Below are positions 1 through 64,000 of a stretch of DNA of 64,000 nucleotides, piece after piece. Location: NCBI GenBank assembly GCA_030684405.1, contig JAUXYA010000009.1, positions 1 through 64,000 of the forward strand, written 5' to 3'. This DNA comes from Burkholderiales bacterium (lineage in GTDB: Bacteria > Pseudomonadota > Gammaproteobacteria > Burkholderiales > SG8-41). Position 1 is the first letter of the stretch; each line of letters opens with the position of its first letter. The notes beneath the pieces are model-generated. The model had not been told where the DNA came from, did no database searches, and saw only the letters and a list, made by a program, of their open reading frames with translations. A program made the position numbers and the translations under genes.

Positions 1-6
1 CATGTT

Positions 7-112
7 TCCCTCACCCTCGATCCCTCTCCCGGAGGGAGAGGGATGCAAAGCCCTTCTCCCGTCGGGACAAGGGGACACTTGAAGCGGAGCAGAAGGGTGG
101 GGATGAGGGAGA
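7..112. repeat. Imperfect palindromic intergenic repeat
   Basis: A perfect inner palindrome (CCCTCTCCCGGAGGGAGAGGG, about 22-42, arms around CCGG) is nested in longer arms: TCCCTCACCCT at 7-17 faces AGGGTGGGGATGAGGGA at 94-110. This resembles the CCTCTCCC/GGGAGAGG dispersed palindromes common between genes of GC-rich proteobacteria. The rest of 1-265 shows no convincing gene. Confidence 0.6.
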
Positions 113-221
113 AGTGTCGCGCAGTTACGTAATCCTCAATAGAACAATTCAAGTGGTGGTGTCTGGTGGTGGCGCGGCGAGAAAGCTGCTGCAGACGGAA
201 AGGAGGTGATCGGTGGTGGTG

Positions 222-260
222 ACACGGGGTCGCCGGCGGTGGCGTCCCCGTGTTTTTTTC
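222..260 (+). terminator. Hairpin with T-run downstream of the Bug receptor gene
   Basis: ACACGGGG (222-229) pairs with CCCCGTGT (246-253), and a T-run to 259 follows on the plus strand. It lies a few bases past the stop of the minus-strand receptor gene. The U-tract is on the plus strand, so it best fits termination of transcripts entering from the left, although the stem could also protect the 3' end of the minus-strand mRNA. Confidence 0.55.
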
Positions 261-265
261 GCGCC

Positions 266-1231
266 TCAGTCGGCCTTCAGTCCGAGTTCCTTCACCGCAG
301 TCCGGTAACGAACCAGCTGGTCGGCGATGAAGCTGCGGAACTCTGCCGGTGTGTTATGCACCGGATCGACGCCCAGTTGCAGGAAACGCTGGCTGATGTC
401 GGCCGAGTTGACCGCGGTGGCAACGGCCTGGTTGAGCTTGCGGATGACCGGCTCCGGCGTTTTTGCCGGCGCGAGCATGCCGAACCAGCCGAAGGACTGG
501 TAGGTCGGGATGCCGGCTTCGGCGACAGTGGGCACGTCCGGCAGCGTGGGGGAGCGCTTGATACCGCCCACCGCCAGCGCACGCAGTTTCCCGGCCTGCA
601 CCTGCGAGGTCATGCTGGCCATCGGACCGAAATAGAATTGTGTTTCACCGGACATCGTGGCCGCCACCGAAGGCGCGCCGCCCTTATACGGGATGTGGAC
701 GGTGTCCTTGTCGATGCCGGCGCGATGCACAAACAACGCGATCGCGTAATGGCTGGTCGAACCGGTGCCGCCGGAAGCGTAGTTCAGCGCTTTCGGTTTC
801 GACTGCGCCAGTGCGACCAGTTCCTTCACCGAGGAGACTTTCAGCGAGGGATTGGCGACCAGCAGGTTCTGCGAGATCGCGAACAGCGAGATCGGCGTGA
901 AATCCTTCACCGGATCGTAGTTCAGCTTTGAGCGCAGGGCCGGAGAGAAGGAATGCGTCGACACCGATCCCGCGAGCAGGGTGTAACCGTCGGCATTCGC
1001 CTGGGCGGCGATTTCGGCGCCCAGGGTGCCGCCGGCGCCGCCGCGGTTGTCGATCACCATCGTCTGGCCCAGCACCTCTCCGAGCTTGAGCGCGATGATG
1101 CGACCTATGGTGTCGTTGGCGCCGCTCGGGGGGTTCGGCGAAATCATCCGCAGCGGCCGATTGGGATAGTCCTGGGCCTGGGCGAGCGTGGCGATGATCA
1201 GCCCGCAGGCAATGAGTGTTGAGCGAAACAT
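266..1231 (-). CDS. Bug/TctC-family periplasmic substrate-binding protein
   Basis: A 321-residue tripartite-tricarboxylate-type solute receptor. Residues 1-19 are a Sec signal peptide ending AQA. The mature part has the family pattern: YPNRPLRMISPNPPSGAND near the N terminus, the VIDNRGGAGGTLGAE ligand-loop region, and the DGYTLL and HIPYKGG segments. The ATG at 1231 is preceded by GGAGGAG. It ends a minus-strand catabolic operon and no TctA/TctB membrane subunits are near, as is common for orphan Bug proteins of Burkholderiales. The ligand, probably an organic acid or the pathway substrate, cannot be read from sequence. Confidence 0.93.
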   Translation of the reverse strand: MFRSTLIACGLIIATLAQAQDYPNRPLRMISPNPPSGANDTIGRIIALKLGEVLGQTMVIDNRGGAGGTLGAEIAAQANADGYTLLAGSVSTHSFSPALRSKLNYDPVKDFTPISLFAISQNLLVANPSLKVSSVKELVALAQSKPKALNYASGGTGSTSHYAIALFVHRAGIDKDTVHIPYKGGAPSVAATMSGETQFYFGPMASMTSQVQAGKLRALAVGGIKRSPTLPDVPTVAEAGIPTYQSFGWFGMLAPAKTPEPVIRKLNQAVATAVNSADISQRFLQLGVDPVHNTPAEFRSFIADQLVRYRTAVKELGLKAD

Positions 1232-1256
1232 GATTCTCCTCCGGCTTGTTGTGTTT

Positions 1257-2342
1257 TCAGGTCTCCAGCGGCAGCCGCACCGGCTTGCCGTCGCGCGCTG
1301 AGCGTTCGATCGCAATCGTGGTCTGCAGGTTGATCAACGCCTGCTCCGGCGTGGTATGCACTGTCGGACTGCCGGTCGCGAGATGATCGAGCCAGGCGCG
1401 GGTTTCATTGCCCAGCGGTCCCCAGAAATCGCCGACTGCCCAGTCGCCGGCAGTGTTGCTGCCGAGGAAGGCCATGTTGACCGCGTGATCCGGAACGTAG
1501 GCATGCGGAATGCCCTTGTCGGAGTAGAGGATGTGGTCCATGTGGTCATCATCGATGATCATCGTCCCCTCGGTGCCGAGCAATTCGAGGCGGTCGGACT
1601 GGCCCAGCGTCGGGTAACGCGCGGGCAGCGCGTAGCTGACGCCGAAATTGATCACCGCACCGTCGGCAAAGGTCACGATAGCCCAGGTCACATCGTCGGC
1701 GCCATAACCGGCGTCGCGGAAAATGCCCTTCTGACCGCGGGCGACGACTTCCACCGGCACATTGCCTTCGAGGAACCAGCACATCAGGTCAACGTAATAG
1801 GTCAGCACGTCCAGCACCGGCGTCGCATGCGGGTCGCGCTTGAGTATCGCGAAAGCCTGGGCGCGCGAGTTGTAGACCCGGGCGAGCCCGCCGGTGACGC
1901 GGCCGAGCCGGCCCTGGATCATCTGTTCCTTGGCGCGCAGGTAACATTCCTTGTAACGCCGGCTGTAGCCGATTCGCAGTTCGCCGCCTGTGGACTCCAG
2001 CGTGGCGAGGATATCCTCTGCGTCGTTCAGCGATAGCGCGATGGGTTTCTCCACCAGCACCGGCTTGCCCAGTTCCAGGGCGCGCTTGACCGGCGCGGCG
2101 TGCTCGCCTTCCGGCGTGGACACAAAAACCGCAGTGACTTCGGGGTGTTCGATGATTTCGAAATTGTTCGCCGAATGCAGGTCGGCACCGGTGGTTTTTG
2201 CCAGTGCCGCAGCTTTTGCGGGATCCTGGTCGGCGATGGCAAGGAAACCGACGGACGGGTGTTTGGCGGCGAGGCGTGCGCGTAACGTGCCGATGCGGCC
2301 AGCACCGATGACGGCGATGCCGAGGGTTTTACTTTGTTTCAA
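1257..2342 (-). CDS. Gfo/Idh/MocA-family oxidoreductase
   Basis: A 361-residue NAD(P)-dependent sugar or cyclitol dehydrogenase. The Rossmann motif GAGRIG is at residues 13-18 and the family signature EKP at 98-100, followed by the alpha/beta C-terminal domain. I chose a TTG start at 2342, because AGGAGGAG lies five bases upstream. An in-frame GTG at 2378 would put that ribosome-binding site inside the gene. It lies between the Bug receptor and the D-2-hydroxyacid dehydrogenase and is the second Gfo/Idh enzyme of this operon, suggesting two oxidation steps on a polyol- or sugar-acid-like substrate (inference). Confidence 0.9.
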   Translation of the reverse strand: MKQSKTLGIAVIGAGRIGTLRARLAAKHPSVGFLAIADQDPAKAAALAKTTGADLHSANNFEIIEHPEVTAVFVSTPEGEHAAPVKRALELGKPVLVEKPIALSLNDAEDILATLESTGGELRIGYSRRYKECYLRAKEQMIQGRLGRVTGGLARVYNSRAQAFAILKRDPHATPVLDVLTYYVDLMCWFLEGNVPVEVVARGQKGIFRDAGYGADDVTWAIVTFADGAVINFGVSYALPARYPTLGQSDRLELLGTEGTMIIDDDHMDHILYSDKGIPHAYVPDHAVNMAFLGSNTAGDWAVGDFWGPLGNETRAWLDHLATGSPTVHTTPEQALINLQTTIAIERSARDGKPVRLPLET

Positions 2343-2390
2343 CGGGGCTCCTCCTGTTGCGGCAGCGCTGGGCGCCACCTGCCCCGTATT

Positions 2391-3368
2391 CTAGTAGACG
2401 CGATTGGCGACCGTCCCGCCGTTCAGCACATGCTGGACGTTTTCCCAGGAAGCTTTGAACAGGAATGCCGCCGACTGGCGGGTCACGCCGGCGACGTGCG
2501 GCGTCAGTAGCAGGCGCGAGGCGGCTTCGCCCTCGAGCTTGAGCAGCGGATTGTCGGAGGTCGCAGGTTCGATGCTGTAGACATCCACTGCGGCGCCGGT
2601 AATACGCCTGTCGCTCAGGGCCTGCGCCAGTGCGGCTTCGTCGACCACGCCGCCGCGAGCGCCGTTGATCAGCACCGCGTCCGGTTTCATCAACGCCAAC
2701 TGCGCAGTACCAATCAGGTTCGTTGTGGCAGGGATCAGTGGCACGTGCAGCGTCACCACGTCGGCGGTTTTCAGCAGTTCGTCGAGCGGCAACGCTTTCG
2801 CGTTCATCGCGTCGGCCGGCGACTTGTCTTTCAGTGTCGGGTCAAAGTAAACAATGCGGCAACCGATCCTGTGGAAGGCCTGCGCCACCGCCTTGCCGAT
2901 CACGCCCATGCCGACCACGCCGACAGTCGCGCCGTCGATGCCGGCGAGGTTGTCGGCCATCATGCGGTTGCGGAAGGGGATGTAATTGCCCCTCTTGATC
3001 TCGGCATCGGCCCAGGCGAAGCGCCGCAGCAATACCGACGCACAGGCGGTGGTGTACTCCGCGAGCGCGCTGTTACTGCCGCCGGGCACATTGGCGACCG
3101 GAATGCCGAGTTTCTTCAGCGCAACTTCGTCGAGACGGTCGACGCCAGCGCCGGTGATCTGCACCACTTTTAGCGAAGTGCCTTCGAACAGCGCGGCAGG
3201 CAGCTTCGGGCCGACCGCGGGCATCATCACCGCAAGCGTATTCTTCATCAGCGCCGGCAGGTCGGCGTCATCGGGTTTGCGATAGGCGATCTTGATGTTC
3301 TGCGGTGGTGTGACGCCAACGCGGGTGAAATCGGCTTCGGGGCGGAGGCAGACGACGTCGATGGACAT
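2391..3368 (-). CDS. D-isomer-specific 2-hydroxyacid dehydrogenase
   Basis: 325 residues, normal for the family. The NAD-binding motif GMGVIG is at 153-158. The catalytic arginine lies in NGARGGVVDE and the catalytic histidine in LTPHVAG. It would reduce a 2-oxoacid or oxidise a D-2-hydroxyacid with NAD(P)H. The ATG at 3368 has only a weak AAAGG upstream. It sits in the minus-strand operon between a Gfo/Idh oxidoreductase and a cupin protein, so it probably handles a hydroxyacid intermediate of the same pathway. The exact substrate is unknown. Confidence 0.9.
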   Translation of the reverse strand: MSIDVVCLRPEADFTRVGVTPPQNIKIAYRKPDDADLPALMKNTLAVMMPAVGPKLPAALFEGTSLKVVQITGAGVDRLDEVALKKLGIPVANVPGGSNSALAEYTTACASVLLRRFAWADAEIKRGNYIPFRNRMMADNLAGIDGATVGVVGMGVIGKAVAQAFHRIGCRIVYFDPTLKDKSPADAMNAKALPLDELLKTADVVTLHVPLIPATTNLIGTAQLALMKPDAVLINGARGGVVDEAALAQALSDRRITGAAVDVYSIEPATSDNPLLKLEGEAASRLLLTPHVAGVTRQSAAFLFKASWENVQHVLNGGTVANRVY

Positions 3369-3384
3369 GATTCAAAACCTTTTT

Positions 3385-3492
3385 TAGCCACAGAGGTCAC
3401 AGAGAGCACAGAGAAAACCCCCGGGGATGCAGCAGGCATTCTGCCCGGGTGTTTTTCGCTGTTCTCTGTGTTCTCTGTGACCTCTGTGGCTA
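3385..3492. repeat. Dispersed palindrome of the AGCCACAGAG family, copy 1
   Basis: The left arm at 3385-3414 begins TAGCCACAGAGGTCACAGAG. The right arm at 3463-3492 is its near-perfect reverse complement, with about 48 bases between. The last three bases of the right arm, read on the minus strand, are the TAG stop of the cupin gene. A second member of the family lies at 62251-62358. Confidence 0.8.
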
Positions 3493-3873
3493 GCTTTTAA
3501 GGGGTGTGGTTTCCTGCGTGCGCTTGCTGATATCCGCCACCGGGAAGAAGCACAGCAGCACCAGCGGCTCGCTGCCGGTGTTGCGGGTGGCGTGTTTCTC
3601 GCCGGAGGGGATCAGGATGGTATCGCCGGCTTTCAGCGGATAACTGCCGCTGTCGGCTTCGGTGCAGCCTTCGCCGGACATCACGAAGATGCATTCTTCG
3701 AAACCCTGGTGAAAATGTTTGCCGCGCGGGGCGTCGCCGGGGTGCGCTGGCGGGATTTCGACCAGACGCAGCGTCACCGCCTGCGAACCCTTTTCGCCGG
3801 AGACAATTTCCAGCGACTTGCGGCCGGGCAGGCCCATGCTTTTGGCTTCGGACTGGGTCAGGACCTTGGCCAT
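3490..3873 (-). CDS. Small cupin-domain protein
   Basis: 127 residues forming a single cupin barrel. The metal-binding motif 1 reads HPGDAPRGKHFHQGFEE-CIFVMSG (His-x-His-x4-Glu type) and motif 2 contains PLKAGDTILIPSGEKHATRN. Such proteins bind a divalent metal and act as isomerases, lyases, dioxygenases or sensors. The ATG at 3873 overlaps the TGA of the upstream creatininase-family gene (ATGA), so the two are translationally coupled. The stop codon is supplied by an arm of a palindromic repeat, so the C terminus may have been altered by that insertion. Confidence 0.88.
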   Translation of the reverse strand: MAKVLTQSEAKSMGLPGRKSLEIVSGEKGSQAVTLRLVEIPPAHPGDAPRGKHFHQGFEECIFVMSGEGCTEADSGSYPLKAGDTILIPSGEKHATRNTGSEPLVLLCFFPVADISKRTQETTPLKS

Positions 3874-4670
3874 CAGCTCGCCACTTTCAGGTGCTTGATC
3901 TCGGCGGTGCCGCCCTGAGCCTCGTCGAGAAGCGCGAAGATCTCGCCGCATTCCTTGGCGATGGCGTCGGCGATGTCGTTGAGCATTTTCAGGCCCTTCG
4001 CTGCGGTGGCGTGTTCCGGTGCGCCGTACCAGCCTGTGGCGGCGATGGTCTTGATGTCACGCAGGACGGGCTGATAACTGCGAGTGCGGCGCAAGCGGTC
4101 CCATTTGCGGCCATGACCGTGGTCCGAGGAGTAGTCGATACGGTCGAGGTGCACCAGGTCGGGCTGGTAGGCCAGCACCGCAAGCGCTTCGATTTCACCG
4201 CCATGGGTCAGCCCGCCGCAGTCATGGCCATAGAGTTCGGCGGCGACGTAGCAGGCCTGCACGACGATGACGCTCATGCCGACTTCGCGGTGAAGTTTTT
4301 CAGAGGCGATCGCCAGCGAGGGGATGTTGCCTTCGTGCCAGTTGAGGATCAGCAGGCGTTTCGCGCCGTGCTGGGCAGTCGAGGCGCAGGTTTCGGTGAC
4401 CACGCGCTGGTAGGTGTCGGGGGTCAGCGTGATCGTGCCCTCGAAAGGCATGTGCATGGGCGTCACGCCCAGCGGTCCGCCCGGCAGCACGAGGCCGTCC
4501 ATGCGTTCGGCCACGGCATGGCCGATGACGTTGGCGGCGTAAATGTCGGTGCCGGTGGGCAGATGTGGCCCGTGCTGCTCGACGCTGCCTGCCGGCAGGA
4601 TCACCAGCGGGTTTTTCTTCAGCTGCGCCGCGATCTCGGGCTGGGTCAGGTCTATGAAGTAACGGTTCAT
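3873..4670 (-). CDS. Creatininase-family hydrolase
   Basis: 265 residues. The metal-site signature PAGSVEQHGPHLPTGTD places Glu31, His33 and Asp42 as in creatininase. A second metal segment reads NWHEGN where NGHGGN is more usual, and THGGEIEALA supplies a further Glu. Family members hydrolyse cyclic amides (creatinine) and related ring systems; as I recall, a cyclitol ring-opening hydrolase (IolN) also belongs here. Lying between Gfo/Idh dehydrogenases and a cupin, it may open a ring made by the dehydrogenase. The ATG at 4670 has no strong ribosome-binding site. Confidence 0.88.
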   Translation of the reverse strand: MNRYFIDLTQPEIAAQLKKNPLVILPAGSVEQHGPHLPTGTDIYAANVIGHAVAERMDGLVLPGGPLGVTPMHMPFEGTITLTPDTYQRVVTETCASTAQHGAKRLLILNWHEGNIPSLAIASEKLHREVGMSVIVVQACYVAAELYGHDCGGLTHGGEIEALAVLAYQPDLVHLDRIDYSSDHGHGRKWDRLRRTRSYQPVLRDIKTIAATGWYGAPEHATAAKGLKMLNDIADAIAKECGEIFALLDEAQGGTAEIKHLKVAS

Positions 4671-4683
4671 GATATGAGTGCCT

Positions 4684-4762
4684 GGTGATTGGTAATTGGT
4701 GCTTGGTAAATGGTGGTGAGTGGGCCGGTTTTCCAATTAGCAGCCACCAATCACCAATTACC
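4684..4762. repeat. Imperfect inverted repeat of GATTGGTAATTGG type
   Basis: Arms at 4684-4713 and 4733-4762 are reverse complements at roughly 24 of 30 positions and are themselves built of ATTGGT units. It fills the gap between the creatininase-family and Gfo/Idh genes and could form a transcript hairpin inside the operon. Confidence 0.6.
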
Positions 4763-4767
4763 GTCTT

Positions 4768-5850
4768 TCAAGCTGCACGTTTTGCATCGTTCTTGGAGCG
4801 GGCGTCGTTCATCACTTCTTCGATGGTGACGCACTGGCCCTTGCGGTCGATCGACTTCAGCGCGGCGTTGGTCATCGCCACTGCGACGTTGCCATTGTGG
4901 GCGGTCAGTTCGTTCGGCTTGCCGGAGAGGCAGCTGTCGGCAAAGGCTTCGAGTTCGGCGCGGAACATGTCGGATTCCGGCAGCTTGATGTCTTCGCGCT
5001 TGCCCCAGCCGTCCTTGCCGCGCTGGATGTAGAGCACGGAGTTCTTGTGCAGAAGATGCGGCGTATCCCAGGTACCGAAATCGATTTCGTAGTGCATCAG
5101 GCCCTTGGAGCCGAACACGCGTACCGCGAAGATGCCGGGCGAGGTCCAGCAGGAGCCGACGTAGCCGATCTTGCCGTCCTTGAAGCGCACCAGGGTCATC
5201 GACTGGTCGTCGACTTCGGCGCCGACCGGCGACAGCTTGGAGGCCATCGACGACACTTCCTGCACTTCGCCGCCGAGCAGGTGCAGCACGTCGAACTGGT
5301 GGATCGCCAGCTGCGACAGCGGGCCGCCGGGGGCGCGGTCCTTGTACCAGCGCCAGGTCTGCGGTGTCAGTTCCAGCGCGCGCTCGTTGGAGAAATTGGC
5401 TTCGATGAAGGCGACACGCCCCAACTCGCCGGCGTCGATTTTTTCCTTGATGATGCGGATGCCGGCCATCAGCCGCGCGCTGTGGCCGACGGTGACGGTG
5501 ACGCCGTGCTGTTTCTGCAGCGCTTCGATTTTCAGGCCGTCTTCCAGCGTCTGCGAGATCGGCTTTTCGGTGTAGACGTGTTTGCCGCCCTTGGCGACGA
5601 TCTCGGCCATCGGCAGGTGCTGTTCGTTGGGCACCGTCAGGATCACGCCTTTGATTTCCGGGTTGGCCAGCATCGCCTGCATGTCGGGCACTGCGGGCAC
5701 ACCCATTTCCGCGGCAAAGGCATCACGTTTTTCCTGCGAACGGCTGTAGCCGGCGACGATCTGGACCTTGTTCGACTGTTTTGCGGCGCGGGTCAGGACC
5801 TTGGCCCAGCGGCCGAGGCCGACGATGCCGACTTTGACGGGGGTGCTCAT
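4768..5850 (-). CDS. Gfo/Idh/MocA-family oxidoreductase (operon-proximal)
   Basis: 360 residues. The Rossmann motif GLGRWA is at 11-16, the signature TEKP ends at residue 97, and the C-terminal domain is of the usual size. It is predicted to oxidise a sugar, cyclitol or related ring hydroxyl with NAD(P). It is the first gene of the minus-strand operon and is transcribed away from the GntR regulator at 5988, with a GTATTAC-repeat operator candidate between them. The C terminus ends KNDAKRAA next to a palindromic repeat. Confidence 0.91.
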   Translation of the reverse strand: MSTPVKVGIVGLGRWAKVLTRAAKQSNKVQIVAGYSRSQEKRDAFAAEMGVPAVPDMQAMLANPEIKGVILTVPNEQHLPMAEIVAKGGKHVYTEKPISQTLEDGLKIEALQKQHGVTVTVGHSARLMAGIRIIKEKIDAGELGRVAFIEANFSNERALELTPQTWRWYKDRAPGGPLSQLAIHQFDVLHLLGGEVQEVSSMASKLSPVGAEVDDQSMTLVRFKDGKIGYVGSCWTSPGIFAVRVFGSKGLMHYEIDFGTWDTPHLLHKNSVLYIQRGKDGWGKREDIKLPESDMFRAELEAFADSCLSGKPNELTAHNGNVAVAMTNAALKSIDRKGQCVTIEEVMNDARSKNDAKRAA

Positions 5851-5929
5851 GCTTGCGTGCTCCTCACGGGTATCTTCGGGAATGTGAACCGGCGGCGCGC
5901 GGCGGCAAAATGCTTGCTGCCGATGGCCA

Positions 5930-5958
5930 GTCGTAATATCGTATTACGGTATTACGAG
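5930..5958. promoter_or_regulatory. Candidate GntR/FCD operator between divergent units
   Basis: TCGTAATA (5931-5938) and TATTACGA (5950-5957) form an inverted repeat around a third overlapping CGTATTACG unit, giving GTATTAC elements in tandem. Spaced GT...AC half-sites are typical of FadR-subfamily GntR operators. The site is 30 bases before the GntR start and about 80 bases before the start of the divergent dehydrogenase. Confidence 0.65.
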
Positions 5959-5987
5959 CTGGTCAACGACCGCTTTCCGCAGACACC

Positions 5988-6689
5988 ATGAACAATCCGA
6001 AAATCGAGGGAATTCAGAAACTTGCGGCACCGCTGCGGCTGCAGGTGCTGGACGGCCTGCGCCGCGCGATCATCGACGGCCGCCTCGCGCCCGGTGCGCG
6101 GCTGACCGAGCGCGAGCTGACCGAGATGATGGGCGTGTCGCGCACGGTGATCCGCGAGGCACTGCGTCAACTCGAGTCCGAAGGCCTGATTGCCAACGTG
6201 CCGAACAAGGGGCCGGTGGTGCGCGCGCTGTCGCTGGCTGAAGCCAAGGATCTCTACACCATACGCGCGGTGCTGGAGGGGTTGGCTGCACGGCTGTTTG
6301 TGCAGAACGCCGGAGACGCCGAACTGAAGCGCCTGGCGCAGGCGCTGGATGTCGTTGCCGCTGCTTACAAACGCGGCGACGCGCAGGAAGTGCTGGAAAC
6401 CAAGAGCCAGTTTTACGCAGTGCTGTTCGAGGCGGCTGGCAGCGAGATCTTGTCTTCAATGCTCGGTACGCTGCATGCGCGCATCTGGCGCTGGCGCGCG
6501 CTGGGCCTGTCGCATCCGCGGCGCTCGATCAACCGCTCGCGGGAAAGCGTCAAGGGTTTGCGCGCAATGCTGGCGGTGATCCGCAAGCGCGATGCCGATG
6601 CTGCGGAGCGGCTGACGCGCGAGGAGGCGCAGGCCGCCGCAACGGAAATCATGCGGCTGATCGAATTGGGCGGGCACACGGCGGAATGA
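5988..6689 (+). CDS. GntR-family (FCD-type) transcriptional regulator
   Basis: 233 residues. An N-terminal winged helix-turn-helix spans about 15-78 (TERELTEMMGVSRTVIREAL is the recognition part), followed by an FCD effector domain at about 85-225 that normally binds a carboxylate or sugar acid through a metal site. It faces the catabolic operon at 266-5850, and an inverted-repeat operator lies in the shared upstream region, so it probably represses that operon until the substrate or an intermediate binds. Its TGA overlaps the ATG of the TauE-family gene (ATGA), so the exporter is co-expressed. Confidence 0.93.
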   Translation: MNNPKIEGIQKLAAPLRLQVLDGLRRAIIDGRLAPGARLTERELTEMMGVSRTVIREALRQLESEGLIANVPNKGPVVRALSLAEAKDLYTIRAVLEGLAARLFVQNAGDAELKRLAQALDVVAAAYKRGDAQEVLETKSQFYAVLFEAAGSEILSSMLGTLHARIWRWRALGLSHPRRSINRSRESVKGLRAMLAVIRKRDADAAERLTREEAQAAATEIMRLIELGGHTAE

Positions 6690-7423
6690 TCGGTCTTTCG
6701 CCTCTGGAGCAGGGGTACTGCATCGTCGTGCTGATCGCGAGCTACGCGCTGCGCGGCAGCACGGGTTTCGGAGGCTTCGCCGCGATGCCGCTGCTGGCGC
6801 TGGTGATTCCGATGAAAGTGCTGGTGCCGGTGTGGACGCTGCTGACCATCTCGTCGTCGGCAACGTTGTTCGGCAAGGATCGCCGGCATGTGTCGCTGTC
6901 GCTGATCCTGCGCATCCTGCCCTCGTGCACGCTGGGCATCCTGCTCGGCCTGTACCTGTTCAAAACGCTGGACGCGGCCTGGCTCACGCGCGGGCTGGGC
7001 GCGCTGGTGTCGTGCTACGGCCTCTATGCGTTGTGGCAGACCCGCAGCGGCGAATCGCCAAAGCCTCCGCGCGCGGTGGCCACTGCGGCGAGTTTCCTCG
7101 CAGGCGCGGTGGGCACGATGTTCGGCACCATGGCGAGCCTGTTCTTCGCCGTCTATATGGATGCCATCCGCGTCACCAAGGAGCAGTTCCGCGGCACGCT
7201 GGCAGCGCTGATGATGACGCTGGCGGTGGTTCGGGGGGTTGGTTATTACGCGGTGGGCGAATTCGGCCGCGAATCGCTGCTGCTGTTCGCTGCGGCGCTG
7301 CCGTTCATGCTGATCGGGATATTCCTCGGCGACCGCATCCACACCGGCATGAGCGAGGCGACGTTTCGCCGCGTGGTCTGCGTCATCCTGATTCTGAGCG
7401 GGCTGCCGTTGATGCTCAAATAG
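6686..7423 (+). CDS. TauE/SafE-family (TSUP) membrane transporter
   Basis: 245 residues, mostly hydrophobic, with about eight predicted membrane segments. The N-terminal signature STGFGGFAAMPLLAL is the glycine-rich repeat motif of the sulfite-exporter/TauE family, which moves sulfite, sulfoacetate or other organic anions. It overlaps the GntR gene by four bases and so shares its mRNA. Its 3' end overlaps the cyclase gene on the other strand by eight bases, tail to tail. The linkage suggests transport of a substrate or product of the GntR-controlled pathway. Confidence 0.88.
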   Translation: MIGLSPLEQGYCIVVLIASYALRGSTGFGGFAAMPLLALVIPMKVLVPVWTLLTISSSATLFGKDRRHVSLSLILRILPSCTLGILLGLYLFKTLDAAWLTRGLGALVSCYGLYALWQTRSGESPKPPRAVATAASFLAGAVGTMFGTMASLFFAVYMDAIRVTKEQFRGTLAALMMTLAVVRGVGYYAVGEFGRESLLLFAAALPFMLIGIFLGDRIHTGMSEATFRRVVCVILILSGLPLMLK

Positions 7424-8810
7424 CGTCGCGGGTGCTGTCCCTGCGCCGCAGCGCCTTGTTTTCGTACATGCGGGCATCGGCGGTGCGCAGCAATTCTTCC
7501 AGTGTGCCACCGTCCTCCGGTGCGAAAGCGTGGCCGATCGATGCACCCACCGCGAACGGCTGCTGCGCATAGTTCGTCGGCAATTCGACCACCTGGCGGA
7601 TCTTGGCAATCATCTCGCCGACGCTGGCCCGGTCAACGTTCTCCATGAACACAATGAATTCGTCGCCGCCCCAACGGCCGACGGTATCTGATTCGCGTAC
7701 TGCCCCGGTGATGCGCTGTGCCGTGTGCTGCAGGGCGGTGTCACCCGCCTTGTGGCCCAGTCTGTCGTTGACCTGCTTGAAGCCGTCGAGGTCGATGAAC
7801 AGCAGCAGGCAGGTCCGGCCGGGGTCGCGGCGCAGGCCGGACATCGCGCGGTCGATGCGGTCGCGCACGAGCAGGCGGTTAGGCAAACCAGTCAGCGGAT
7901 CGAACAAGGCGAGTTGTCCAAGCTGTGCCCGCTGCGCCAGCACGACCAGCGTGCTCCCGCCAAGGATGAGGGCGAGCAACCAGACCAGGCCGTTCATCAG
8001 CCACAGCGCGAACTGCTGCGGCGTCTCCGCATGGCGCAGCGCGATCACCCATTTGCCGCCGGGCACATCGACATCGACCAGCTGGGTGCCTGGCGCTAAG
8101 AACAGCGCCGCATCGCCCCAGAACACATCCCCTTCCATTCCGGCGCCGTTCTTGCCTCGTATTGCGATCAGGGTGCCGTTTGACGCGCTCTCGGCAATCG
8201 CGGTGTTGAGCAGAGATTCCGAGTCGATCACCGAAGACAGCAGGCCCCAGTAGTGGCCATCGACGGCTATCGGCACCCGGTAAATCAGGCCCGTGCCACC
8301 CTGCACCAGCGGAATAGGGCCGATCAGCACCGGCATGCCGCTGTCCGCGGCGCGTTTGACGTCGTGCCACTGGGTGGGCACGTCGGGGTAATACAGGCCA
8401 ATCGCCTTCTCGTTGCCCTTCACCGGATAAACATAGGTCAGCCGGAACCCGACTGCGATTGCCAGATTGCGCACATGGCGGGCCTCACGATACAGGCCGG
8501 CGAGTATGGCTTCGACCTCTTTGCGCTCGAGGCTGTCGTGCCGTACTGCGAGGTAGCTGCTCATGCCACTGGTCAGGTAGAGCACGCTGTTGAGTTCACG
8601 GCTCAGCCGCGCGCGCAGCGAGGAACCCGCCATCAGCAGGTCAACCTGGCGGCGGGCTTCGACCTCCCGCGCCTGCAGGTTCACCACCAGCGTACCGACA
8701 AGGATGACCGAGAGGACGACGCCGGCAGCAATCAGCAGCTGCGGCAGGCCAAGCCGCAGCACGCCGGCCTGGCGTGGCGCATTTTCGCTGGTATTCTTTT
8801 TGGCGAACAA
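7416..8810 (-). CDS. CHASE-domain diguanylate cyclase
   Basis: 464 residues: a membrane segment at about 21-45, an extracytoplasmic CHASE sensor domain (about 60-265), a second membrane segment at about 270-292, and a C-terminal GGDEF domain. The active-site motif GGDEF is at 381-385, and the product-inhibition site RESD is at 372-375, exactly five residues upstream, so it should make cyclic-di-GMP and be feedback-regulated. No EAL or HD-GYP domain is present. It is monocistronic and convergent with the TauE gene. The ligand of the sensor is unknown; CHASE domains often bind cytokinin-like or peptide signals. Confidence 0.93.
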   Translation of the reverse strand: MFAKKNTSENAPRQAGVLRLGLPQLLIAAGVVLSVILVGTLVVNLQAREVEARRQVDLLMAGSSLRARLSRELNSVLYLTSGMSSYLAVRHDSLERKEVEAILAGLYREARHVRNLAIAVGFRLTYVYPVKGNEKAIGLYYPDVPTQWHDVKRAADSGMPVLIGPIPLVQGGTGLIYRVPIAVDGHYWGLLSSVIDSESLLNTAIAESASNGTLIAIRGKNGAGMEGDVFWGDAALFLAPGTQLVDVDVPGGKWVIALRHAETPQQFALWLMNGLVWLLALILGGSTLVVLAQRAQLGQLALFDPLTGLPNRLLVRDRIDRAMSGLRRDPGRTCLLLFIDLDGFKQVNDRLGHKAGDTALQHTAQRITGAVRESDTVGRWGGDEFIVFMENVDRASVGEMIAKIRQVVELPTNYAQQPFAVGASIGHAFAPEDGGTLEELLRTADARMYENKALRRRDSTRDAI

Positions 8811-8970
8811 ACAATATCCCCCGGCCCGTCACGACGCATCACCTGCGTCCGCTTTCATCATACCGAGACGGCGCAGCGCTGCCATCTTGTTGCGTCACCG
8901 CGCCGGATTAGCTGCGCCTGGAGGGAGGGGTAAAAAGTACTTTAAAAACAATAATTTAATGAATTTTCCA

Positions 8971-9963
8971 TCATGACCGCATGAGGATCACGACCTTGCC
9001 CACCACCTTGCGCTCACGCACGCTGCGCAGCGCGTCCAGGTAATGTGTCAGCGGGTGAGCTGCCATCACATGGGGTTTGATCTTGCCCGCGACATACCAG
9101 TCGAACAGTTCGCGCTGCACGCGTTGTACCTTTTCCGGCTGGCGGTCGCGGTAGGCGCTGTACTGGAGGCCGAGCAACGCGATGTTCTTCACCAGCAGGT
9201 GGCCGGCCTTCACCTCGGGAATGCGGCCTTCGGCGAAACCGACAATGATCAATCGCCCGGACCAGGCGATGACCCTGAGGCTGGCGTCGAAGACGTCACC
9301 GCCGACCGGATCGACGATGATGTCGACGCCGCGCTTGCCGACGGCCGCAAGCACCTGGTCGCGGAAGGCATCGCGCAGATTCGGCACGTCGGTGCGCACC
9401 ACGTGGTCCGCGCCATGTTGTTTCGCCAGCGCAGCCTTCTCGGCGCTGCCGACGCTGGCGACCACTGTCGCGCCCAGTGCCTTGCCCACCTGGATTGCGG
9501 CGATACCGACTCCGCCGGCGGCGCCGTTGACGAGGATGGTTTCACCCGGTTGGTACTGGCCGCGTTCGACGATCGCGAAATGCGCGGTCGGATAGGCGAT
9601 GCCCATCGCCGCGGCGTCGGCGAAGCTCATCGACTCCGGCATCGGGTAGCAGTTGTGCTGCGCCACCACGCATTTCTGGGCGTAGGCGCCGTATTCATTC
9701 TGAGCGGCGACACGATCCCCCGGTTTGCAGGTGATAACGCCTGCACCGACCGCGGCCACCACACCGGCCATGTCCTTGCCCGGGCTGAACGGGCGTTTGG
9801 GCAGCACTTGATAGGTTCCGCCGATCACCAGCAGATCGGGAAAGTTGACGCTGGCGGCGTGCACGTCGACCAGGACCTCGCCGGGACCGGGTACCGGATC
9901 CGCGGTTTCTTCGAGGACCAGGTTTTCAAGGGGGCCGTGTTCATGGACGATCAGTGCTTTCAA
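8971..9963 (-). CDS. Zinc-independent MDR-family NADPH:quinone oxidoreductase
   Basis: 330 residues of the medium-chain dehydrogenase/reductase superfamily. The N-terminal GroES-like domain contains HAASVNFPDLLVIGG and FSPGKDMAGVV. The nucleotide-binding domain contains VNGAAGGVGIAAIQ, typical of quinone reductase/zeta-crystallin proteins, and the zinc-ligand pattern of alcohol dehydrogenases is missing. It probably reduces quinones or enoyl substrates with NADPH. The start is TTG at 9963, with GGGAGA about eight bases upstream; no ATG is suitably placed. Confidence 0.9.
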   Translation of the reverse strand: MKALIVHEHGPLENLVLEETADPVPGPGEVLVDVHAASVNFPDLLVIGGTYQVLPKRPFSPGKDMAGVVAAVGAGVITCKPGDRVAAQNEYGAYAQKCVVAQHNCYPMPESMSFADAAAMGIAYPTAHFAIVERGQYQPGETILVNGAAGGVGIAAIQVGKALGATVVASVGSAEKAALAKQHGADHVVRTDVPNLRDAFRDQVLAAVGKRGVDIIVDPVGGDVFDASLRVIAWSGRLIIVGFAEGRIPEVKAGHLLVKNIALLGLQYSAYRDRQPEKVQRVQRELFDWYVAGKIKPHVMAAHPLTHYLDALRSVRERKVVGKVVILMRS

Positions 9964-10135
9964 GCGATGTTCTCCCGGCGTTGGGTCGGTGACGATGGAC
10001 GGCGCCGGAACCGTGGGGGTTCAGCTGCCGAAAAATGCATGGTTCACCAAAATGGTCGGCGTTATTCTGTATTCAGGGCGCAATTTTAACGTGTTGCGTA
10101 ATCCTGAACGTTCGCATCCATGACAGGAGGTGAGA

Positions 10136-10702
10136 ATGGCGCGCATAAGTTATGTGACACCCGAGGCCGTGACCGACCCACAGATCCGGTGCTGGCTTGA
10201 TGACGCAATTGCCGCGGGCCGTCCCGGTCCGGAGAACCAGGCCATCCGCGCCCACCAGCCCGACGTGATGCGCTCTTTCACGCTGACCCGCGAGATGCTC
10301 TTCGACAACGGTGCTGGCGTCGTCGAGCATGACCTGAAGGAGATGCTGCGCGCCTATATCGCCTTCACCATCGAATGCGGCTACTGAAGCAATCAGGGAA
10401 CCGCGCGGTCGGCGCGGGAAGCGGACAGCAGGATGGCAGAACTGATGCAGTACGAGAAGTCGGACCGGTTCACGTCGCGCGAGAAAATCGCGCTACGTTA
10501 CGCTGATGCGATCATGTACGATCCCAACCAGGCCGATGACGCGATGTGGGTGGTATTGCGCGCCGAGTTCAGCGAACCGCAGTTGGTCGAACTCGGTTAC
10601 TGGATCGGTTTTACCTTCGGCGGGCAGCGCTGGCTGAAGACGCTGTCGGCGAAGCAGGGCGAACTCGCTGCCGCGATGGCTGGCCGGCGCGCTCCGGAAT
10701 AA
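10136..10702 (+). CDS. CMD/AhpD-like protein with in-frame TGA (candidate selenoprotein)
   Basis: One frame runs from the ATG at 10136 (AGGAGG at 10125-10130) to the TAA at 10700-10702, interrupted only by TGA at 10385-10387. Read through, it gives 188 residues of the carboxymuconolactone-decarboxylase/AhpD-like superfamily: LKEMLRAYIAFTIECGY, then TGA, then SNQGTARSAR. Relatives carry a CxxC pair here (for example CEYCGNQ), so TGA stands exactly at the second cysteine, giving C81-G-Y-U84. Nineteen bases after TGA, a six-base-pair hairpin presents GGTC in its loop. The family does thiol redox or peroxidase-like chemistry. Alternatives are a nonsense mutation or sequencing error (TGC to TGA). 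The C-terminal half shows no other lesion and normal codon use. Confidence 0.75.
10401..10417 (+). promoter_or_regulatory. SECIS-like hairpin downstream of in-frame TGA
   Basis: CCGCGC (10401-10406) pairs perfectly with GCGCGG (10412-10417) around the loop GGTCG (10407-10411). The loop begins 20 bases after the TGA. The E. coli fdhF SECIS also has GGUC in its loop, about 19 bases after UGA. A well-defined lower stem is not evident. Confidence 0.55.
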
Positions 10703-10707
10703 AAAAA

Positions 10708-10748
10708 GGGGCGGCAATCGCCGCCCCCCTGTCGCCGTTTGCGGCTTT
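10708..10748. terminator. Convergent terminator pair
   Basis: GGGGCGGC (10708-10715) pairs with GCCGCCCC (10720-10727) around AATC. The run of seven A before it becomes a U-tract for the minus-strand receptor gene. Just downstream, GCCG-TTTG-CGGC followed by TTTTTT (10734-10748) serves as the plus-strand terminator of the CMD gene. Confidence 0.8.
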
Positions 10749-10749
10749 T

Positions 10750-11724
10750 TTATCGTGCGGTCAGACCGGCTGCCTGCACCACCGGGCCCATGGTCTTGAT
10801 CTCGGACTCGACAAAGCGGCGGAATTCCTCAGGCGTGTTGGTCACCACCTCGGTCATCTGCTGCTCGAAGAGCCTGCGGAAATCAGGATTCTTCGTGGTT
10901 TCGATCAACAGTTCCCGTACTTTGGCGAGCACTGCCCGCGGAGTCTTCACCGGAGCCAGCAGGCCGTTCCAGCCGCCGTACTGGTAGCCCGGCACGGTTT
11001 CCGCGACCGCCGGCAGATCCCCCAGCAGCGCGGTTCTGGCCGGCAGGGTGTGTGCGACCGCGCGCAGCTTGCCGCCCTTGACCAGGCCGGCTACCGCAGG
11101 CGCAGGTGTGATCGTCCACTGCGATTCGCCTGCAACGACGGCTGCCACCGAGGGACCGCCGCCCTTGTAAGGCACATGTAGGGCTTCGGATTTTGCAATT
11201 TGCATGAACAGCACACCGGCGAGATGGCTCTGAGAGCCGACGCCCGCGGATGCCATGTTCGCTTTGCCGCCGCGGCTGTTGTTGTACTCGATCAGTTCAT
11301 TGACGGTTTTGATCGGGAGCGAAGGGTTGACCACCATGATGTTCGGCGTATTGCCGAAGAGCGAGATGAAGGCATAGTCCTTCAGCGGATCAAAAGGCAG
11401 TTTCTTGAAGATATGCGGTCCGATGACCATTGCCGCGGTGGAAGCCGAGAGCAGGGTGTAGCCGTCTGGCTGGGCGTCCTTGCCGATCTCCATGCCGATC
11501 AGCCCGCCGGCACCGGCGCGGTTGTCGACGACAACCTGCTGCTTGGCAGCGGCGGTGAAGGCGTTGGCGAAAATCCGTCCCAGCGTATCGACGGAACTGC
11601 CGGCGGCATTGGGCACGATGAGGCGAATCGGCCGGATCGGGTAATCGGCAGCCAATGCGGATGGGGCCACAGCAAATCCCAGCGATGCGGCCAGCAAAAT
11701 GGTGAAATTGCGTGTAAAGCGCAT
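10750..11724 (-). CDS. Bug/TctC-family periplasmic substrate-binding protein
   Basis: 324 residues: a Sec signal peptide at 1-25 (ends ALA-AD), then the receptor fold with PIRPIRLIVPNAAGSSVD, VVDNRAGAGGLIGMEIG, DGYTLL and HVPYKGGGPS segments. GGAGGAC precedes the ATG. It is a single-gene unit with its own U-tract terminator at 10708-10727 and no TctAB partner nearby, so it is an orphan receptor whose ligand is unknown, probably a carboxylate. Confidence 0.93.
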   Translation of the reverse strand: MRFTRNFTILLAASLGFAVAPSALAADYPIRPIRLIVPNAAGSSVDTLGRIFANAFTAAAKQQVVVDNRAGAGGLIGMEIGKDAQPDGYTLLSASTAAMVIGPHIFKKLPFDPLKDYAFISLFGNTPNIMVVNPSLPIKTVNELIEYNNSRGGKANMASAGVGSQSHLAGVLFMQIAKSEALHVPYKGGGPSVAAVVAGESQWTITPAPAVAGLVKGGKLRAVAHTLPARTALLGDLPAVAETVPGYQYGGWNGLLAPVKTPRAVLAKVRELLIETTKNPDFRRLFEQQMTEVVTNTPEEFRRFVESEIKTMGPVVQAAGLTAR

Positions 11725-11896
11725 GACGTCCTCCTAGGTAGCGATTATGTTTTTGTAGAGGTAAAACGATCAGGATTTTGTCGGGTTTGCAAACACATGG
11801 CAACAACCATTGTCAACCAAATTGGTCGATGCGGCGTCACACCGGAACGGGAACCTTGACTGCTTCAGAAGGTCACCACACACTCAAGAGAACATC

Positions 11897-12775
11897 ATGC
11901 ACCTGCTAAAAAAGACGCTACTTTTTCCGCTGATCGCGGTAATTCTTGCCGGTTGCGCCACCGCGCCGGTTAACCACGTCGCGTCCGACGCACCGTACGC
12001 AGCGCCGCTGGAGCGGGTGTCCAAGACGCGTCCGGTGATCGGCCTCGTGCTCGGGGCCGGCGGTTCCCGCGGCTTTGCCCATGTCGGAGTGCTCAAGGCA
12101 CTGGAAGCGGCAGGTATCGAACTCGACGTGCTGGTCGGCGTGAGCTCGGGGGCTATCGTTGGCGCGTTGCACGCCGGCGGCATGCGCGCGAAGGAACTGG
12201 AAGCGCATGCGCTGGAAATCGAGGACAACGACCTGCTCGACTTCACGCTGTTCGGTCCCGGTGTCATCGAAGGCGGCCGGCTCCAGCGTTATATCAACGA
12301 GATGGTCGGCGGGCGCCCGCTCGAGGCGCTGCAGAAACCCTTTGCCGCAGTGGTCGCCGAGCGGGAAACCCGCCGCATGACGGTTTTCAACCGCGGTAAC
12401 ACCGGGCTCGCAGTGCGTGCCTCGGCCAGCGTGCCGCGGCTGTTCTGGCCGGTAGTGATACGCGGCACTGAATATGTCGACGGAGGCATGGCCAGCCGCG
12501 TGCCGGCTTCGGTGGCGCGCGAGATGGGCGCCGACATCGTGATTGCCGTCGACGTCTCCTGGCGCGGCTCCGCAGAAGCGCGGCAGGCTGACATCGTGAT
12601 ACGTCCCGAGACCGTCCGTTCGCGCATCACCGATTTTTCACACAAGCTCGCCAATCTCGCGGCGGGTGAAGCTGCAGCGCAGGCGATTGTGCCGCAGCTG
12701 CGCGAACTGCTTGTCCGCGTCGCAGCCGAGAAGGCGCGCCCGCTGCGCGTCGGCGCTGCCGGCTCAGGTGCCTAG
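11897..12775 (+). CDS. Patatin-like phospholipase lipoprotein (RssA-type)
   Basis: 292 residues. Residues 1-20 are a lipoprotein signal with lipobox LAGC (Cys20). The patatin core follows: oxyanion loop GAGGSRG at 53-59, nucleophile GVSSG with Ser83, and catalytic Asp195 in VDGGMAS, so the Ser-Asp dyad is complete. It should be a membrane-anchored lipid acyl hydrolase of the RssA/NTE group. The ATG at 11897 was preferred over an upstream in-frame codon because it starts the lipoprotein signal. It is transcribed alone and its physiological substrate is unknown. Confidence 0.92.
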   Translation: MHLLKKTLLFPLIAVILAGCATAPVNHVASDAPYAAPLERVSKTRPVIGLVLGAGGSRGFAHVGVLKALEAAGIELDVLVGVSSGAIVGALHAGGMRAKELEAHALEIEDNDLLDFTLFGPGVIEGGRLQRYINEMVGGRPLEALQKPFAAVVAERETRRMTVFNRGNTGLAVRASASVPRLFWPVVIRGTEYVDGGMASRVPASVAREMGADIVIAVDVSWRGSAEARQADIVIRPETVRSRITDFSHKLANLAAGEAAAQAIVPQLRELLVRVAAEKARPLRVGAAGSGA

Positions 12776-12848
12776 CGTAATGTGAACTGCAGGCCCGTCG
12801 CCGACGATCCCCTTGTTATGATCGGTTCCTGATTTTATGGAGCAGATC

Positions 12849-14087
12849 ATGACCACCACGCAAAAATCTTCCACTGATACCCGCGCTTTCGCCGGCGTCA
12901 AGGTGCTCGACCTGACGCGCGTATTGGCGGGACCGTTCTGCGCCTATCAGCTCGCGCTGCTCGGCGCCGAGGTCATCAAGATCGAGCCGCCGGGCAAGGG
13001 AGAGTCCGTGCGCTGGCGCGCGGAGGCAGATCCTTCCTTCGGCCAGCAGGGCCTGTCGCTCGGATTCATGACCCAGTCCTCGAACAAGCGTTTTTTGTCG
13101 CTGGACCTCGACACGCCCGAAGGCCGCGACATTTTCCTGAAGCTTGCCGCGGAATGTGATGTCGTCGTGCAGAACCTGCGCAGCGGTTCGGCCGAAAAGC
13201 GCGGCATCGGTTACGAGGCGGTGAAGAAGGTCAACCCGGAAGTGGTGTTCATGTCGATCACTGCCTACGGCAACAGCGGTCCCAAGAAAAGCCATCCGGC
13301 CTACGACAGCGTGATCCAGGCCTGGTCCGGCTTCATGAGCGTGACCGGGACCAAGGAAAGCGGCCCGCTGAAGGCCGGCCCGCCGATCATCGACTACTCA
13401 ACCGGACTCGCCGCAGCCTATGCGGTATCGGCCGCGCTCTACCAGAAGCAGCGCACTGGCAAGGGACAGTACATTGATCTGTCGATGCTCGACACCAACA
13501 TCATCCTGATGGCGTCCGTCGTCACTGCCTATATGAACACCGGCGCCGCGCCGAAGCAGGGCGGCAACGATGCGGCGAGCCGCTCGCCGGCCTCGACCAC
13601 CTTCAATACCGCCGACGGCCTGATCGCCTTTGCGATCAACGAGGAGCACCAGCACCAGGGGCTGCTGAAGGTCCTTGGTCTGACCGCGCTCAACAATGAT
13701 CCGAGGTTTTCGACGGGCCCCGCGAGGCGCGACAACATCCCGGCACTTCGCGCGCTGATGCAGGAGAAGCTGATGACGAAGTCGGCGGCGGAATGGGAGC
13801 CGCTGTTCAACGAGGCGGGAGCGCCGGCAGGCCGCGTGCGAACCATTCCCGAGTGCATGGCGGAAGCACAGACTGCTTCACGCGGTCTGTTCCACAGCTT
13901 CCCGCCGCAAGCGACCGGCTTTACCAAGGACCTCAAGGTTCCGCTGTCGCCGTTCACTTTTGCCCACGACGGCCCGCGCGCCGACACTCCGCCGCGCCAG
14001 GTGGGCGCTGACAGCGAAGCCATCCTCGGCGAACTCGGATACGCTGCCGCAGAGATCGCTGCACTGCGCAGTCGCAAGGTGATCTGA
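12849..14087 (+). CDS. CaiB/BaiF (family III) CoA-transferase
   Basis: 412 residues. The N terminus VKVLDLTRVLAGPFCAYQLALLGAEVIKIE is the classic family III signature, and the catalytic aspartate is in PPIIDYSTGLAAA. It transfers CoA between organic acids such as succinyl-CoA and a carboxylate acceptor. The ATG at 12849 has GGAG seven bases upstream; the in-frame ATG at 12837 would overlap that site. The SbtA-like gene begins 13 bases after its stop and is probably in the same transcript, which suggests a carboxylate or bicarbonate-linked pathway (inference). Confidence 0.93.
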   Translation: MTTTQKSSTDTRAFAGVKVLDLTRVLAGPFCAYQLALLGAEVIKIEPPGKGESVRWRAEADPSFGQQGLSLGFMTQSSNKRFLSLDLDTPEGRDIFLKLAAECDVVVQNLRSGSAEKRGIGYEAVKKVNPEVVFMSITAYGNSGPKKSHPAYDSVIQAWSGFMSVTGTKESGPLKAGPPIIDYSTGLAAAYAVSAALYQKQRTGKGQYIDLSMLDTNIILMASVVTAYMNTGAAPKQGGNDAASRSPASTTFNTADGLIAFAINEEHQHQGLLKVLGLTALNNDPRFSTGPARRDNIPALRALMQEKLMTKSAAEWEPLFNEAGAPAGRVRTIPECMAEAQTASRGLFHSFPPQATGFTKDLKVPLSPFTFAHDGPRADTPPRQVGADSEAILGELGYAAAEIAALRSRKVI

Positions 14088-14100
14088 GGCCGCGGCACCC

Positions 14101-15021
14101 GTGGATCCGCTGATCCTGCTGTTCGCGCTGGGCGTCGCGGCGCGCCTCGCGCGGTCGGATCTGCGTTTCCCGGAGCCGGTCTACGAGGCGCTGTCGATCT
14201 ACCTGTTGCTCGCGATCGGCCTCAAGGGTGGCGTCGAACTGTCGCGCGAGCCGCTGGTCGATGTGGCGCTGCCAGCCGTGGCCAGCGTGCTGCTCGGCTT
14301 CGCATTGCCTTTCATCCTGTTTCCGCTACTGCGACGGCTCGCGGGGCTGTCGCGTGCCGATGCCGCGAGTGTCGCGGCCCACTACGGTTCTGTGTCGGTG
14401 GTGACCTTCGCCATCGCCAGCGCCTACCTCGAGCGCCGCGGTATTACGGCGGAGAGCTTCATGCCGGTGCTGCTGGCGCTGATGGAAGCGCCGGGCATTA
14501 TTGCGGGTGTCTTGCTCGCCCGCGCTGGCGGTCTTGGCGGTGCGCCGGTGCTGCGCGAGGTCGCGGTCAACAAGGGCATTGTGCTGCTGGCCGGGGGCAT
14601 CACCATCGGCTGGATCGCCGGCCCCGAGGGTTTTGCGCCGCTGAAGCCGCTGTTCGGCGACCTGTTCCGCGGAGTGCTGGCGCTCTATCTGCTCGAGCTG
14701 GGAGTGTTGGTCGGCGGCCGCATGCCTGACCTGCGGCGCGCCGGCTGGCCGCTGGTTGCGTTCGGCGTCGTGGCGCCGGCACTTCTAGGCATCACCGGCT
14801 TTTATCTCGGCACGGCGGTGCTTGATTTGTCGGCAGGCGGCGGCGTGCTGTTCGGGATACTGCTGGCCAGCGCATCCTACATTGCCGCGCCGGCGGCGAT
14901 GCGCATGGCGGTACCCGAGGCCAATCCGGCGTTGGGCATATCCGCCGCGCTGGCAGTGACCTTTCCCTTCAATGTGTTCGTTAACATCCCGCTGCTTGTC
15001 AGCCTTGGAGCGCCGTCATGA
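14101..15021 (+). CDS. sbtA: SbtA-family sodium-dependent bicarbonate transporter
   Basis: 306 residues and about ten membrane segments. Characteristic stretches are YEALSIYLLLAIGLKGGVEL near the N terminus and AAHYGSVSVVTFAIA in the first half. Known SbtA proteins import bicarbonate with sodium in cyanobacteria; proteobacterial homologues are usually next to a PII-like SbtB, as here. The start is GTG at 14101. The 3' end overlaps the SbtB-like gene by four bases (ATGA). Its job here could be to feed a carboxylase, but no carboxylase gene is in the window. Confidence 0.85.
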   Translation: MDPLILLFALGVAARLARSDLRFPEPVYEALSIYLLLAIGLKGGVELSREPLVDVALPAVASVLLGFALPFILFPLLRRLAGLSRADAASVAAHYGSVSVVTFAIASAYLERRGITAESFMPVLLALMEAPGIIAGVLLARAGGLGGAPVLREVAVNKGIVLLAGGITIGWIAGPEGFAPLKPLFGDLFRGVLALYLLELGVLVGGRMPDLRRAGWPLVAFGVVAPALLGITGFYLGTAVLDLSAGGGVLFGILLASASYIAAPAAMRMAVPEANPALGISAALAVTFPFNVFVNIPLLVSLGAPS

Positions 15022-15338
15022 GCATGGAAACCCACCGCCGCTGCCAGCTCACCATCATCGCCGAGTACGTGCTCGAATCAAGGCTCGTTGCCCTGATCGG
15101 ACATCTCGGGGCGCAGGGTTATACCGTGCATGAGGTGCGTGGCGGCAGCTTCTCGACGGAGGGCGAACGTCGGCGCGAGGGCGCGGGTGAGATCGACCGC
15201 ACAATAGAGGTGAAGGTGATCTGCGAGCGCGAGGTCGCCGAGGCCATCGCGCGGCAGGTACTGGACGAATTTGCGCCGCATTTCTCGGTGCGGCTGTTGC
15301 TGTCGGAGGTTGAGGTATTGCGTCCGGCGAAGTATTGA
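15018..15338 (+). CDS. sbtB: PII-like SbtB-type regulator
   Basis: 106 residues with the ferredoxin-like PII fold pattern: LTIIAEYVLESRLVALIGHLGAQGYTV at the start, a T-loop region with GSFSTEGERRREG, and VKVICEREVAEAIARQVLDEF. The sequence is short, as in SbtB proteins, which bind adenine nucleotides (cAMP, AMP, ADP/ATP) and regulate SbtA at the membrane. It overlaps the transporter stop codon, so the two are made in a coupled way. Assignment rests mainly on this pairing and the fold. Confidence 0.78.
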   Translation: MSMETHRRCQLTIIAEYVLESRLVALIGHLGAQGYTVHEVRGGSFSTEGERRREGAGEIDRTIEVKVICEREVAEAIARQVLDEFAPHFSVRLLLSEVEVLRPAKY

Positions 15339-15349
15339 GCGACGGGAAC

Positions 15350-16276
15350 TCAGGCAGATTGCGCCGGCTGCGTACGCTGGCGCGGCACGCGGTCGATGCG
15401 CCAGCCGGCAAGGGCCTGAGCCCAGAACGTCCGCACATCGCCCGGCGCGCAATCCGTTACGGGCGCTTGCCCGAGGAAGCGGAGCGCTGCGTCGAGTGTG
15501 ATGACCGGTTCATCGGTCGTTACCGGCGGCGCCAGCGTTTGCTTTGACAGTTTCTCGCCAACGACATTGACGGCCACCGGCAGGTGGGCGTAGCGCGGCG
15601 TCGGATAACCCAGCAGCCGCTGCAGGTAAATCTGCCGTGGCGTGGAGTCCAGCAGGTCCGCTCCGCGCACCACGTCGCTGATCCCCTGTTCCGCGTCATC
15701 GACGACCACCGCAAGCTGGTAGGCATGAAACCCGTCGGCGCGCTTGAGCACGAAGTCCCCGATCTGGCGTTCGATGGTGTGTACGATGCGGCCCTGGACC
15801 GCATCCTCGAAAATGATCGGTTCGCTCGATGTCAGCACGCGTTCGGCGCGCGCGCTGCGCCCGGGCAGCAGGCCTTTGCGGCAGGTGCCGGGATAGACCG
15901 GGCCGTCGATGCCGGACACCGCTGAATCGGCGATCTCGCGACGGCTGCAGGCGCAGGGATAGACCAGTCCGCGAGCCTTCAGCTTTTCCAGCGCAGCGCG
16001 ATAGGCCTGGTCGCGGCCGCTCTGGTAGAGCACCGGGCCGTCCCAAGCCATGCCCAGTGCCTCCAGCGCGCGCAGGATGCTGTCAGCGGCGCCGGGCACG
16101 GTGCGCGGCTGGTCGAGATCTTCCATGCGCAGCAACCACTCGCCGCCGCGTGATTTCGCATCGAGATAGCTGCCGACGGCAGCCACCAGCGAGCCGAAAT
16201 GCAGTGGTCCGGTGGGAGAAGGCGCGAAACGGCCGCGGGGGGGGACTGCGGAAGCAGTTACTGATGAAGATGACAT
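15350..16276 (-). CDS. gluQRS: Glutamyl-Q tRNA(Asp) synthetase
   Basis: 308 residues, the size of a truncated glutamyl-tRNA synthetase catalytic domain lacking the anticodon-binding part. RFAPSPTGPLHFGSL is the HIGH-like motif, a zinc site uses Cys108, Cys110, Tyr128 and Cys132, and KLSKQ is the KMSKS-like loop. The enzyme attaches glutamate to queuosine 34 of tRNA(Asp). The ATG at 16276 lacks a clear ribosome-binding site, and the N-terminal ten residues are low in complexity, so the true start could be slightly downstream. It is divergent from the isomerase gene. Confidence 0.94.
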   Translation of the reverse strand: MSSSSVTASAVPPRGRFAPSPTGPLHFGSLVAAVGSYLDAKSRGGEWLLRMEDLDQPRTVPGAADSILRALEALGMAWDGPVLYQSGRDQAYRAALEKLKARGLVYPCACSRREIADSAVSGIDGPVYPGTCRKGLLPGRSARAERVLTSSEPIIFEDAVQGRIVHTIERQIGDFVLKRADGFHAYQLAVVVDDAEQGISDVVRGADLLDSTPRQIYLQRLLGYPTPRYAHLPVAVNVVGEKLSKQTLAPPVTTDEPVITLDAALRFLGQAPVTDCAPGDVRTFWAQALAGWRIDRVPRQRTQPAQSA

Positions 16277-16312
16277 ACTAGAGTGGTAGTTTACCCTCTA
16301 TTGGCAGACCCT

Positions 16313-17158
16313 ATGTACAAGCCGGAATTCAAAGCCGAGGTGGCGCGATTTGCGCGGCGCCTCGCACTGCATACCTGGACCCTGGAATCGACGCCGTTCC
16401 CCGAAGTGCTGCGGGTCGCGCGCGAGGCCGGCTGGAATGCCGTCGAAATCCGTCGCAGCGATGTCCTGCAGGCCTACAAGGCCGGGTACACCCGCGAGAA
16501 AGTCATCGTCATGATCGGTGACGCGGGCATTCCGGTCGCCGTGACCGGCACCGAGTACGGCCTGCTGTTTGCCGCAGGCGCCGAGCGTAAACGCCTGCTT
16601 GCCGTGCTCGACGAGACCTGTTTCATTGCCCGCGCCGTCGGCTGCGACATGATCATGACTGCCACCGGGCAGGCTGCCGGCAGCCTCGACACCGCGGTGG
16701 CCAATATGCGCGCTGCCGCCGATGTCGTCGCCGGCCACGGCCTGCGCATTGCCTACGAATTCAGTTCGGCGCACCAGACCATGAACACACTGGACATTGC
16801 ACAGGAATTGCATGCGCGGGTCGCGCATCCGGCTTTTGGCCTGCTGCTCGACACCTACCACCTCGAACGCAGCGGGGCCGGCGGCCGCGGTTTTGCCGGC
16901 GTGCCCGCAGAACACATATTCGCCATCCAGTACAGCGATGTGCCGGTTACTGCGCCGCAGGGCATGTTGCGGCCTACCGATCGCCTGACCCCGGGACGCG
17001 GCTGCGTACGCTGGGCGGAAGTGTTTGCGCTGCTCGCCGAAAAAAGTTATCAGGGTTACCTCAGTTACGAGGCACCGAACCCGGAACTGTGGGCACGGCC
17101 CGCGGTAGAAGCGGCGCGCGAGGGTGTCGCCGCTACCCGCGCACTGCTCGGCGCTTGA
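16313..17158 (+). CDS. TIM-barrel sugar phosphate isomerase/epimerase family protein
   Basis: 281 residues of the xylose-isomerase-like AP-endonuclease-2 fold. Strand-end segments include LALHTWTLESTPF, AVEIRR, IAYEFSSAH, LLLDTYHLERSG, FAIQYSDVP and GYLSYEAPN; the acidic and histidine residues match the metal ligands of the fold. Family members isomerise sugars or act as dehydratases, so substrate cannot be assigned. ATG at 16313 was chosen; a GTG at 16283 would extend it by ten residues. It is followed by frmA after about 50 bases. Confidence 0.82.
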   Translation: MYKPEFKAEVARFARRLALHTWTLESTPFPEVLRVAREAGWNAVEIRRSDVLQAYKAGYTREKVIVMIGDAGIPVAVTGTEYGLLFAAGAERKRLLAVLDETCFIARAVGCDMIMTATGQAAGSLDTAVANMRAAADVVAGHGLRIAYEFSSAHQTMNTLDIAQELHARVAHPAFGLLLDTYHLERSGAGGRGFAGVPAEHIFAIQYSDVPVTAPQGMLRPTDRLTPGRGCVRWAEVFALLAEKSYQGYLSYEAPNPELWARPAVEAAREGVAATRALLGA

Positions 17159-17207
17159 TTCGTTTGTTGCCATTTCATCAATTCCGCGAAACCACAGGAG
17201 AAGCTGC

Positions 17208-18317
17208 ATGAAAACCAGAGCCGCTGTTGCACACAAGGCCGGAGCGCCGCTGACCATCGAAACCGTCGACCTCGACGGCCCGCGCGCGGGCGAAGTGCTG
17301 GTCGAGATCAAGGCCACCGGCATTTGCCACACTGACGAGTTCACCCGTTCGGGCGCCGATCCCGAAGGCATATTCCCGGCGATCCTCGGCCACGAAGGCG
17401 CGGGCGTAGTGGTCGACATCGGCCCCGGTGTCACCAGCCTGAAGAAGGGCGACCACGTGATTCCGCTCTATACGCCGGAATGCCGCCAGTGCGAATACTG
17501 CCTCAGTGGCAAGACCAATCTTTGCCAGGCGATCCGTACAACCCAGGGCCAGGGCGTGATGCCTGACGGCAGCAGCCGTTTCTCGATCGGCGGCGACAAG
17601 GTGTTCCATTACATGGGCACCTCGACTTTCGCCAATCACACCGTGGTGCCGGAAATCGCGTTGGCGAAAATCCGCGAGGATGCGCCTTTCGACAAGGTCT
17701 GCTACATCGGCTGCGGCGTCACCACCGGCATCGGCGCGGTGATCAACACCGCCAAGGTCGAGCCCGGCGCCAATGTCGTGGTATTCGGCCTCGGCGGCAT
17801 CGGCTTGAACGTCATTCAGGGCGCGCGCATGGCCGGTGCCAACATGATCGTCGGCGTCGACCTCAATCCCTCACGCAAGCCGCTGGCCGAAAAATTCGGC
17901 ATGACCCACTTCGTCAACCCGAGGGAAGTCGAAGGCGACCTGGTGCCCTATCTGGTCAACCTGACCCAGGGCGGCGCTGACTACAGCTTCGAATGCATCG
18001 GGAATGTCGAGGTCATGCGCCAGGCGCTGGAGTGCTGCCACAAGGGTTGGGGCGTGTCGGTGATCATCGGCGTCGCCGGGGCAGGGCAGGAAATCAAGAC
18101 CCGGCCCTTCCAACTGGTCACGGGCCGAGTGTGGAAAGGCACGGCCTTCGGCGGTGCCAAGGGCCGGCGTGATGTGCCGAAGATTGTCGACTGGTATATG
18201 GAGGGCAAGATCAATATTGACGATCTGATTACGCACCAGCTCGCGCTTGAGGACATCAACAAGGGCTTCGACCTGATGCATTCCGGGGAGTCGATACGGA
18301 GTGTAGTGAGGTTCTGA
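17208..18317 (+). CDS. frmA: S-(hydroxymethyl)glutathione dehydrogenase / class III alcohol dehydrogenase
   Basis: 369 residues. The catalytic zinc site has Cys40 and His62 (in GHEGAGVV), with the third ligand in CYIGCGVTTGIGA. The structural zinc cysteines are 92, 95, 98 and 106. The NAD site is FGLGGIGLNV. The enzyme oxidises S-hydroxymethylglutathione in formaldehyde detoxification and can act as S-nitrosoglutathione reductase. CAGGAG is seven bases before the ATG at 17208. No frmB esterase or frmR is adjacent, so it stands alone with a TA island downstream. Confidence 0.95.
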   Translation: MKTRAAVAHKAGAPLTIETVDLDGPRAGEVLVEIKATGICHTDEFTRSGADPEGIFPAILGHEGAGVVVDIGPGVTSLKKGDHVIPLYTPECRQCEYCLSGKTNLCQAIRTTQGQGVMPDGSSRFSIGGDKVFHYMGTSTFANHTVVPEIALAKIREDAPFDKVCYIGCGVTTGIGAVINTAKVEPGANVVVFGLGGIGLNVIQGARMAGANMIVGVDLNPSRKPLAEKFGMTHFVNPREVEGDLVPYLVNLTQGGADYSFECIGNVEVMRQALECCHKGWGVSVIIGVAGAGQEIKTRPFQLVTGRVWKGTAFGGAKGRRDVPKIVDWYMEGKINIDDLITHQLALEDINKGFDLMHSGESIRSVVRF

Positions 18318-18329
18318 TTGATTTATATT

Positions 18330-18356
18330 TAAGTGATTGATTTTATTAATATTTTT
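18330..18356 (-). repeat. 27-bp AT-rich dispersed element, copy 1
   Basis: Read on the minus strand this is AAAAATATTAATAAAA then TCAATCACTTA, differing from the copy at 28403-28429 at two positions. It lies 12 bases after the frmA stop codon and just before the relB promoter. Confidence 0.65.
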
Positions 18357-18361
18357 ATGGC

Positions 18362-18392
18362 TTCAAATCGAGCAGCCCGATTGTTATACAAT
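18362..18392 (+). promoter_or_regulatory. Promoter and operator of the relBE-like module
   Basis: A sigma-70-like promoter has TTCAAA at 18362-18367, a 17-base spacer, and TATACA at 18385-18390. The perfect palindrome ATTGT-TAT-ACAAT (18380-18392) covers the -10 box, a natural binding site for the ribbon-helix-helix antitoxin in autorepression. Confidence 0.6.
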
Positions 18393-18428
18393 GTCATACG
18401 ATTTGGGTGAAACACGAGGAGATTTGCC

Positions 18429-18641
18429 ATGCTGGCCGTGAGACTGGAGAAACAACTGGAAGCCGCGATAACGCGCATTGCCGAAGCCACCGGCAGCACC
18501 AAGAGCAGCGTGGTGCGGGAAGCCGTGGTGCGTTATCTGGAAGACCGGGAGGACATCCTGCTTGCAGAACAGGCGCGCAAGGCAGGCGGCCGTGCGAAGT
18601 CCATTGCCGAGGTCAGGAAATCGCTTGGCCTGGACGGTTGA
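18429..18641 (+). CDS. Ribbon-helix-helix antitoxin of a RelBE/ParDE-type module
   Basis: 70 residues. MLAVRLEKQLEAAITRIAEATGSTKSSVVREAVVRYLED forms the N-terminal ribbon-helix-helix DNA-binding fold; the C-terminal half (REDILLAEQARKAGGRAKSIAEVRKSLGL) is the toxin-wrapping tail. It should neutralise the downstream RelE-like toxin and repress its own promoter at 18362-18392, whose -10 box is a perfect palindrome. Its stop overlaps the toxin reading frame by 17 bases. Confidence 0.88.
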   Translation: MLAVRLEKQLEAAITRIAEATGSTKSSVVREAVVRYLEDREDILLAEQARKAGGRAKSIAEVRKSLGLDG

Positions 18642-18894
18642 GATTTCGGGGTTTGCGCAAAAGCAGCTTGCGAAACTCGATCGTCCTGCGGCAGCGCGCA
18701 TCCTCGACTGGCTGGAATCGCGACTGGAGGGGCAGGGTAATCCCCGGCATTTCGGCGAGGCGCTGCGCGGGGAACTCGCTGGCCTGTGGCGCTACCGCAT
18801 CGGCGACTTTCGCGTCATCTGCGAGATACAGGATCAGCGGCTGGTTGTTCACGCGCTGTCCATCGGTCATCGCCGGGAAATTTATCGCAAGTAG
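18625..18894 (+). CDS. RelE/ParE-superfamily toxin
   Basis: 89 residues from a TTG start at 18625, with AGGAAA about four bases upstream. The frame has no closer ATG. The sequence WTVEISGFAQKQLAKLDRPAAARILDWL and the C-terminal LWRYRIGDFRVICEI plus HRREIYRK match the RelE fold, including the conserved R-x-G-x-[FY]R strand. RelE toxins cleave mRNA on the ribosome; ParE members poison gyrase. The C-terminal pattern favours RelE, but the target is not proven. It overlaps the antitoxin gene. Confidence 0.88.
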   Translation: MAWTVEISGFAQKQLAKLDRPAAARILDWLESRLEGQGNPRHFGEALRGELAGLWRYRIGDFRVICEIQDQRLVVHALSIGHRREIYRK

Positions 18895-18979
18895 TGATCC
18901 CGTCCCCGCTTTCCTGTATTTCTCAATGAATCTGTCCGCCGTCGAATCGCGTTAAGATGATTGCTTCGGAGGTATTACC

Positions 18980-19198
18980 ATGAAACAGACTGTGATTCAT
19001 CGCGATCCCGACATACAAGGCGGCGTCCCGGTATTCGCGGGAACCCGCGTCCCGCTGAAAAACCTGTTTGATGCGCTTGAGGCCGGCGACAGCCTGGACC
19101 AATTCCTCGCGGACTATCCTTCGGTGTCACGCGGGCAGGCGGTAACCGCACTGAAGCTGGCGCGTGAAGCAGCTTCCGAGCATGCGCCTGCTGCTTGA
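18980..19198 (+). CDS. DUF433-family antitoxin
   Basis: 72 residues. HRDPDIQGGVPVFAGTRVPLKNLFDALEAGDSLDQFLADYPSVSRGQAVTALKLA is the DUF433 pattern, a small winged-helix/MerR-like DNA-binding unit usually found as antitoxin of a PIN-like toxin. GGAGGT is nine bases before the ATG at 18980. Its 3' end overlaps the next gene by 17 bases, as expected for a coupled toxin-antitoxin pair. Confidence 0.85.
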   Translation: MKQTVIHRDPDIQGGVPVFAGTRVPLKNLFDALEAGDSLDQFLADYPSVSRGQAVTALKLAREAASEHAPAA

Positions 19199-19514
19199 TG
19201 AGTCACTGCCCTGGCGTCTGGCCCGGCTGATCGAAGGGCATGAAGTCGAATCGGTGCAGCGCGCCGGATGGGCGGGGGTCAAGAACGGCGAATTGCTGAA
19301 GCTGGCGGCGTCGAGGTTCGACGCGTTCATTACCGCCGACCAGAATATCCAGTACCAGCAAAACCTCAGTGCCTTGCCGCTGACGGTTTTTGTGCTGGCT
19401 GCGCGCAGCACGGCCTTTGTCGATCTCGCGCCCTTGATTCCCGAATTGCAGTGTTTGTTGTTAAGCCATCAGGCACGGACGTTGATTCGAGTCGAGGTCT
19501 TACGCGATTTTTAA
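19182..19514 (+). CDS. DUF5615 PIN-like toxin
   Basis: 110 residues. MRLLLDESLPWRLARLIEGHEVESVQRAGWAGVKNGELLKLAASRFDAFITADQNIQYQQNL carries the acidic residues of the PIN-like nuclease active site (Asp of LLLDE, Glu of NGELL, Asp of ITADQN). These proteins are predicted RNases paired with DUF433 antitoxins. ATG at 19182 was preferred over the in-frame ATG at 19164 because the family begins with the MRLLLDE strand. It overlaps the antitoxin gene. Confidence 0.85.
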   Translation: MRLLLDESLPWRLARLIEGHEVESVQRAGWAGVKNGELLKLAASRFDAFITADQNIQYQQNLSALPLTVFVLAARSTAFVDLAPLIPELQCLLLSHQARTLIRVEVLRDF

Positions 19515-19526
19515 AATAGGCGAGCT

Positions 19527-19838
19527 ATGAGCTCTCCCCAGATTCAAAAAGAGCATGCAATCGAGACATATAAATCGCTTGTCCAAATTTCAGTCGAAGG
19601 AATAAAACTGCTTGCTCTGTTAAATGGTGATGCGGCAGTGGCCCTTCTGGCCTATCTCGGTAATTTGGCCGGAAAGACTTCGGTCATGCCTGACATGCGC
19701 TACTCAATGGCGTTTTTTTTAGCAAGCGTAGCCCGTATGGAACGAAGTGAAATACGGGGGCGGGGAACGCTTCCCCGTAATCCGCTACGCTCCTTACGGG
19801 CTACATCTACTTTTTTTGAGAATCATGCTGCAATTTAA
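19527..19838 (+). pseudogene. Small membrane-protein gene truncated by a palindromic repeat
   Basis: The first 69 residues look like a real protein: a charged start, then a hydrophobic helix (GIKLLALLNGDAAVALLAYLGNLAG), then MRYSMAFFLASVA, the beginning of a second helix. From residue 70 the frame runs through a repeat whose translation (RMERSEIRGRGTLPRNPLRSL) is the well-known product of a dispersed palindrome. The remaining helices are missing, so the gene is probably broken. It follows the DUF5615 gene by 12 bases. Function unknown. Confidence 0.6.
19728..19804. repeat. Palindromic repeat encoding MERSEIRG-type peptide
   Basis: The left arm GTAGCCCGTATGGAACGAAG (from 19728) and the right arm ending TCCTTACGGGCTAC (to 19804) are near-complementary, with a central CGGGGAACGC-TTCCCCG hairpin. 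This palindrome family recurs in many proteobacteria, where it produces spurious MERSEIRG reading frames. It ends 20 bases before selO. Confidence 0.8.
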
Positions 19839-21327
19839 CAACAGCTACGCCCGCGACCTCGAAGGCCTCTACGTGTCGTGGAAAGCCGCCGAGGTGCCGC
19901 AGCCTAAGCTGATCCGGCTTAACCACGCGCTGGCCGTGGAGCTGGGCCTGGACGAGCAGGCGCTGGATTCCCCCGAAGGCGCGCAACTCTTCTCGGGCAA
20001 CCGGTTGCCTGAAGGCACGGCCGCGATCGCGCAGGCTTACGCCGGCCACCAATTCGGCGGTTTCTCGCCGCAGCTCGGCGACGGCCGCGCGCTGCTGCTG
20101 GGTGAGGTGATCGACAAACAGGGCAGGCGCCGCGACATTGCCTTCAAGGGTTCGGGGCGCACGCCGTTTTCGCGCGGTGGCGACGGCAAGGCGGCGCTGG
20201 GGCCGGTGCTGAGGGAATACCTGATTGGCGAGGCCATGCATGCGCTGGGCATTCCGACCACGCGGGCGCTGGCGGCTGTGACGACTGGCGAATTCGTGCG
20301 CCGCGAGCGCAACCTGCCGGGGGCGGTGCTGACGCGGGTGGCGGCGAGCCATATCCGCGTCGGGACTTTCCAGTTCGCTACTGCGCGTGGCGACAAGGCG
20401 CTGCTGAAAAAACTCGCGGATTACGTGATTGATCGGCACTACCCGGAGATCAGGGGTGCGGATAAACCGTACTTCGGACTGCTGCGTGCGCTTTGCGAGC
20501 GGCAAGCCGCGCTGATCGCGCGCTGGATGAATGTCGGTTTCATCCACGGCGTGATGAACACCGACAACGTGACGCTGTCGGGTGAAACCATCGACTACGG
20601 CCCCTGCGCCTTCATGGATCGTTACGATCCGAATACCGTGTTCAGTTCCATCGACGAACACGGCCGTTATGCCTACGTCAACCAGCCGCCGATCGCCAAT
20701 TGGAACCTTGCACGTTTCGCCGAGGCCCTGCTGCCGCTGCTGATTGGCGAAAGCGGTGGCGAACAGGGCAAGGCAGAGGAGCGGGCCGTGGAGCATGCCA
20801 TGGAAATCCTCGGCGATTTCCAGTCCTGTTACGAAAAGCACTGGCTCGCCGGCATGCGCGGCAAGCTCGGGCTCACGCGCGAGGAGGACGGTGACCTCGA
20901 ACTGGCGCAGGATTTTCTCGCCGGCATGGAAGGCCAGGGTGTCGATTTCACGCAGGCCTTCCGCCGGCTGGCGGATGCCGCAGAAGCCACTGATGCGTCA
21001 CGCGAAGGCTGGCTGCGTCAGTTATATGCTGATGACAACAAGCTTGACGCCTGGCTGCCGCGCTGGCGCGCGCGCATCAATGCGGAAGGCGGCGATCCTG
21101 CAAAGCGCGCTCAGGCGATGCGCGCGGTGAATCCGGTTTACATTCCACGCAATCACAAGGTCGAGGAAGCACTCGATGCCGCAGTCGAACTCGGCAACTA
21201 CGGACCGTTCGAAAAACTGCTCGCCGTGTTGGAGGAGCCCTTCAGCGAAAAGCCGGAATGGGCGGCCTATGCCGAACCGGCGGCTGCGGAAACATCCGCC
21301 GGTTATCGCACCTACTGCGGAACATAG
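19825..21327 (+). CDS. selO: Protein adenylyltransferase SelO (YdiU family)
   Basis: 500 residues of the pseudokinase-fold SelO family, which transfers AMP from ATP to protein hydroxyls in redox stress. Visible signatures are YAGHQFGGFSPQLGDGRALLLGE, AFKGSGRTPFSRGGDGKA, HIRVGTFQ, HGVMNTDN and TIDYGPCAFMDRYDP (metal and nucleotide residues). The C terminus ends YCGT; its cysteine (498) occupies the position that is selenocysteine in eukaryotic SelO, so this copy is the Cys form. The ATG at 19825 gives the usual MLQFNNSYA start. Confidence 0.95.
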   Translation: MLQFNNSYARDLEGLYVSWKAAEVPQPKLIRLNHALAVELGLDEQALDSPEGAQLFSGNRLPEGTAAIAQAYAGHQFGGFSPQLGDGRALLLGEVIDKQGRRRDIAFKGSGRTPFSRGGDGKAALGPVLREYLIGEAMHALGIPTTRALAAVTTGEFVRRERNLPGAVLTRVAASHIRVGTFQFATARGDKALLKKLADYVIDRHYPEIRGADKPYFGLLRALCERQAALIARWMNVGFIHGVMNTDNVTLSGETIDYGPCAFMDRYDPNTVFSSIDEHGRYAYVNQPPIANWNLARFAEALLPLLIGESGGEQGKAEERAVEHAMEILGDFQSCYEKHWLAGMRGKLGLTREEDGDLELAQDFLAGMEGQGVDFTQAFRRLADAAEATDASREGWLRQLYADDNKLDAWLPRWRARINAEGGDPAKRAQAMRAVNPVYIPRNHKVEEALDAAVELGNYGPFEKLLAVLEEPFSEKPEWAAYAEPAAAETSAGYRTYCGT

Positions 21328-21330
21328 TTA

Positions 21331-21357
21331 TAAGTAATTGATTTTATTATTATTTTA
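21331..21357 (-). repeat. 27-bp AT-rich dispersed element, copy 2
   Basis: Contains TAAAATCAATTACTTA on the minus strand, identical over that core to the copy at 28403-28429 and matching at 24 of 27 positions overall. It lies four bases after the selO stop and just past the end of the convergent plcP gene. Confidence 0.65.
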
Positions 21358-21368
21358 TTAACACTGCG

Positions 21369-22169
21369 TCAGGCGGCATCGACGGTATGTAGAGGTACGA
21401 CCTTACCCTGTTCGTCATTAGCCGCGCGTACCTCGGGCTCCCAGCGCACCAGTTCCATGCGACCGTCGGGATGTTCGACCACCGCTGTGCAGCTGTCGAC
21501 CCAGTCGCCGCAGTTGATGTAAGTGACACCGCCGATCTGTCGCAGCACAGGCGTGTGAATGTGGCCGCAGATCACGCCGTCGAGTCCGCGCTGTGTGGCG
21601 GTGTGCGCCACCGCGCTTTCAAAATCGCTGATATAGCTGACCGCCTGCAACACGTTGCGTTTGGCGTAGTCTGCCAGCGACCAGTGTCCGCTGACGCCGA
21701 GCTTGCGCCGCAGCCAGGACAACAAGCGGTTGATGTGGATCAGTACGGTGTACGACATGTCGCCGAGCACCGAGATCCAGCGATGCAGCCGGGTGACCTG
21801 ATCGTACTCGTCGCCGTGCAGCACCAGGTATTTTTTGCCGTCGGCAGCGACATGCACATGTTCGCGCAGCAGGTGGACGTCGCCGAAGTTGGAGTCGACG
21901 TGTTCGCGCAACAGTTCGTCGTGGTTGCCCGGAATCAGGCAGACCTTGGTGTGGTGGCGCGCCATCTTCAGTATTTTCTGCACCACGGTGTTGTGCGTCG
22001 ATGGCCAGTGCACCGAGCGGTTCATCGCCCAGAAGTCGATGATGTCGCCGACCAGGAACAGCTGTTCGCATTCGTATTCGCGCAGGAAGGCGAGCAGGTG
22101 TTCGGCCTGGCAGGCGCGGGTGCCGAGGTGGATGTCGGAGAGAAACAGCGTGCGGACGCGGCGGGTCAT
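21369..22169 (-). CDS. plcP: PlcP-type metallophosphoesterase (LpxH-like)
   Basis: 266 residues. The binuclear metal signature is complete: Asp12 and His14 (SDIHLG), Asp42 (GDIIDFW), Asn82-His83 (GNHDE), HGDEYD, and GHIHTP. The fold is shared by LpxH-like UDP-diacylglucosamine hydrolases and PlcP, the intracellular phospholipase C that turns phosphatidylethanolamine/choline into diacylglycerol under phosphate stress. Its start overlaps the btaB stop (ATGA), and btaA lies upstream, so PlcP is the better call than LpxH. It would supply diacylglycerol to BtaA. Confidence 0.82.
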   Translation of the reverse strand: MTRRVRTLFLSDIHLGTRACQAEHLLAFLREYECEQLFLVGDIIDFWAMNRSVHWPSTHNTVVQKILKMARHHTKVCLIPGNHDELLREHVDSNFGDVHLLREHVHVAADGKKYLVLHGDEYDQVTRLHRWISVLGDMSYTVLIHINRLLSWLRRKLGVSGHWSLADYAKRNVLQAVSYISDFESAVAHTATQRGLDGVICGHIHTPVLRQIGGVTYINCGDWVDSCTAVVEHPDGRMELVRWEPEVRAANDEQGKVVPLHTVDAA

Positions 22170-22897
22170 CGGGCGGTGTTTCCGGTCAGTGACTTGCGCC
22201 CGAGGAAAAGGTAGTAGGGCATGCGCAGCCCGGGAAGATAGGGCAGGGCCGCGGTCGTTTCGCGCAGCACCCGCGTTTCTGTCAGTTGCTGCAGCGTGTC
22301 GACATGAGCGCGGTCGAGGTGCACGCCGTCGTGGCCAAACCAGCGCCGCCAGAACTCGCAGGCGCAGCGATCCACCACGCAGTCACCTCTCGGCAGGCCG
22401 AAATCGACGACGCCGAGCAAACCGCCCGGCTTGAGCATTGCCAGTGCGTTGTCGAGAACAGCCCGCCACTGCGGCATCATCGTCAGCGCATAGGAAAAAT
22501 ACACGCAGTCGGCAGCCTGCAACGGCCGGTAGGTGGTGGCGTCAGCCTCGATGATGCGCACCCGCGGCTGCAGCGCCCAGCGCCGCCGCGCCTGTTCGAG
22601 CAGGGCGGGGCAAAGGTCGACCAGCTCGAAGTGCTGGAAATCGAGCAGTCGTTCGCCAAAGTATTCGGCATTGCGACCGGTGCCGGCGCCCAGTTCGATG
22701 ACGATCGAGCCCTCCGGCGGATCCAGCAACTCCACCAGTTCGCGCCGTCCGTGGAGCAGCTTCTCGCGGAAACTGTCGTAATGCCCGGCTTGGGGACGGT
22801 AAAAGCGCTCAAGGCGCTCGGCGTGGCTGTCGCCGTGGCCTGCGCCCCGCGCCATTTGCCAGAGGGTGCGCAATTCGGCAGTCAACGGTGTTTTCAC
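22166..22897 (-). CDS. btaB: BtaB-type SAM-dependent N-methyltransferase
   Basis: 243 residues of the class I methyltransferase fold: motif I VIELGAGTGRNAEYFGE, then ELVDLCPALLEQA (acidic end of strand 2), IIEADATTY and YFSYALTMMPQW. BtaB trimethylates diacylglyceryl-homoserine to the betaine lipid DGTS. A GTG at 22897, ten bases after the btaA stop, is the likely start, because longer versions overlap btaA without a ribosome-binding site. The gene is sandwiched between btaA and plcP in one operon. Confidence 0.85.
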   Translation of the reverse strand: MKTPLTAELRTLWQMARGAGHGDSHAERLERFYRPQAGHYDSFREKLLHGRRELVELLDPPEGSIVIELGAGTGRNAEYFGERLLDFQHFELVDLCPALLEQARRRWALQPRVRIIEADATTYRPLQAADCVYFSYALTMMPQWRAVLDNALAMLKPGGLLGVVDFGLPRGDCVVDRCACEFWRRWFGHDGVHLDRAHVDTLQQLTETRVLRETTAALPYLPGLRMPYYLFLGRKSLTGNTAR

Positions 22898-22907
22898 AGT
22901 GTCACCG

Positions 22908-24098
22908 TCAGACGCGCACGTCGGCGATGTGGAAGCCGGCATAGGTGTGGACGCGATCCTCTCGGCTCAGTCGCGTGGCCAGCCCGGGGTGATAATCCAG
23001 CAACTCCCGCAATCGGCGGCCGCGGCCAGCGCCCGGCACGGTCAGCGTGTCGAGGTAGGCCGGCTGTGCGTGGGCGCTGCGGAAGATTGCGCGCGCGCCG
23101 GGGGCCGCGCAGTCGAGCAGCGCGGCCCATTCCTCGCGCAGTGCCTCGGGTTTGAACGAGCCCAGCCAGTCCATGTGGTCGAGCAACACGAACTTCGATA
23201 CCTGCGGCTGTTTGTCGTGCAGCAGTTCGGTGACCGTGCACGTGTGGTGGGTGATGCGGTCTGCGAGCCCGTTCTTCAGCGCGAGAAAATTCCCGCGCCT
23301 GAGATATTCCGGGCAGCAGTCGCGGCTGTAGCTGCCGCGCACGTAGACGCGCCAGAAATAGTTCGTCCACAGCGGCAGACTGCGGAACACGTATTCGACG
23401 GCTTCACGCACGAATCCCGGCACGCCTCCGGCGTGCTGGCGGCGCACCTCTTCGTGCTGGGGCGCAGGCACGCCGAGCATGCTCATCGTGATCTGTCGCG
23501 ACAGCGCCCAGTTGACGCCGCGGTTCCACATCCGCGGCGCGACTCGTGCATCGTAGATGCTGCATTGTTCGTCGAGCGACTTGGCCTCGACCAGTTCGTC
23601 GACGGCGTCGCGCAGTTTTGGCTGCAGGTCGAGGTAATGGCGGAACAGCAGCGCGACACGCCCGGACAGGCTGTGGAAGTAGAAGGTGTTGCGCGGATTG
23701 CTGTGGCTGAACCAGTCTCCGGCATCGTCCCAGAAGTCCTGCGCGAAGGGCGACAGGTCGCGCCGCAGCACATCCTGGTACAACTCATGGAAATGCGGGT
23801 GCCGGCCTTCGCCGAAGAGCATGAAAAAATCGGTGTACGACAGTCGGCGGATCCCGGCCAGTTTCAGTTCCAGCAGCGCGGTCTGCCGCGGGTTGGCGTC
23901 GACGGCGTGGATGTGCCGCGGTCCGGCGAGGGCGTAGTCCAGCGCATTGCAGCCGGCGCTGGTGATCACCAGGATCGTGTCCTCCCCGGTGATGCCCAGC
24001 GCCTGCCGGTCCACTGCAGGATCTTCCCAGCAGGTGTTGTAGATCAGCGAGCGGGAATACAGCGCATCGAACACTTTTTCGTTCATGCGCTCACTCAT
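22908..24098 (-). CDS. btaA: BtaA-type SAM:diacylglycerol 3-amino-3-carboxypropyltransferase
   Basis: 396 residues of the DUF3419 family. The N terminus LYSRSLIYNTCWEDPAVDRQAL is the family hallmark, followed by VITSAGCNALDYALAGPRHIHAVDANPRQTALLELK (SAM-binding Rossmann core) and VLLDHMDWL. BtaA moves the aminocarboxypropyl group of SAM to diacylglycerol, the first step of DGTS synthesis. The start is uncertain: ATG at 24098 or 24086, both with poor ribosome-binding sites, or GTG at 24155. It is the first gene of the btaA-btaB-plcP operon. No clear Pho box was found upstream. Confidence 0.9.
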   Translation of the reverse strand: MSERMNEKVFDALYSRSLIYNTCWEDPAVDRQALGITGEDTILVITSAGCNALDYALAGPRHIHAVDANPRQTALLELKLAGIRRLSYTDFFMLFGEGRHPHFHELYQDVLRRDLSPFAQDFWDDAGDWFSHSNPRNTFYFHSLSGRVALLFRHYLDLQPKLRDAVDELVEAKSLDEQCSIYDARVAPRMWNRGVNWALSRQITMSMLGVPAPQHEEVRRQHAGGVPGFVREAVEYVFRSLPLWTNYFWRVYVRGSYSRDCCPEYLRRGNFLALKNGLADRITHHTCTVTELLHDKQPQVSKFVLLDHMDWLGSFKPEALREEWAALLDCAAPGARAIFRSAHAQPAYLDTLTVPGAGRGRRLRELLDYHPGLATRLSREDRVHTYAGFHIADVRV

Positions 24099-24239
24099 GC
24101 GTTTTGTCAGTGAGTTGTTCAAAGTCTTTGATTGTTTTCCGTTATCGACGCGCACAGCCTAACTGGCGATTGTTGCCGTGATGTGACCCGTGGATTGCGG
24201 ATTGGCGTCAGGGCGCCGCGGATTCATTAAAATGAGCGC

Positions 24240-25628
24240 ATGACGACCCCTCTGCTCACCGAACTGCCGTACCGCGAGGACAGTGCCGCGCTGTTCGAGG
24301 CGGTAGCGGACCGGCCGTGGGCGGTGTTTCTCGACAGCGGTCTGCATCACCCGGGACAGGCGCGTTACGACATCATCGCCGCTGAGCCGCATGTGCGGCT
24401 GGTGACCCGCGGCGCGCTGACCGAAATCCATGCCGAGGCCAGCGAACTGTCGCGCGCCGATCCCTTCGAGTTGCTGCGCGGGCGGCTGGGTTTCGAGCCG
24501 GGCTGTGCCGGCTACCTGCCTTTCGCCGGTGGTGCCATCGGTTATCTCGGCTACGACCTCGCGCGGCGCATCGAGCGCCTGCCGGTGCGGGCGCGGGCGA
24601 GCGAACGCATCCCCGACATGGCGGTCGGCATTTACGACTGGGCGGTGGTGGTCGACCATTCCGAGCGCCGCGCCTGGCTCGCCGGGCAGGGCCGCGATCC
24701 CGACACCGACCGCAAATGGGATGCACTGGTGCGGCTATTTACCGCAATGCCCGCCGAACGGCAGCGCACACCATTCCGGGTGACCTCGCCGGTAACCTCG
24801 AATTTCACCCCCATGGGCTACGGTCATGCCTTCGACCGCATTCTCGGTTACATCCGTGCCGGCGACTGTTACCAGGTCAACCTTGCGCAGCGTTTTATCG
24901 CGCAGGCCAGCGGCGATCCCTGGCTTGCCTACCAGCGGTTGCGGCTGATCAATCCGGCGCCGTACTCGGCCTATTTCAGCACGCCTTACGCGCAGATCCT
25001 GTCGGCTTCGCCCGAGCGTTTCCTGCGTGTGCAGGACGGTATGGTTGAGACCAAGCCGATCAAGGGTACGCGGCCGCGCGCTGGCCATGCGCGGCTGGAT
25101 GCCGAGCGCATCGCCGAATTGCTGGCGAGCGAGAAGGACCGCGCCGAAAACCTGATGATTGTCGACCTGCTGCGCAACGACCTGTCGAAGAACTGCGCTA
25201 TCGGTTCGGTGAAAGTGCCGAAGCTGTTCGATGTCGAGAGTTTCGCCACCGTGCACCATCTGGTCAGCACGGTGACCGGAAAACTGAAGCCCGGCCGCGA
25301 CGCGATCGACCTGCTGCGCGGCGCCTTTCCCGGTGGCTCGATTACCGGTGCGCCGAAACTGCGGGCGATGCAGATCATCGAGGAACTCGAGCCGCACCGC
25401 CGTGGCGTCTACTGCGGCGCCATCGGCTACATCGGCCACGACGGTGGCATGGACACCAACATCGCGATCCGCACCCTGGTGCATTCGCAGGGCACGGTGC
25501 GGCTGTGGGCTGGCGGCGGTATCGTCGCCGATTCGCAGCGCGAGGCCGAATACCAGGAAACCTTCGACAAGGCCGCCGCCCTGCTCAGCCTGCTGCAGCA
25601 GAGTGCGGAGAGCGCCAGCGGCGCCTGA
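24240..25628 (+). CDS. pabB: Aminodeoxychorismate synthase component I
   Basis: 462 residues of the chorismate-binding family. PIKGTRPR at 273-280 carries the catalytic lysine that distinguishes PabB from TrpE-like anthranilate synthases. DRAENLMIVDLLRNDLSKNC and PGGSITGAPKLRAMQIIEELEPHRRGVYCGAIGYIG are core chorismate/metal-binding segments. It aminates chorismate to 4-amino-4-deoxychorismate for folate synthesis, with PabA supplying ammonia; no pabA or pabC is in the window, and the C terminus has no fused PabC domain. It is divergent from btaA, with 141 bases between start codons. Confidence 0.92.
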   Translation: MTTPLLTELPYREDSAALFEAVADRPWAVFLDSGLHHPGQARYDIIAAEPHVRLVTRGALTEIHAEASELSRADPFELLRGRLGFEPGCAGYLPFAGGAIGYLGYDLARRIERLPVRARASERIPDMAVGIYDWAVVVDHSERRAWLAGQGRDPDTDRKWDALVRLFTAMPAERQRTPFRVTSPVTSNFTPMGYGHAFDRILGYIRAGDCYQVNLAQRFIAQASGDPWLAYQRLRLINPAPYSAYFSTPYAQILSASPERFLRVQDGMVETKPIKGTRPRAGHARLDAERIAELLASEKDRAENLMIVDLLRNDLSKNCAIGSVKVPKLFDVESFATVHHLVSTVTGKLKPGRDAIDLLRGAFPGGSITGAPKLRAMQIIEELEPHRRGVYCGAIGYIGHDGGMDTNIAIRTLVHSQGTVRLWAGGGIVADSQREAEYQETFDKAAALLSLLQQSAESASGA

Positions 25629-25690
25629 TCCGTCATCGTTCTGTCACGGACTCGCCGTATTGTCCGCGCTTCCATTTAAAGGGAACGCAA

Positions 25691-27622
25691 ATGAGCCACA
25701 GTTACAGCGACGGGCGCAGCCTTAACGCTGCGCCGAATGCGACGTTTGAACAGATCCTCGAGGCGCGGCTGTCACGCCGCGGGCTGTTGAAGGGCGCCGC
25801 CGCGCTGGCGGCGGCTTCTGCACTGCCGCTGTCGCTCGGTGCATGCGCCACGACCGGCCTGCGGCGCGAGGGCCGGCTCGGTTTCAGCGGCATCACGGTT
25901 TCCACGGCTGATGCGGTTCGTGTCCCCGCAGGGTATTCGGCGAAAGTGCTGTATGCCTGGGGCGATCCCGTCGGCCACCCTTCTGCTTCGCCGGCCTTCC
26001 GCCATGACGCCGGCAACAGCGCCGGTGAACAGGCGCTGCAGGCGGGCATGCACCATGACGGCATCCACTATTTCCCGCTGCCGTACGGCTCGGAGAATTC
26101 CGCCAGCGGCCTGCTGGTGATGAACCATGAGTACACCGATGACGGTCTGCTGCACAGCGACGGATTTGCCAGCTGGAGCGCGGAGAAGGTGCGCAAGGCG
26201 CAGAACGCCCACGGCTGTTCGGTGATCGAAGTGCGCGCCGCGTCCGGCGGCCGGTGGGAGGTCGTGCGGCCCTCGCGTTACGCGCGGCGCATCACCGCGG
26301 CGACGCCGATGCGCATTGCCGGCCCTGCCGCAGGCAGCGCCGGCATGAGAACCGCCGCCGATCCGGCGGGCACCGAGGTGCTGGGCACGTTCAACAACTG
26401 CGCCCATGGCTACACGCCCTGGGGGACGTACCTGACTTGTGAGGAAAACTGGGATACCTATTTTGCGAACAGCGACACGCTGACCGCGGATCAGCGGCGC
26501 AACGGCGTGACCGTCAAGGGCCGCGGTTACCGCTGGGAGGAGTTCGATGAGCGTTTTGATGCCGGCAAACATCCGAACGAGCCCAATCGTCACGGCTGGG
26601 TGGTCGAATTCGATCCCTATGATCCGCAGTCGAAACCGGTCAAGCGCACGACGCTCGGTCGCTTCAGCCACGAGGGTGCCTGGCCGGCCACGGCGCGTGA
26701 TGGCCGGCTGGTGATATACATGGGCGACGACCGTGCTTTTGAATACATCTACAAATTTGTGTCGCGCGACACGTACAGCCGCAGCGACCGCAAGGCCAAT
26801 GCCAACCTTCTCGATCACGGCACGCTGTATGTCGCGAAGTTCAACGACGACGGCAGCGGCGAATGGCTGCCGCTGGTGCATGGCCGCGGCGCGCTGACCA
26901 CGACGAATGGTTTTGCCGACCAGGCCGATGTGCTGATCCGCACCCGCGCATCCGCCGATGCCGTCGGTGCGACAAAAATGGACCGTCCGGAATGGATCGC
27001 CGTGCATCCGGCGACGAACGAGGTGTACTGCACGCTGACCAACAACAGCGGGCGCGGCGGCAAGGACCGGCCAGGTGTCGATCGTGCCAATCCGCGGGCG
27101 AACAACGTCTTCGGCCAGATCATTCGCTGGCGCGAGGCCGGCAACGACCCGGCCGGGATTAAATTCGAATGGGACCTGTTTGCAATCGCCGGTGATCCAC
27201 AGCATCCGGATCCGGCGCGCCATGGCAACATCAAGGGCGACGCCTACGGCAGTCCCGACGGCCTGTGGTTCGACGATGGCGGGCTGCTGTGGATCCAGAC
27301 CGACGTGTCGGCGAGCACGCAGAACCGCAACCACTATGAACGGCTGGGCAACAACCAGATGCTCGCTGCCGATATTCGCAGCGGCGAGACCCGTCGCTTC
27401 CTGACCGGCCCCAGCGGCAGCGAGGTGACTGGTGTCATCACCACACCGGACGGACGCACGATGTTCGTCAACATCCAGCATCCGGGTGAAGCGCCGAAAG
27501 GCCGCAACGATCCGCGCAACCCGAAGGCGCACAGCAGCTGGCCCGACGGCGCTGCCGGCGGCCGCCCGCGCTCGGCGACCCTCGTCATCAGCAGGAACGA
27601 CGGCGGCATCATCGGCAGTTGA
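25691..27622 (+). CDS. PhoX-family (DUF839) Tat-exported phosphatase
   Basis: 643 residues. The N terminus has a twin-arginine signal (SRRGLLKG at 28-35, hydrophobic stretch, then a Cys at LGAC). The mature part is a DUF839 beta-propeller: GLLVMNHEYTD, NCAHGYTPWGTYLTCEENWDTYF, GWVVEFDP, YMGDDRAFEYIYKFVS, DGLWFDDGGLLWIQTD. PhoX members are calcium- and iron-dependent alkaline phosphatases that scavenge phosphate. Its closeness to the plcP-btaAB cassette fits phosphate stress, although pabB lies between. AGGGAA precedes the ATG at 25691. Confidence 0.88.
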   Translation: MSHSYSDGRSLNAAPNATFEQILEARLSRRGLLKGAAALAAASALPLSLGACATTGLRREGRLGFSGITVSTADAVRVPAGYSAKVLYAWGDPVGHPSASPAFRHDAGNSAGEQALQAGMHHDGIHYFPLPYGSENSASGLLVMNHEYTDDGLLHSDGFASWSAEKVRKAQNAHGCSVIEVRAASGGRWEVVRPSRYARRITAATPMRIAGPAAGSAGMRTAADPAGTEVLGTFNNCAHGYTPWGTYLTCEENWDTYFANSDTLTADQRRNGVTVKGRGYRWEEFDERFDAGKHPNEPNRHGWVVEFDPYDPQSKPVKRTTLGRFSHEGAWPATARDGRLVIYMGDDRAFEYIYKFVSRDTYSRSDRKANANLLDHGTLYVAKFNDDGSGEWLPLVHGRGALTTTNGFADQADVLIRTRASADAVGATKMDRPEWIAVHPATNEVYCTLTNNSGRGGKDRPGVDRANPRANNVFGQIIRWREAGNDPAGIKFEWDLFAIAGDPQHPDPARHGNIKGDAYGSPDGLWFDDGGLLWIQTDVSASTQNRNHYERLGNNQMLAADIRSGETRRFLTGPSGSEVTGVITTPDGRTMFVNIQHPGEAPKGRNDPRNPKAHSSWPDGAAGGRPRSATLVISRNDGGIIGS

Positions 27623-27675
27623 GTTGGCGTCTATCCCGAATCATCACCTCGGCGCGGCGCGAAGGCGGTCCTCTT

Positions 27676-27689
27676 GAGGAAAGTCCGGG
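27676..27689 (+). other. Possible remnant of the RNase P RNA 5' region
   Basis: GAGGAAAGTCCGGG matches the conserved CR I segment of bacterial RNase P RNA, and AAGGCGGTC just upstream also resembles the beginning of such RNAs. After this point the sequence turns AT-rich, and the other conserved regions are missing, so at most a 5' fragment is present. Chance similarity is not excluded. Confidence 0.3.
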
Positions 27690-27723
27690 GCCGGAAAAAA
27701 TTTTCAAAAACTAATCCTTTGTT

Positions 27724-27752
27724 TGCTGGATGCCGGCTTTCGCCGGCATGAC
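27724..27752. repeat. Short palindromic GCCGGC-TTTC-GCCGGC repeat
   Basis: CTGGATGCCGGCTTTCGCCGGCATGACG has ATGCCGGC and GCCGGCAT arms around TTTC. This hairpin, with the flanking TGGAT/GACG, is one of the commonest dispersed intergenic palindromes of proteobacteria. It sits between the PhoX gene and the thioredoxin remnant. Confidence 0.7.
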
Positions 27753-27851
27753 GCATTGAGGGCTGTCATCGCGAAATGCTAGCGGGCGCCTGCCGTCCGG
27801 GTTTCTGCGGTTTTATGTCATCATCGCGTTTCATGCGAAGGGAGCGCGACG

Positions 27852-28028
27852 ATGGTTGTCCTGGATTTAACCCAAGAGAATTTCGATGCGACGATCACCG
27901 GTAACAAAATGGTGATCGTGGATTTCCGGGCGCCGTGGTGCGGGCGCGCGCCGCGACTCGGTAGCCGCAGGCCCGTTTGCGGGAGCGGCGCGCCCGGGGC
28001 CGCAAGCCGATCACTGGACAGGAGCTGA
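27852..28028 (+). pseudogene. Truncated thioredoxin copy
   Basis: 58 codons from ATG at 27852 to TGA at 28028. Residues 1-31 copy the intact thioredoxin next door (VLDLTQENFDATITGNKMVIVDFRAPWCG against VLELTQHNFESTITGNKIVIVDFWAPWCG), with the tryptophan before the active site changed to arginine. After Cys30-Gly31 the sequence diverges into a GC-rich palindrome and the CxxC pair is lost. It ends four bases before the intact gene, so it is a decayed tandem duplicate rather than a working enzyme. Confidence 0.75.
27939..27994. repeat. GC-rich nested palindrome
   Basis: CGGGCGCGCGCCGC (27939 onward) and GCGGCGCGCCCG (to 27994) are near reverse complements. A second hairpin lies inside, with arms GCCGCAGGCCCG and GCGGGAGCGGC. 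It replaces the 3' part of the duplicated thioredoxin gene. Confidence 0.65.
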
Positions 28029-28032
28029 GACC

Positions 28033-28404
28033 ATGCCTGTCCTGGAACTGACTCAGCATAATTTCGAGAGCACGATTACCGGCAACAAGATCGTGATTGT
28101 GGATTTCTGGGCGCCATGGTGCGGCCCCTGCAAAAGTTTTGCCCCGGTGTTTGAGGCCACGTCGGAGAAACATCCCGACGTGGTGTTTGCCAAGGTCAAT
28201 TCCGACGATGAGCAGGCGCTGGCTGGCCATTTCGGCATTCGCTCGATTCCGACGATCATGCTGTTCCGCGAGCAGATTGTTGTGTTCATGCAGTCCGGTG
28301 CGTTGCCGGCTTCTGGGCTGGAGAGCGTGCTGACGCAGGCGAAGGCGCTGGACATGGAGCAGGTGCGCCGCGAAGTCGCCGCACAGCAGGCGCAACAGCA
28401 GTAA
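28033..28404 (+). CDS. trxA: Thioredoxin
   Basis: 123 residues. The active site DFWAPWCGPCKSF has Cys30 and Cys33, and the cis-proline is in RSIPTIMLF. The last 20 residues (VRREVAAQQAQQQ) extend beyond a standard 108-residue thioredoxin. A general disulfide reductase role is likely, and this may be a second thioredoxin rather than the main housekeeping one. GGAGCTG precedes the ATG. A truncated duplicate lies immediately upstream. Confidence 0.93.
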   Translation: MPVLELTQHNFESTITGNKIVIVDFWAPWCGPCKSFAPVFEATSEKHPDVVFAKVNSDDEQALAGHFGIRSIPTIMLFREQIVVFMQSGALPASGLESVLTQAKALDMEQVRREVAAQQAQQQ

Positions 28405-28429
28405 AAATATCAATAAAATCAATTACTTA
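28403..28429 (+). repeat. 27-bp AT-rich dispersed element, copy 3
   Basis: AAAAATATCAATAAAATCAA then TTACTTA. It begins inside the thioredoxin stop codon TAA. It matches the copy at 57681-57707 at 25 of 27 positions. Confidence 0.65.
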
Positions 28430-28468
28430 TAATAATTCGTCCCGGTGTAATGGGCGGGAGGACAGGCC

Positions 28469-29632
28469 ATGAGCGTGCGCGGTTTTTGGATTGATCATTT
28501 TCCCGGCAATTTTCTATGGTCCAACGCCGCACTGGCTTGCAAGGGCATGGCGCCCTATGGCGTGGTGGCGCTGGACGAGATCGATCGCATCGCGGAGAAG
28601 CTCAAGCTGCGCCAGGGCGAACCCGAAGCCTGGCAACAGGAATGGTGTGCGATGGCGGCGCAACTCGAAAAAACCGCCGATGCCGAAGCGGCGCGCGGGC
28701 GCGATCGCACTGCGGGCAACTACTATCTGCGCGCTGGCAACTATTACTACACCGGTGAGCGTTTTATCCCGCCGGGTGAAGTCAAGGTCGCGGTCGGACG
28801 CAAGGCCTACCGCTGTTATCGCGAGGGTCTGCCCCGTCGCCATCCCGAAATTGAATTTGTCGAAGTGCCGTACCAAGGAGAGACCCTGCCTGCGCTGTTC
28901 ATGAAGGCGCCGGGCGTGTCGCTGCGCGCGCCGACGGTGGTCATTTTCAACGGCATGGACAACTGCAAGGAAATGAGTGTGATATTCGCCGGGCTGGAAT
29001 TCGCGAAGCGCGGCATGCACACGCTGGCGATCGACGGACCGGGACAGGGCGAGACACTGCGTTTCCGCGGCATCCACAGCCGCTACGACTACGAGGTGCC
29101 GGGCAAGGCGGCCTACGATTATGTCGCGCAACGCGCCGATGTCGATCCGGCGCGGGTGGTGATCATGGGCTACAGCTTTGGCGGTTATTACTCGGCACGC
29201 ATCGCCGCCTTCGAGAAGCGTTACGCCGCCGGCGTGGCGATGACTGCGCTGCACTGGGATCTCGCCGGCTGGCAACAGAAGATCAAGGAGAAGGCGCAGG
29301 CCGAGGGCACCAAGGTCGCGCAGTCGAATTTCCAGTTCCAATGGGTGGTCGGCGCGCCGGACACCGACAGCAGCATCGAGATTGCGAAACGCTTCACGCT
29401 TAAGGATGTTGCTCACCAGGTCACGATGCCCTTCCTGGTCACTCATGGCGCCAACGACCGCGTGGTGCCGGCGGAAAACGCGCAGAAACTATTCGATGCG
29501 CTCGGTTCCACGAAAAAGACCCTGCGCGTGTTCACCACTGATGATGGTGGCGCCGAACACGCGCATGTCGACAACCGCCAGGTCGGTGTCGATTTTGTCG
29601 CTGACTGGATCGCGGAGCACTTGCCGGGCTGA
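28469..29632 (+). CDS. Alpha/beta hydrolase of the FrsA/DUF1100-like group
   Basis: 387 residues: an alpha-helical N-terminal cap region (about 1-140) and a C-terminal alpha/beta-hydrolase domain. The nucleophile elbow GYSFGGY has Ser236, the acid is in HGANDRVV and the histidine in EHAHVDN, so the triad is complete. Known relatives with this cap hydrolyse esters or carbon-carbon bonds, for example in pyridine-compound catabolism. The substrate is unknown. GGGAGGA precedes the ATG at 28469. It is transcribed alone, ahead of an RND efflux pair. Confidence 0.85.
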   Translation: MSVRGFWIDHFPGNFLWSNAALACKGMAPYGVVALDEIDRIAEKLKLRQGEPEAWQQEWCAMAAQLEKTADAEAARGRDRTAGNYYLRAGNYYYTGERFIPPGEVKVAVGRKAYRCYREGLPRRHPEIEFVEVPYQGETLPALFMKAPGVSLRAPTVVIFNGMDNCKEMSVIFAGLEFAKRGMHTLAIDGPGQGETLRFRGIHSRYDYEVPGKAAYDYVAQRADVDPARVVIMGYSFGGYYSARIAAFEKRYAAGVAMTALHWDLAGWQQKIKEKAQAEGTKVAQSNFQFQWVVGAPDTDSSIEIAKRFTLKDVAHQVTMPFLVTHGANDRVVPAENAQKLFDALGSTKKTLRVFTTDDGGAEHAHVDNRQVGVDFVADWIAEHLPG

Positions 29633-29762
29633 ACGTCGTTGCCGGTCCCAAGCGGGCTATGCCAGCCGGGGAATGCCCGCACTGACAATGCGTGCTCCTG
29701 CGCGCTAAACTCCGGGCTCCCGCTGTTGTCCGACATCGGCTCCTTCCGAACATCAGGTTCCC

Positions 29763-30854
29763 ATGAAACGCATTGTCTACCTTGCGGTGGCTGTCGCCCT
29801 GCTGATTGCTGCGGGCTTTGCCTGGCGCCAATATTCAAAGCCCCAGCCGGCGCCTGCCGCGAAGCCTGCCGCGGGTCCGGCGCGCGCATCGCCGGTGAAG
29901 GTGGCTAGCGTGCGCAGCGACACCGTGACTGACAGCCTGACTGCGGTGGGCACACTCCTCGCCAACGAGTCAGTGATGATTCGCCCGGAAATCGACGGCC
30001 GTATCGAAGTCATTCACTTTCAGGAAGGGCAGCTGGTACGCAAGGGTGACAAGCTGGTGTCGCTCGACGCGGCCGAGGTTGAGGCGCAGCTCAGCTCCGC
30101 CATGGCCGCGGCCAATCTCAACCGCAGCCGGCTGAAACGCTCGGAAGAACTGATCGAGAAAAAATTCATCAGCGCCCAGGCGCTGGACGAAGCGCGTGAA
30201 AATCTCAACCAGACCAATGCGCGCGAAGCCGAAGTCCGCGCCCGGCTGGCGAAGACCCTGATCCGCGCGCCCTTCGAAGGTGTCACCGGCCTGCGCCAGG
30301 TCAGTCCCGGAGCCTATGCCAAGGCGGGGCAGGATATTGCCCGGCTCGAGGGCATCGGCACGCTGAAACTGGATTTTCGCGTGCCGGAAGCCTATCTGCG
30401 CCAGATCCGTACCGGGCAGTCACTGACGGTTACGGTGGATGCCTATGCAGGTGAAAATTTCAGCGGCACGATTTACGCCATCGAACCGTCGGTCGACGAA
30501 GCCACGCGCACTGTGCTGCTGCGCGCGCGGCTGCCCAATCCGGGCGTGCGCCTGAAGCCGGGCATGTTCGCGCGCGTCAACCTGGTGCTCGCGCAACGCC
30601 AGAATGCGCTGTTGGTGCCCGAGCAGGCGATCGTGCCGCGCGGTGATGGGAGCTACGTGTTCCGCGTGGTCGAGGGCAAGGCTCAATTGACGAAGGTTGA
30701 GACTGGCCTGCGCCGCCCCGGCGAGGTGGAAGTCACCAGCGGCCTCGAGGCCGGGCAGAGCATCGTCGCCGACGGGCAGTTGCGGCTGCGGGACGGCGCT
30801 GCAGTGAGCCTGCCCGCACCGAAACAGAAGCCGCAACCGCAACCGGCGAAATAG
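29763..30854 (+). CDS. RND efflux periplasmic adaptor subunit (MFP)
   Basis: 363 residues. An uncleaved membrane anchor or signal spans about 5-22. It is followed by a barrel-sandwich hybrid domain (IDGRIEVIHFQEGQLVRKGDKLVSLD), a short alpha-hairpin, the second lipoyl half (RAPFEGVTGLRQVSPGAYAKAGQDI), and the beta-barrel and membrane-proximal domains (LKPGMFARVNL). It bridges the inner-membrane pump to an outer-membrane channel. The pump gene starts two bases after its stop. No TolC-like gene is in this unit. Confidence 0.93.
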   Translation: MKRIVYLAVAVALLIAAGFAWRQYSKPQPAPAAKPAAGPARASPVKVASVRSDTVTDSLTAVGTLLANESVMIRPEIDGRIEVIHFQEGQLVRKGDKLVSLDAAEVEAQLSSAMAAANLNRSRLKRSEELIEKKFISAQALDEARENLNQTNAREAEVRARLAKTLIRAPFEGVTGLRQVSPGAYAKAGQDIARLEGIGTLKLDFRVPEAYLRQIRTGQSLTVTVDAYAGENFSGTIYAIEPSVDEATRTVLLRARLPNPGVRLKPGMFARVNLVLAQRQNALLVPEQAIVPRGDGSYVFRVVEGKAQLTKVETGLRRPGEVEVTSGLEAGQSIVADGQLRLRDGAAVSLPAPKQKPQPQPAK

Positions 30855-30856
30855 CG

Positions 30857-33800
30857 ATGGTCCTTCCGGAACTCTCGGTGCGGCGTCCCGTGCTCGCCAC
30901 GGTGATGAGCCTGCTGATCATGCTGGTCGGCATCATCTCTTTTGAGCGACTGACAGTACGCGAGTATCCGAAGATCGACTCTCCGGTGGTCTCGGTGCGC
31001 ACGATCTATACCGGCGCGAGCCCGCAGGTCATCGAGTCCCAGGTTACGCAGCCGCTGGAGGACAGCATCTCCGGCATCGAGGGTGTGAAGACGATGAAGT
31101 CGGTGAGTCGGGAGGAGGTCAGCCAGATCACCGTCGAATTCACCAATGACCGTGATCCCGATCTCGCTGCCAACGATGTGCGCGATCGCGTGTCGCGCGC
31201 CCGCGGACGCATGCCCGACGAGGTCAATGAGCCGATCATTTCCAAGGTGGAGGCCGACGCCCAGGCGATCATGTGGCTGCGGCTGTTTTCGGATCAGCAT
31301 GGCCCGCTGGATATTTCCGACTATGCCGACCGTTTCGTTGCCGACCGCCTGAAAACGCTTCCCGGTGTGGCCTCGGTGATCATCGGTGGCGAACGGCGCT
31401 ACGCGATGCGCATCTGGCTCGACCGTGAGCGCCTCGCTGCCTACGCGCTGACGCCGCAGGACGTCGAGGTGGCGCTGCGCCGCCAGAACATCGAGGTGCC
31501 CTCGGGAAGAATCGAGAGCAGCCAGCGCGAATTCACGGTGCTGTCGGAATCCGACCTGCGCACGCCAGCCCAATTCAACCAGTTGATCATCCGCGAGGTG
31601 AAGGGATATCCGGTGCGGCTGAGCGATATCGGGCGCGCTGAGCTGGGCGCGGCCGATGACCGCAACATTTTGCGCGTTAACGGCAACCCGGCGGTGGGCC
31701 TCGGCATTGTCAAGCAGTCCACCGCGAATACGCTGGCGGTGGCGCAAGCTGTGAAGGCCGAGGTGCCAAAGATCGCCGCGGCGCTGCCGCCAGGCATGCA
31801 GATTGCGGTCGCCTTTGATACTTCGATTTTCATCGAGAAGTCGATTACCTCGGTGTACAAGGTGATGGCGGAGGCGCTGGTGCTGGTGGTGCTGGTGATT
31901 TTTCTGTTCCTGCGCTCGGTGCGGGCGACGCTGATTCCTTTCGTCACCATTCCGGTGTCGTTGGTTGGCGCTTTTTTCCTGATCTGGATCATGGGCTTCT
32001 CCATCAACGTGCTGACGCTGCTGGGCATAGTGCTGGCGGTCGGCCTGGTTGTCGACGATGCCATCGTCGTACTCGAGAATATCCATCGCCATATCGAAAA
32101 CGGCATGCGTCCCTTCGAGGCGGCGTTGAAGGGCGGGCGCGAGATTGCCTTCGCCGTGGTGGCGATGACGGTGACGCTGGCTGCAGTGTTCGCGCCGCTG
32201 GCTTTCGCCACCGGCAACACCGGCCGCCTGTTCCTCGAGTTCGCGCTGACGGTGGCTTCCGCGGTCGTGGTGTCCGGATTCGTTGCGCTGACGCTGACGC
32301 CCATGATGTGTTCGAAGCTGCTGCGCCGCGAAACTTCGCATGGCCGGGTCTACAACGCGCTGGAGCGTTTTTTCGAGGGTATGTCCTCGGGTTACGAACG
32401 CCTGCTGCGCTTCTGCCTCGCGCGGCGCGGCGTGGTCGTTACGCTGTTTCTGCTGGTCGCTGCCGGCGGCTCGGCGCTGTTTCTGTCGATCCGTTCCGAG
32501 CTGTCGCCGCTGGAAGACCGCGGTTTCTTCATCGGCGTGATGTCGGCGCCGGAGGGTGCCACCAAGGAATACACCGACGACTATGCCCGAATCTGGGAGG
32601 ATATCTATGCCGACGTGCCGGAGATCACCTCCTACTTCGTGTCGGTCGCGCCCGGCCTCGAGCGCCCGAACCCGGTCAATTTCGCGCTGTCCTTCGTGCG
32701 GCTGACGGATTGGAGCGAGCGCGACCGCAAGACGCAGCAGATCACCGCTTCGATCGCGCCGCAGATGTTTGCGCGGATGCCGGGCGTGCTGGCGTTTCCG
32801 ATCAATCCGCCGTCGCTGGGGCAGAGCTTCCGCAATCCGCCGGTGCAGTTCGTGGTACAGGGCAATTCGTATGAGGACCTTGACCGCAGAGTCACCGCTT
32901 TGGTGGCCAAGGCGCGACAGTCGCCGGCACTGGCCAATGTTGACAGCGACCTCAAGCTCAACAAGCCGCAGCTTGCGGTCGACATCGACCGCGAGAAGGC
33001 GGCAGCGCTGGGGATCGAGGTGGAAACCATAGGCCGTACCATGGAAACCCTGCTCGGCGGCCGCCAGGTCACGCGTTTCAAGCGCGAGGGCAAGCAGTAC
33101 GATGTCATCGTCCGCCTTGAGGACAAGGATCGCCGGCAGCCGTCCGACCTGACCTCGATTTACGTGCGTGGCGCCGCGGGCGGAATCACCCAGTTGTCGA
33201 ATCTGGTGAGCGTGCGCGAGACGGTGGCGCCAAAAGAGCTCAACCATTTCAACCGGCTGCGCGCGGTGATCATCTCTGCCAATGTCACGCCGGGCTACTC
33301 GCTGTCCGAGGCGCTTGATGCTATGGAGGCCGCGGCGGAAGAGACCCTGACGCCGGAATATCAGACTACGCTCGACGGACAATCGCGCGAGTTTCGTGAG
33401 TCCGGTCAGCAGCTCTACCTGATTTTTGTGCTGGCGCTGGCCTTCATCTACCTCGTGCTTGCGGCGCAGTTCGAGAGTTTCCGCGGCCCGCTGGTGATCA
33501 TGCTGACCGTGCCGCTGGCGGTGACTGGCGCGCTGTTGGTGATCAAACTGACCGGCGGTACGCTCAATGTCTATAGCCAGATCGGGCTGGTGATGCTGAT
33601 TGGATTGATCACCAAGAACGGCATTCTGATCGTCGAGTTCACCAATCAGCTTCGCGATCTGGGGCGCGAGAAAGTTGCGGCGCTGGTTGAGGCCTGTTCG
33701 CTGCGCCTGCGGCCGATCCTGATGACTACCGCGGCGACCGTGCTCGGTGCGGTGCCGCTGGCGATTGCCACCGGCGCCGGCGCAGAGTCGCGCTCGGCGA

Positions 33801-33937
33801 TCGGCTGGGTGGTCGTCGGCGGCATGAGTTTCGGCACGCTGTTCACCCTGTTCGTGGTGCCGGTGGCCTACACCTTCATCGTCGGCGAGCGCAAGCCGGC
33901 GGATGACGCGCAGCCGGCCGTCACTCCCGCACTCTGA
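30857..33937 (+). CDS. RND efflux pump, HAE1 family
   Basis: 1026 residues with twelve membrane helices and two large periplasmic loops. The proton-relay pair Asp400-Asp401 lies in GLVVDDAIVVLEN of helix 4, and ITKNGILIVEF marks helix 10. Length and motifs fit hydrophobic/amphiphilic drug exporters (AcrB superfamily) rather than metal pumps. It is co-transcribed with the adaptor upstream and must borrow an outer-membrane factor from elsewhere, possibly the NodT-type gene at 38729. Its stop is four bases from the end of the convergent LysR gene. Confidence 0.94.
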   Translation: MVLPELSVRRPVLATVMSLLIMLVGIISFERLTVREYPKIDSPVVSVRTIYTGASPQVIESQVTQPLEDSISGIEGVKTMKSVSREEVSQITVEFTNDRDPDLAANDVRDRVSRARGRMPDEVNEPIISKVEADAQAIMWLRLFSDQHGPLDISDYADRFVADRLKTLPGVASVIIGGERRYAMRIWLDRERLAAYALTPQDVEVALRRQNIEVPSGRIESSQREFTVLSESDLRTPAQFNQLIIREVKGYPVRLSDIGRAELGAADDRNILRVNGNPAVGLGIVKQSTANTLAVAQAVKAEVPKIAAALPPGMQIAVAFDTSIFIEKSITSVYKVMAEALVLVVLVIFLFLRSVRATLIPFVTIPVSLVGAFFLIWIMGFSINVLTLLGIVLAVGLVVDDAIVVLENIHRHIENGMRPFEAALKGGREIAFAVVAMTVTLAAVFAPLAFATGNTGRLFLEFALTVASAVVVSGFVALTLTPMMCSKLLRRETSHGRVYNALERFFEGMSSGYERLLRFCLARRGVVVTLFLLVAAGGSALFLSIRSELSPLEDRGFFIGVMSAPEGATKEYTDDYARIWEDIYADVPEITSYFVSVAPGLERPNPVNFALSFVRLTDWSERDRKTQQITASIAPQMFARMPGVLAFPINPPSLGQSFRNPPVQFVVQGNSYEDLDRRVTALVAKARQSPALANVDSDLKLNKPQLAVDIDREKAAALGIEVETIGRTMETLLGGRQVTRFKREGKQYDVIVRLEDKDRRQPSDLTSIYVRGAAGGITQLSNLVSVRETVAPKELNHFNRLRAVIISANVTPGYSLSEALDAMEAAAEETLTPEYQTTLDGQSREFRESGQQLYLIFVLALAFIYLVLAAQFESFRGPLVIMLTVPLAVTGALLVIKLTGGTLNVYSQIGLVMLIGLITKNGILIVEFTNQLRDLGREKVAALVEACSLRLRPILMTTAATVLGAVPLAIATGAGAESRSAIGWVVVGGMSFGTLFTLFVVPVAYTFIVGERKPADDAQPAVTPAL

Positions 33938-33941
33938 GCGT

Positions 33942-34859
33942 TCATCCGTTGCCGCCGCTCTCCAGCGCGCGGTCGAGCCAGCCCGGCACATAGACCTGCT
34001 CGACGAACCAGCGCAGCGCCTTGCCGCGGTGTGCCGTGCGCCAGGCGAGGTACAGCATCTGGCTCACCTTCGGTTTCTCGGTCTGCCGCACCACCAGTTC
34101 GCCGCGCGCAATGGGAGTTCCGATCAGGCACTGCGGCAGATAGCCGACGCCGAGGCCCATGACTTGCGCCTGCAGCTTGACGGCGAGATTCGGTACGGTC
34201 AGCGTGTCCTGGCCCGACAGCAGGCCGGTGGTGCGCGGCGGCAGGTTGCGCGAGCTGTCGGCGACAGCCACTGCGCGATGGGTGAGGATGTCTTCGCGCC
34301 GCAGCGGTTCAGGCAGCCCCGCCAGCGGGTGCGCAGGCGCCACCGCAAAGAACCAGTCGATTTCGCCGAGTGGCCGCGTCTGGTAGCCACCGCCCGCCGG
34401 GCCTTCGCCGGAAGCGCCGATGGCAAGGTCGGCACGGCCTGAAGCCAGCGCGTCCCAGCATCCGCCCAGCACCTCTGCGGAAAAGCGCAGCCGGGTTTCG
34501 TCATGCAGGGCGTGGAAATCGCGTGCGAGATCAAGCATCGCTTGTCCCGGCAGCAGACCGTCATAGGCGATGCGCAGCTCGGATTCCCAGCCGGTCGCGA
34601 CGCGTTTCACGCGCGCTTCGAGTTCGCCGGCCGCGCGCAGCAGGTGGCGACCTTCGGCCAGCAGTTCGCGTCCTGCCGCTGTGAGTTTCGCGCGATGGCC
34701 ACGGCGGTCGAACAACACTACGTCGAGGTCTTCCTCGAGTTTCTGCACGGTGTAGGTCAGTGCTGAAGGCACACGATGCAGTTCGTGCGCGGCGGCGGCG
34801 AAACTGCCCTTGCGGTCTATGGCGTCGATGGCCAGCAGTGCATCAAGGGTCAGGCGCAT
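33942..34859 (-). CDS. LysR-family transcriptional regulator
   Basis: 305 residues. The N-terminal winged helix (LDALLAIDAIDRKGSFAAAAHELHRVPSALTYTVQKLEEDLDVVLFDRRGHRAKLT) is typical, followed by the two-lobed LysR substrate-binding domain. It is divergent from a pirin and an NADPH-dependent FMN reductase, an arrangement like YhaJ/YhaK in E. coli. Palindromes in the AT-rich gap, at 34915-34930 and 34945-34967, are candidate binding sites, so it probably controls the two genes opposite. Confidence 0.92.
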   Translation of the reverse strand: MRLTLDALLAIDAIDRKGSFAAAAHELHRVPSALTYTVQKLEEDLDVVLFDRRGHRAKLTAAGRELLAEGRHLLRAAGELEARVKRVATGWESELRIAYDGLLPGQAMLDLARDFHALHDETRLRFSAEVLGGCWDALASGRADLAIGASGEGPAGGGYQTRPLGEIDWFFAVAPAHPLAGLPEPLRREDILTHRAVAVADSSRNLPPRTTGLLSGQDTLTVPNLAVKLQAQVMGLGVGYLPQCLIGTPIARGELVVRQTEKPKVSQMLYLAWRTAHRGKALRWFVEQVYVPGWLDRALESGGNG

Positions 34860-34914
34860 CTCGACTCCTTGTTGAAATAAGTGTATTTAATTTTTACTTA
34901 ATTTATCATAAATA

Positions 34915-34967
34915 ATTGTTTTTAAACAATAATATTATTCATTAATTTTGACGTAATCAGTCAAAAT
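34915..34967. promoter_or_regulatory. Candidate LysR operator region
   Basis: ATTGTTTTTAAACAAT (34915-34930) is a perfect palindrome. ATTTTGAC (34945-34952), seven bases, then GTCAAAAT (34960-34967) is an inverted repeat with a LysR-like T-N11-A layout. Both lie in an AT-rich gap between the LysR and pirin genes. Confidence 0.6.
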
Positions 34968-35049
34968 CTTCCGATTTCTTGTCCCGGAACGGCGCCCTAG
35001 GATGCCTCTCATCGCATCGCAAGATGCATCGAACAAGAAAGGAAGCGCC

Positions 35050-35745
35050 ATGCTGAACCTGCGCAAAAGTGAAGACCGCGGCCATGCCAACCATGGCTGG
35101 CTGGACTCGTACCACAGCTTTTCGTTCGCGAGTTATCACGATCCCGATCACATGGGTTATGGCCCGCTGCGCGTGATCAATGAGGACCGCGTCCAGGCAG
35201 GCGCCGGTTTCGGCACCCACGGTCATCGCGACATGGAAATCATCAGCTATGTGCTCGACGGCGCGCTGGCCCACCAGGATTCGATGGGCAACGGCTCGGC
35301 GATCGTGCCCGGTGATGTGCAGCGCATGAGTGCCGGCAGCGGCGTGCGCCATTCAGAGCACAACCACAGCCAGTCGGGAACGACGCATTTCCTGCAGATC
35401 TGGATCGAGCCGAAGTTTACCGGCATCAAGCCCTCATACGAGCAGAAGCATTTTTCCGCGGAAGAGAAACGCGGCCGGCTGCGGCTGATCGTGTCGCCGG
35501 ACGGGCGCGATGGCTCGGTGAGCATGAATCAGGATGCGTTCCTGTATGCCGGGCTGTTCGACGCGGATGAGGCTGCCGAACGGGTGATCGCGGCCAGCCG
35601 TCGCGGTTACGTTCATGTCGCACGCGGCAGCATCACCGTCAACGGCCAGCAGCTGCGCGCCGGAGATGCCCTGAAAGCGGGAGCGGGCACGATCAGCATC
35701 GAGGGCGGCAATGCTGCCGAAGTGCTGGTGTTCGACCTGCCTTGA
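35050..35745 (+). CDS. Pirin family protein (YhaK-like bicupin)
   Basis: 231 residues. The N-terminal cupin has metal ligands in GTHGHRDMEIISYVLDG and the later HSEHN. The start LRKSEDRGHANHGWLDSYHSFSFA is the pirin signature. Bacterial pirins act as quercetinases or redox sensors. AAGGAAG precedes the ATG at 35050. It is followed 40 bases later by an FMN reductase gene and is divergent from a LysR gene, so all three probably form an electrophile/quinone-response unit (inference). Confidence 0.9.
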   Translation: MLNLRKSEDRGHANHGWLDSYHSFSFASYHDPDHMGYGPLRVINEDRVQAGAGFGTHGHRDMEIISYVLDGALAHQDSMGNGSAIVPGDVQRMSAGSGVRHSEHNHSQSGTTHFLQIWIEPKFTGIKPSYEQKHFSAEEKRGRLRLIVSPDGRDGSVSMNQDAFLYAGLFDADEAAERVIAASRRGYVHVARGSITVNGQQLRAGDALKAGAGTISIEGGNAAEVLVFDLP

Positions 35746-35785
35746 AATCTTAAGATTGATCAATTGCAACTTTAAAGGAAACAGC

Positions 35786-36337
35786 ATGAGCCAGTACAAC
35801 ATCGCCGTGATCGTCGGCAGTATCCGCAGGGATTCGCTCAACCAGAAGCTGGCTGACGCGCTGGTAAAGCTCGCGCCGCCGGAGTTTTCCTTCAGGACGG
35901 TGCGCATCGACGATCTACCACTCTACAACCAGGATGATGACGCCAAGCCGGCCGCCGCAGTGCTGCGTCTGCGCAAGGAAATAAAGGAAGCAGACGCACT
36001 GTTGTTCCTGACGCCGGAGTACAACCGCTCAATTCCCGGCGTGCTGAAGAACGCGATCGACCATGCGTCGCGGCCCTGGGGACAGAGCGTCTGGGGTGGC
36101 AAGCCCGCCGGCGTGCTCGGCGTCTCAGTCGGCGCCATCGGCACCGCGCTGGCGCAGCAGCACCTGCGCAGCATCCTCTCCTATCTCGACGTGTCAGTGC
36201 TGGGTCAGCCGGAGGTGTATTTGCAGGCCAAGGACGGCCTGTTCGATGCGGACGGTGGTATCGGGCCGGACAGCCGTGCCTTTGTGCAGGGTTGGGTGGA
36301 TCGTTACGTGGCCTGGGTGAAGAAACTCGCGGCCTGA
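35786..36337 (+). CDS. NADPH-dependent FMN reductase
   Basis: 183 residues with a flavodoxin-like fold: VIVGSIRRDSLNQKLADAL (FMN phosphate loop) and LTPEYNRSIPGVLKNAIDHASRP (isoalloxazine site), the hallmarks of chromate/azo/quinone-reducing NAD(P)H:FMN oxidoreductases. AAAGGAAAC is just upstream of the ATG. It is co-transcribed with the pirin gene and probably controlled by the divergent LysR protein. The substrate is likely a quinone or other electrophile. Confidence 0.92.
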   Translation: MSQYNIAVIVGSIRRDSLNQKLADALVKLAPPEFSFRTVRIDDLPLYNQDDDAKPAAAVLRLRKEIKEADALLFLTPEYNRSIPGVLKNAIDHASRPWGQSVWGGKPAGVLGVSVGAIGTALAQQHLRSILSYLDVSVLGQPEVYLQAKDGLFDADGGIGPDSRAFVQGWVDRYVAWVKKLAA

Positions 36338-36356
36338 GCCGCGGGTTTCGGAGAAC

Positions 36357-36447
36357 ATGACCGCACGCCAGCCAGCCGTTTTCATTTCGCACGGCGCGCT
36401 GGATCCATGCCGCCTATACCTATGGTGTCATCGGCATGGATGCCTGA
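36357..36447 (+). pseudogene. Remnant of a LigB/DODA-type dioxygenase gene
   Basis: An ATG at 36357 opens TARQPAVFISHGA, the typical N terminus of DODA-like extradiol dioxygenases. A few codons later another frame reads AYTYGVIGMDA then TGA, which resembles the family's C terminus. The roughly 230 residues that should lie between are missing, with a frameshift at the join. This suggests a large internal deletion. The identification rests on two short segments. Confidence 0.45.
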
Positions 36448-36500
36448 TGATCGACTGAAAAAGTCCTGATATTGAACCGGCGCTGCGGCCACAGGCTGTC

Positions 36501-37415
36501 TCAGGAAATATCCGTCCCGGTCGGTGCGAAATAACCGATCTCCAGGGTTCGCTTCGCACGCCAGGGCAGGCGTATGGTGGGGAGCCCTTCCAACTCCTCG
36601 TCTTCCCGCACCGGAGTGCGCACCTGGATCGTGCCTTCGATGACATCGCCACGGACCTCGCCGGAAAAGGACATCCCGGTGTAGCCGGTCCCCGGCAGCG
36701 TCATGCTCAGCAGGAACTGCAGGCTTCGGCCCTGCAGCTTGACGCTCTGGATCAACTGACGGCGGTGGCCGACGCGGACCGCGCCTTCGGCCTGCTGGAA
36801 ATGCTGCTCGAGCAGTGCCTCGAAGCGGTAGTGGTTGCCGCCGATACTGGCTTCCCACTCCCAGGCGCCTTCGACGCGTGCCGGGACGTGCCACAGACGG
36901 ACGGTAGTAAAGTTGCCGGTTCGCTCGTCGGTCACATCGGCGGGCCAGTTACCTATGCCCCAGGTGGCGGCGACTACGCGGGTGCCCGGGCGTGCCTGGG
37001 CGAGGATTTTCGGGCGCAACAGGCGCATCAGTTCGGGAAACAGCCACATGAAGATCACGTCGACCTTGCTGAGGTCGGCATCGAAAACGTTCTGGTGCAG
37101 GAACTGCACGCGATCGGACAGGTTCTGTACCCCCGCTGCCGCGTTGGCCTTCGCTACAAGGCTCGCGTTGACGTCGACACCGATGCCGCGCACGCCCGGA
37201 CGGTTCTTCAGCGCGGCAAACACAATGCGTCCGTCGCCGGAGCCCAAGTCGATCACGGTTTCGCCGCTGGCCGGGGCAGCCAGCTTTACCATGCGCTCGA
37301 CGTTTTCGGGGTCACTGCCGACAAAGGGGGAGAACAGTTCCTGGGCACGCGCAGCAATGGTCTGCCAGGCCGCAGCGGCGGCAACTAGTGAAAGGAAAGT
37401 GCGTCTGGAAGGCAT
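36501..37415 (-). CDS. Tat-exported class I SAM-dependent methyltransferase-like protein
   Basis: 304 residues. The N terminus PSRRTFLSLVAAAAAWQTIAARAQ is a twin-arginine or Sec signal (SRRTFL at 3-8). The following domain has methyltransferase motif I VIDLGSGDGRIVFAAL, then GIGVDVNASLVAKANA (acidic end of strand 2) and VDVIFMWLF. The C-terminal half (about 170-304) is a beta-rich region unlike ordinary methyltransferases. SAM is not expected outside the cytoplasm, so the export signal is odd. Function unknown. Confidence 0.75.
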   Translation of the reverse strand: MPSRRTFLSLVAAAAAWQTIAARAQELFSPFVGSDPENVERMVKLAAPASGETVIDLGSGDGRIVFAALKNRPGVRGIGVDVNASLVAKANAAAGVQNLSDRVQFLHQNVFDADLSKVDVIFMWLFPELMRLLRPKILAQARPGTRVVAATWGIGNWPADVTDERTGNFTTVRLWHVPARVEGAWEWEASIGGNHYRFEALLEQHFQQAEGAVRVGHRRQLIQSVKLQGRSLQFLLSMTLPGTGYTGMSFSGEVRGDVIEGTIQVRTPVREDEELEGLPTIRLPWRAKRTLEIGYFAPTGTDIS

Positions 37416-37614
37416 GGATTGTGGGCTCTGGATTTTGATCGAAAGGCCGAAGCATACTGCGGGAGCATGCCGGGAATCCATATCCCGCGAACACTTTGTG
37501 GACCGCGGTCGGCTATGATTGCGACCGTCCGCTGCATTGCACCCCGCCTTGGGCGGTGCTGTGGCGCATTCGATTCCGGTTGTCGCAGATAAATAACTCG
37601 ACGAGGAGATGCAC

Positions 37615-38217
37615 ATGCAGGAGCGCAAGGCCATCACCAGCGTACCCATCAACGAACTTGCAGGGCGGCGTTGGAGTACGCGCGCCTTTGACGCCTCGCG
37701 CGGAGTGACGCCGGCACAGGTCGCAGCGCTGATAGAGGCGGCGCGCTGGGCGCCATCCTGTTTCGGCGCAGAACCCTGGCGCTTCCTGATGTGGGATCGT
37801 GCGCGGGACCCTGCGGGCTGGCAGCAGGCCTACGACTGCCTCTCCGATAACAACCGCAAATGGTGCAAAAACGTGCCGCTGCTGTTTCTCGCTTGCGCGG
37901 GCTCTATTTTCGAGCACAACGGCCAGTCCAACCGCTGGGCGCAGTACGACACCGGCATGGCGGCGCTGGCGCTGACGCTGGAGGCCGTGGCGCAGGGACT
38001 GGTCGCCCACCAGATGGGCGGATTCGACATTCCGAAGGTGCGGGCGGCCTTCGCTGTGCCCGAGGACTACATGCCGATGGCGATGATCGCCGTCGGTCAC
38101 CAGGCGGGTCCGGAAGTGCTCGACGAGGAAACCCTGAAAAAGGAACTCAAGGCGCGGGAGCGCAAACCCGTTGCTGAACGGTTTTTCGGCGGACGCTGGA
38201 ATACGCCTGCCGGCTGA
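37615..38217 (+). CDS. Nitroreductase family protein
   Basis: 200 residues. RRWSTRAFDASRGVTPAQVAALIEAARWAPSCFGAEPWRF is the FMN-binding nitroreductase signature, and the C-terminal half carries MGGFDIPKVRAAFAVPEDYMPMAMIAVG. It reduces nitro, quinone or similar compounds with NAD(P)H. The ATG at 37615 is six bases after GAGGAG; the ATG at 37609 touches it and is less likely. It ends 14 bases before the convergent VOC gene. Confidence 0.9.
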   Translation: MQERKAITSVPINELAGRRWSTRAFDASRGVTPAQVAALIEAARWAPSCFGAEPWRFLMWDRARDPAGWQQAYDCLSDNNRKWCKNVPLLFLACAGSIFEHNGQSNRWAQYDTGMAALALTLEAVAQGLVAHQMGGFDIPKVRAAFAVPEDYMPMAMIAVGHQAGPEVLDEETLKKELKARERKPVAERFFGGRWNTPAG

Positions 38218-38231
38218 GTCCGCAGGCCGCC

Positions 38232-38672
38232 TCAGCGCGCGATTGCGGTCTGCCGCGGCGCCAGGGTGCCTGTGCTGACGGCGGCGGGTGCTTCCTGCTG
38301 CGGGAAGTTGAACTCGAGGAGGGTGCCGACGGGGTCACGCAGGAAAATCTGGTAACCCGCTTCGGGCACGTTCTGTCTTTCGTGGGGGATGTTCATGCGC
38401 TCGAGTTTCGCCATGAATTCGCCGGCTCCCTGCGACTGAAAGGCAATATGGTCAACGCTGCCGTGATGGTCGCGCTGGAGGAAGCCTTCCACGCAGCGCG
38501 CGCTGACGTGCAGGATCGGATGGTCGTCGAGGTAGAGCCAGATGCCGGGGTTGGGGAAGTTGGGGCGACTGCCCTTCCTGAAGCCGATCACGTCACCGTA
38601 GAAGCTTTCGATCGGTTCCAGGTCGCTGGGTGCGCAGCGGATGTTGTAGTGATGGATGCGGTCGATTTTCAT
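38232..38672 (-). CDS. VOC (glyoxalase/bleomycin-resistance) family protein
   Basis: 146 residues with the paired beta-alpha-beta-beta-beta modules of the vicinal-oxygen-chelate fold: IDRIHHYNIRCAPSDLEPIESFYGDVIGFRKG, SVDHIAFQSQG and RDPVGTLLEFNF, with His and Glu ligands in the usual places. It may be a lyase, isomerase or dioxygenase; the substrate is not predictable. GGAGGAAC precedes the ATG. It sits next to the nitroreductase, facing it tail to tail. Confidence 0.87.
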   Translation of the reverse strand: MKIDRIHHYNIRCAPSDLEPIESFYGDVIGFRKGSRPNFPNPGIWLYLDDHPILHVSARCVEGFLQRDHHGSVDHIAFQSQGAGEFMAKLERMNIPHERQNVPEAGYQIFLRDPVGTLLEFNFPQQEAPAAVSTGTLAPRQTAIAR

Positions 38673-38728
38673 GAAGTTCCTCCGGAGGTCGGACCTCAAA
38701 CCGCCCACGGCGGCGGGCGAATACGCAT

Positions 38729-40183
38729 TTACTGTATCACGCTGCCGCGCGGCTGGCGCTGCCCTGTCGCGTCGACTTTGGCGAGTCCGGTCCAGCCACC
38801 GCCGAGCGCCCTGACCACGTCAGCCACTGCGGCGCGCTGAGCGCGCAACGCATCACTGCGATTCAGTTCCGCACTGAGCAGGTTACGCTCGGCATCGAGC
38901 GCTTCGAGTTGGCTGGTCAGGCCGTTCTCATAACGGATGCGCGCGAGCCGCAGCGAATCGGAGAGCGCCCTGGCCCGGGCGTTCTCGGCATCGAATGCTT
39001 CGCGGGCGCGAGTCTGCGCGACCAACGCATCGTGGGTTTCGCGAAATGCCGTCTGCAGGGTTTTCTGATACTGGGCCAGCGTCTGGCGCTCGCGCGCCTG
39101 CACAGCCTCCATCTCGCCGAACAGCCGGCCACCCTGGAAAATAGGCTGTGCCAGCGCAAAGCCGAGGCTCCAGATCTGCGCCGGGCCCGAGAACAGACTG
39201 GACAGGGCTGCGCTTTCGCTGCCGAGATAGCCCGAGAGGCCGATGCGTGGAAACAGTGCGGCGCGCGCGGCGCTGATGCGTGCGTTGGCGGCGATCAACT
39301 GCTGCTCGGCGGCGACGACGTCGGGCCTCCGCAGCAACAGGTCCGAAGGCAGATCGGCGGGAACCACCGGGGTGGCCGGCAGGCCGCTGTCGGTGCTGCG
39401 TGCCACGCTGTCGCTGATCAGCGCGCGCGGACTGCGGCCCAGCAGCACACCCAGCGCAAGTTCTTCCGAACTGCGCCTGCGCTCCAGCGCCGGCAGTTGC
39501 GCCTGCGCCGCGGCCACTTCGGCTTCGAGCTGGCGCAATTCGAAATCGCTGATCAGCCCCGCGCCCGAGCGGATGCGCTGCAGCCGAAGATTGTCTTCGC
39601 GCAGGGCCAGCGACTTGCGGGTATCGGAAAGCTGCGCGTCGAGTGCGACCAGCGCGTAGTACGACTGCGCCACCTGCGCGGTCAGCGCCAGGCGCACGGT
39701 TTCGCGTGCCGCCGCATTGGCCAGCAGTTCCGCTTGCGCGGCCTTCGCCGTACTGCGCAGGCGGCCCCACAGGTCAAGCTCGTAGGAGACATTAAGCTGC
39801 GCGCGGTAGTTGTTGTTTTCCAAAGAACCCGGTATTCGCGTTGCAGTGCTGTCCGAACGGTGGCTGCGATCCCGCTGTAATTGTCCATCGATCGCGGGGG
39901 CCAAACGAGAGTCGGCAACGCGCGCGAGCGCCCGCGCTTCGTCGAGACGCGCCGTGGCGAGAGCGAGGTCCTGGTTGTTGACGAGTGCCTCGTCGATCAG
40001 GCGGTCCAGCATGGGGTCGCCGTATACGGTCCACCATCGTTCGGTGACCACGGCTTTGCCGGCTGCGGGCGCTACTTTCCAGGCATCGGGCAATTCGGCG
40101 TTGGGGCGGACATATTCGGGGCCGACACTGCAGCCGCTCAAGGCCGATGATAAAAAAACTATATAAAACAAATAGTTACGCAT
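38729..40183 (-). CDS. NodT-family outer-membrane factor of an RND efflux system
   Basis: 484 residues. It is a lipoprotein with signal and lipobox LSGC (Cys18), then SVGPEYVRPNAELPDAW, the NodT/OprM start. The rest is alpha-helical repeats with periodic alanine and a TolC-like barrel region. It forms the outer channel for the pump upstream, which it overlaps by eight bases (shared 40176-40183). Its first 11 codons look like a reversed degenerate copy of the dispersed AT-rich element, so the N-terminal leader may derive from that repeat. Confidence 0.93.
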   Translation of the reverse strand: MRNYLFYIVFLSSALSGCSVGPEYVRPNAELPDAWKVAPAAGKAVVTERWWTVYGDPMLDRLIDEALVNNQDLALATARLDEARALARVADSRLAPAIDGQLQRDRSHRSDSTATRIPGSLENNNYRAQLNVSYELDLWGRLRSTAKAAQAELLANAAARETVRLALTAQVAQSYYALVALDAQLSDTRKSLALREDNLRLQRIRSGAGLISDFELRQLEAEVAAAQAQLPALERRRSSEELALGVLLGRSPRALISDSVARSTDSGLPATPVVPADLPSDLLLRRPDVVAAEQQLIAANARISAARAALFPRIGLSGYLGSESAALSSLFSGPAQIWSLGFALAQPIFQGGRLFGEMEAVQARERQTLAQYQKTLQTAFRETHDALVAQTRAREAFDAENARARALSDSLRLARIRYENGLTSQLEALDAERNLLSAELNRSDALRAQRAAVADVVRALGGGWTGLAKVDATGQRQPRGSVIQ

Positions 40184-40186
40184 TAT
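40152..40186 (-). repeat. Degenerate AT-rich element at the NodT gene start
   Basis: ATAAAACAAATAGTTACGC followed by ATTAT (from 40163) differs at only a few positions from ATAAAAACAAATACTTACG and following bases at 57691. It covers the first codons of the outer-membrane factor gene. Confidence 0.45.
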
Positions 40187-43100
40187 CTTCGCCTTTGGCC
40201 GGGGTGCCGTGGTGCGGCGTGTGTACTGCTTTCAGGCTTTGCTGGCGATGGTGTTCGACTTCAGCCTCTATTTCTGCGGTCGAACGTTTGTCGGAGAGCT
40301 TGCGGTCGACGATCAGCTTGTAGAACCACGGGATGAAGAAAATCGCGAGGAAGGTGGCCGCAAGCATGCCGCCCATTACTCCGGTTCCTGCGGAATGGCG
40401 TGCGCCGGCGCCGGCACCGGTCGAGATCGCCAGTGGCAGCACGCCGAGGATGAAAGCGAGCGAGGTCATCAGGATGGGGCGGAAACGCTGGCGTGCGGCC
40501 TCGATTGCCGCGGCAGCAGTGGTGTATCCCTCGTGTTTTTTCAGCACTGCGTATTCGACGATCAGGATCGCGTTCTTCGCGGCGAGGCCGAGCAGTGTCA
40601 CCAGGCCGATCTGGAAATAGACGTCGTTGGTGAACCCGCGCAGCCACACCGCGGCCAGCGCGCCGAAGGTGCCGAAGGGCAGGGCGAGCAGCACCGACAG
40701 CGGCAGCGACCACTTGTCGTACTGCGCGGCGAGGATCAGGAACACCATCAGCACGGCAAGTCCGAGCGCGATGCCGGCGGTTCCGCCCGAGCGTTTTTCC
40801 TGGAAGGAGGCGCCACTCCAGTCGTAGCTGAATTCCGGCGGCAGTGTCCTCGCGGCGATTTCTTCCATGCGCGCAATGGCCTGGCCCGAACTGTAGCCGG
40901 GAGCGGCTGAACCGAAGATTTTCACTGCCGGCAGGTTGTTGAAGCGGTCGAGCGTGTCCGGGCCCGAGGAGTATTCGATATTCGCGAGCGAGGACAATGG
41001 AACCATCACGCCGCGCTCGGAGCGCACGAAGACCGCACCGACATCGTCCGGGCGCTTGCGATAGCCGGGCTCGGCCGACATCAGCACCTGCCAGGTGCGG
41101 CCGTACTTGTTGAAGTCGTTGACGTAGTAGGTGCCCAGCGTCGCAGCGAGCGAGTTGTAGAGTTCGTCGATCGGAACGCCCAGTGTCTTTGCCTTTTCGC
41201 GGTCGGTCTGTAGGTAGAGCTGCGGCACGTTGGAGCGCCACAGCGTGTTGACCTGCACGAACATCGGGTCCTGCGCCACCGCGCCGAGGAACTGCTGCGT
41301 CACTTCGGCGAGCCGTTTTGGCCCACCCTCGCCGCGGTTCTGCAGGTAGAACTCAAAGCCACCAGCGCTGCCGAGGCCGAAAATAGGCGGCGGGTTGAAG
41401 CCGAGCACCAGCGCTTCCTTGATGTGCCCGGTTTTCATGAAGAACTCGCCGACCAGTTGTGGCGTGGTGACTTCGCGTTCATCCCAGTGCTTCTGGGTGA
41501 CGAAAATCGTTGCTGCATTGTTGCGGAAGCCGCCGCCGAGGAAATCGAAACCGGTAAAGGCGACAGCATGCTCGTTGGCTGGATTGGACTTGATGGCCGC
41601 GATCACTTCGCTGACGACCCTGTCGGTCCTCTCGAGGGTCGCGCCGTCGGGCAGCAGTACCGCGGCGATGTAATAGCCCTGATCCTCGTCCGGCACCAGG
41701 GAGCCCGGCGTGGCGCGCCACAGGCCGGCGGTGATCGCGACCATGCCGATGAACAGCAGCAGCGCGATGCCGCCGCGGCGCAGCATCCAGGTCACGCCAT
41801 CGACATAGCGGCCGGTCATGCGGCGGAACCAGCCGTTGAACCAGCGGAAGAAACGGCCGGGTTCGCGGTGCCCGCGTGAGAGCATGAAAGCGCATAGTGC
41901 CGGTGACAGCGTAAGTGCGACGACCGCCGAGAATAGGACAGCGATGGAGATGGTCACCGCGAATTGCCGGTAGAGTTCGCCAGTCAGTCCGCCAAGGAAG
42001 GCGATCGGGATGAACACCGCGCACATGGTCAGCGTCATCGCGATGATCGGGCCGGTGACTTCCTTCATGGCCTTGATCGCGGCTTCACGTGCGCCCAGCT
42101 TCTCCTCGCGCATGATGCGCTCGACGTTCTCCAGCACGACGATTGCATCGTCGACGACGATGCCGATCGCCAGTACCATACCGAACAGCGTCAGCGTGTT
42201 GATTGAATAGCCGAGCATCAGCAGGCCGGCGAAGGTGCCGATCAGCGACACCGGTACCGCAGCGAAGGGGATCAGTGTCGCGCGCCAGTTCTGCAGGAAC
42301 ACGAATACCACCAGGAATACCAGCAGCATCGCTTCGGCGAGCGTCTTCGCGACCTCGCGGATGGACACCGCGACAAAACGCGTGGTGTCGTAAACTGCGG
42401 CGTGCTCGAAACCCTGCGGGAAACGCTGCTTCAGCCGGTCCATTTCCGCGGTGACAAGATCAGCGGTGGCCAGTGCGTTGGCGCCCGGCTGCAGGAATAT
42501 GCCGACCAGCGTCGCCGACTTGCCGTTGACGCGGCCCATAAACTCGTAATCCTTGGAGGCGAGTTCGACACGGGCGACATCCCCCAGGCGCAGCAACGAA
42601 CCGTCGGGATTGGCGCGGACGACGATGTTCTCGAACTCTGCGGGTTCCGAAAGCCGGCCCTGGGTAGTGATGGTGTAGACCAGTTCCTGCGGTCCGGCAG
42701 TCGGCGACTGGCCGATCTTGCCGGCCGCAAACTGCGCGTTCTGTTCATTCAGCGCGCGCAGCAGGTCGCCGGGTGTGACTTTCAACTGTGCCATGCGGTC
42801 GGGACGGGTCCAAATGCGCATCGCGTAGTCCTTGGCACCGAAAATCTGCACATTGGTGGTGCCGGGAATGCGTTTCAGCGCGTCGAGCACGTTCAGCGTC
42901 ACGTAGTTCGAAATGAACAAGTCATCGTAACGGCCGTCGGGCGAGGTGAAGGCGATCACCTGGAGGAAGGAGGAGGAACCTTTTTCGACAGTGACGCCCT
43001 GACGCCGCACTTCCAGCGGCAGCCGCGGTTCGACCTGTTTGACGCGGTTGTTGACGTTGAGCGCCGCGGTGTCGATGTCGGCACCGATGTCGAAGGTGAC

Positions 43101-43376
43101 CTGGATCTCGACCACACCCTGCGCGGTGGAGGTCGAGCTCATGTAGAGCATTTTCTCGACACCGTTGATCTGGTTCTCCAGTAGTGCTGCGACGGTCTGC
43201 TCCAGCACCTGGGCCGAGGCGCCGGGATAAACCGCGCGCACGGTGACCACCGGCGGTGCTATTTCCGGGTACTGCGCGATCGGCAACGTACGCATCGAGG
43301 CGAGGCCGGCGATGACGATGAAGATCGACAGTACCGCGGCGAAGATCGGGCGGTCGATGAAAAAGCGTGAAATCAT
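40176..43376 (-). CDS. RND efflux pump of the AcrB/MexB type
   Basis: 1066 residues with twelve membrane helices and two periplasmic loops. The proton-relay aspartates are 409 and 410 in GIVVDDAIVVLENVERIM of helix 4, matching D407/D408 of E. coli AcrB within two residues. MISRFFIDRPIFAAVLSIFIVIAGL is the typical N terminus. It exports amphiphilic drugs or host compounds. It sits between the outer-membrane factor and the adaptor genes in one operon; the TetR gene at 44775 faces it. Confidence 0.95.
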   Translation of the reverse strand: MISRFFIDRPIFAAVLSIFIVIAGLASMRTLPIAQYPEIAPPVVTVRAVYPGASAQVLEQTVAALLENQINGVEKMLYMSSTSTAQGVVEIQVTFDIGADIDTAALNVNNRVKQVEPRLPLEVRRQGVTVEKGSSSFLQVIAFTSPDGRYDDLFISNYVTLNVLDALKRIPGTTNVQIFGAKDYAMRIWTRPDRMAQLKVTPGDLLRALNEQNAQFAAGKIGQSPTAGPQELVYTITTQGRLSEPAEFENIVVRANPDGSLLRLGDVARVELASKDYEFMGRVNGKSATLVGIFLQPGANALATADLVTAEMDRLKQRFPQGFEHAAVYDTTRFVAVSIREVAKTLAEAMLLVFLVVFVFLQNWRATLIPFAAVPVSLIGTFAGLLMLGYSINTLTLFGMVLAIGIVVDDAIVVLENVERIMREEKLGAREAAIKAMKEVTGPIIAMTLTMCAVFIPIAFLGGLTGELYRQFAVTISIAVLFSAVVALTLSPALCAFMLSRGHREPGRFFRWFNGWFRRMTGRYVDGVTWMLRRGGIALLLFIGMVAITAGLWRATPGSLVPDEDQGYYIAAVLLPDGATLERTDRVVSEVIAAIKSNPANEHAVAFTGFDFLGGGFRNNAATIFVTQKHWDEREVTTPQLVGEFFMKTGHIKEALVLGFNPPPIFGLGSAGGFEFYLQNRGEGGPKRLAEVTQQFLGAVAQDPMFVQVNTLWRSNVPQLYLQTDREKAKTLGVPIDELYNSLAATLGTYYVNDFNKYGRTWQVLMSAEPGYRKRPDDVGAVFVRSERGVMVPLSSLANIEYSSGPDTLDRFNNLPAVKIFGSAAPGYSSGQAIARMEEIAARTLPPEFSYDWSGASFQEKRSGGTAGIALGLAVLMVFLILAAQYDKWSLPLSVLLALPFGTFGALAAVWLRGFTNDVYFQIGLVTLLGLAAKNAILIVEYAVLKKHEGYTTAAAAIEAARQRFRPILMTSLAFILGVLPLAISTGAGAGARHSAGTGVMGGMLAATFLAIFFIPWFYKLIVDRKLSDKRSTAEIEAEVEHHRQQSLKAVHTPHHGTPAKGEDNA

Positions 43377-43406
43377 GGTTCAGTCCGTTTCTTCAGTCGA
43401 CGCGGC

Positions 43407-44633
43407 TCAGGACTGCTTCTTCGGTGCGTCCGCCGGTTTTTCCGCGGCCGGTTTGGCTTCGGGCTTGACGGGTGGCTGGGGAGCGTCCTTCAGCGTTGCT
43501 GAATCGGCGATGCTCACTGGGGTGCCGGGCGCGAAGATCTTCGCCATGCCGTCGATGATCACGCGCTCGCCGGCCTTAAGGCCGGAATTGATGATCCAGC
43601 CGACGTCCGTCCAGGCGCCGACTTCGACCGGGCGCGGCTCGGCCTTTGATTCCGCGTTGGCGATATAGACGAACTTGCCGGTCGGTCCCTCAAGCACTGC
43701 GCGCTGCGGCACGACGATGACATTGGGCCGCACAGCGCCGGAGAGGGTGATGCGCACGAATTCGCCGGCACGCAGCAGGTTGCCCGGATTGGGAAACTCG
43801 GCACGGGTTTCGGTGGTGCCGGTCTGGGTGCTGACGCGGGAATCGACAAAATTGACCACGCCGGGTCGCGAATATTCGCTGCCGTCGGAGAGTGTGACCG
43901 TCGCTTTCAACTTGCCGTCGCCCGGCAGCTTGATGCGGCCGGCCTCGGCGTCTCGCCGCAGTGCCAGCGTGTCGCGGTCGGAAACGCCGAAGATCACGTA
44001 CATCGGGTCGGTCTGGGTCACGGTGGTCAGCAGCACGCCAGAACCCGAAACGAGTGATCCTTCAGATACTGCGGCGCGGCCGGTGATACCGGCGATCGGA
44101 GAATCGACACGTGTCCAGTCGAGGTTCAGCTGCGCTTCGTTGAATCTGGCGCGCACGCTGGCGACCTGGGCTGCGGCAATACGCTCGGCTGATGTGGCAT
44201 CGTCGAATTCCTTCTGACTGACCGCCTTCGATTCGTATACCGGTTTCAGCCGTGCCAGGTCGCGCTGTGCCTGCTGCAACTGGGCCTCCGCGACGCCGAG
44301 GTCCGCCTTGGCGCGTGCCAGTGCCAACTGGAAGGGTGCGGGATCTATGGTGAAAAGCGACTCGCCTTGCTTGACACTGCTGCCTTCGCGGAAATTGCGC
44401 TTGAGCAGAATGCCGCTGACCCGGGCGCGGATTTCGGTTTCGCGGTAACCCGCAGTCTGGGCGGTATATTCAAGCTTCACCGGCAGATCCTGCGTCTCGG
44501 TGATCATCACGCTGACAGGAGGCGGCGGAAATCCGCCGGGCGGCGGGCCTCCGGCGGGGCCACAGGCGGCGAGCAGCAGAGAGGCTGCGGTCGCGGCGAC
44601 GAGGGGGCGGAGGCGGGGCATCGATGCGTTCAT
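43407..44633 (-). CDS. AcrA/MexA-type RND periplasmic adaptor lipoprotein
   Basis: 408 residues. The lipoprotein signal has lipobox LAAC (Cys24), followed by a proline-rich linker, the lipoyl half-motif GYRETEIRARVSGILLKRNFREGSSVKQGESLFTID, a coiled-coil hairpin (about 100-165), and the second lipoyl half DSPIAGITGRAAVSEGSLV. The C terminus is rich in Lys, Pro and Ala. It is the first gene of the operon reading to the pump and the channel. The operator for the TetR regulator lies about 60 bases upstream of its ATG at 44633. Confidence 0.95.
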   Translation of the reverse strand: MNASMPRLRPLVAATAASLLLAACGPAGGPPPGGFPPPPVSVMITETQDLPVKLEYTAQTAGYRETEIRARVSGILLKRNFREGSSVKQGESLFTIDPAPFQLALARAKADLGVAEAQLQQAQRDLARLKPVYESKAVSQKEFDDATSAERIAAAQVASVRARFNEAQLNLDWTRVDSPIAGITGRAAVSEGSLVSGSGVLLTTVTQTDPMYVIFGVSDRDTLALRRDAEAGRIKLPGDGKLKATVTLSDGSEYSRPGVVNFVDSRVSTQTGTTETRAEFPNPGNLLRAGEFVRITLSGAVRPNVIVVPQRAVLEGPTGKFVYIANAESKAEPRPVEVGAWTDVGWIINSGLKAGERVIIDGMAKIFAPGTPVSIADSATLKDAPQPPVKPEAKPAAEKPADAPKKQS

Positions 44634-44695
44634 TTTTTTGGGTCCCTGAAGGCTGCGGGCCGGATATGCCGGCAGCATCTCTGACAGCGCGACAG

Positions 44696-44723
44696 TTTAC
44701 ATACAAGCATGAATGTATGTAAA
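44696..44723. promoter_or_regulatory. AcrR-like operator
   Basis: TTTACATACA (44696-44705) and TGTATGTAAA (44714-44723) are perfectly complementary ten-base arms around AGCATGAA. The central 24 bases (44698-44721) are nearly the same as the E. coli acrAB operator bound by AcrR (differences only in the middle). It lies between the TetR-like and adaptor genes. Confidence 0.85.
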
Positions 44724-44774
44724 GTAGCGTTTCATGACAAAGGCCGCCAACGGCCGCGCAGCAACCGGAGGAAC

Positions 44775-45482
44775 ATGGCCAGACGCACCAAGGACGAGGC
44801 AGTCGAGACCCGCAACCAGATTCTTGATGCGGCTGAGAAGGTATTCAGCGCCCGCGGCGTGTCGCGCACCTCCCTGGCGGATATCGCCGAAGCGGCCTCG
44901 GTGACGCGCGGCGCCATTTACTGGCATTTCAAGGACAAGGCCGATCTGTTCTGCGAAATGGTGGCGCGGGTCACGATGCCAATGGAGGATGCCCCCTGCC
45001 AGATTGACCCCGGCCGGGACGCGGATCCACTGGGCAGCATCCGCACCATGCTCACCGGCATCCTGCAGCGGACCTCCGGCGATGCCCAGGCACGTCGTGT
45101 GTTTCACATCGTGTTCAACAAATGCGAGTACGTCGACGAGATGGAGCAGGTCTGGCAGCGTTTCCGCGAGATGCAGGCGGGCTGCCTGCGCCGGTTGGAA
45201 CAGGGGCTGGCGGCAGCGATCGCCCGCGGACAGTTGCCGGCGAAGCTGGATGCGCATCAGACGGCGGTCGGCCTGCATGCAATGCTCAACGGCCTGATCA
45301 GCAAATGGGTGATGGACCCTGATCATGCTCCATCGAGAATCGACGCCGACGCCATCATCGATGTGTTTCTGGAAGGACTGCGCGCTACTCCGGGGCTTCC
45401 CGCCCGCAAAGCGAAACGCGCCCCAGTCCGGCGTCCCGGAGTCCGGGTGGCGGCGATAGTGCCGCGGCGCCGCCGCGCCTGA
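44775..45482 (+). CDS. TetR-family repressor of the RND operon (AcrR-like)
   Basis: 235 residues. The N-terminal helix-turn-helix, about residues 12-58 (NQILDAAEKVFSARGVSRTSLADIAEAASVTRGAIYWHFKDKADLF), is classic AcrR/TtgR type; the C-terminal drug-binding domain follows, with a basic tail (RRPGVRVAAIVPRRRRA). GGAGG is five bases before the ATG at 44775. It faces the adaptor gene, and the palindrome at 44696-44723 sits between. It should repress the pump until a drug binds it. Confidence 0.93.
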   Translation: MARRTKDEAVETRNQILDAAEKVFSARGVSRTSLADIAEAASVTRGAIYWHFKDKADLFCEMVARVTMPMEDAPCQIDPGRDADPLGSIRTMLTGILQRTSGDAQARRVFHIVFNKCEYVDEMEQVWQRFREMQAGCLRRLEQGLAAAIARGQLPAKLDAHQTAVGLHAMLNGLISKWVMDPDHAPSRIDADAIIDVFLEGLRATPGLPARKAKRAPVRRPGVRVAAIVPRRRRA

Positions 45483-45492
45483 GCCGGTCCGT

Positions 45493-48174
45493 TCAGATCT
45501 CCCAGGGTGCAGCGGTAGTCGCGGCGATCGCGTAGCGCTGCAGGGCCTCAGCCACGACCTCGCGATGGATGGCGCCGTCGTCGGCCAGTGCCGACAGCGC
45601 CGCGATCACGATGTGCTGGCGATCCATCTCGAAGAATCGGCGCAGGTTTTCACGAGTGTCACTGCGCCCGTAACCGTCGGTGCCGAGCGCGACGTAGCGC
45701 CGCGATACCCAGGGGCGGATCAGGTCGGGAACTGCGCTGACATGGTCGGAGGCGGCGATGACCGGACCCGCGTGCGCCGCCAGCGATGTTTCGACATGCG
45801 AGGTTCGTGGCGTCGCCTGTGGATTGAGCCGGTTGTGGCGGGCGCAGGCCATGCCGTCGCGGCGCAATTCGCTCCAGCTGGTGACGCTCCACACGTTGGC
45901 GACGATGCCGAAATCCTGCTGCAGCAGGTCTGCGGCGGCAAGCGATTCGCGCAGGATAGTACCGCTGCCGAGCAGTTGCACTGCGGCGTCGGGCTTCCAC
46001 TGCAACAGGTACAGGCCCCTGAGGATGCCCTCACGCGCGCCTTCCGGCATCGCCGGCTGCACGTAGTTCTCGTTCATCACGGTGATGTAATAGAACACGT
46101 CCTCCTGCGCCTCGAGCATGCGCCGCGTGCCATCCTCGATGATCGTCGCCAGCTCGTAGCCATAGGCGGGATCCCAGGCGCGGCAGTTCGGCACCGTGGA
46201 GGCGATCAACTGCGAGGACCCATCCTGGTGCTGCAGTCCTTCGCCGGAGAGCGTGGTGCGGCCGGCAGTGGCGCCGATCAGGAAACCGCGTGAGCGGCAG
46301 TCGCCGGCCTGCCAGATCAGGTCGCCGACACGCTGGAAGCCGAACATCGAATAGAAAATGTAAAAGGGCAGCATCGGCATGCCATGCACGCTGTAGCTGG
46401 TGGCGGCGGCGATCCACGACGATATGGCACCGGCCTCGTTGATGCCTTCCTCGAGGATCTGCCCGTCCTGCGCCTCCTTGTAATAGAGCAGTTCGTCGCG
46501 GTCCTCGGGCTCGTAGAGCTGGCCGAAGGGCGAGTAGATCGCCACCTGGCGGAACAGCGACTGCATGCCGAAGGTACGCGCCTCGTCGGCGACGATGGGC
46601 ACGATCTGCTTGCCGATCACCGGGTCCTTCAGCATCTGCGCCAGCATCTTGACGAAGCTCATGGTGGTCGATTCCTCGCGCCCGTTCGAGCCCTCGGTGA
46701 TGCGGGACCAGGCTTCGGCTTTCGGCGTCGCCAGTTTCGGCGCCGTGGTGACGCGTGCCGGCAGGTAGCCGCCCAGCACATTGCGTCGCGCGTGCAGGTA
46801 ACGCATCTCCGGACTGTCGTCCCCGGGTTTCCAGAATTTAAGCGCCCTGACATCGGCATCGGGTATCGGCAGTGCGAAGCGGTCGCGGAAGGCGAGCAGG
46901 GCGTCGTCCTCCATTTTTTTCTGCTGGTGCGCCCCCATCTTGCCCTGGCCCCAGTGGCCCATGCCGTAACCCTTCTTGGTCTGTGCGAGGATCACCGTCG
47001 GCCGGCCGCGATGGTTCATGGCGGCGTGGTAGGCGGCGTATATTTTCACCGGGTCGTGGCCGCCGCGGCGCAGGCGGTCGATGTCTTCGTCCGACAGGTG
47101 CGACACCAGTGCCTGCAGTTCCGGGTCCTTGTTGAAGAAGTGTTCACGGTTGAAGCGGCCGTCAGTGGCGGCGTACTTCTGGAATTCGCCGTCGACCGTT
47201 TCGTGCAGGCGCCTGAGGATCACGTGGTCGACGTCGCGCGCGAACAGCGGATCCCATTCCGAGCCCCACAGCAGCTTGGTGACATGCCAGCCGGCGCCGG
47301 AGAACAGCCCCTCGAGTTCCTGGATCAGCGAACCGTTGCCACGCACCGGACCGTCGAGACGCTGCAGATTGCAGTTGACGACGAAGATCAGGTTGTCGAG
47401 GCCTTCGCGTGAAGCCAGCGACAGTCCGGCGAGGGACTCCGGTTCGTCCATTTCCCCGTCGCCGACAAAGGCCCAGACCTTGCGTCCGGCGGTCTTCTGG
47501 ATGCCACGATGCTCGAGGTAACGCATGAAGCGCGCTTGATAGATGGCGTTGACCGGGCCGAGGCCCATCGAGGCATTGGGGAACTGCCAGAAATCCGGCA
47601 TCAGCCAGGGATGGCAGTAGGAGGACAGACCGCTACCCGGCCCACCGGTCTCGCGGCGGTAGTTGTCGAGCTGCGCCTCGCTCAGACGGCCTTCCAGCCA
47701 GGCACGGGCATAGATGCCGGGTGCGGCATGAGGTTGGAAAAATACCGCATCGCCGTTCTGGCCGGCGCGGAAGAAATGATTGAAGCCAACCTCGAACAGG
47801 TCGGCAATCGAGGCATAGGTCGCGATGTGGCCGCCGAGTTCGGCAGCGCCGCGGTTGGCGCGCACCACCATCGCCAACGCGTTCCAGCGCACCAGCGCGG
47901 AGACACGCGCCTCAATGTCGAGGTTGCCGGGAAACTGCGGCTGTTCTGCAAGTGCGATCGAATTGCAGTACGGCGTATTGAGCACAGGCGGCATCGGCAC
48001 CCGTTTGGCGCGCGCTTCGTCGAGCAGCTTGCGCAGGAGGTAGGTCGCGCGTTCGCGGCCGCCGGCGTCGATCAGCGAGTTGAAAGCTTCCAGCCACTCG
48101 CGGGTTTCGACGGGATCGGGGTCGGCGGGCATCACCCGCCAGAAGGCGGCAGAAAGTTCGGACAGGTCGGTCAC
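45493..48174 (-). CDS. AceE-family E1 2-oxoacid dehydrogenase (MdeB-like)
   Basis: 893 residues of the homodimeric pyruvate dehydrogenase E1 type. The thiamine diphosphate motif GDGEMDEPESLAGLSLASREGLDNLIFVVNCN is complete, and the transketolase-like central and C-terminal domains follow. No E2 or E3 gene is adjacent, and an Lrp regulator is divergent, as in the mdeR/mdeB arrangement of Pseudomonas putida, where MdeB uses 2-oxobutyrate. Pyruvate, 2-oxobutyrate or 2-oxoglutarate are possible. The GTG at 48174 has GGAGGA eight bases upstream, favouring it over earlier codons. Confidence 0.9.
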   Translation of the reverse strand: MTDLSELSAAFWRVMPADPDPVETREWLEAFNSLIDAGGRERATYLLRKLLDEARAKRVPMPPVLNTPYCNSIALAEQPQFPGNLDIEARVSALVRWNALAMVVRANRGAAELGGHIATYASIADLFEVGFNHFFRAGQNGDAVFFQPHAAPGIYARAWLEGRLSEAQLDNYRRETGGPGSGLSSYCHPWLMPDFWQFPNASMGLGPVNAIYQARFMRYLEHRGIQKTAGRKVWAFVGDGEMDEPESLAGLSLASREGLDNLIFVVNCNLQRLDGPVRGNGSLIQELEGLFSGAGWHVTKLLWGSEWDPLFARDVDHVILRRLHETVDGEFQKYAATDGRFNREHFFNKDPELQALVSHLSDEDIDRLRRGGHDPVKIYAAYHAAMNHRGRPTVILAQTKKGYGMGHWGQGKMGAHQQKKMEDDALLAFRDRFALPIPDADVRALKFWKPGDDSPEMRYLHARRNVLGGYLPARVTTAPKLATPKAEAWSRITEGSNGREESTTMSFVKMLAQMLKDPVIGKQIVPIVADEARTFGMQSLFRQVAIYSPFGQLYEPEDRDELLYYKEAQDGQILEEGINEAGAISSWIAAATSYSVHGMPMLPFYIFYSMFGFQRVGDLIWQAGDCRSRGFLIGATAGRTTLSGEGLQHQDGSSQLIASTVPNCRAWDPAYGYELATIIEDGTRRMLEAQEDVFYYITVMNENYVQPAMPEGAREGILRGLYLLQWKPDAAVQLLGSGTILRESLAAADLLQQDFGIVANVWSVTSWSELRRDGMACARHNRLNPQATPRTSHVETSLAAHAGPVIAASDHVSAVPDLIRPWVSRRYVALGTDGYGRSDTRENLRRFFEMDRQHIVIAALSALADDGAIHREVVAEALQRYAIAATTAAPWEI

Positions 48175-48269
48175 GGCAGGTTCCTCCGCGCGCAGGCGCG
48201 CGCAACTTCTGGATGCTACGCGCAAGCGTGCGGCATGGGGTTTTGTATTTGCTTGTTTTTAAACATTAA

Positions 48270-48315
48270 TTCAGCATATAATGCTGAAAAATATAATTTT
48301 AAAAGCATGATATGC
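48270..48315. promoter_or_regulatory. Palindromic Lrp-type operators
   Basis: TTCAGCAT-ATA-ATGCTGAA (48270-48288) is a perfect inverted repeat. A second, GCAT-GAT-ATGC (48305-48315), overlaps the ATG of the regulator. The pair suggests that the divergent Lrp protein controls both itself and the AceE-like gene. Confidence 0.7.
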
Positions 48316-48827
48316 CGAATATAAAACTCGATGCGACAGACTGGAAAATCCTCGCCCGGCTCCAGGGCAACGCGCGCCTGTCCAATGTCGAGCTCGCGCG
48401 TGCGGTGAATCTGTCGCCCTCGCCCTGTCTGGCGCGGGTGCGGCAGTTGGAGGAGGGTGGGCTGATTGGCAGCTATGTGACACTGCTCGATCCGCTCAAA
48501 CTGGGGCTGACAGTGTCGGTGTTCATCCAGGTGCGGCTGGAGCGCCAGGTGGAGAAGGCGCTGGAGACCTTCGAAGCGGCGATTGCGGAGCGGCCGGAGG
48601 TCATGGAGTGTTACCTGATGACCGGCGATTCGGACTACATGTTGCGGGTGATGGTGGCCGATGTGCAGGCGCTGGAGCGCTTCATCGTCGATTTCCTGGC
48701 CAAGATACCCGGGGTGGGCAACCTGAAATCGAGCTTCGCGCTGAAACAGGTGAAATACAAGACGGCCTTGCCGTTGCCCGGTCTGGGGCCGGCGCAGAAA
48801 AGTCCCCGTCGCCGGACCGCGCGCTGA
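48312..48827 (+). CDS. Lrp/AsnC-family transcriptional regulator
   Basis: 171 residues. The N-terminal helix-turn-helix ([47 protein letters not shown]) is followed by the RAM ligand-binding domain ([36 protein letters not shown]). It is divergent from the AceE-like dehydrogenase and two palindromes lie in the gap, so it probably regulates that gene in response to an amino acid such as methionine or leucine, by analogy with MdeR. The tail is basic ([12 protein letters not shown]). Confidence 0.93.
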
Positions 48828-48840
48828 CGCGCGCGGCGCT

Positions 48841-49113
48841 TCAGCGCTTGCGGTAGAAGTTGCCGGGACGCGCTGCCGGAGGACCGGCGCGTTCATCCTT
48901 GTGGCGGAAGCTGATGCGGCCCTTGTTCAGGTCGTAGGGCGAAATTTCGATGGTCACCTTGTCGCCGGCGAGAATGCGGATGCGGTGTTTGCGCATCTTT
49001 CCCGAGGCGTAAGCCGTCAGCGTGTGGCCGTTGACGAGTGTCACGCGAAACATCGTGTTGGGCAGCACCTCTTCGATGACACCCTCGTATTCGACCATTT
49101 CTTCCTTGGACAT
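48841..49113 (-). CDS. infA: Translation initiation factor IF-1
   Basis: 90 residues with the S1/OB fold: [71 protein letters not shown]-1 blocks the ribosomal A site during initiation. The sequence is longer than E. coli IF-1 (72), with a basic tail after RHK. Betaproteobacteria often keep a second infA, and the position here, away from ribosomal proteins and next to csp, suggests this is that paralogue. Confidence 0.93.
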
Positions 49114-49137
49114 TCTGGTTCTCCCTGTCGTGTGCTC

Positions 49138-49173
49138 CAAAAGGAAAAGCCGCGTGCAATTGCGCACGCGGCT
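49138..49173 (-). terminator. Terminator of the csp gene
   Basis: AGCCGCGTGC (49148-49157), AATT and GCGCACGCGGCT (to 49173) form a hairpin, with a U-rich tract on the minus strand after it (TTTCCTTTTGG). A second hairpin, GCGGGCGGAA-TTCCGCCCGC, is next to it at about 49180-49200. Confidence 0.65.
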
Positions 49174-49207
49174 CGCGCTGCGGGCGGAAATTCCGCCCGC
49201 GCCGTGA

Positions 49208-49420
49208 TCAGGCGGCTTGCAGATTCACGGCGGAAGAGCGGCCGTCCGAACCGCGTTCGAGATCGAACGACACCTGCTGGTTTTCGGTCAGCGTGCTCAT
49301 GCCGGCGCGCTCAACGGCCGAAATGTGTACGAACACGTCTTTCGACTGGTCTTGCGGCTGGATGAAACCGAAACCCTTGGTGGCGTTGAAAAATTTGACT
49401 GTGCCGGTGATATTGGCCAT
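49208..49420 (-). CDS. Cold-shock protein, CspA family
   Basis: 70 residues: [23 protein letters not shown] contains RNP1 (KGFGFI) and [10 protein letters not shown] contains RNP2. It is a single-stranded RNA/DNA-binding OB-fold chaperone. GGAGATC precedes the ATG at 49420. An untranslated leader with a hairpin lies upstream (49440-49471), as is common in csp genes. infA follows in the same direction after a terminator. Confidence 0.94.
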
Positions 49421-49439
49421 GGTGATCTCCTGGTAGTGG

Positions 49440-49471
49440 CTGATCCGCACCCCGAGTGGGTGGGGCATCAG
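49440..49471 (-). promoter_or_regulatory. Hairpin in the csp leader
   Basis: On the minus strand, CTGATGCCCCACCC pairs with GGGGTGCGGATCAG around ACTC with small internal mismatches. It is 20-51 bases upstream of the csp start codon. A temperature-dependent role is possible, but nothing shows it directly. Confidence 0.4.
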
Positions 49472-49642
49472 AGAAACAACGGATGGAGAAGGCCGAACAG
49501 AAGTACCGACAACGGAAACAGGCACGAAGGGCAGACAAAATCCAAACGCCGGCGCGAAGTATGGGCGCATGTCCCCGCATTTGCAAGGTTTATCGCCTTG
49601 CGGCAGGATTCAAACACTGTTTCCCTTCTCAGGAGAAATGCC

Positions 49643-50251
49643 GTGAAACTTTATTATTCGCCCGGCTCGTGCGCCCTGGCGCCGCATATCGTGCTGCTCG
49701 AAGCCGGCCATGCCTTCGAGCTCGAAAAAGTCGATATCCCGAACAAGAAAACCGCGTCCGGCGCCGACTACTGGCAGATCAACCCCAAGGGGTACGTACC
49801 GGCGCTGCAACTGGACAGCGGCGAAGTGCTGACCGAAGTCAGCACCATCCTGCAGTACCTGGCTGATCTGAAACCGGCCTCCGGGCTCGTGCCTGCCGCA
49901 GGCACGATGGCGCGTTATCGCCTGATGGAGTGGCTCAACTTTATCGCCACTGAAGTGCACAAGTCCGTGGGCGCGCTGTTCAATCCGCAGATGACGCCGG
50001 AAATGAAGGAAGTGCAGAAGGCTTACATCACGCGCCGCTTAAATGCGCTGGACCAAATGATGGCGGGCAGGACACACCTGACAAGCGAGGCCTTCAGCGT
50101 TGCCGATGCCTACCTGTTCAACGTACTGCGCTGGTGCGGTTACCACAAGATCGACCTCGCGCCATGGACGAACATCCAGGCATTTTTCGCGCGCATCGGC
50201 GAGCGGCCGCAGGTGCAGGCCGCCATGCGTGCGGAAGGTTTGATCAGGTAA
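49643..50251 (+). CDS. Glutathione S-transferase
   Basis: 202 residues. The N-terminal thioredoxin-like domain starts MKLYYSPGSCALAPHIVLLEAG (Cys10 in the bacterial beta-class position) and contains NPKGYVPALQLDSGEVLTEVSTILQYLAD, the glutathione-binding cis-proline and Glu-Ser/Val loop. A helical C-terminal domain follows. The start is GTG at 49643, after AGGAGA. It detoxifies electrophiles by adding glutathione. It is read opposite to csp. Confidence 0.93.
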   Translation: MKLYYSPGSCALAPHIVLLEAGHAFELEKVDIPNKKTASGADYWQINPKGYVPALQLDSGEVLTEVSTILQYLADLKPASGLVPAAGTMARYRLMEWLNFIATEVHKSVGALFNPQMTPEMKEVQKAYITRRLNALDQMMAGRTHLTSEAFSVADAYLFNVLRWCGYHKIDLAPWTNIQAFFARIGERPQVQAAMRAEGLIR

Positions 50252-50320
50252 ACCCGCTGTTGCGGTCCGGGCGCGGTGGCGGATCAGCAGGGTTCGGATT
50301 GATTTTGGAGCTGGCGGGAA

Positions 50321-51634
50321 TCAGCGCGGCGGAATCCTCGAGGCGAGGGGCTTGACCGTGTAGTTATCGAGAAATCGGCAGTCGGCCGGCTTTGTGGCGC
50401 TTATTGCCATGCAACGTGCAGCAATCCCCGCCGGACTGGGTTTCACGCCTTTTTCTACCCAGTTCAGCAAGGCTTCGAACAGCGGCGGATACATCGCATC
50501 ACCCCAGTAGCTGTGCTGGTTCGAGTCGACAAAGGTCTGTACCAGGCGCGCACCGTTTCCGGTCGCCTGCATGCGCTTGCGCAAGGTGTCGCTGCCTTCG
50601 ACAAAGACCGTGGAGTCGTTTATGCCGTGGGCTGCCAGCACGGGTATCCCGAAACGGCCGACGTAGTCGACGTCGGCTGCGAAGCGGGCAGCTGCCGCAG
50701 GGTCGACAGGGTAACGCTTGACCCCGGCATTCAGCGCGGCATCGTCATCCGAGCCCTTATAACTCACACCCTCGTTGCCAAAGGGGCTGGTGCCGGTACG
50801 GCTGATCACATCACGGAGCGTGAAGGTTCCCCAGCGCAGATGGCCGATTATCGCATTCTCGGGGATGCGCACGACATCGACGATGGTGCGCACGCGCCGC
50901 GCCTGCTCCGGCGTGCGCTGCGCGGCCGGTTTGTTCAAACCGAGGCAGTCGTTGGCGCGTGCAGAGAGATCGGCATTGCTCAGTTTGCTGTCGGCCGGCA
51001 GGCCCATCCACAGCGGGTATTGCGCTTCATCGGGCCGCGGGTGATTGTTGCACAGGTACTGGTAGACGACCCTGAGGTCAAGCCGGAAATCGTAGGTGGT
51101 GGGTCCGGCGACGACACCACTGGTCAGCAACATGCCTTCCCAAGATTTTGGATACAGTTCGGCCGCCCTGGTCGCAACCATTGCGCCCCAGGACTGCCCG
51201 TGCAGCAGCGTGCGCCGCGGCTTGGCGACATGCTCCACGAATATGCGACGCACCCGATCAGTGTCTTCGGCGGCGGTGGTGACAGCAAAGCCGCCCTGGC
51301 GAAACACCGAGCCCGCCCAGGCGTGGCCCTGTTGCACAGTGATGGCCCAGCGCTGGATATCCTCATCTGCGCGCGAGGCCTTGGGTTCGCCGAGCGCCGG
51401 CCCGCCATGCGCATGAACGACGAGTACGCCGCTCCAGTTTTCAGGCATAACGATCAGGTAGTGCGCATTCGCCGAATCCTGGCCACGCAGGCAGCGGGCT
51501 CCAGCCGGTACGCCTGCCGGGCAGGCGGCAGCTTGTGGCGCAGCTTCAGGTGAATGCGAAGGTATGGTCGTGCAACCGACCAGCAGGGAGAACGCTGCCG
51601 CCAGTAAAAGAGTTGATCGTTTCATCGCGTTCAT
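50321..51634 (-). CDS. Alpha/beta hydrolase lipoprotein
   Basis: 437 residues. It has a lipoprotein signal with lipobox LVGC (Cys21). The alpha/beta core has VVHAHGG (oxyanion), GQSWG with Ser148, Asp in AAHGINDSTVF and His in DSNQHSYWG, so the triad is complete. An insertion between the nucleophile and acid segments (about 190-310) resembles a lid. It is a likely surface-anchored esterase or peptidase. It lies just downstream of the Bug receptor at 51673, in the same direction, so the two may share a transcript and a substrate (inference). Confidence 0.82.
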   Translation of the reverse strand: MNAMKRSTLLLAAAFSLLVGCTTIPSHSPEAAPQAAACPAGVPAGARCLRGQDSANAHYLIVMPENWSGVLVVHAHGGPALGEPKASRADEDIQRWAITVQQGHAWAGSVFRQGGFAVTTAAEDTDRVRRIFVEHVAKPRRTLLHGQSWGAMVATRAAELYPKSWEGMLLTSGVVAGPTTYDFRLDLRVVYQYLCNNHPRPDEAQYPLWMGLPADSKLSNADLSARANDCLGLNKPAAQRTPEQARRVRTIVDVVRIPENAIIGHLRWGTFTLRDVISRTGTSPFGNEGVSYKGSDDDAALNAGVKRYPVDPAAAARFAADVDYVGRFGIPVLAAHGINDSTVFVEGSDTLRKRMQATGNGARLVQTFVDSNQHSYWGDAMYPPLFEALLNWVEKGVKPSPAGIAARCMAISATKPADCRFLDNYTVKPLASRIPPR

Positions 51635-51672
51635 GGCTGCCTCGGCAGGGGATTGTCGAAAAGTGGATCTGC

Positions 51673-52659
51673 TTACCGCAGATCCAGCTTGAGTTCCTGT
51701 ATCAGTTTGCCCCAGCCCGCCATGCCTTCGCTGATCAGTTTGGCGACTTCTTCGGGCGAGCTTGGCTGCGTCTCGAAGCCTGCGGCCTGCAGCCTGTCGC
51801 GTGCGGCAGGTTGCTTGAGGATGGCGCTGATCTCACTGTTCAGCCGGTTGATGATCGCTTTCGGTGTTTTTGCTGGCGCGAGCATCGCTGTCCATTGATA
51901 GACATCGAAGCCGGCAAGTCCGGATTCATCCAGCGTCGGTATATCGGGCAGAACAGCCGAACGTTTCTTTGAAGTGACTGCGAGTATCCTGACCCGCCCG
52001 GCTTTGTGCTGCGGAATCACCGTGGATGAGCCGAGTACTGCTGCAGGCACCTGGCCGCCACTGAGCTCGATAATGGCTTGGCCTCCGCCCTTGTATGGGA
52101 TATGCACCATATCGATCCCGGTCATTTTTTTGATCAGTTCGCCGGACAGGTGTTGTGAAGTGCCGGTGCCGGATGTCCCGAAAGTCAGCGGCTTTGATTT
52201 GGCGAGGGCGATGAACTCCTTGACGTTCTTTGCCGGCACTGCGGCATGCACTGCAAGCACCAGCGGCTGGGTGGACATCAGGGATATGGGCGCAAAGCTG
52301 GTGCGCGGGTCGAATTTGAGATTGCGGTAAGCGTGGGGCAGCAGCGTAAGCGAGTCGGCTGTGGTGATCAGCGTATAACCGTCAGGGATGGCTTCGGCAA
52401 CCCCGGTAAAGGCTATTGTTCCGGTGGCGCCAGGCCTGTTGTCGACAACGAGCTGTTGCCCCAGCCTGGCGGTCAGCTGTTCTCCGACTATGCGTGAAAC
52501 GAGGTCAGTGGCTCCGCCGGGTACGTAAGGCACGACCAGGCGCACCGGGCGGCTGGGCCAGGATTGTGCGGCCGCTTGTTCGGCGAGCGGAAACAGTGCG
52601 CCTGTCAGCACCGAGGCGGTTATTGCAAAACGGATCAGCAGGGGTCGCTGGAGAATCAT
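51673..52659 (-). CDS. Bug/TctC-family periplasmic substrate-binding protein
   Basis: 328 residues. After a signal peptide at 1-31 (ends AAAQS), the receptor fold shows RLVVPYVPGGATDLV, VVDNRPGATGTIAF, DGYTLI and HIPYKGGGQ. The ATG at 52659 is six bases after AGGA; other ATG/TTG codons are within 15 bases. It is divergent from a TrmB-like regulator and a sulfatase gene, and followed by a lipoprotein hydrolase. The group suggests uptake and cleavage of an esterified or sulfated organic compound (inference). Confidence 0.93.
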   Translation of the reverse strand: MILQRPLLIRFAITASVLTGALFPLAEQAAAQSWPSRPVRLVVPYVPGGATDLVSRIVGEQLTARLGQQLVVDNRPGATGTIAFTGVAEAIPDGYTLITTADSLTLLPHAYRNLKFDPRTSFAPISLMSTQPLVLAVHAAVPAKNVKEFIALAKSKPLTFGTSGTGTSQHLSGELIKKMTGIDMVHIPYKGGGQAIIELSGGQVPAAVLGSSTVIPQHKAGRVRILAVTSKKRSAVLPDIPTLDESGLAGFDVYQWTAMLAPAKTPKAIINRLNSEISAILKQPAARDRLQAAGFETQPSSPEEVAKLISEGMAGWGKLIQELKLDLR

Positions 52660-52768
52660 TTGCATTCCTTTCAACAGGTTATATTCGTGATACCGGTCTG
52701 CGACGGATGTCTGCAGGGATGATGACTTTTGCCATTGGAATCTTTTAGAAGTAGCATTAGCAACTACT

Positions 52769-53674
52769 ATGCCACATATTTCTGGAAAAAAGCTCGGCGC
52801 GCGTCCCCCGCGTGACGGGACGCCGCTGGCGGATGCCTTGCGCCGGCTCGGGTTTACTGATTACGAAGCACGCGCCTACGCGGCGCTTTCGGCCACGCAG
52901 CCGGCGACAGCCTACGAGATTGCCAAAAAGGCCGTTTTGCCCCGGGCCAATGTGTATGCCACCCTGCATGCGCTGGAGGCTCGGGGCGCGATACAGCCAG
53001 TCACCGAAAATCCGGTGCGCTATGTCCCGGTCGACCCCGAGCAATTTTTTCGTGGTGTCCAGCGCGACACCAGTGACCTGTGCGAGGACGTAGTGCGGGC
53101 AATGCGCCGCAGCGCCAAGTCGGCCGACAATGCCTATGTGTCAATTTTCCGGGGTGAGCAGGATGTCCGGCGCAAACTCACTGAGATGATCGAGAGTGCG
53201 CGTGATCATATCTGGATGAAAGCGCCGGTCGGACTGATCGAGCCGCATGCTGCTGCCATTTACGATGCGGCACGCCGCGGTGCCATGGTGCGGCTGATCG
53301 TTTTTGGTAAAACCGTTCCGGGGCTGAAGCCACACAAGAGACTCCAATTGATTCCGCACGAGGGGGATGGGGAGCCCCACGGTCCGCCATCGGACCGTAT
53401 GCTTACCGCCACCGTCGACAGCGAGGGTATGTTGATTGCGTCATTTTCCGGAATACCCAAGGCTTCTTTTGCCAGGGATTATTCGATCGTCTACGTGATT
53501 GAGACGCTGTTGCTGCATGAGGTCTACCTCGCGGAAATCCACTCGGCATTCGGCGACCTGCTTGAATCGAAGTTCGGTCGCCAGTTGGGCCGTCTGCGCC
53601 GGAAATACCGTCCCCGGGGGCGCGAGCGGCCGGTACTTGAGGGCGCTGAGCCCCCCCCCGCAAGTCTGCGTTGA
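52769..53674 (+). CDS. TrmB-family transcriptional regulator
   Basis: 301 residues. The N-terminal winged helix (ADALRRLGFTDYEARAYAALSATQPATAYEIAKKAVLPRANVYATLHALEARGAI) is the TrmB type, followed by a PLD-like/TrmB sensor domain (FRGEQDVRRKLTEMIESARDHIWMKAPVGLIEPHAAAIYDAARRGAMVRLIVFG). TrmB proteins are more usual in archaea and a minority of bacteria. It faces the Bug receptor and is followed by the sulfatase, so it probably regulates both. A run of nine C at 53651-53659, close to the stop, is prone to slippage. Confidence 0.87.
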   Translation: MPHISGKKLGARPPRDGTPLADALRRLGFTDYEARAYAALSATQPATAYEIAKKAVLPRANVYATLHALEARGAIQPVTENPVRYVPVDPEQFFRGVQRDTSDLCEDVVRAMRRSAKSADNAYVSIFRGEQDVRRKLTEMIESARDHIWMKAPVGLIEPHAAAIYDAARRGAMVRLIVFGKTVPGLKPHKRLQLIPHEGDGEPHGPPSDRMLTATVDSEGMLIASFSGIPKASFARDYSIVYVIETLLLHEVYLAEIHSAFGDLLESKFGRQLGRLRRKYRPRGRERPVLEGAEPPPASLR

Positions 53675-53724
53675 TCGACAAACATCTTTCACTGAATGAA
53701 GACATGACCCCAGGAGAACCTGCA

Positions 53725-55092
53725 ATGGCCGTATCGAATCCGACCGCCCGTCCCAATATCGTGCTGATTCTCGCCGACAACCTCGGCTGGGGAGAGCTTG
53801 GCTGCTACGGCGGCGGCGCGCTGCGCGGTGCGCCGACGCCGCGCATTGATGCGCTGGCGGGAGAAGGCTTGCGGCTGCTGAACTTCAATATCGAGTCGGA
53901 TTGCGTGCCGACACGTTCGGCGCTGATGACCGGCCGCTATCCGATCCGCACCGGCGCCCAGCAGTCGGTGCCGGCGGGGCTGCCGCAGGGCATCATTCCC
54001 TGGGAGATCACTCTGGCGCAGCTGTTGAAGTCCCGGGGTTATGCCACGGCGATCCATGGCAAGTGGCACCTCGGTGACCGCCCGGGACGGTTTCCGACCG
54101 ATCGCGGCTTCGACGAGTGGTACGGCATTCCGCGTACGACTAACGAAAGCATGTTTACCAGTGCCCCGGGCTATGACCCGAAAGTCACCCCGTTGCCATA
54201 CGTGCTCGAAGCCAAGTCGGGCGAGATTCCGCGCGAGGTGGCAATTTACGATCTGGAGATGCGCCGGCGCATAGACGGTGACCTGTTCCGTCGATCAGCG
54301 GATTTTATTACCCGCCAGCATCAGGCGGGCGTGCCGTTTTTTGCCTATGTGCCGATTACCCAGATGCACTACCCGACCATACCCCATCGTGATTTTGAAG
54401 GCCGGAGCGGCGCAGGGGATTTTGCCGACGCGATGGTGGAGATGGATTATCGAGTCGGGGAACTGCTCGAGACCGTCAATCGACTGGGGATCGCTGAAAA
54501 TACATTGTTCATTTTCGCCAGCGACAATGGACCGGAGTTTCGCCGTCCCTGGCGCGGCTCCGCCGGTATGTGGCAGGGGACCTATCACACCGCCATGGAA
54601 GGGGGGCTGCGCGCGCCGTGCATCCTGCGCTGGCCCGGAAGCATCCCGGCGGGCCGGGTTTCCAACGAGGTCGTACAGGTCACGGACCTGTTCACGACGC
54701 TGGCCCGCTGGGCCGGGGCCGACGCACCCTCCGACCGGCCGATCGACGGCCTGGATCAGCGCGCTTTTTTTACGGGTCAAAGCGAGAAGTCGGCGCGCGA
54801 AGGACTGGTTTATTACATCAAGTCCGAGCTGCGAGCTGCCAAATGGCGCGACTGGAAAATGCATCTGGTGTGGGAGGTCGAGCCCAACGCCGGCGCGAAC
54901 CATCTCGAATCGCCGTTGCTGTTCAACCTAATCCAGGATCCGAAAGAGGAAACCGACGTCAATACAACAGCCGGCTGGGTGCGTACGCCGATCCGCAGGA
55001 TGATGCACGACTTCCAGGAGGGGCTGAAGCGCAACCCGCCGATTCCACCGGGGGCGGCTGACGAATATTTGCCGCCACCCTTCAAGCCCTGA
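53725..55092 (+). CDS. Type I sulfatase
   Basis: 455 residues. The formylglycine motif CVPTR has Cys60, the metal ligand pair ADN is at 17-19, SDNGPEF carries the second metal pair, and HGKWHLG is typical. Cys60 should be converted to formylglycine by a separate modifying enzyme, which is not in the window. No signal peptide is visible, so it may act in the cytoplasm on imported sulfate esters. The ATG at 53725 has AGGAGA seven bases upstream. It follows the TrmB-like gene. Confidence 0.93.
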   Translation: MAVSNPTARPNIVLILADNLGWGELGCYGGGALRGAPTPRIDALAGEGLRLLNFNIESDCVPTRSALMTGRYPIRTGAQQSVPAGLPQGIIPWEITLAQLLKSRGYATAIHGKWHLGDRPGRFPTDRGFDEWYGIPRTTNESMFTSAPGYDPKVTPLPYVLEAKSGEIPREVAIYDLEMRRRIDGDLFRRSADFITRQHQAGVPFFAYVPITQMHYPTIPHRDFEGRSGAGDFADAMVEMDYRVGELLETVNRLGIAENTLFIFASDNGPEFRRPWRGSAGMWQGTYHTAMEGGLRAPCILRWPGSIPAGRVSNEVVQVTDLFTTLARWAGADAPSDRPIDGLDQRAFFTGQSEKSAREGLVYYIKSELRAAKWRDWKMHLVWEVEPNAGANHLESPLLFNLIQDPKEETDVNTTAGWVRTPIRRMMHDFQEGLKRNPPIPPGAADEYLPPPFKP

Positions 55093-55226
55093 TTCCTGCG
55101 TCCAGGACAATTGACGGCTCCGTTTGCCGGTCCGGCAGGTATGGTCAGCAAGAACTTGCCAGTACGCCGGGCTTTGTCTAGGCTCAGCGCACTTCGATTT
55201 TCTGATCACTTCCACCGGAGGTCACC

Positions 55227-56102
55227 ATGAACGACATGCAGCGTGAAGACCTGCTTGCCCTGGTAAGCAACCGCACCACCGTATCCCGTCGCGAATTTGT
55301 TGCCGGCTCGCTCGCCGTAGGCTTTGCGCTGGCGGTGCAACCGGTGGCGGCACAGACCATGATCACCACCGACACCGCCGGGCTGACCGCGGGCGAGGTG
55401 AAAATCCCGACCGCCAATGGCGATATTCCCGCTTACCGCGCGATGCCCGCCAATGGCAAGAACCTGGCGACCATCCTGGTTGTGCAGGAAATCTTCGGCG
55501 TGCACGAGCACATCAAGGATATCTGCCGCCGCTTTGCGAAGGCGGGTTATCTCGCGATCGCCCCGGAGATGTACTTCCGCCAGGGCGACGTGTCGCAGCT
55601 GAAGGACAACAAGGAGATCTTCGCCAAGGTCGTCAACTTCGTGCCCGATGCACAGGTGATGTCCGATCTTGATGCTGCGGTGGCCTGGGCGAACAAGAAC
55701 GGCGGTGACGGCAAGCGCTTGGGGATCACCGGTTTCTGCTGGGGCGGCCGCATTACCTGGCTCTATACTGCGCACAACAAGAATGTGAAGGCAGGCGTGG
55801 CCTGGTACGGCCGCCTGGTCGGCCAGTCTACCGAGATGACGCCGAAACATCCGATCGACGTCGTCGACCAGATCAATGCACCGGTGCTCGGACTCTACGG
55901 TGGCGCTGATGCCGGGATTCCAAACGATACCGTCGAGAAAATGAATGCGGCGCTGAAGGAGAAGGGCAAGCCGTCGATGATCCACCTCTACCCGGATACG
56001 CCGCATGCCTTTCATGCGGATTACCGGCCGAGCTACCGCAAGGAGCAGGCAGCCGACGGCTGGAAACGCGCGACCGAGTGGTTCAAGAAGCACGGCGTCT
56101 GA
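55227..56102 (+). CDS. Tat-exported dienelactone hydrolase family protein
   Basis: 291 residues. The Tat signal has [11 protein letters not shown] (20-30). The hydrolase triad is Cys171 in GFCWGG, Asp228 in GGADAGI and His260 in DTPHAFHAD; the Cys nucleophile is that of dienelactone hydrolases (carboxymethylenebutenolidase). Export and distance from aromatic genes suggest a general exported lactone or ester hydrolase. A good terminator follows. Confidence 0.9.
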
Positions 56103-56124
56103 AACCGGGCTTGCGGCAAAGGAC

Positions 56125-56150
56125 AACGGGGCCCGCGGGCCCCGTTTTTT
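56125..56150 (+). terminator. Rho-independent terminator of the dienelactone hydrolase gene
   Basis: AACGGGGCCC and GGGCCCCGTT are perfect arms around GC, followed by TTTTTT on the plus strand. Confidence 0.9.
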
Positions 56151-56158
56151 CACGGTGC

Positions 56159-56908
56159 TCAGCCCGCTGCGCGCAGCAGCAGCGAAATTCCGCTTAATAC
56201 CAGTAGTGCGCCCATCACCCGGATCACCGTGTCGCGTGACAGGTTGAGGTGCAGGTGATGGCCGGTCCATACGCCCAGCGCCATCACCGGCATCAATGCC
56301 ACAGCGGCGACCAGAGCAGCCGGTGAATAGAGGCCGGCGACGATGAACAGCACGATGCGCGCGACGGTGGTGAACATGAAAATCATCGGTATCGTTGCTC
56401 GAATCTGTTCCGGCCCTGCGTTGCGGCCGGCGAGGTAGAACACGTAGATCGGGCCGCCAATGCCGAACACCGCCGAGCTTGCGCCGCCGAAGCCGCCGAT
56501 GGGTGCTGCCGCCCAGCGCGGCAACGGAAAACCCTTGCCGCGCTTGACGACATAGGACACACCGAAAAAGATCACGAACAGCCCGAGTCCACCAAGCAGC
56601 AGTTCGGGGCTGACCTGCACCAGCAGCCAGACGCCGGCGAGGATGCCCAGTGCCATGAACGGCAGCAGCAGAACGAGCTCCTGGCGCATTACGTCGGCGC
56701 GCAGGCGCAGGCCCATGGCGAAGGCGCCGGCGCAGTCGATCAGCACGAAAAACGGCACGACGAATTTCAGCGGAAAGATATGCGCCAGCAGCGGCACCGC
56801 AATCAGCGTCGAGCCGAAGCCGGAGATGCCGAAGACCACATAGGCCACAAAAACGATCAGCGGCGCGAGGATCAGGATGTGAGGCTGCAGAAGTTCAGTG
56901 ACCGGCAT
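56159..56908 (-). CDS. TauE/SafE-family membrane transporter
   Basis: 249 residues, about eight membrane segments. ISGFGSTLIAVPLLAHIFPLKFVVPFF is the first glycine-rich family repeat and GGFGGASSAVFGIGGPIYVFYLAG the second. It is a probable exporter of small anions such as sulfite or sulfonates. It is the second TSUP gene in the window (the other is at 6686). Start ATG 56908; it faces the phosphatase gene across a repeat-rich gap. Confidence 0.88.
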   Translation of the reverse strand: MPVTELLQPHILILAPLIVFVAYVVFGISGFGSTLIAVPLLAHIFPLKFVVPFFVLIDCAGAFAMGLRLRADVMRQELVLLLPFMALGILAGVWLLVQVSPELLLGGLGLFVIFFGVSYVVKRGKGFPLPRWAAAPIGGFGGASSAVFGIGGPIYVFYLAGRNAGPEQIRATIPMIFMFTTVARIVLFIVAGLYSPAALVAAVALMPVMALGVWTGHHLHLNLSRDTVIRVMGALLVLSGISLLLRAAG

Positions 56909-56935
56909 CGAAGGGAGTATATAAGACCTGGCGCG

Positions 56936-57026
56936 GAGTGATGAGTGATGAACGATGAGCGGAAAATCCGTGTCTGACATTTGCCCGTGTTTTAATTCGT
57001 CATTCAGCGTCCATTACTCATCATTG
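56936..57026. repeat. Inverted repeat of TGATGAGTGATGA type
   Basis: GAGTGATGAGTGATGAACGATGAGCGG (from 56936) and a right arm ending ATTACTCATCATTG (to 57026) are imperfect reverse complements, both made of TGATGA-like units. It fills the gap between the TauE gene and the phosphatase and resembles in design the repeat at 4684-4762. Confidence 0.55.
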
Positions 57027-57032
57027 TCTTTT

Positions 57033-57674
57033 ATGACCCAACTGATCCTGATCCGCCATGGCGAAACGCTGTGGAATACCGAGCGCCGCATGCAGGGCCA
57101 GCTCGACAGCCCGCTCACCGAGCGTGGCATCTGGCAGGCCTGCCGCCTCGGTGAACGCATGGCCACGATGGCCTTTACCACGCTGTATTCCAGCGACCTG
57201 CCGCGCGCGCGGCTGACGGCTCAGCGCATTGCCGAGCTCAGTGGCCATGACATCGTTGCAGACGAACGCTTGCGCGAGCGCCATTTCGGTCTGTTCGAGG
57301 GCATGACGCGTCCCGAGATGGAAAAGATCGATCCGCAGGTCTATGCGCGCTTCATGTCGCGCGATCCGCAGTACGCGGTGCCCGGCGGTGAAAGTCCCGC
57401 GGGATTTTTCGCGCGCTGCCGTGATGCGCTCGAGGACATTGCGGCACGCCATCGCGGTGAAACCATCGCGATCGTCACCCACGGCCTCGTGCTCGATGCC
57501 GCATATCGTGCTGCAACCGGTCTTGCACTCGAGGCACTGCGCCCGGTGCCGCTGGTCAACGCCAGCCTCAACTGGTTTGTCTGTGATAACGGCGCCTGGC
57601 AGGCAGGGCGCTGGGGCGATGCCGATCACCTGGGTGCCGACGGCGTCACCATATTCGGTGACGGCAGTATTTAA
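57033..57674 (+). CDS. Histidine phosphatase family protein
   Basis: 213 residues. The catalytic RHGE motif starts with Arg8-His9, the second His is in ETIAIVTHGLVLDA, and the two catalytic Arg are in YSSDLPRARLTAQRIA and RERHFGLFEG. This is the phosphoglycerate-mutase/SixA-like fold; GpmB-type and CobC-type phosphatases share it. Substrate unknown. It is followed by an AT-rich element and a lipase gene. Confidence 0.9.
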   Translation: MTQLILIRHGETLWNTERRMQGQLDSPLTERGIWQACRLGERMATMAFTTLYSSDLPRARLTAQRIAELSGHDIVADERLRERHFGLFEGMTRPEMEKIDPQVYARFMSRDPQYAVPGGESPAGFFARCRDALEDIAARHRGETIAIVTHGLVLDAAYRAATGLALEALRPVPLVNASLNWFVCDNGAWQAGRWGDADHLGADGVTIFGDGSI

Positions 57675-57680
57675 AATGTC

Positions 57681-57707
57681 AAAAATATCAATAAAAACAA
57701 ATACTTA
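57681..57707 (+). repeat. 27-bp AT-rich dispersed element, copy 4
   Basis: AAAAATATCAATAAAAACAA then ATACTTA. It lies seven bases past the phosphatase stop and upstream of the lipase gene, and matches the copy at 28403-28429 at 25 of 27 positions. Confidence 0.65.
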
Positions 57708-57731
57708 CGAATTATATCTAGCGGTGGGCGG

Positions 57732-58364
57732 ATGAATCCGGCGGAACCGGTCATCGTCATCCATGGCCTGTGGATGCGGGGGCTGGTGATGAGCCTGCTA
57801 GCGCGGCGAATCGCACAGGAAGGTTTCGCGGCACAGACATGGTCCTATCCGACGCTGCGCAGGTCGCTTGCTGAAAACGCCGAACGCCTGGCACGCCACT
57901 GTCTGGCGCTGGCTGCGCCGCGGGTGCACATCGTCGCGCACAGCATGGGCGGATTGGTGGCACTGCGCATGCTCGAACAGCATCACGAACTGCGTTGCGG
58001 GCGGCTGGTACTGGTCGGCACGCCGTATGGCGACAGCTTTTCGGCGCGCCGCCTCGCGCGGTTTCCCGGCGGGACGACGCTGCTCGGCCGCAGCATCCGT
58101 GAATGGCTTAGCGGCCCGCGGCCGCTGCCGCGCGGCGATACTGAAATCGGCATCATCGCCGGTACCCGTGGCTTCGGACTCGGTCAACTGGTCGCACCGG
58201 ACCTGCCGCAGCCCAATGACGGCGTGGTGACGCTGCAGGAAACTGTTGTGCCCGGCGTGACCGAACGCGTCGAACTCGCGGTTGGCCATACCGGAATGCT
58301 GCTGTCACGCGCAGTGGCGCGGCAGTGCAGCGCTTTCCTGCGCCACGGGCGTTTTGCAGCATGA
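57732..58364 (+). CDS. Alpha/beta-fold lipase/esterase
   Basis: 210 residues. PVIVIHGLWMRGLVMSLLARRI, then AHSMGGL with nucleophile Ser71. LPQPNDGVVTLQET and VGHTGMLLS (with the catalytic His) are typical of the PGAP1/EstA-like group; the acid is probably Asp in PNDG. There is no signal peptide, so it acts in the cytoplasm. Its stop overlaps the ATG of the aminopeptidase lipoprotein gene (ATGA), indicating an operon. Confidence 0.87.
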   Translation: MNPAEPVIVIHGLWMRGLVMSLLARRIAQEGFAAQTWSYPTLRRSLAENAERLARHCLALAAPRVHIVAHSMGGLVALRMLEQHHELRCGRLVLVGTPYGDSFSARRLARFPGGTTLLGRSIREWLSGPRPLPRGDTEIGIIAGTRGFGLGQLVAPDLPQPNDGVVTLQETVVPGVTERVELAVGHTGMLLSRAVARQCSAFLRHGRFAA

Positions 58365-59404
58365 AGAGTATCCTCATTGCAGGCTTGGCCGCGTTGCTGC
58401 TGACGGGCTGCGGTAACCTCGGCTACTACCTGCAGTCAGTGCAGGGGCAGTTCGGCATCTGGCAGCGCGAGGTGCCGGTCGAGCGCCTGCTCGAGGATTC
58501 CGCGCTGGATCCGGCGCTGAAGGCGCAGATCGAACGCGCGCTGCGCATCCGCGATTACGCCACCCGCGAACTGGGACTGCCTGACAACCGCAGTTACCGC
58601 TCTTACGCCGACCTCGCGCGACCTTTCGTGGTCTGGAACGTATTTGTCGCGGACGAGTTTTCAGTGGAACCGAAGCAATGGTGTTTCCCCTTCGCTGGCT
58701 GCGTCAACTACAAGGGTTATTTTTCCGAAGCCGAGGCGCGCGGTCTTGCGCAGCAACTGGCTGCGGAGGGGCATGATGTCTACGTCGGCGGTGTGCCGGC
58801 TTATTCCACCATTGGCTGGTTCGCCGATCCATTGCTCAACACCTTCATCCGTTATCCCGAACCGGAACTCGCGCGCCTGCTGTTCCATGAACTCGCGCAC
58901 CAGGTGGTCTACGTCAAGGACGACACCGTGTTCAACGAATCCTTTGCCACCGTGGTCGAGCAGGCCGGGGTCGCGCGCTGGCTGGCTGACCATGGCAGTA
59001 CGACCGATCGCGAGCGCTTTGCGCAGTTGCAGCGTTTTCGTACCGATTTCCGCCGGCTGGTGGTGGAGGCCCGCAGCGCCCTGGCGAAAATCTATGCAGG
59101 CGAGGCCGGCGTCGAAGAGAAGCGCCGGCGCAAGGCGGAAATTTTTGCCGGACTTCGGCGGGCTTATGAAGCGCAGCGCCTGGAGTGGGGCGGCTTTGCC
59201 GGATACGACCGCTGGTTCGCGCAGCCGCTGGGCAACGCACACCTTGCTTCGGTGGCGATTTACACACAGCAGGTGCCCGCATTCGAGGCACTGCTCGCGC
59301 AGCAGGGCGGTGACCTGTCGCGTTTCTACGCGGCCGTGCGTGAACTGGCGGCGCTGCCGGCCGGGGAGCGCAAGGCGCGGTTGGCCGCGCTGGCTGCGCG
59401 CTGA
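58361..59404 (+). CDS. Lipoprotein zinc aminopeptidase (PF10023-like)
   Basis: 347 residues. The lipobox is LTGC (Cys17), and the zinc motif HELAHQ is at 176-181 with the third ligand region NESFATVVE (Glu193). The middle (FSVEPKQWCFPFAGCVNYKGYF) is the family hallmark. It should be an envelope-anchored peptidase. It overlaps the lipase gene upstream by four bases. Confidence 0.85.
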   Translation: MKSILIAGLAALLLTGCGNLGYYLQSVQGQFGIWQREVPVERLLEDSALDPALKAQIERALRIRDYATRELGLPDNRSYRSYADLARPFVVWNVFVADEFSVEPKQWCFPFAGCVNYKGYFSEAEARGLAQQLAAEGHDVYVGGVPAYSTIGWFADPLLNTFIRYPEPELARLLFHELAHQVVYVKDDTVFNESFATVVEQAGVARWLADHGSTTDRERFAQLQRFRTDFRRLVVEARSALAKIYAGEAGVEEKRRRKAEIFAGLRRAYEAQRLEWGGFAGYDRWFAQPLGNAHLASVAIYTQQVPAFEALLAQQGGDLSRFYAAVRELAALPAGERKARLAALAAR

Positions 59405-59414
59405 ACCGGCGGAA

Positions 59415-59861
59415 TTATCGCGACAGGCCTTCCGCCTGTGTGATCGTCGGAAAGGACTGCTGGCGGAATTCGCGTGCGTAACGGCTCCCGGCTGGCGCGA
59501 TATGTTCGGTCACACGCGTGACTTCCGCCATCGGAGCGGTGGCGAATTCTGGCAGCGGGGCGACCGTCAGCTGCACCACGTCGCCCTGACGCACGGCCAT
59601 GCCTTCGGGATTTTTTGCCAGTTCGTTGCGCGGCTTGCCCTTGCCGGAGTTCTGTCGCACGTGCACGTCGCTCCAGGTTTCCGCTGGTACCTTGCCGCGC
59701 TGCAGCCGGGTTTCGATGAACAGCCCTGGAGCCACCCGCACGTAAATAGCCTCGACGGTCCCCAGTGGCACGTTGTCGGCGGCCTGCGATTGCTGTGCCG
59801 TCACACCGACGGCGATGGTGCCCAATGCGCAGGCAAACAGGACGTGAATGACGGTTTTCAT
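59415..59861 (-). CDS. Exported hypothetical protein
   Basis: 148 residues with a Sec signal peptide (about 1-27, ends QSQA). The mature part is probably all beta: GTVEAIYVRVAPGLFIETRLQ, VVQLTVAPLPEF, then a short helix. I do not recognise the family; the start pattern recalls small outer-membrane beta proteins of the glycine-zipper group, but nothing specific matches. AAGGA precedes the ATG at 59861. It is convergent with the aminopeptidase gene, ten bases apart. Confidence 0.7.
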   Translation of the reverse strand: MKTVIHVLFACALGTIAVGVTAQQSQAADNVPLGTVEAIYVRVAPGLFIETRLQRGKVPAETWSDVHVRQNSGKGKPRNELAKNPEGMAVRQGDVVQLTVAPLPEFATAPMAEVTRVTEHIAPAGSRYAREFRQQSFPTITQAEGLSR

Positions 59862-60045
59862 GGTCATTTCCTTCAAACGGGTGCTGTTTCGTGATGCAGG
59901 GCCGCGCGGATGAGGAGCGGATTCGTCAGACAGGCGGTATAACGGCTGCAAACGCCGTCACTTGAGCCCGGGGAGGGATGCGGAGGGGGAAGCTTTGCTA
60001 TACTGAAAACGCTGACAAACCCGTAGCAAAAAGGACGACATTCGC

Positions 60046-60672
60046 ATGAAACTGACCAGCACCAGCTTCCGCGACGGCCAGCCGATTCCGGCCGAATTCG
60101 CCTTCTGCGCCCCCGACGCAAAAACCCATTGCACGCTGGGCGCCAACCGCAACCCGCAGCTCGCCTGGAGTGATCTGCCCGCCGGCACGAAATCGCTTGC
60201 CCTGATTTGCCACGACCCCGACGTGCCTTCAAAGCCCGATGACGTCAACCAGGAAGGTCGCGAAGTTCCGGCTTCGCTGCCACGTGTCGATTTTTTCCAC
60301 TGGGTGTTAGTCGATCTTGATCCCGCTTCGGGCCCGATAGCTGCCGGTGAGTTCTCCGAGGCCGTCACCCCCCGTGGCAAGGCCGGACCCGGCCCGCGCG
60401 GCACCCGTCAGGGCATCAACGACTACACCGCATGGTTCGCCGGCGACAAGGACATGAACGGCGACTACCACGGCTACGATGGCCCCTGTCCACCGTGGAA
60501 CGACAGCATCAAGCACCACTACGTGTTCACGCTTTACGCGCTTGATGTTGCCAAGTGCCCGGTCGAGGGCAGGTTCGGCGGCGCTGATGTGCGCAAGTCG
60601 ATTGCCGGGCATGTGTTGGGAGAGGCGAAGATCACCGGGCTGTATACGCTGAATCCGAAGGTGAAGCTCTGA
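60046..60672 (+). CDS. PEBP-family protein (YbhB/YbcL-like)
   Basis: 208 residues. The bacterial PEBP signature is LALICHDPDVPSKPDDVNQEG (ligand-binding DPD) and DFFHWVLVDLD. The insert GINDYTAWFAGDKDMNGDYHGYDGPCPPWND precedes the final strand. Such proteins resemble the mammalian Raf kinase inhibitor; the cellular role is not well defined. ATG at 60046 with AAAAGGA upstream. Confidence 0.9.
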   Translation: MKLTSTSFRDGQPIPAEFAFCAPDAKTHCTLGANRNPQLAWSDLPAGTKSLALICHDPDVPSKPDDVNQEGREVPASLPRVDFFHWVLVDLDPASGPIAAGEFSEAVTPRGKAGPGPRGTRQGINDYTAWFAGDKDMNGDYHGYDGPCPPWNDSIKHHYVFTLYALDVAKCPVEGRFGGADVRKSIAGHVLGEAKITGLYTLNPKVKL

Positions 60673-60693
60673 TTCCGGGCAACTGATCCGAAC

Positions 60694-60723
60694 CAAAAAA
60701 AGCCCGCTGTCGCGGGCTTTTTT
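60694..60723. terminator. Bidirectional terminator
   Basis: AAAAAAAGCCCGC and GCGGGCTTTTTT flank TGTC; the stem has an A-run before it and a T-run after it, so it can end both the PEBP gene and the convergent cytochrome gene. Confidence 0.9.
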
Positions 60724-60737
60724 GATCCTGCCGGAAT

Positions 60738-61196
60738 TTATTTGGTGCGGAAATTGTCGTGGCAGGCGCCGCAGCTCTTGCTCATCGCGCTGAACTGGCC
60801 GCGCACCTGATCGACCGTGCCCGCGGTTTTGGCAACCTGGGCGAGTTTGGTCGCTTCGGCCTGGAAGCCGTCCATCACTTTCTTGAAGCCGGGGGCATCC
60901 GACCAGATCTCCGGCTTGACCCGGGTCGGCGCGCCCTTGTCGGAACCTGGGGCGAAGGCATGCGGTGCCACGGTGCTCATCATTGCCACGATTTCGGCAT
61001 TGCGGGTGAATTCAGCCTGGTCGTAAGGAATCTGGCCCTTGACCATGCCACCCATGGTGCGCACGTGCCAGCCGACGACCTGATAGACGCCCTGGCGGAA
61101 CTTGATGACATCTTCCGGCTTGGCCTGAGCCGAAACAGTGCCGCTGGCGAGCAGGGTGGAAGTGCCGATGACTGCAGCGATCAGTGCCTTCTTCAT
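60738..61196 (-). CDS. Class II cytochrome c'
   Basis: 152 residues. A signal peptide at 1-23 (ends VSA) is followed by a four-helix bundle. The heme motif CGACH lies near the C terminus (Cys142, Cys145, His146), as in cytochrome c', with no distal methionine signature required. It binds NO or O2 and transfers electrons in the periplasm. A bidirectional terminator separates it from the PEBP gene. Confidence 0.93.
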   Translation of the reverse strand: MKKALIAAVIGTSTLLASGTVSAQAKPEDVIKFRQGVYQVVGWHVRTMGGMVKGQIPYDQAEFTRNAEIVAMMSTVAPHAFAPGSDKGAPTRVKPEIWSDAPGFKKVMDGFQAEATKLAQVAKTAGTVDQVRGQFSAMSKSCGACHDNFRTK

Positions 61197-61365
61197 TGAG
61201 GTTCTCCCGTGGGTTGAGCGTATGAACTATCGGTAAACGTGGTGGCGGGCACTTTTATTCCCGCAGCAGAATGATTGTAGCAGTGTGAGTCCCTGCTGTT
61301 GCTGATTCTGACTCCGCCGGTCCGCATCCCGCAGGATGCACCGGAATGGCGCATTGAAGGGGGGG

Positions 61366-61782
61366 TCAATCCTTCAAGGTGGATCCGCGTTGGCGCTTGC
61401 GCTGGCCGGTGCGCCGCTTGTCCTCCAGCCGCCTTTCCCGTGAAGCCCGCGTCGGACGGGTCGCGCGCCGCAGTTTCGGCGGCTCCGCCGCGGCCCGGAT
61501 CAGCCCCGCCAGCCGTTCGCGCGCATCGGTGCGGTTGCGCGCCTGGCTGCGGAAGCGTTGTGCGGTGATTACCAGGATCCCTTCTGTGGACAGGCGCTTG
61601 CCGGCCAATGCAACCAGGCGTGCCTTCACGCTGTCAGACAGCGCGTGAGAGTGCCCCAGATCGAAACGCAGTTCGACTGCGGTGGCGACCTTGTTCACGT
61701 TCTGGCCACCGGGGCCGGAGGCGTGAATGAAGCGCTCGACGAGTTCGGTCTCGTCTATGACAATGCCGCGCGTGACTCTCAT
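61366..61782 (-). CDS. arfB: Alternative ribosome-rescue factor ArfB
   Basis: 138 residues. HASGPGGQNVNKVATAVELRFDL carries the GGQ peptidyl-hydrolysis motif (25-27) of release factors, and the basic tail (RRLEDKRRTGQRKRQRGS) inserts in the mRNA channel of stalled ribosomes. The size matches ArfB/YaeJ. It is transcribed alone. Confidence 0.95.
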   Translation of the reverse strand: MRVTRGIVIDETELVERFIHASGPGGQNVNKVATAVELRFDLGHSHALSDSVKARLVALAGKRLSTEGILVITAQRFRSQARNRTDARERLAGLIRAAAEPPKLRRATRPTRASRERRLEDKRRTGQRKRQRGSTLKD

Positions 61783-61860
61783 ATTGGATTAAGTATAAAG
61801 TAGCTCGCCGGAAACACGCGTGTCGACCCGCAAAACAGACCTTTCAGTCAGGAGTCCGTC

Positions 61861-62211
61861 ATGTCCCGCAAAATCGCACTGCTGCTCGCCGTCCTTGCTG
61901 TCGCCGGGTTACCTGCATACGCCCACCACGGCTGGAGCGAATACGACAACAGCAAGGAGCTGAAACTCACCGGCACCGTCGTTGAGTCCGGTTATGAACA
62001 CCCGCATGGCCACATCCGCGTCGCGGCGCCGGACAAGACCTGGCACGCCGTGCTGGCACCGCCGTCACGGATGACCGCGCGCGGCCTGCCGCCGGATGCC
62101 ATCAAGAAGGGTGCGACGGTGACCGTGATCGGTTATCCGAACCGCAGAAAACCCGACGAGATGCGTGCCGAGCGCATCATCGCGGGTGGCAAGACGGTTG
62201 AGCTGCGCTAG
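61861..62211 (+). CDS. DUF6152-family exported protein
   Basis: 116 residues. A signal peptide at 1-21 (PAYA) is followed by HHGWSEYDNSKELKLTGTVVESGYEHPHGHIRVAA and a small beta barrel, ending in EMRAERIIAGGKTVELR. The His-rich start (AHHGW) could bind metal. Function unknown; in other genomes DUF6152 genes often sit beside DUF6644 genes, as here. Confidence 0.85.
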   Translation: MSRKIALLLAVLAVAGLPAYAHHGWSEYDNSKELKLTGTVVESGYEHPHGHIRVAAPDKTWHAVLAPPSRMTARGLPPDAIKKGATVTVIGYPNRRKPDEMRAERIIAGGKTVELR

Positions 62212-62250
62212 GGCAACAAGATCAAAAGCCAACTACAGAAAGTCAAAACC

Positions 62251-62358
62251 AGCCACTGAGGACACAGAGTGCACAGAGAACAACAAACCCCGGAATATTT
62301 GAGACTGCGTTGGCTGGCTGTTGTTTTTCCTTTGTGAACTCTGTGTCCTCTGTGGCTA
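62251..62358. repeat. Dispersed palindrome of the AGCCACAGAG family, copy 2
   Basis: The left arm starts AGCCACTGAGGACACAGAG (62251 onward) and the right arm ends CTCTGTGTCCTCTGTGGCTA (to 62358). Arms and order match the element at 3385-3492. It separates the DUF6152 and DUF6644 genes. Confidence 0.8.
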
Positions 62359-62371
62359 AAGGTTTTTTCAT

Positions 62372-62863
62372 TTGATTTCCGACCCCGCGTCACCCCTGGC
62401 CGCGATCGAGCAGTTGCCGCTGGCGGTCGCGATGCGCCACGACCTGTGGCTGTACCCGATTGTCGAGATATTCCACATCATCGGCTTCGTCACGCTGGTG
62501 GGTGGCATCATCGTGCTTGATCTGCGACTGCTCGGTTTTTCGAAAGGCCTGCCGCTGCAGGCGCTGTCCCGGCATGTGCTGCCCTGGAGCATCGGCGCGC
62601 TGCTGCTGATCGTGCCCAGTGGTCTGCTGATGTTCATTGCGCATGCCGGTGATTTAGTCGGCAACACTGCGTTCATCATCAAGATGGTGCTGCTGCTGTG
62701 TGCCGGCGCCAACGCGGCGGCTTTTCACGCGGGCGTTTTCCGCGGGGCCGCAGCCTGGGACACTGCCGTGGAAGTTCCGCTTGCCGCCAAGCGGCATGCG
62801 CTGGCTTCATTGCTGATCTGGGCGGGGGTGCTGGCCTGCGGCCGCCTGCTGGCTTACATATAG
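62372..62863 (+). CDS. DUF6644-family membrane protein
   Basis: 163 residues with four or five membrane segments: LWLYPIVEIFHIIGFVTLVGGIIVLDLRLLGF, VLPWSIGALLLIVPSGLLMFIAHAG, and others. It may bind heme through its conserved His, but this is not certain. The start is a TTG at 62372 after the palindrome; AAAGG nine bases upstream is weak. The next gene, dsbB, begins eight bases after the stop. Confidence 0.78.
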   Translation: MISDPASPLAAIEQLPLAVAMRHDLWLYPIVEIFHIIGFVTLVGGIIVLDLRLLGFSKGLPLQALSRHVLPWSIGALLLIVPSGLLMFIAHAGDLVGNTAFIIKMVLLLCAGANAAAFHAGVFRGAAAWDTAVEVPLAAKRHALASLLIWAGVLACGRLLAYI

Positions 62864-62871
62864 GGTTGTTT

Positions 62872-63366
62872 ATGGACACACGTTATGGATACATTGCCGG
62901 CGCCGCGATTTGCGCGGGCCTGCTGGGTTTTGGTTTGTACCTGCAGCATGTCGATGGGCAGGATCCTTGCCCGCTGTGCATTTTCCAGCGCGTCGCCTTC
63001 ATCGCGCTGGGCGCGGTGTACCTGGTCGCCGCAATTCACGGCCCTGGCCGGACCGGCGCAGTGGTTTATGCAGTGCTTGGCGCGATCTGTGCGGCCACCG
63101 GTGCCGGACTCGCTGCGCGCCATGTCTGGTTGCAGAGCCTGCCTGCCGACCAGGTGCCGGCCTGTGGTCCGGGGCTCGCTTACATGATGGAGCAGTTCCC
63201 GCTGATGCGGATGCTGCAGAGTGTGCTCTCGGGGTCCGGCGAATGTGCGGAAGCGGACTGGCGCTTCCTCGGCCTGACCATTGCCGGCTGGTCGTTGCTG
63301 TGGTTTATCGTGCTGGGTGTTTACGTAGTCTGGCTGGCGTGGCAGCGCAGACGCCTTACCGTCTAG
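62872..63366 (+). CDS. dsbB: Disulfide bond formation protein B
   Basis: 164 residues and four membrane helices. The first periplasmic loop has the redox pair CPLC (Cys33, Cys36), the second has Cys98 and Cys125. DsbB passes electrons from DsbA to quinones. No dsbA is in the window. Its 3' end overlaps the YdcH gene on the other strand by four bases. Confidence 0.94.
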   Translation: MDTRYGYIAGAAICAGLLGFGLYLQHVDGQDPCPLCIFQRVAFIALGAVYLVAAIHGPGRTGAVVYAVLGAICAATGAGLAARHVWLQSLPADQVPACGPGLAYMMEQFPLMRMLQSVLSGSGECAEADWRFLGLTIAGWSLLWFIVLGVYVVWLAWQRRRLTV

Positions 63367-63572
63367 GCGCGAATATCAGGCGTTAGTTGCCGTTCGAGCA
63401 TCGAGATCTGGTCCTTGACCAGCAGCTTGCGCTTTTTCAGCCGTTGCAACTGCAACTGATCAATGACTTGGGTCTGCATCAAGCGCAGGATCACGTCGTC
63501 GAGGTCACGGTGTTCGAGCTTGAGTTCGGCGAGGCGCGCTTCGATGGCTTCGATGTCTGTGCGTTCAGTCAT
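63363..63572 (-). CDS. YdcH-family (DUF465) small protein
   Basis: 69 residues, nearly all helical: IEARLAELKLEHRDLDDVILRLMQTQVIDQLQLQRLKKRKLLVKDQISMLERQL, the DUF465 coiled-coil pattern with the conserved LKKRKLxLKDxI block. Function is unknown. It is read tail to tail with dsbB. Confidence 0.9.
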   Translation of the reverse strand: MTERTDIEAIEARLAELKLEHRDLDDVILRLMQTQVIDQLQLQRLKKRKLLVKDQISMLERQLTPDIRA

Positions 63573-63674
63573 GCGCGGCGGATACGGGTCAGCGGGAGCG
63601 CAAGTATAGGCCCGACGGCGGGTCAGGGCAAGTCGGAAAAATTATAACCCGTTGTTTTTAATAGGTAATTCAAT

Positions 63675-64000
63675 ATGAATCTGGTGCTGAATGTCAACGG
63701 CAAGGCATGCGAGGTGCGGGCCGATGCGGAAACGCCGCTGCTCTACGCCCTGCGCAACGACCTCGGACTCGTCGGCACGCGCTACGGCTGCGGCCTCGGC
63801 CAGTGCGGCAGCTGCACGGTGATCATCGACGGCAAGGCCGTGCAGTCCTGCGATGTGCCGCTGTCGGCTGTCGTCGGCAAACAGATTTCCACGGTTGAGG
63901 CACTGGGCACCGCTGCAACGCTGCATCCGCTGCAGCGCGCTTTTATTGCCGAACAAGCCGCGCAGTGTGGCTACTGTACGAGCGGCATCCTGATGGCGGC
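63675..64000 (+). CDS. Partial [2Fe-2S] subunit of a molybdenum hydroxylase
   Basis: The first 108 codons are present; the gene continues beyond the window. LVGTRYGCGLGQCGSCTVIIDGKAVQSC has the plant-type [2Fe-2S] cysteines (39, 44, 47, 59), and AAQCGYCTSGILMA is the start of the second cluster domain. This is the small subunit of the xanthine dehydrogenase / isoquinoline oxidoreductase family (CoxS, IorA, SdhC type). It works with FAD and molybdopterin subunits, probably encoded just outside. Confidence 0.92.
   Translation, partial: MNLVLNVNGKACEVRADAETPLLYALRNDLGLVGTRYGCGLGQCGSCTVIIDGKAVQSCDVPLSAVVGKQISTVEALGTAATLHPLQRAFIAEQAAQCGYCTSGILMA

Follow-up and report, generated by a model that had tools for sequence, protein, structure and literature searches.

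This locus raises the question of whether positions 10136-10702 encode one protein with selenocysteine (Sec) at an in-frame TGA, two small proteins, or the remains of a broken gene. The window, i.e. the whole 64-kb stretch of DNA that was analysed, carries the following features here, all on the forward strand:

10125..10130, +, Shine-Dalgarno-like AGGAGG; the ATG at 10136 starts 5 bases later (read from the sequence)
10136..10702, +, putative selenoprotein gene, 188 amino acids with Sec84, predicted AhpD/CMD-fold CxxU oxidoreductase (frame, relatives, constraint, fold)
10340..10342, +, codon of Glu69, 12 residues before Cys81, candidate general base (conservation; E in 32/32 clade members)
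10376..10378, +, codon of Cys81, first residue of the CxxU pair (C in 32/32 clade members)
10385..10387, +, TGA, probably recoded as Sec84, second residue of the CxxU pair (TGA in 31/33 relatives)
10401..10417, +, predicted bacterial SECIS hairpin CCGCGC-GGUCG-GCGCGG with GGUC in the apical loop (folding, covariation, synonymous constraint)
10731..10745, +, terminator-like stem followed by TTTTTT, downstream of the gene (consensus scan only)

The reading frame and its TGA

The earlier note had described a single frame broken by TGA alone and had expected an ordinary annotation to split it. Both points hold: 10136-10702 is open except at 10385-10387, and a mechanical ORF list returns the region as two ORFs, 10130-10387 and 10433-10702. 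Between 9900 and 10800, no sigma-70-type promoter was found, and a consensus scan gave three terminator-like sites compared to 1.0 expected in shuffled sequences. A lone TGA in an otherwise open frame is also what would be left if a CxxC gene had recently lost its second Cys by a nonsense mutation, or if the assembly were in error, and 50 TGAs in the 64-kb window have long open frames (>80 codons) on both sides. The relatives of the gene bear on this explanation.

Conservation of the TGA and constraint on the protein

A scan of genome contigs, which finds close relatives only, yielded 36 relatives. The site is covered in 33 of these; L045-L047 do not cover it and were dropped from the site counts. 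The site codon is TGA in 31 of the 33, TGC in one (L041) and TGT in one (L042), and pairwise protein identity inside the TGA clade goes down to 70%. Since 31 other genome records have TGA at the same codon, a sequencing error is very unlikely. The 31 TGA relatives share the start position, with MAR or MAH as first residues. Within the clade, E69, C81, Y83, U84 and the SNQG directly following the TGA are kept in 32/32 members, giving the motif C-x-Y-U-S-N-Q-G. The prediction that homologues have Cys at the TGA site was borne out by the two close relatives with TGC or TGT and by all 12 distant stop-free single-gene relatives whose codon was read.

The median dN/dS relative to the window gene was 0.085 (28 pairs) for the part before the TGA and 0.105 (29 pairs) for the part after it, pairs with saturated dS being excluded from these medians (2 before and 1 after, of 30). 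L035 has an insertion and was therefore excluded from the dN/dS and synonymous counts. Over the 11 codons directly 3′ of the TGA the median was 0.16. Strong protein constraint is thus similar on both sides of the TGA. This similarity, the sharing of the TGA position by 31 relatives with identities as low as 70% and the compensated stem changes described below argue against a recent nonsense mutation or an assembly error, which we consider extremely improbable. Alternatively, translation could stop at the UGA and restart at the ATG at 10433, producing two separate or coupled small proteins that correspond to the two ORFs of the mechanical list. The codons that would then remain untranslated after the TGA are the conserved ones (SNQG and the 11-codon dN/dS given above), the Cys-codon relatives are single continuous frames, and by eye no good ribosome site precedes 10433. 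We therefore regard two proteins as highly improbable. Judging from the sequences compared, 10136-10702 is almost certainly a functional selenoprotein gene.

According to the record titles, the clade occurs mostly in uncultured Burkholderiales, and the records of the two Cys relatives, L041 and L042, are titled Acidimicrobiia and ‘bacterium’. Seven further records (L014, L017, L029, L032, L040, L043 and L038) are titled Bordetella parapertussis or Chitinophaga pinensis. These titles look wrong; the genes are close kin of those of Burkholderiales MAGs.

A conserved hairpin downstream of the TGA

The predicted hairpin consists of the stem halves CCGCGC (10401-10406) and GCGCGG (10412-10417) and the loop GGTCG (10407-10411). 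It had been placed nineteen bases after the TGA. This distance is correct for the loop, which begins after 19 bases, but not for the stem, which begins after 13. The likeness in spacing to E. coli fdhF was confirmed, as the GGTC of K-12 fdhF starts 18 bases after its TGA compared to 19 here.

In a single sequence, such a signal carries little weight. A stem of at least 6 pairs in the searched range was found at 21 of the 50 comparable TGAs in the window, 10385-10387 included, and the RNA fold has a z-score of −1.55; 13 of 200 shuffled sequences fold equally well or better. The hairpin or the open frame alone was rejected as proof for these reasons: the single-sequence signal is not clearly in excess of chance.

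Comparison between relatives raises the observation far above chance. Every stem pair is kept in all 32 rows of the alignment (28 distinct), while slid controls are 20-64% paired. In L034 and L035, one stem pair each has changed on both sides, i.e. by compensation; in either case one of the two changes replaces an amino acid (Arg by Leu; Ala by Val). We also compared 20 chosen sequences from five subfamilies in the same hairpin register. All 120 cells pair in this chosen set, 34 of them through a change on both sides, compared to 38-49% in slid controls. This set was chosen after the folds were seen, with L034 and L035 put in deliberately, and it omits the L094 site at 856, the paralogue L058 and near-duplicates; the hairpin at L094:856 is shifted by 2 and that predicted for L058 lies in another register. 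Two of five measures on the cross-subfamily set do not exceed shuffles, namely pairs changed on both sides (195/500) and pair types (157/500).

Synonymous variation points in the same direction. In the Sec clade, the six hairpin codons have a value of 0.08, the lowest of 165 six-codon windows (rank 1), with a mean of 0.42 for 11-codon windows. For the 11 sequences of the Cys clade, the value of these six codons is 0.35 (rank 14 of 165), with a mean of 0.47 for 11-codon windows, and the 11-codon window at the hairpin codons ranks 6 of 160. As variation is low in the Cys clade too, part of the constraint may not stem from the hairpin. From these comparisons we infer that the hairpin is under selection as RNA.

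Selenocysteine machinery and further candidate selenoproteins

The earlier note had tied its reading to the presence of selA, selB, selD and a selC tRNA. All four were detected in the window's own assembly, which comprises 37 contigs and 3.74 Mb and is 99.4% complete: selA with 585 bits, selB with 434 bits, selD with 424 bits and the tRNA-Sec, with anticodon TCA, at 76 bits. The selD gene has an in-frame TGA of its own in the motif SHGGGU. By its gene content, this genome can be expected to insert selenocysteine. UGA might instead be read as another residue (Trp or Cys) via a suppressor tRNA, as readthrough is needed in either case. The presence of tRNA-Sec, selA, selB and selD in the genome, the stop-free relatives with Cys rather than Trp, and the fdhF-like spacing and GGUC loop of the hairpin make a suppressor very unlikely and favour Sec.

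The same genome carries further candidates. Paralogues on contigs C27 and C35 are also of the CxxU type with TGA. The one on C27 (L056, 47499-47984, minus strand) contains GCHYUMAHN and a hairpin with a GGTCT loop, lies near a Bug/TctC-type frame and is a clear match to the debrominase Bmp8 (1.5e-21). Directly 3′ of the paralogue L058, a PrdB-like frame on C35 (L114:2459-3691, plus strand) has an in-frame TGA (SPVUPNCTC) with a predicted hairpin and matches TIGR04483 at 7.3e-27, below the cut-off; these are likely two adjacent selenoprotein genes. Contig C6 has a formate-dehydrogenase-type frame (ARIUHSSS) that scores 141 bits to TIGR01591, below the cut-off of 666. By eye, the bases after its TGA can pair as CCCC-GGTCT-GGGG; energy minimisation of the 42 bases gives a different hairpin. 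The genome thus probably has Sec in three AhpD-like proteins, a PrdB-like protein, a formate-dehydrogenase-type protein and SelD.

Distribution, family tree and gene neighbourhood

In a sample of the order, 29 of 399 genomes have a match to the protein. Copies of 77-99% identity, with one TGA each, occur in 13 genomes, and copies of 53-56% identity, all with TGA, in seven; one copy of this second clade (G242:C93) has an additional TAG. A group of 35-41% identity has no internal stop, and its fetched members include the 12 Cys forms mentioned above. The 12 order-search loci L060-L071 were taken to be the same records as loci of the contig scan, L034 and L035 among them, and are not independent. 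Of 398 genomes sampled from the phylum, none but the window's own matched at 1e-20.

The selA gene was found in 19/19 order-sample genomes with a TGA-bearing match compared to 109/399 overall, a comparison not corrected for kinship. Among the genomes with only stop-free matches, 7/10 have selA; it is absent from G143, G144 and G356. Among the 33 close relatives, selA was discarded as a discriminator, as a match was found in 33/33, both Cys-form genomes included; in one of these two, the match is a fragment below the cut-off.

A family tree of 74 members, built with the active-site columns left out, contains 54 sequences with Sec, 14 with Cys and 6 with Phe at the site. The fewest changes of site state are 3, a rough count, as the tree was built by a quick method, drew long-branch warnings and is weak at 32 of its 71 inner branches.

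Some loci carry several family members. Six genomes (L095-L100) have a CSYU or CVYU copy adjoining a second copy without Cys or Sec (AGD-x-Y-F). By sequence the two resemble a catalytic subunit with a non-catalytic partner, perhaps forming a heterodimer. L094 (G100:C17:500-4500) contains three members in 4 kb, a Cys form, a CTYU form and a CEFU form, the last on the opposite strand and with its hairpin shifted by 2 bases.

Next to the window gene lies a Bug/TctC-type gene (10750-11724, minus strand), and such a gene is found within ~1 kb in 22 of 33 loci. Since Bug/TctC-type genes seem to be plentiful in these genomes, no function was deduced from this neighbour. In 6 of the 33 loci (L014, L020, L021, L022, L031 and L038), a GntR-type match lies upstream and ends ~80-100 bases away, which is suggestive only as a functional clue.

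Predicted fold and function

The AlphaFold model of the window protein has a mean pLDDT of 89.5, with lower means around the motif (67 for residues 81-90 and 63 for residues 91-100). The predicted model shows the all-helical AhpD-like fold of the AhpD/CMD superfamily, and its best 38 fold matches are AhpD/CMD-type structures, including 2prr, 6k40, 3c1l and Bmp8. The Pfam CMD model (PF02627) gives no match to the window protein at E ≤ 1 and matches 62 of the 74 family members at E ≤ 0.01. The window protein scores 26.9 bits to TIGR01926 (cut-off 81.8) and 50.1 bits to NF053654 (cut-off 310), a model that matches all 74 collected family members at E ≤ 0.001. It lies under the cut-off of every NCBIfam model that it matched.

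Selenol/thiol redox catalysis is suggested by the Cys-x-x-Sec motif and the Glu 12 residues before it; this Glu69 position is E in 66 of the 74 family members, R in 7 and C in 1. The product is likely a CxxU redox enzyme, and homology somewhat favours hydroperoxide or thiol chemistry as its main role. In the mechanism that we propose, SelB carrying Sec-tRNA(UCA) would bind the GGUC-loop hairpin at 10401-10417 while the ribosome is at the UGA (10385-10387). Insertion of selenocysteine would then produce an AhpD/CMD-fold oxidoreductase with Cys81-Gly-Tyr-Sec84. By homology, the selenolate of Sec84 would attack an oxidised substrate, most likely of the hydroperoxide or disulfide type, and Cys81 would resolve the intermediate as a selenenylsulfide. 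A cellular thiol system might reduce the selenenylsulfide, with Glu69 aiding proton transfer. The role of Glu69 as general base and those of Sec84 and Cys81 are assumed by us in parallel with the catalytic residues of AhpD. Taken as a whole, the explanation of a functional gene, SECIS-directed Sec insertion and an AhpD/CMD redox enzyme is very highly probable in light of the comparative data.

On the other hand, the selenoprotein might be a Bmp8-like reductive dehalogenase that abstracts halogen by its selenolate, and not a peroxidase. Among solved structures, the family profile matches the debrominase Bmp8 best (1.7e-23), with Sec84 aligned to the second Cys of its CxxC, and the TGA-bearing paralogue on C27 of the same genome matches Bmp8 clearly, as given above. 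Bmp8 dehalogenation resembles that of deiodinase, a Sec enzyme. The window protein alone, however, matches Bmp8 only weakly (E 0.33), and the fold match to the peroxidase-related 2prr is at least as good; a dehalogenase is unlikely on this balance. It would be a speculative and doubtful further step to see a Burkholderiales radiation of CxxU AhpD/Bmp8-like selenoproteins, with several subfamilies (three copies here), some of them forming obligate pairs in which a Sec subunit joins a partner with neither active-site residue, and with dedicated selenolate chemistry, e.g. reductive dehalogenation. Were this true, the family would be a bacterial counterpart, in another fold, of the action of deiodinase. 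The preferred reading remains a redox enzyme acting on hydroperoxides or thiols.

Comparison with known systems

The earlier statement that Sec in the CxxC of AhpD-like proteins had been reported from metagenome surveys was accurate. According to the parts of the papers used here, the 2005 Sargasso Sea survey lists CxxU AhpD-like selenoproteins as new (27 sequences, COG2128; PMC1088965), and the GOS survey of 2008 lists 299 ‘AhpD-like 1’ and 70 ‘AhpD-like 2’ sequences, all of the CxxU type (PMC2398784). A 2026 review, likewise used in part, places AhpD-like selenoproteins under TIGR01926 (PMC13188914). The proposal of a new redox selenoprotein candidate is therefore supported as to the selenoprotein, but its kind is not new, having been in print since 2005 according to these same parts. 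In the portions of literature text that were searched, the subfamily of the window gene was not recognised.

The window protein shares with the AhpD-like selenoproteins (COG2128/TIGR01926) the AhpD type, Sec as the second Cys of the motif (CxxU) and the existence of Cys homologues. A bacterial SECIS directly after the UGA is found in these selenoproteins and is likewise predicted in the window gene. It differs in lying far below the TIGR01926 cut-off and in forming its own clade among the sequences compared here. The model NF053654 (GroundWater_YciW, ‘YciW-related (seleno)protein’) allows for Sec by its name, and the window protein is a distant match to it. With Bmp8 (PDB 6ohi, 6ohj), the AhpD/CMD fold is common and the CxxC is in line with the CxxU of the window protein; in contrast, Bmp8 uses Cys and is 17-18% identical to the window protein over the fold match. 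Bmp8 acts in a pathway of brominated products, according to the part of the source used (PMC7918430). The hairpin region after the UGA resembles the SECIS of E. coli fdhF in bearing GGTC, whereas the stem sequence and the host gene differ. The match between a SelB and its SECIS can depend on the species.

A gene split by a plain ORF list thus becomes one, and a conserved clade of putative selenoproteins is revealed. Occurring in Sec, Cys and ‘neither’ forms, this small fold offers a clean set for studying the chemical contribution of selenium. No curated model fits the window protein, and its clade extends a known kind of selenoprotein.
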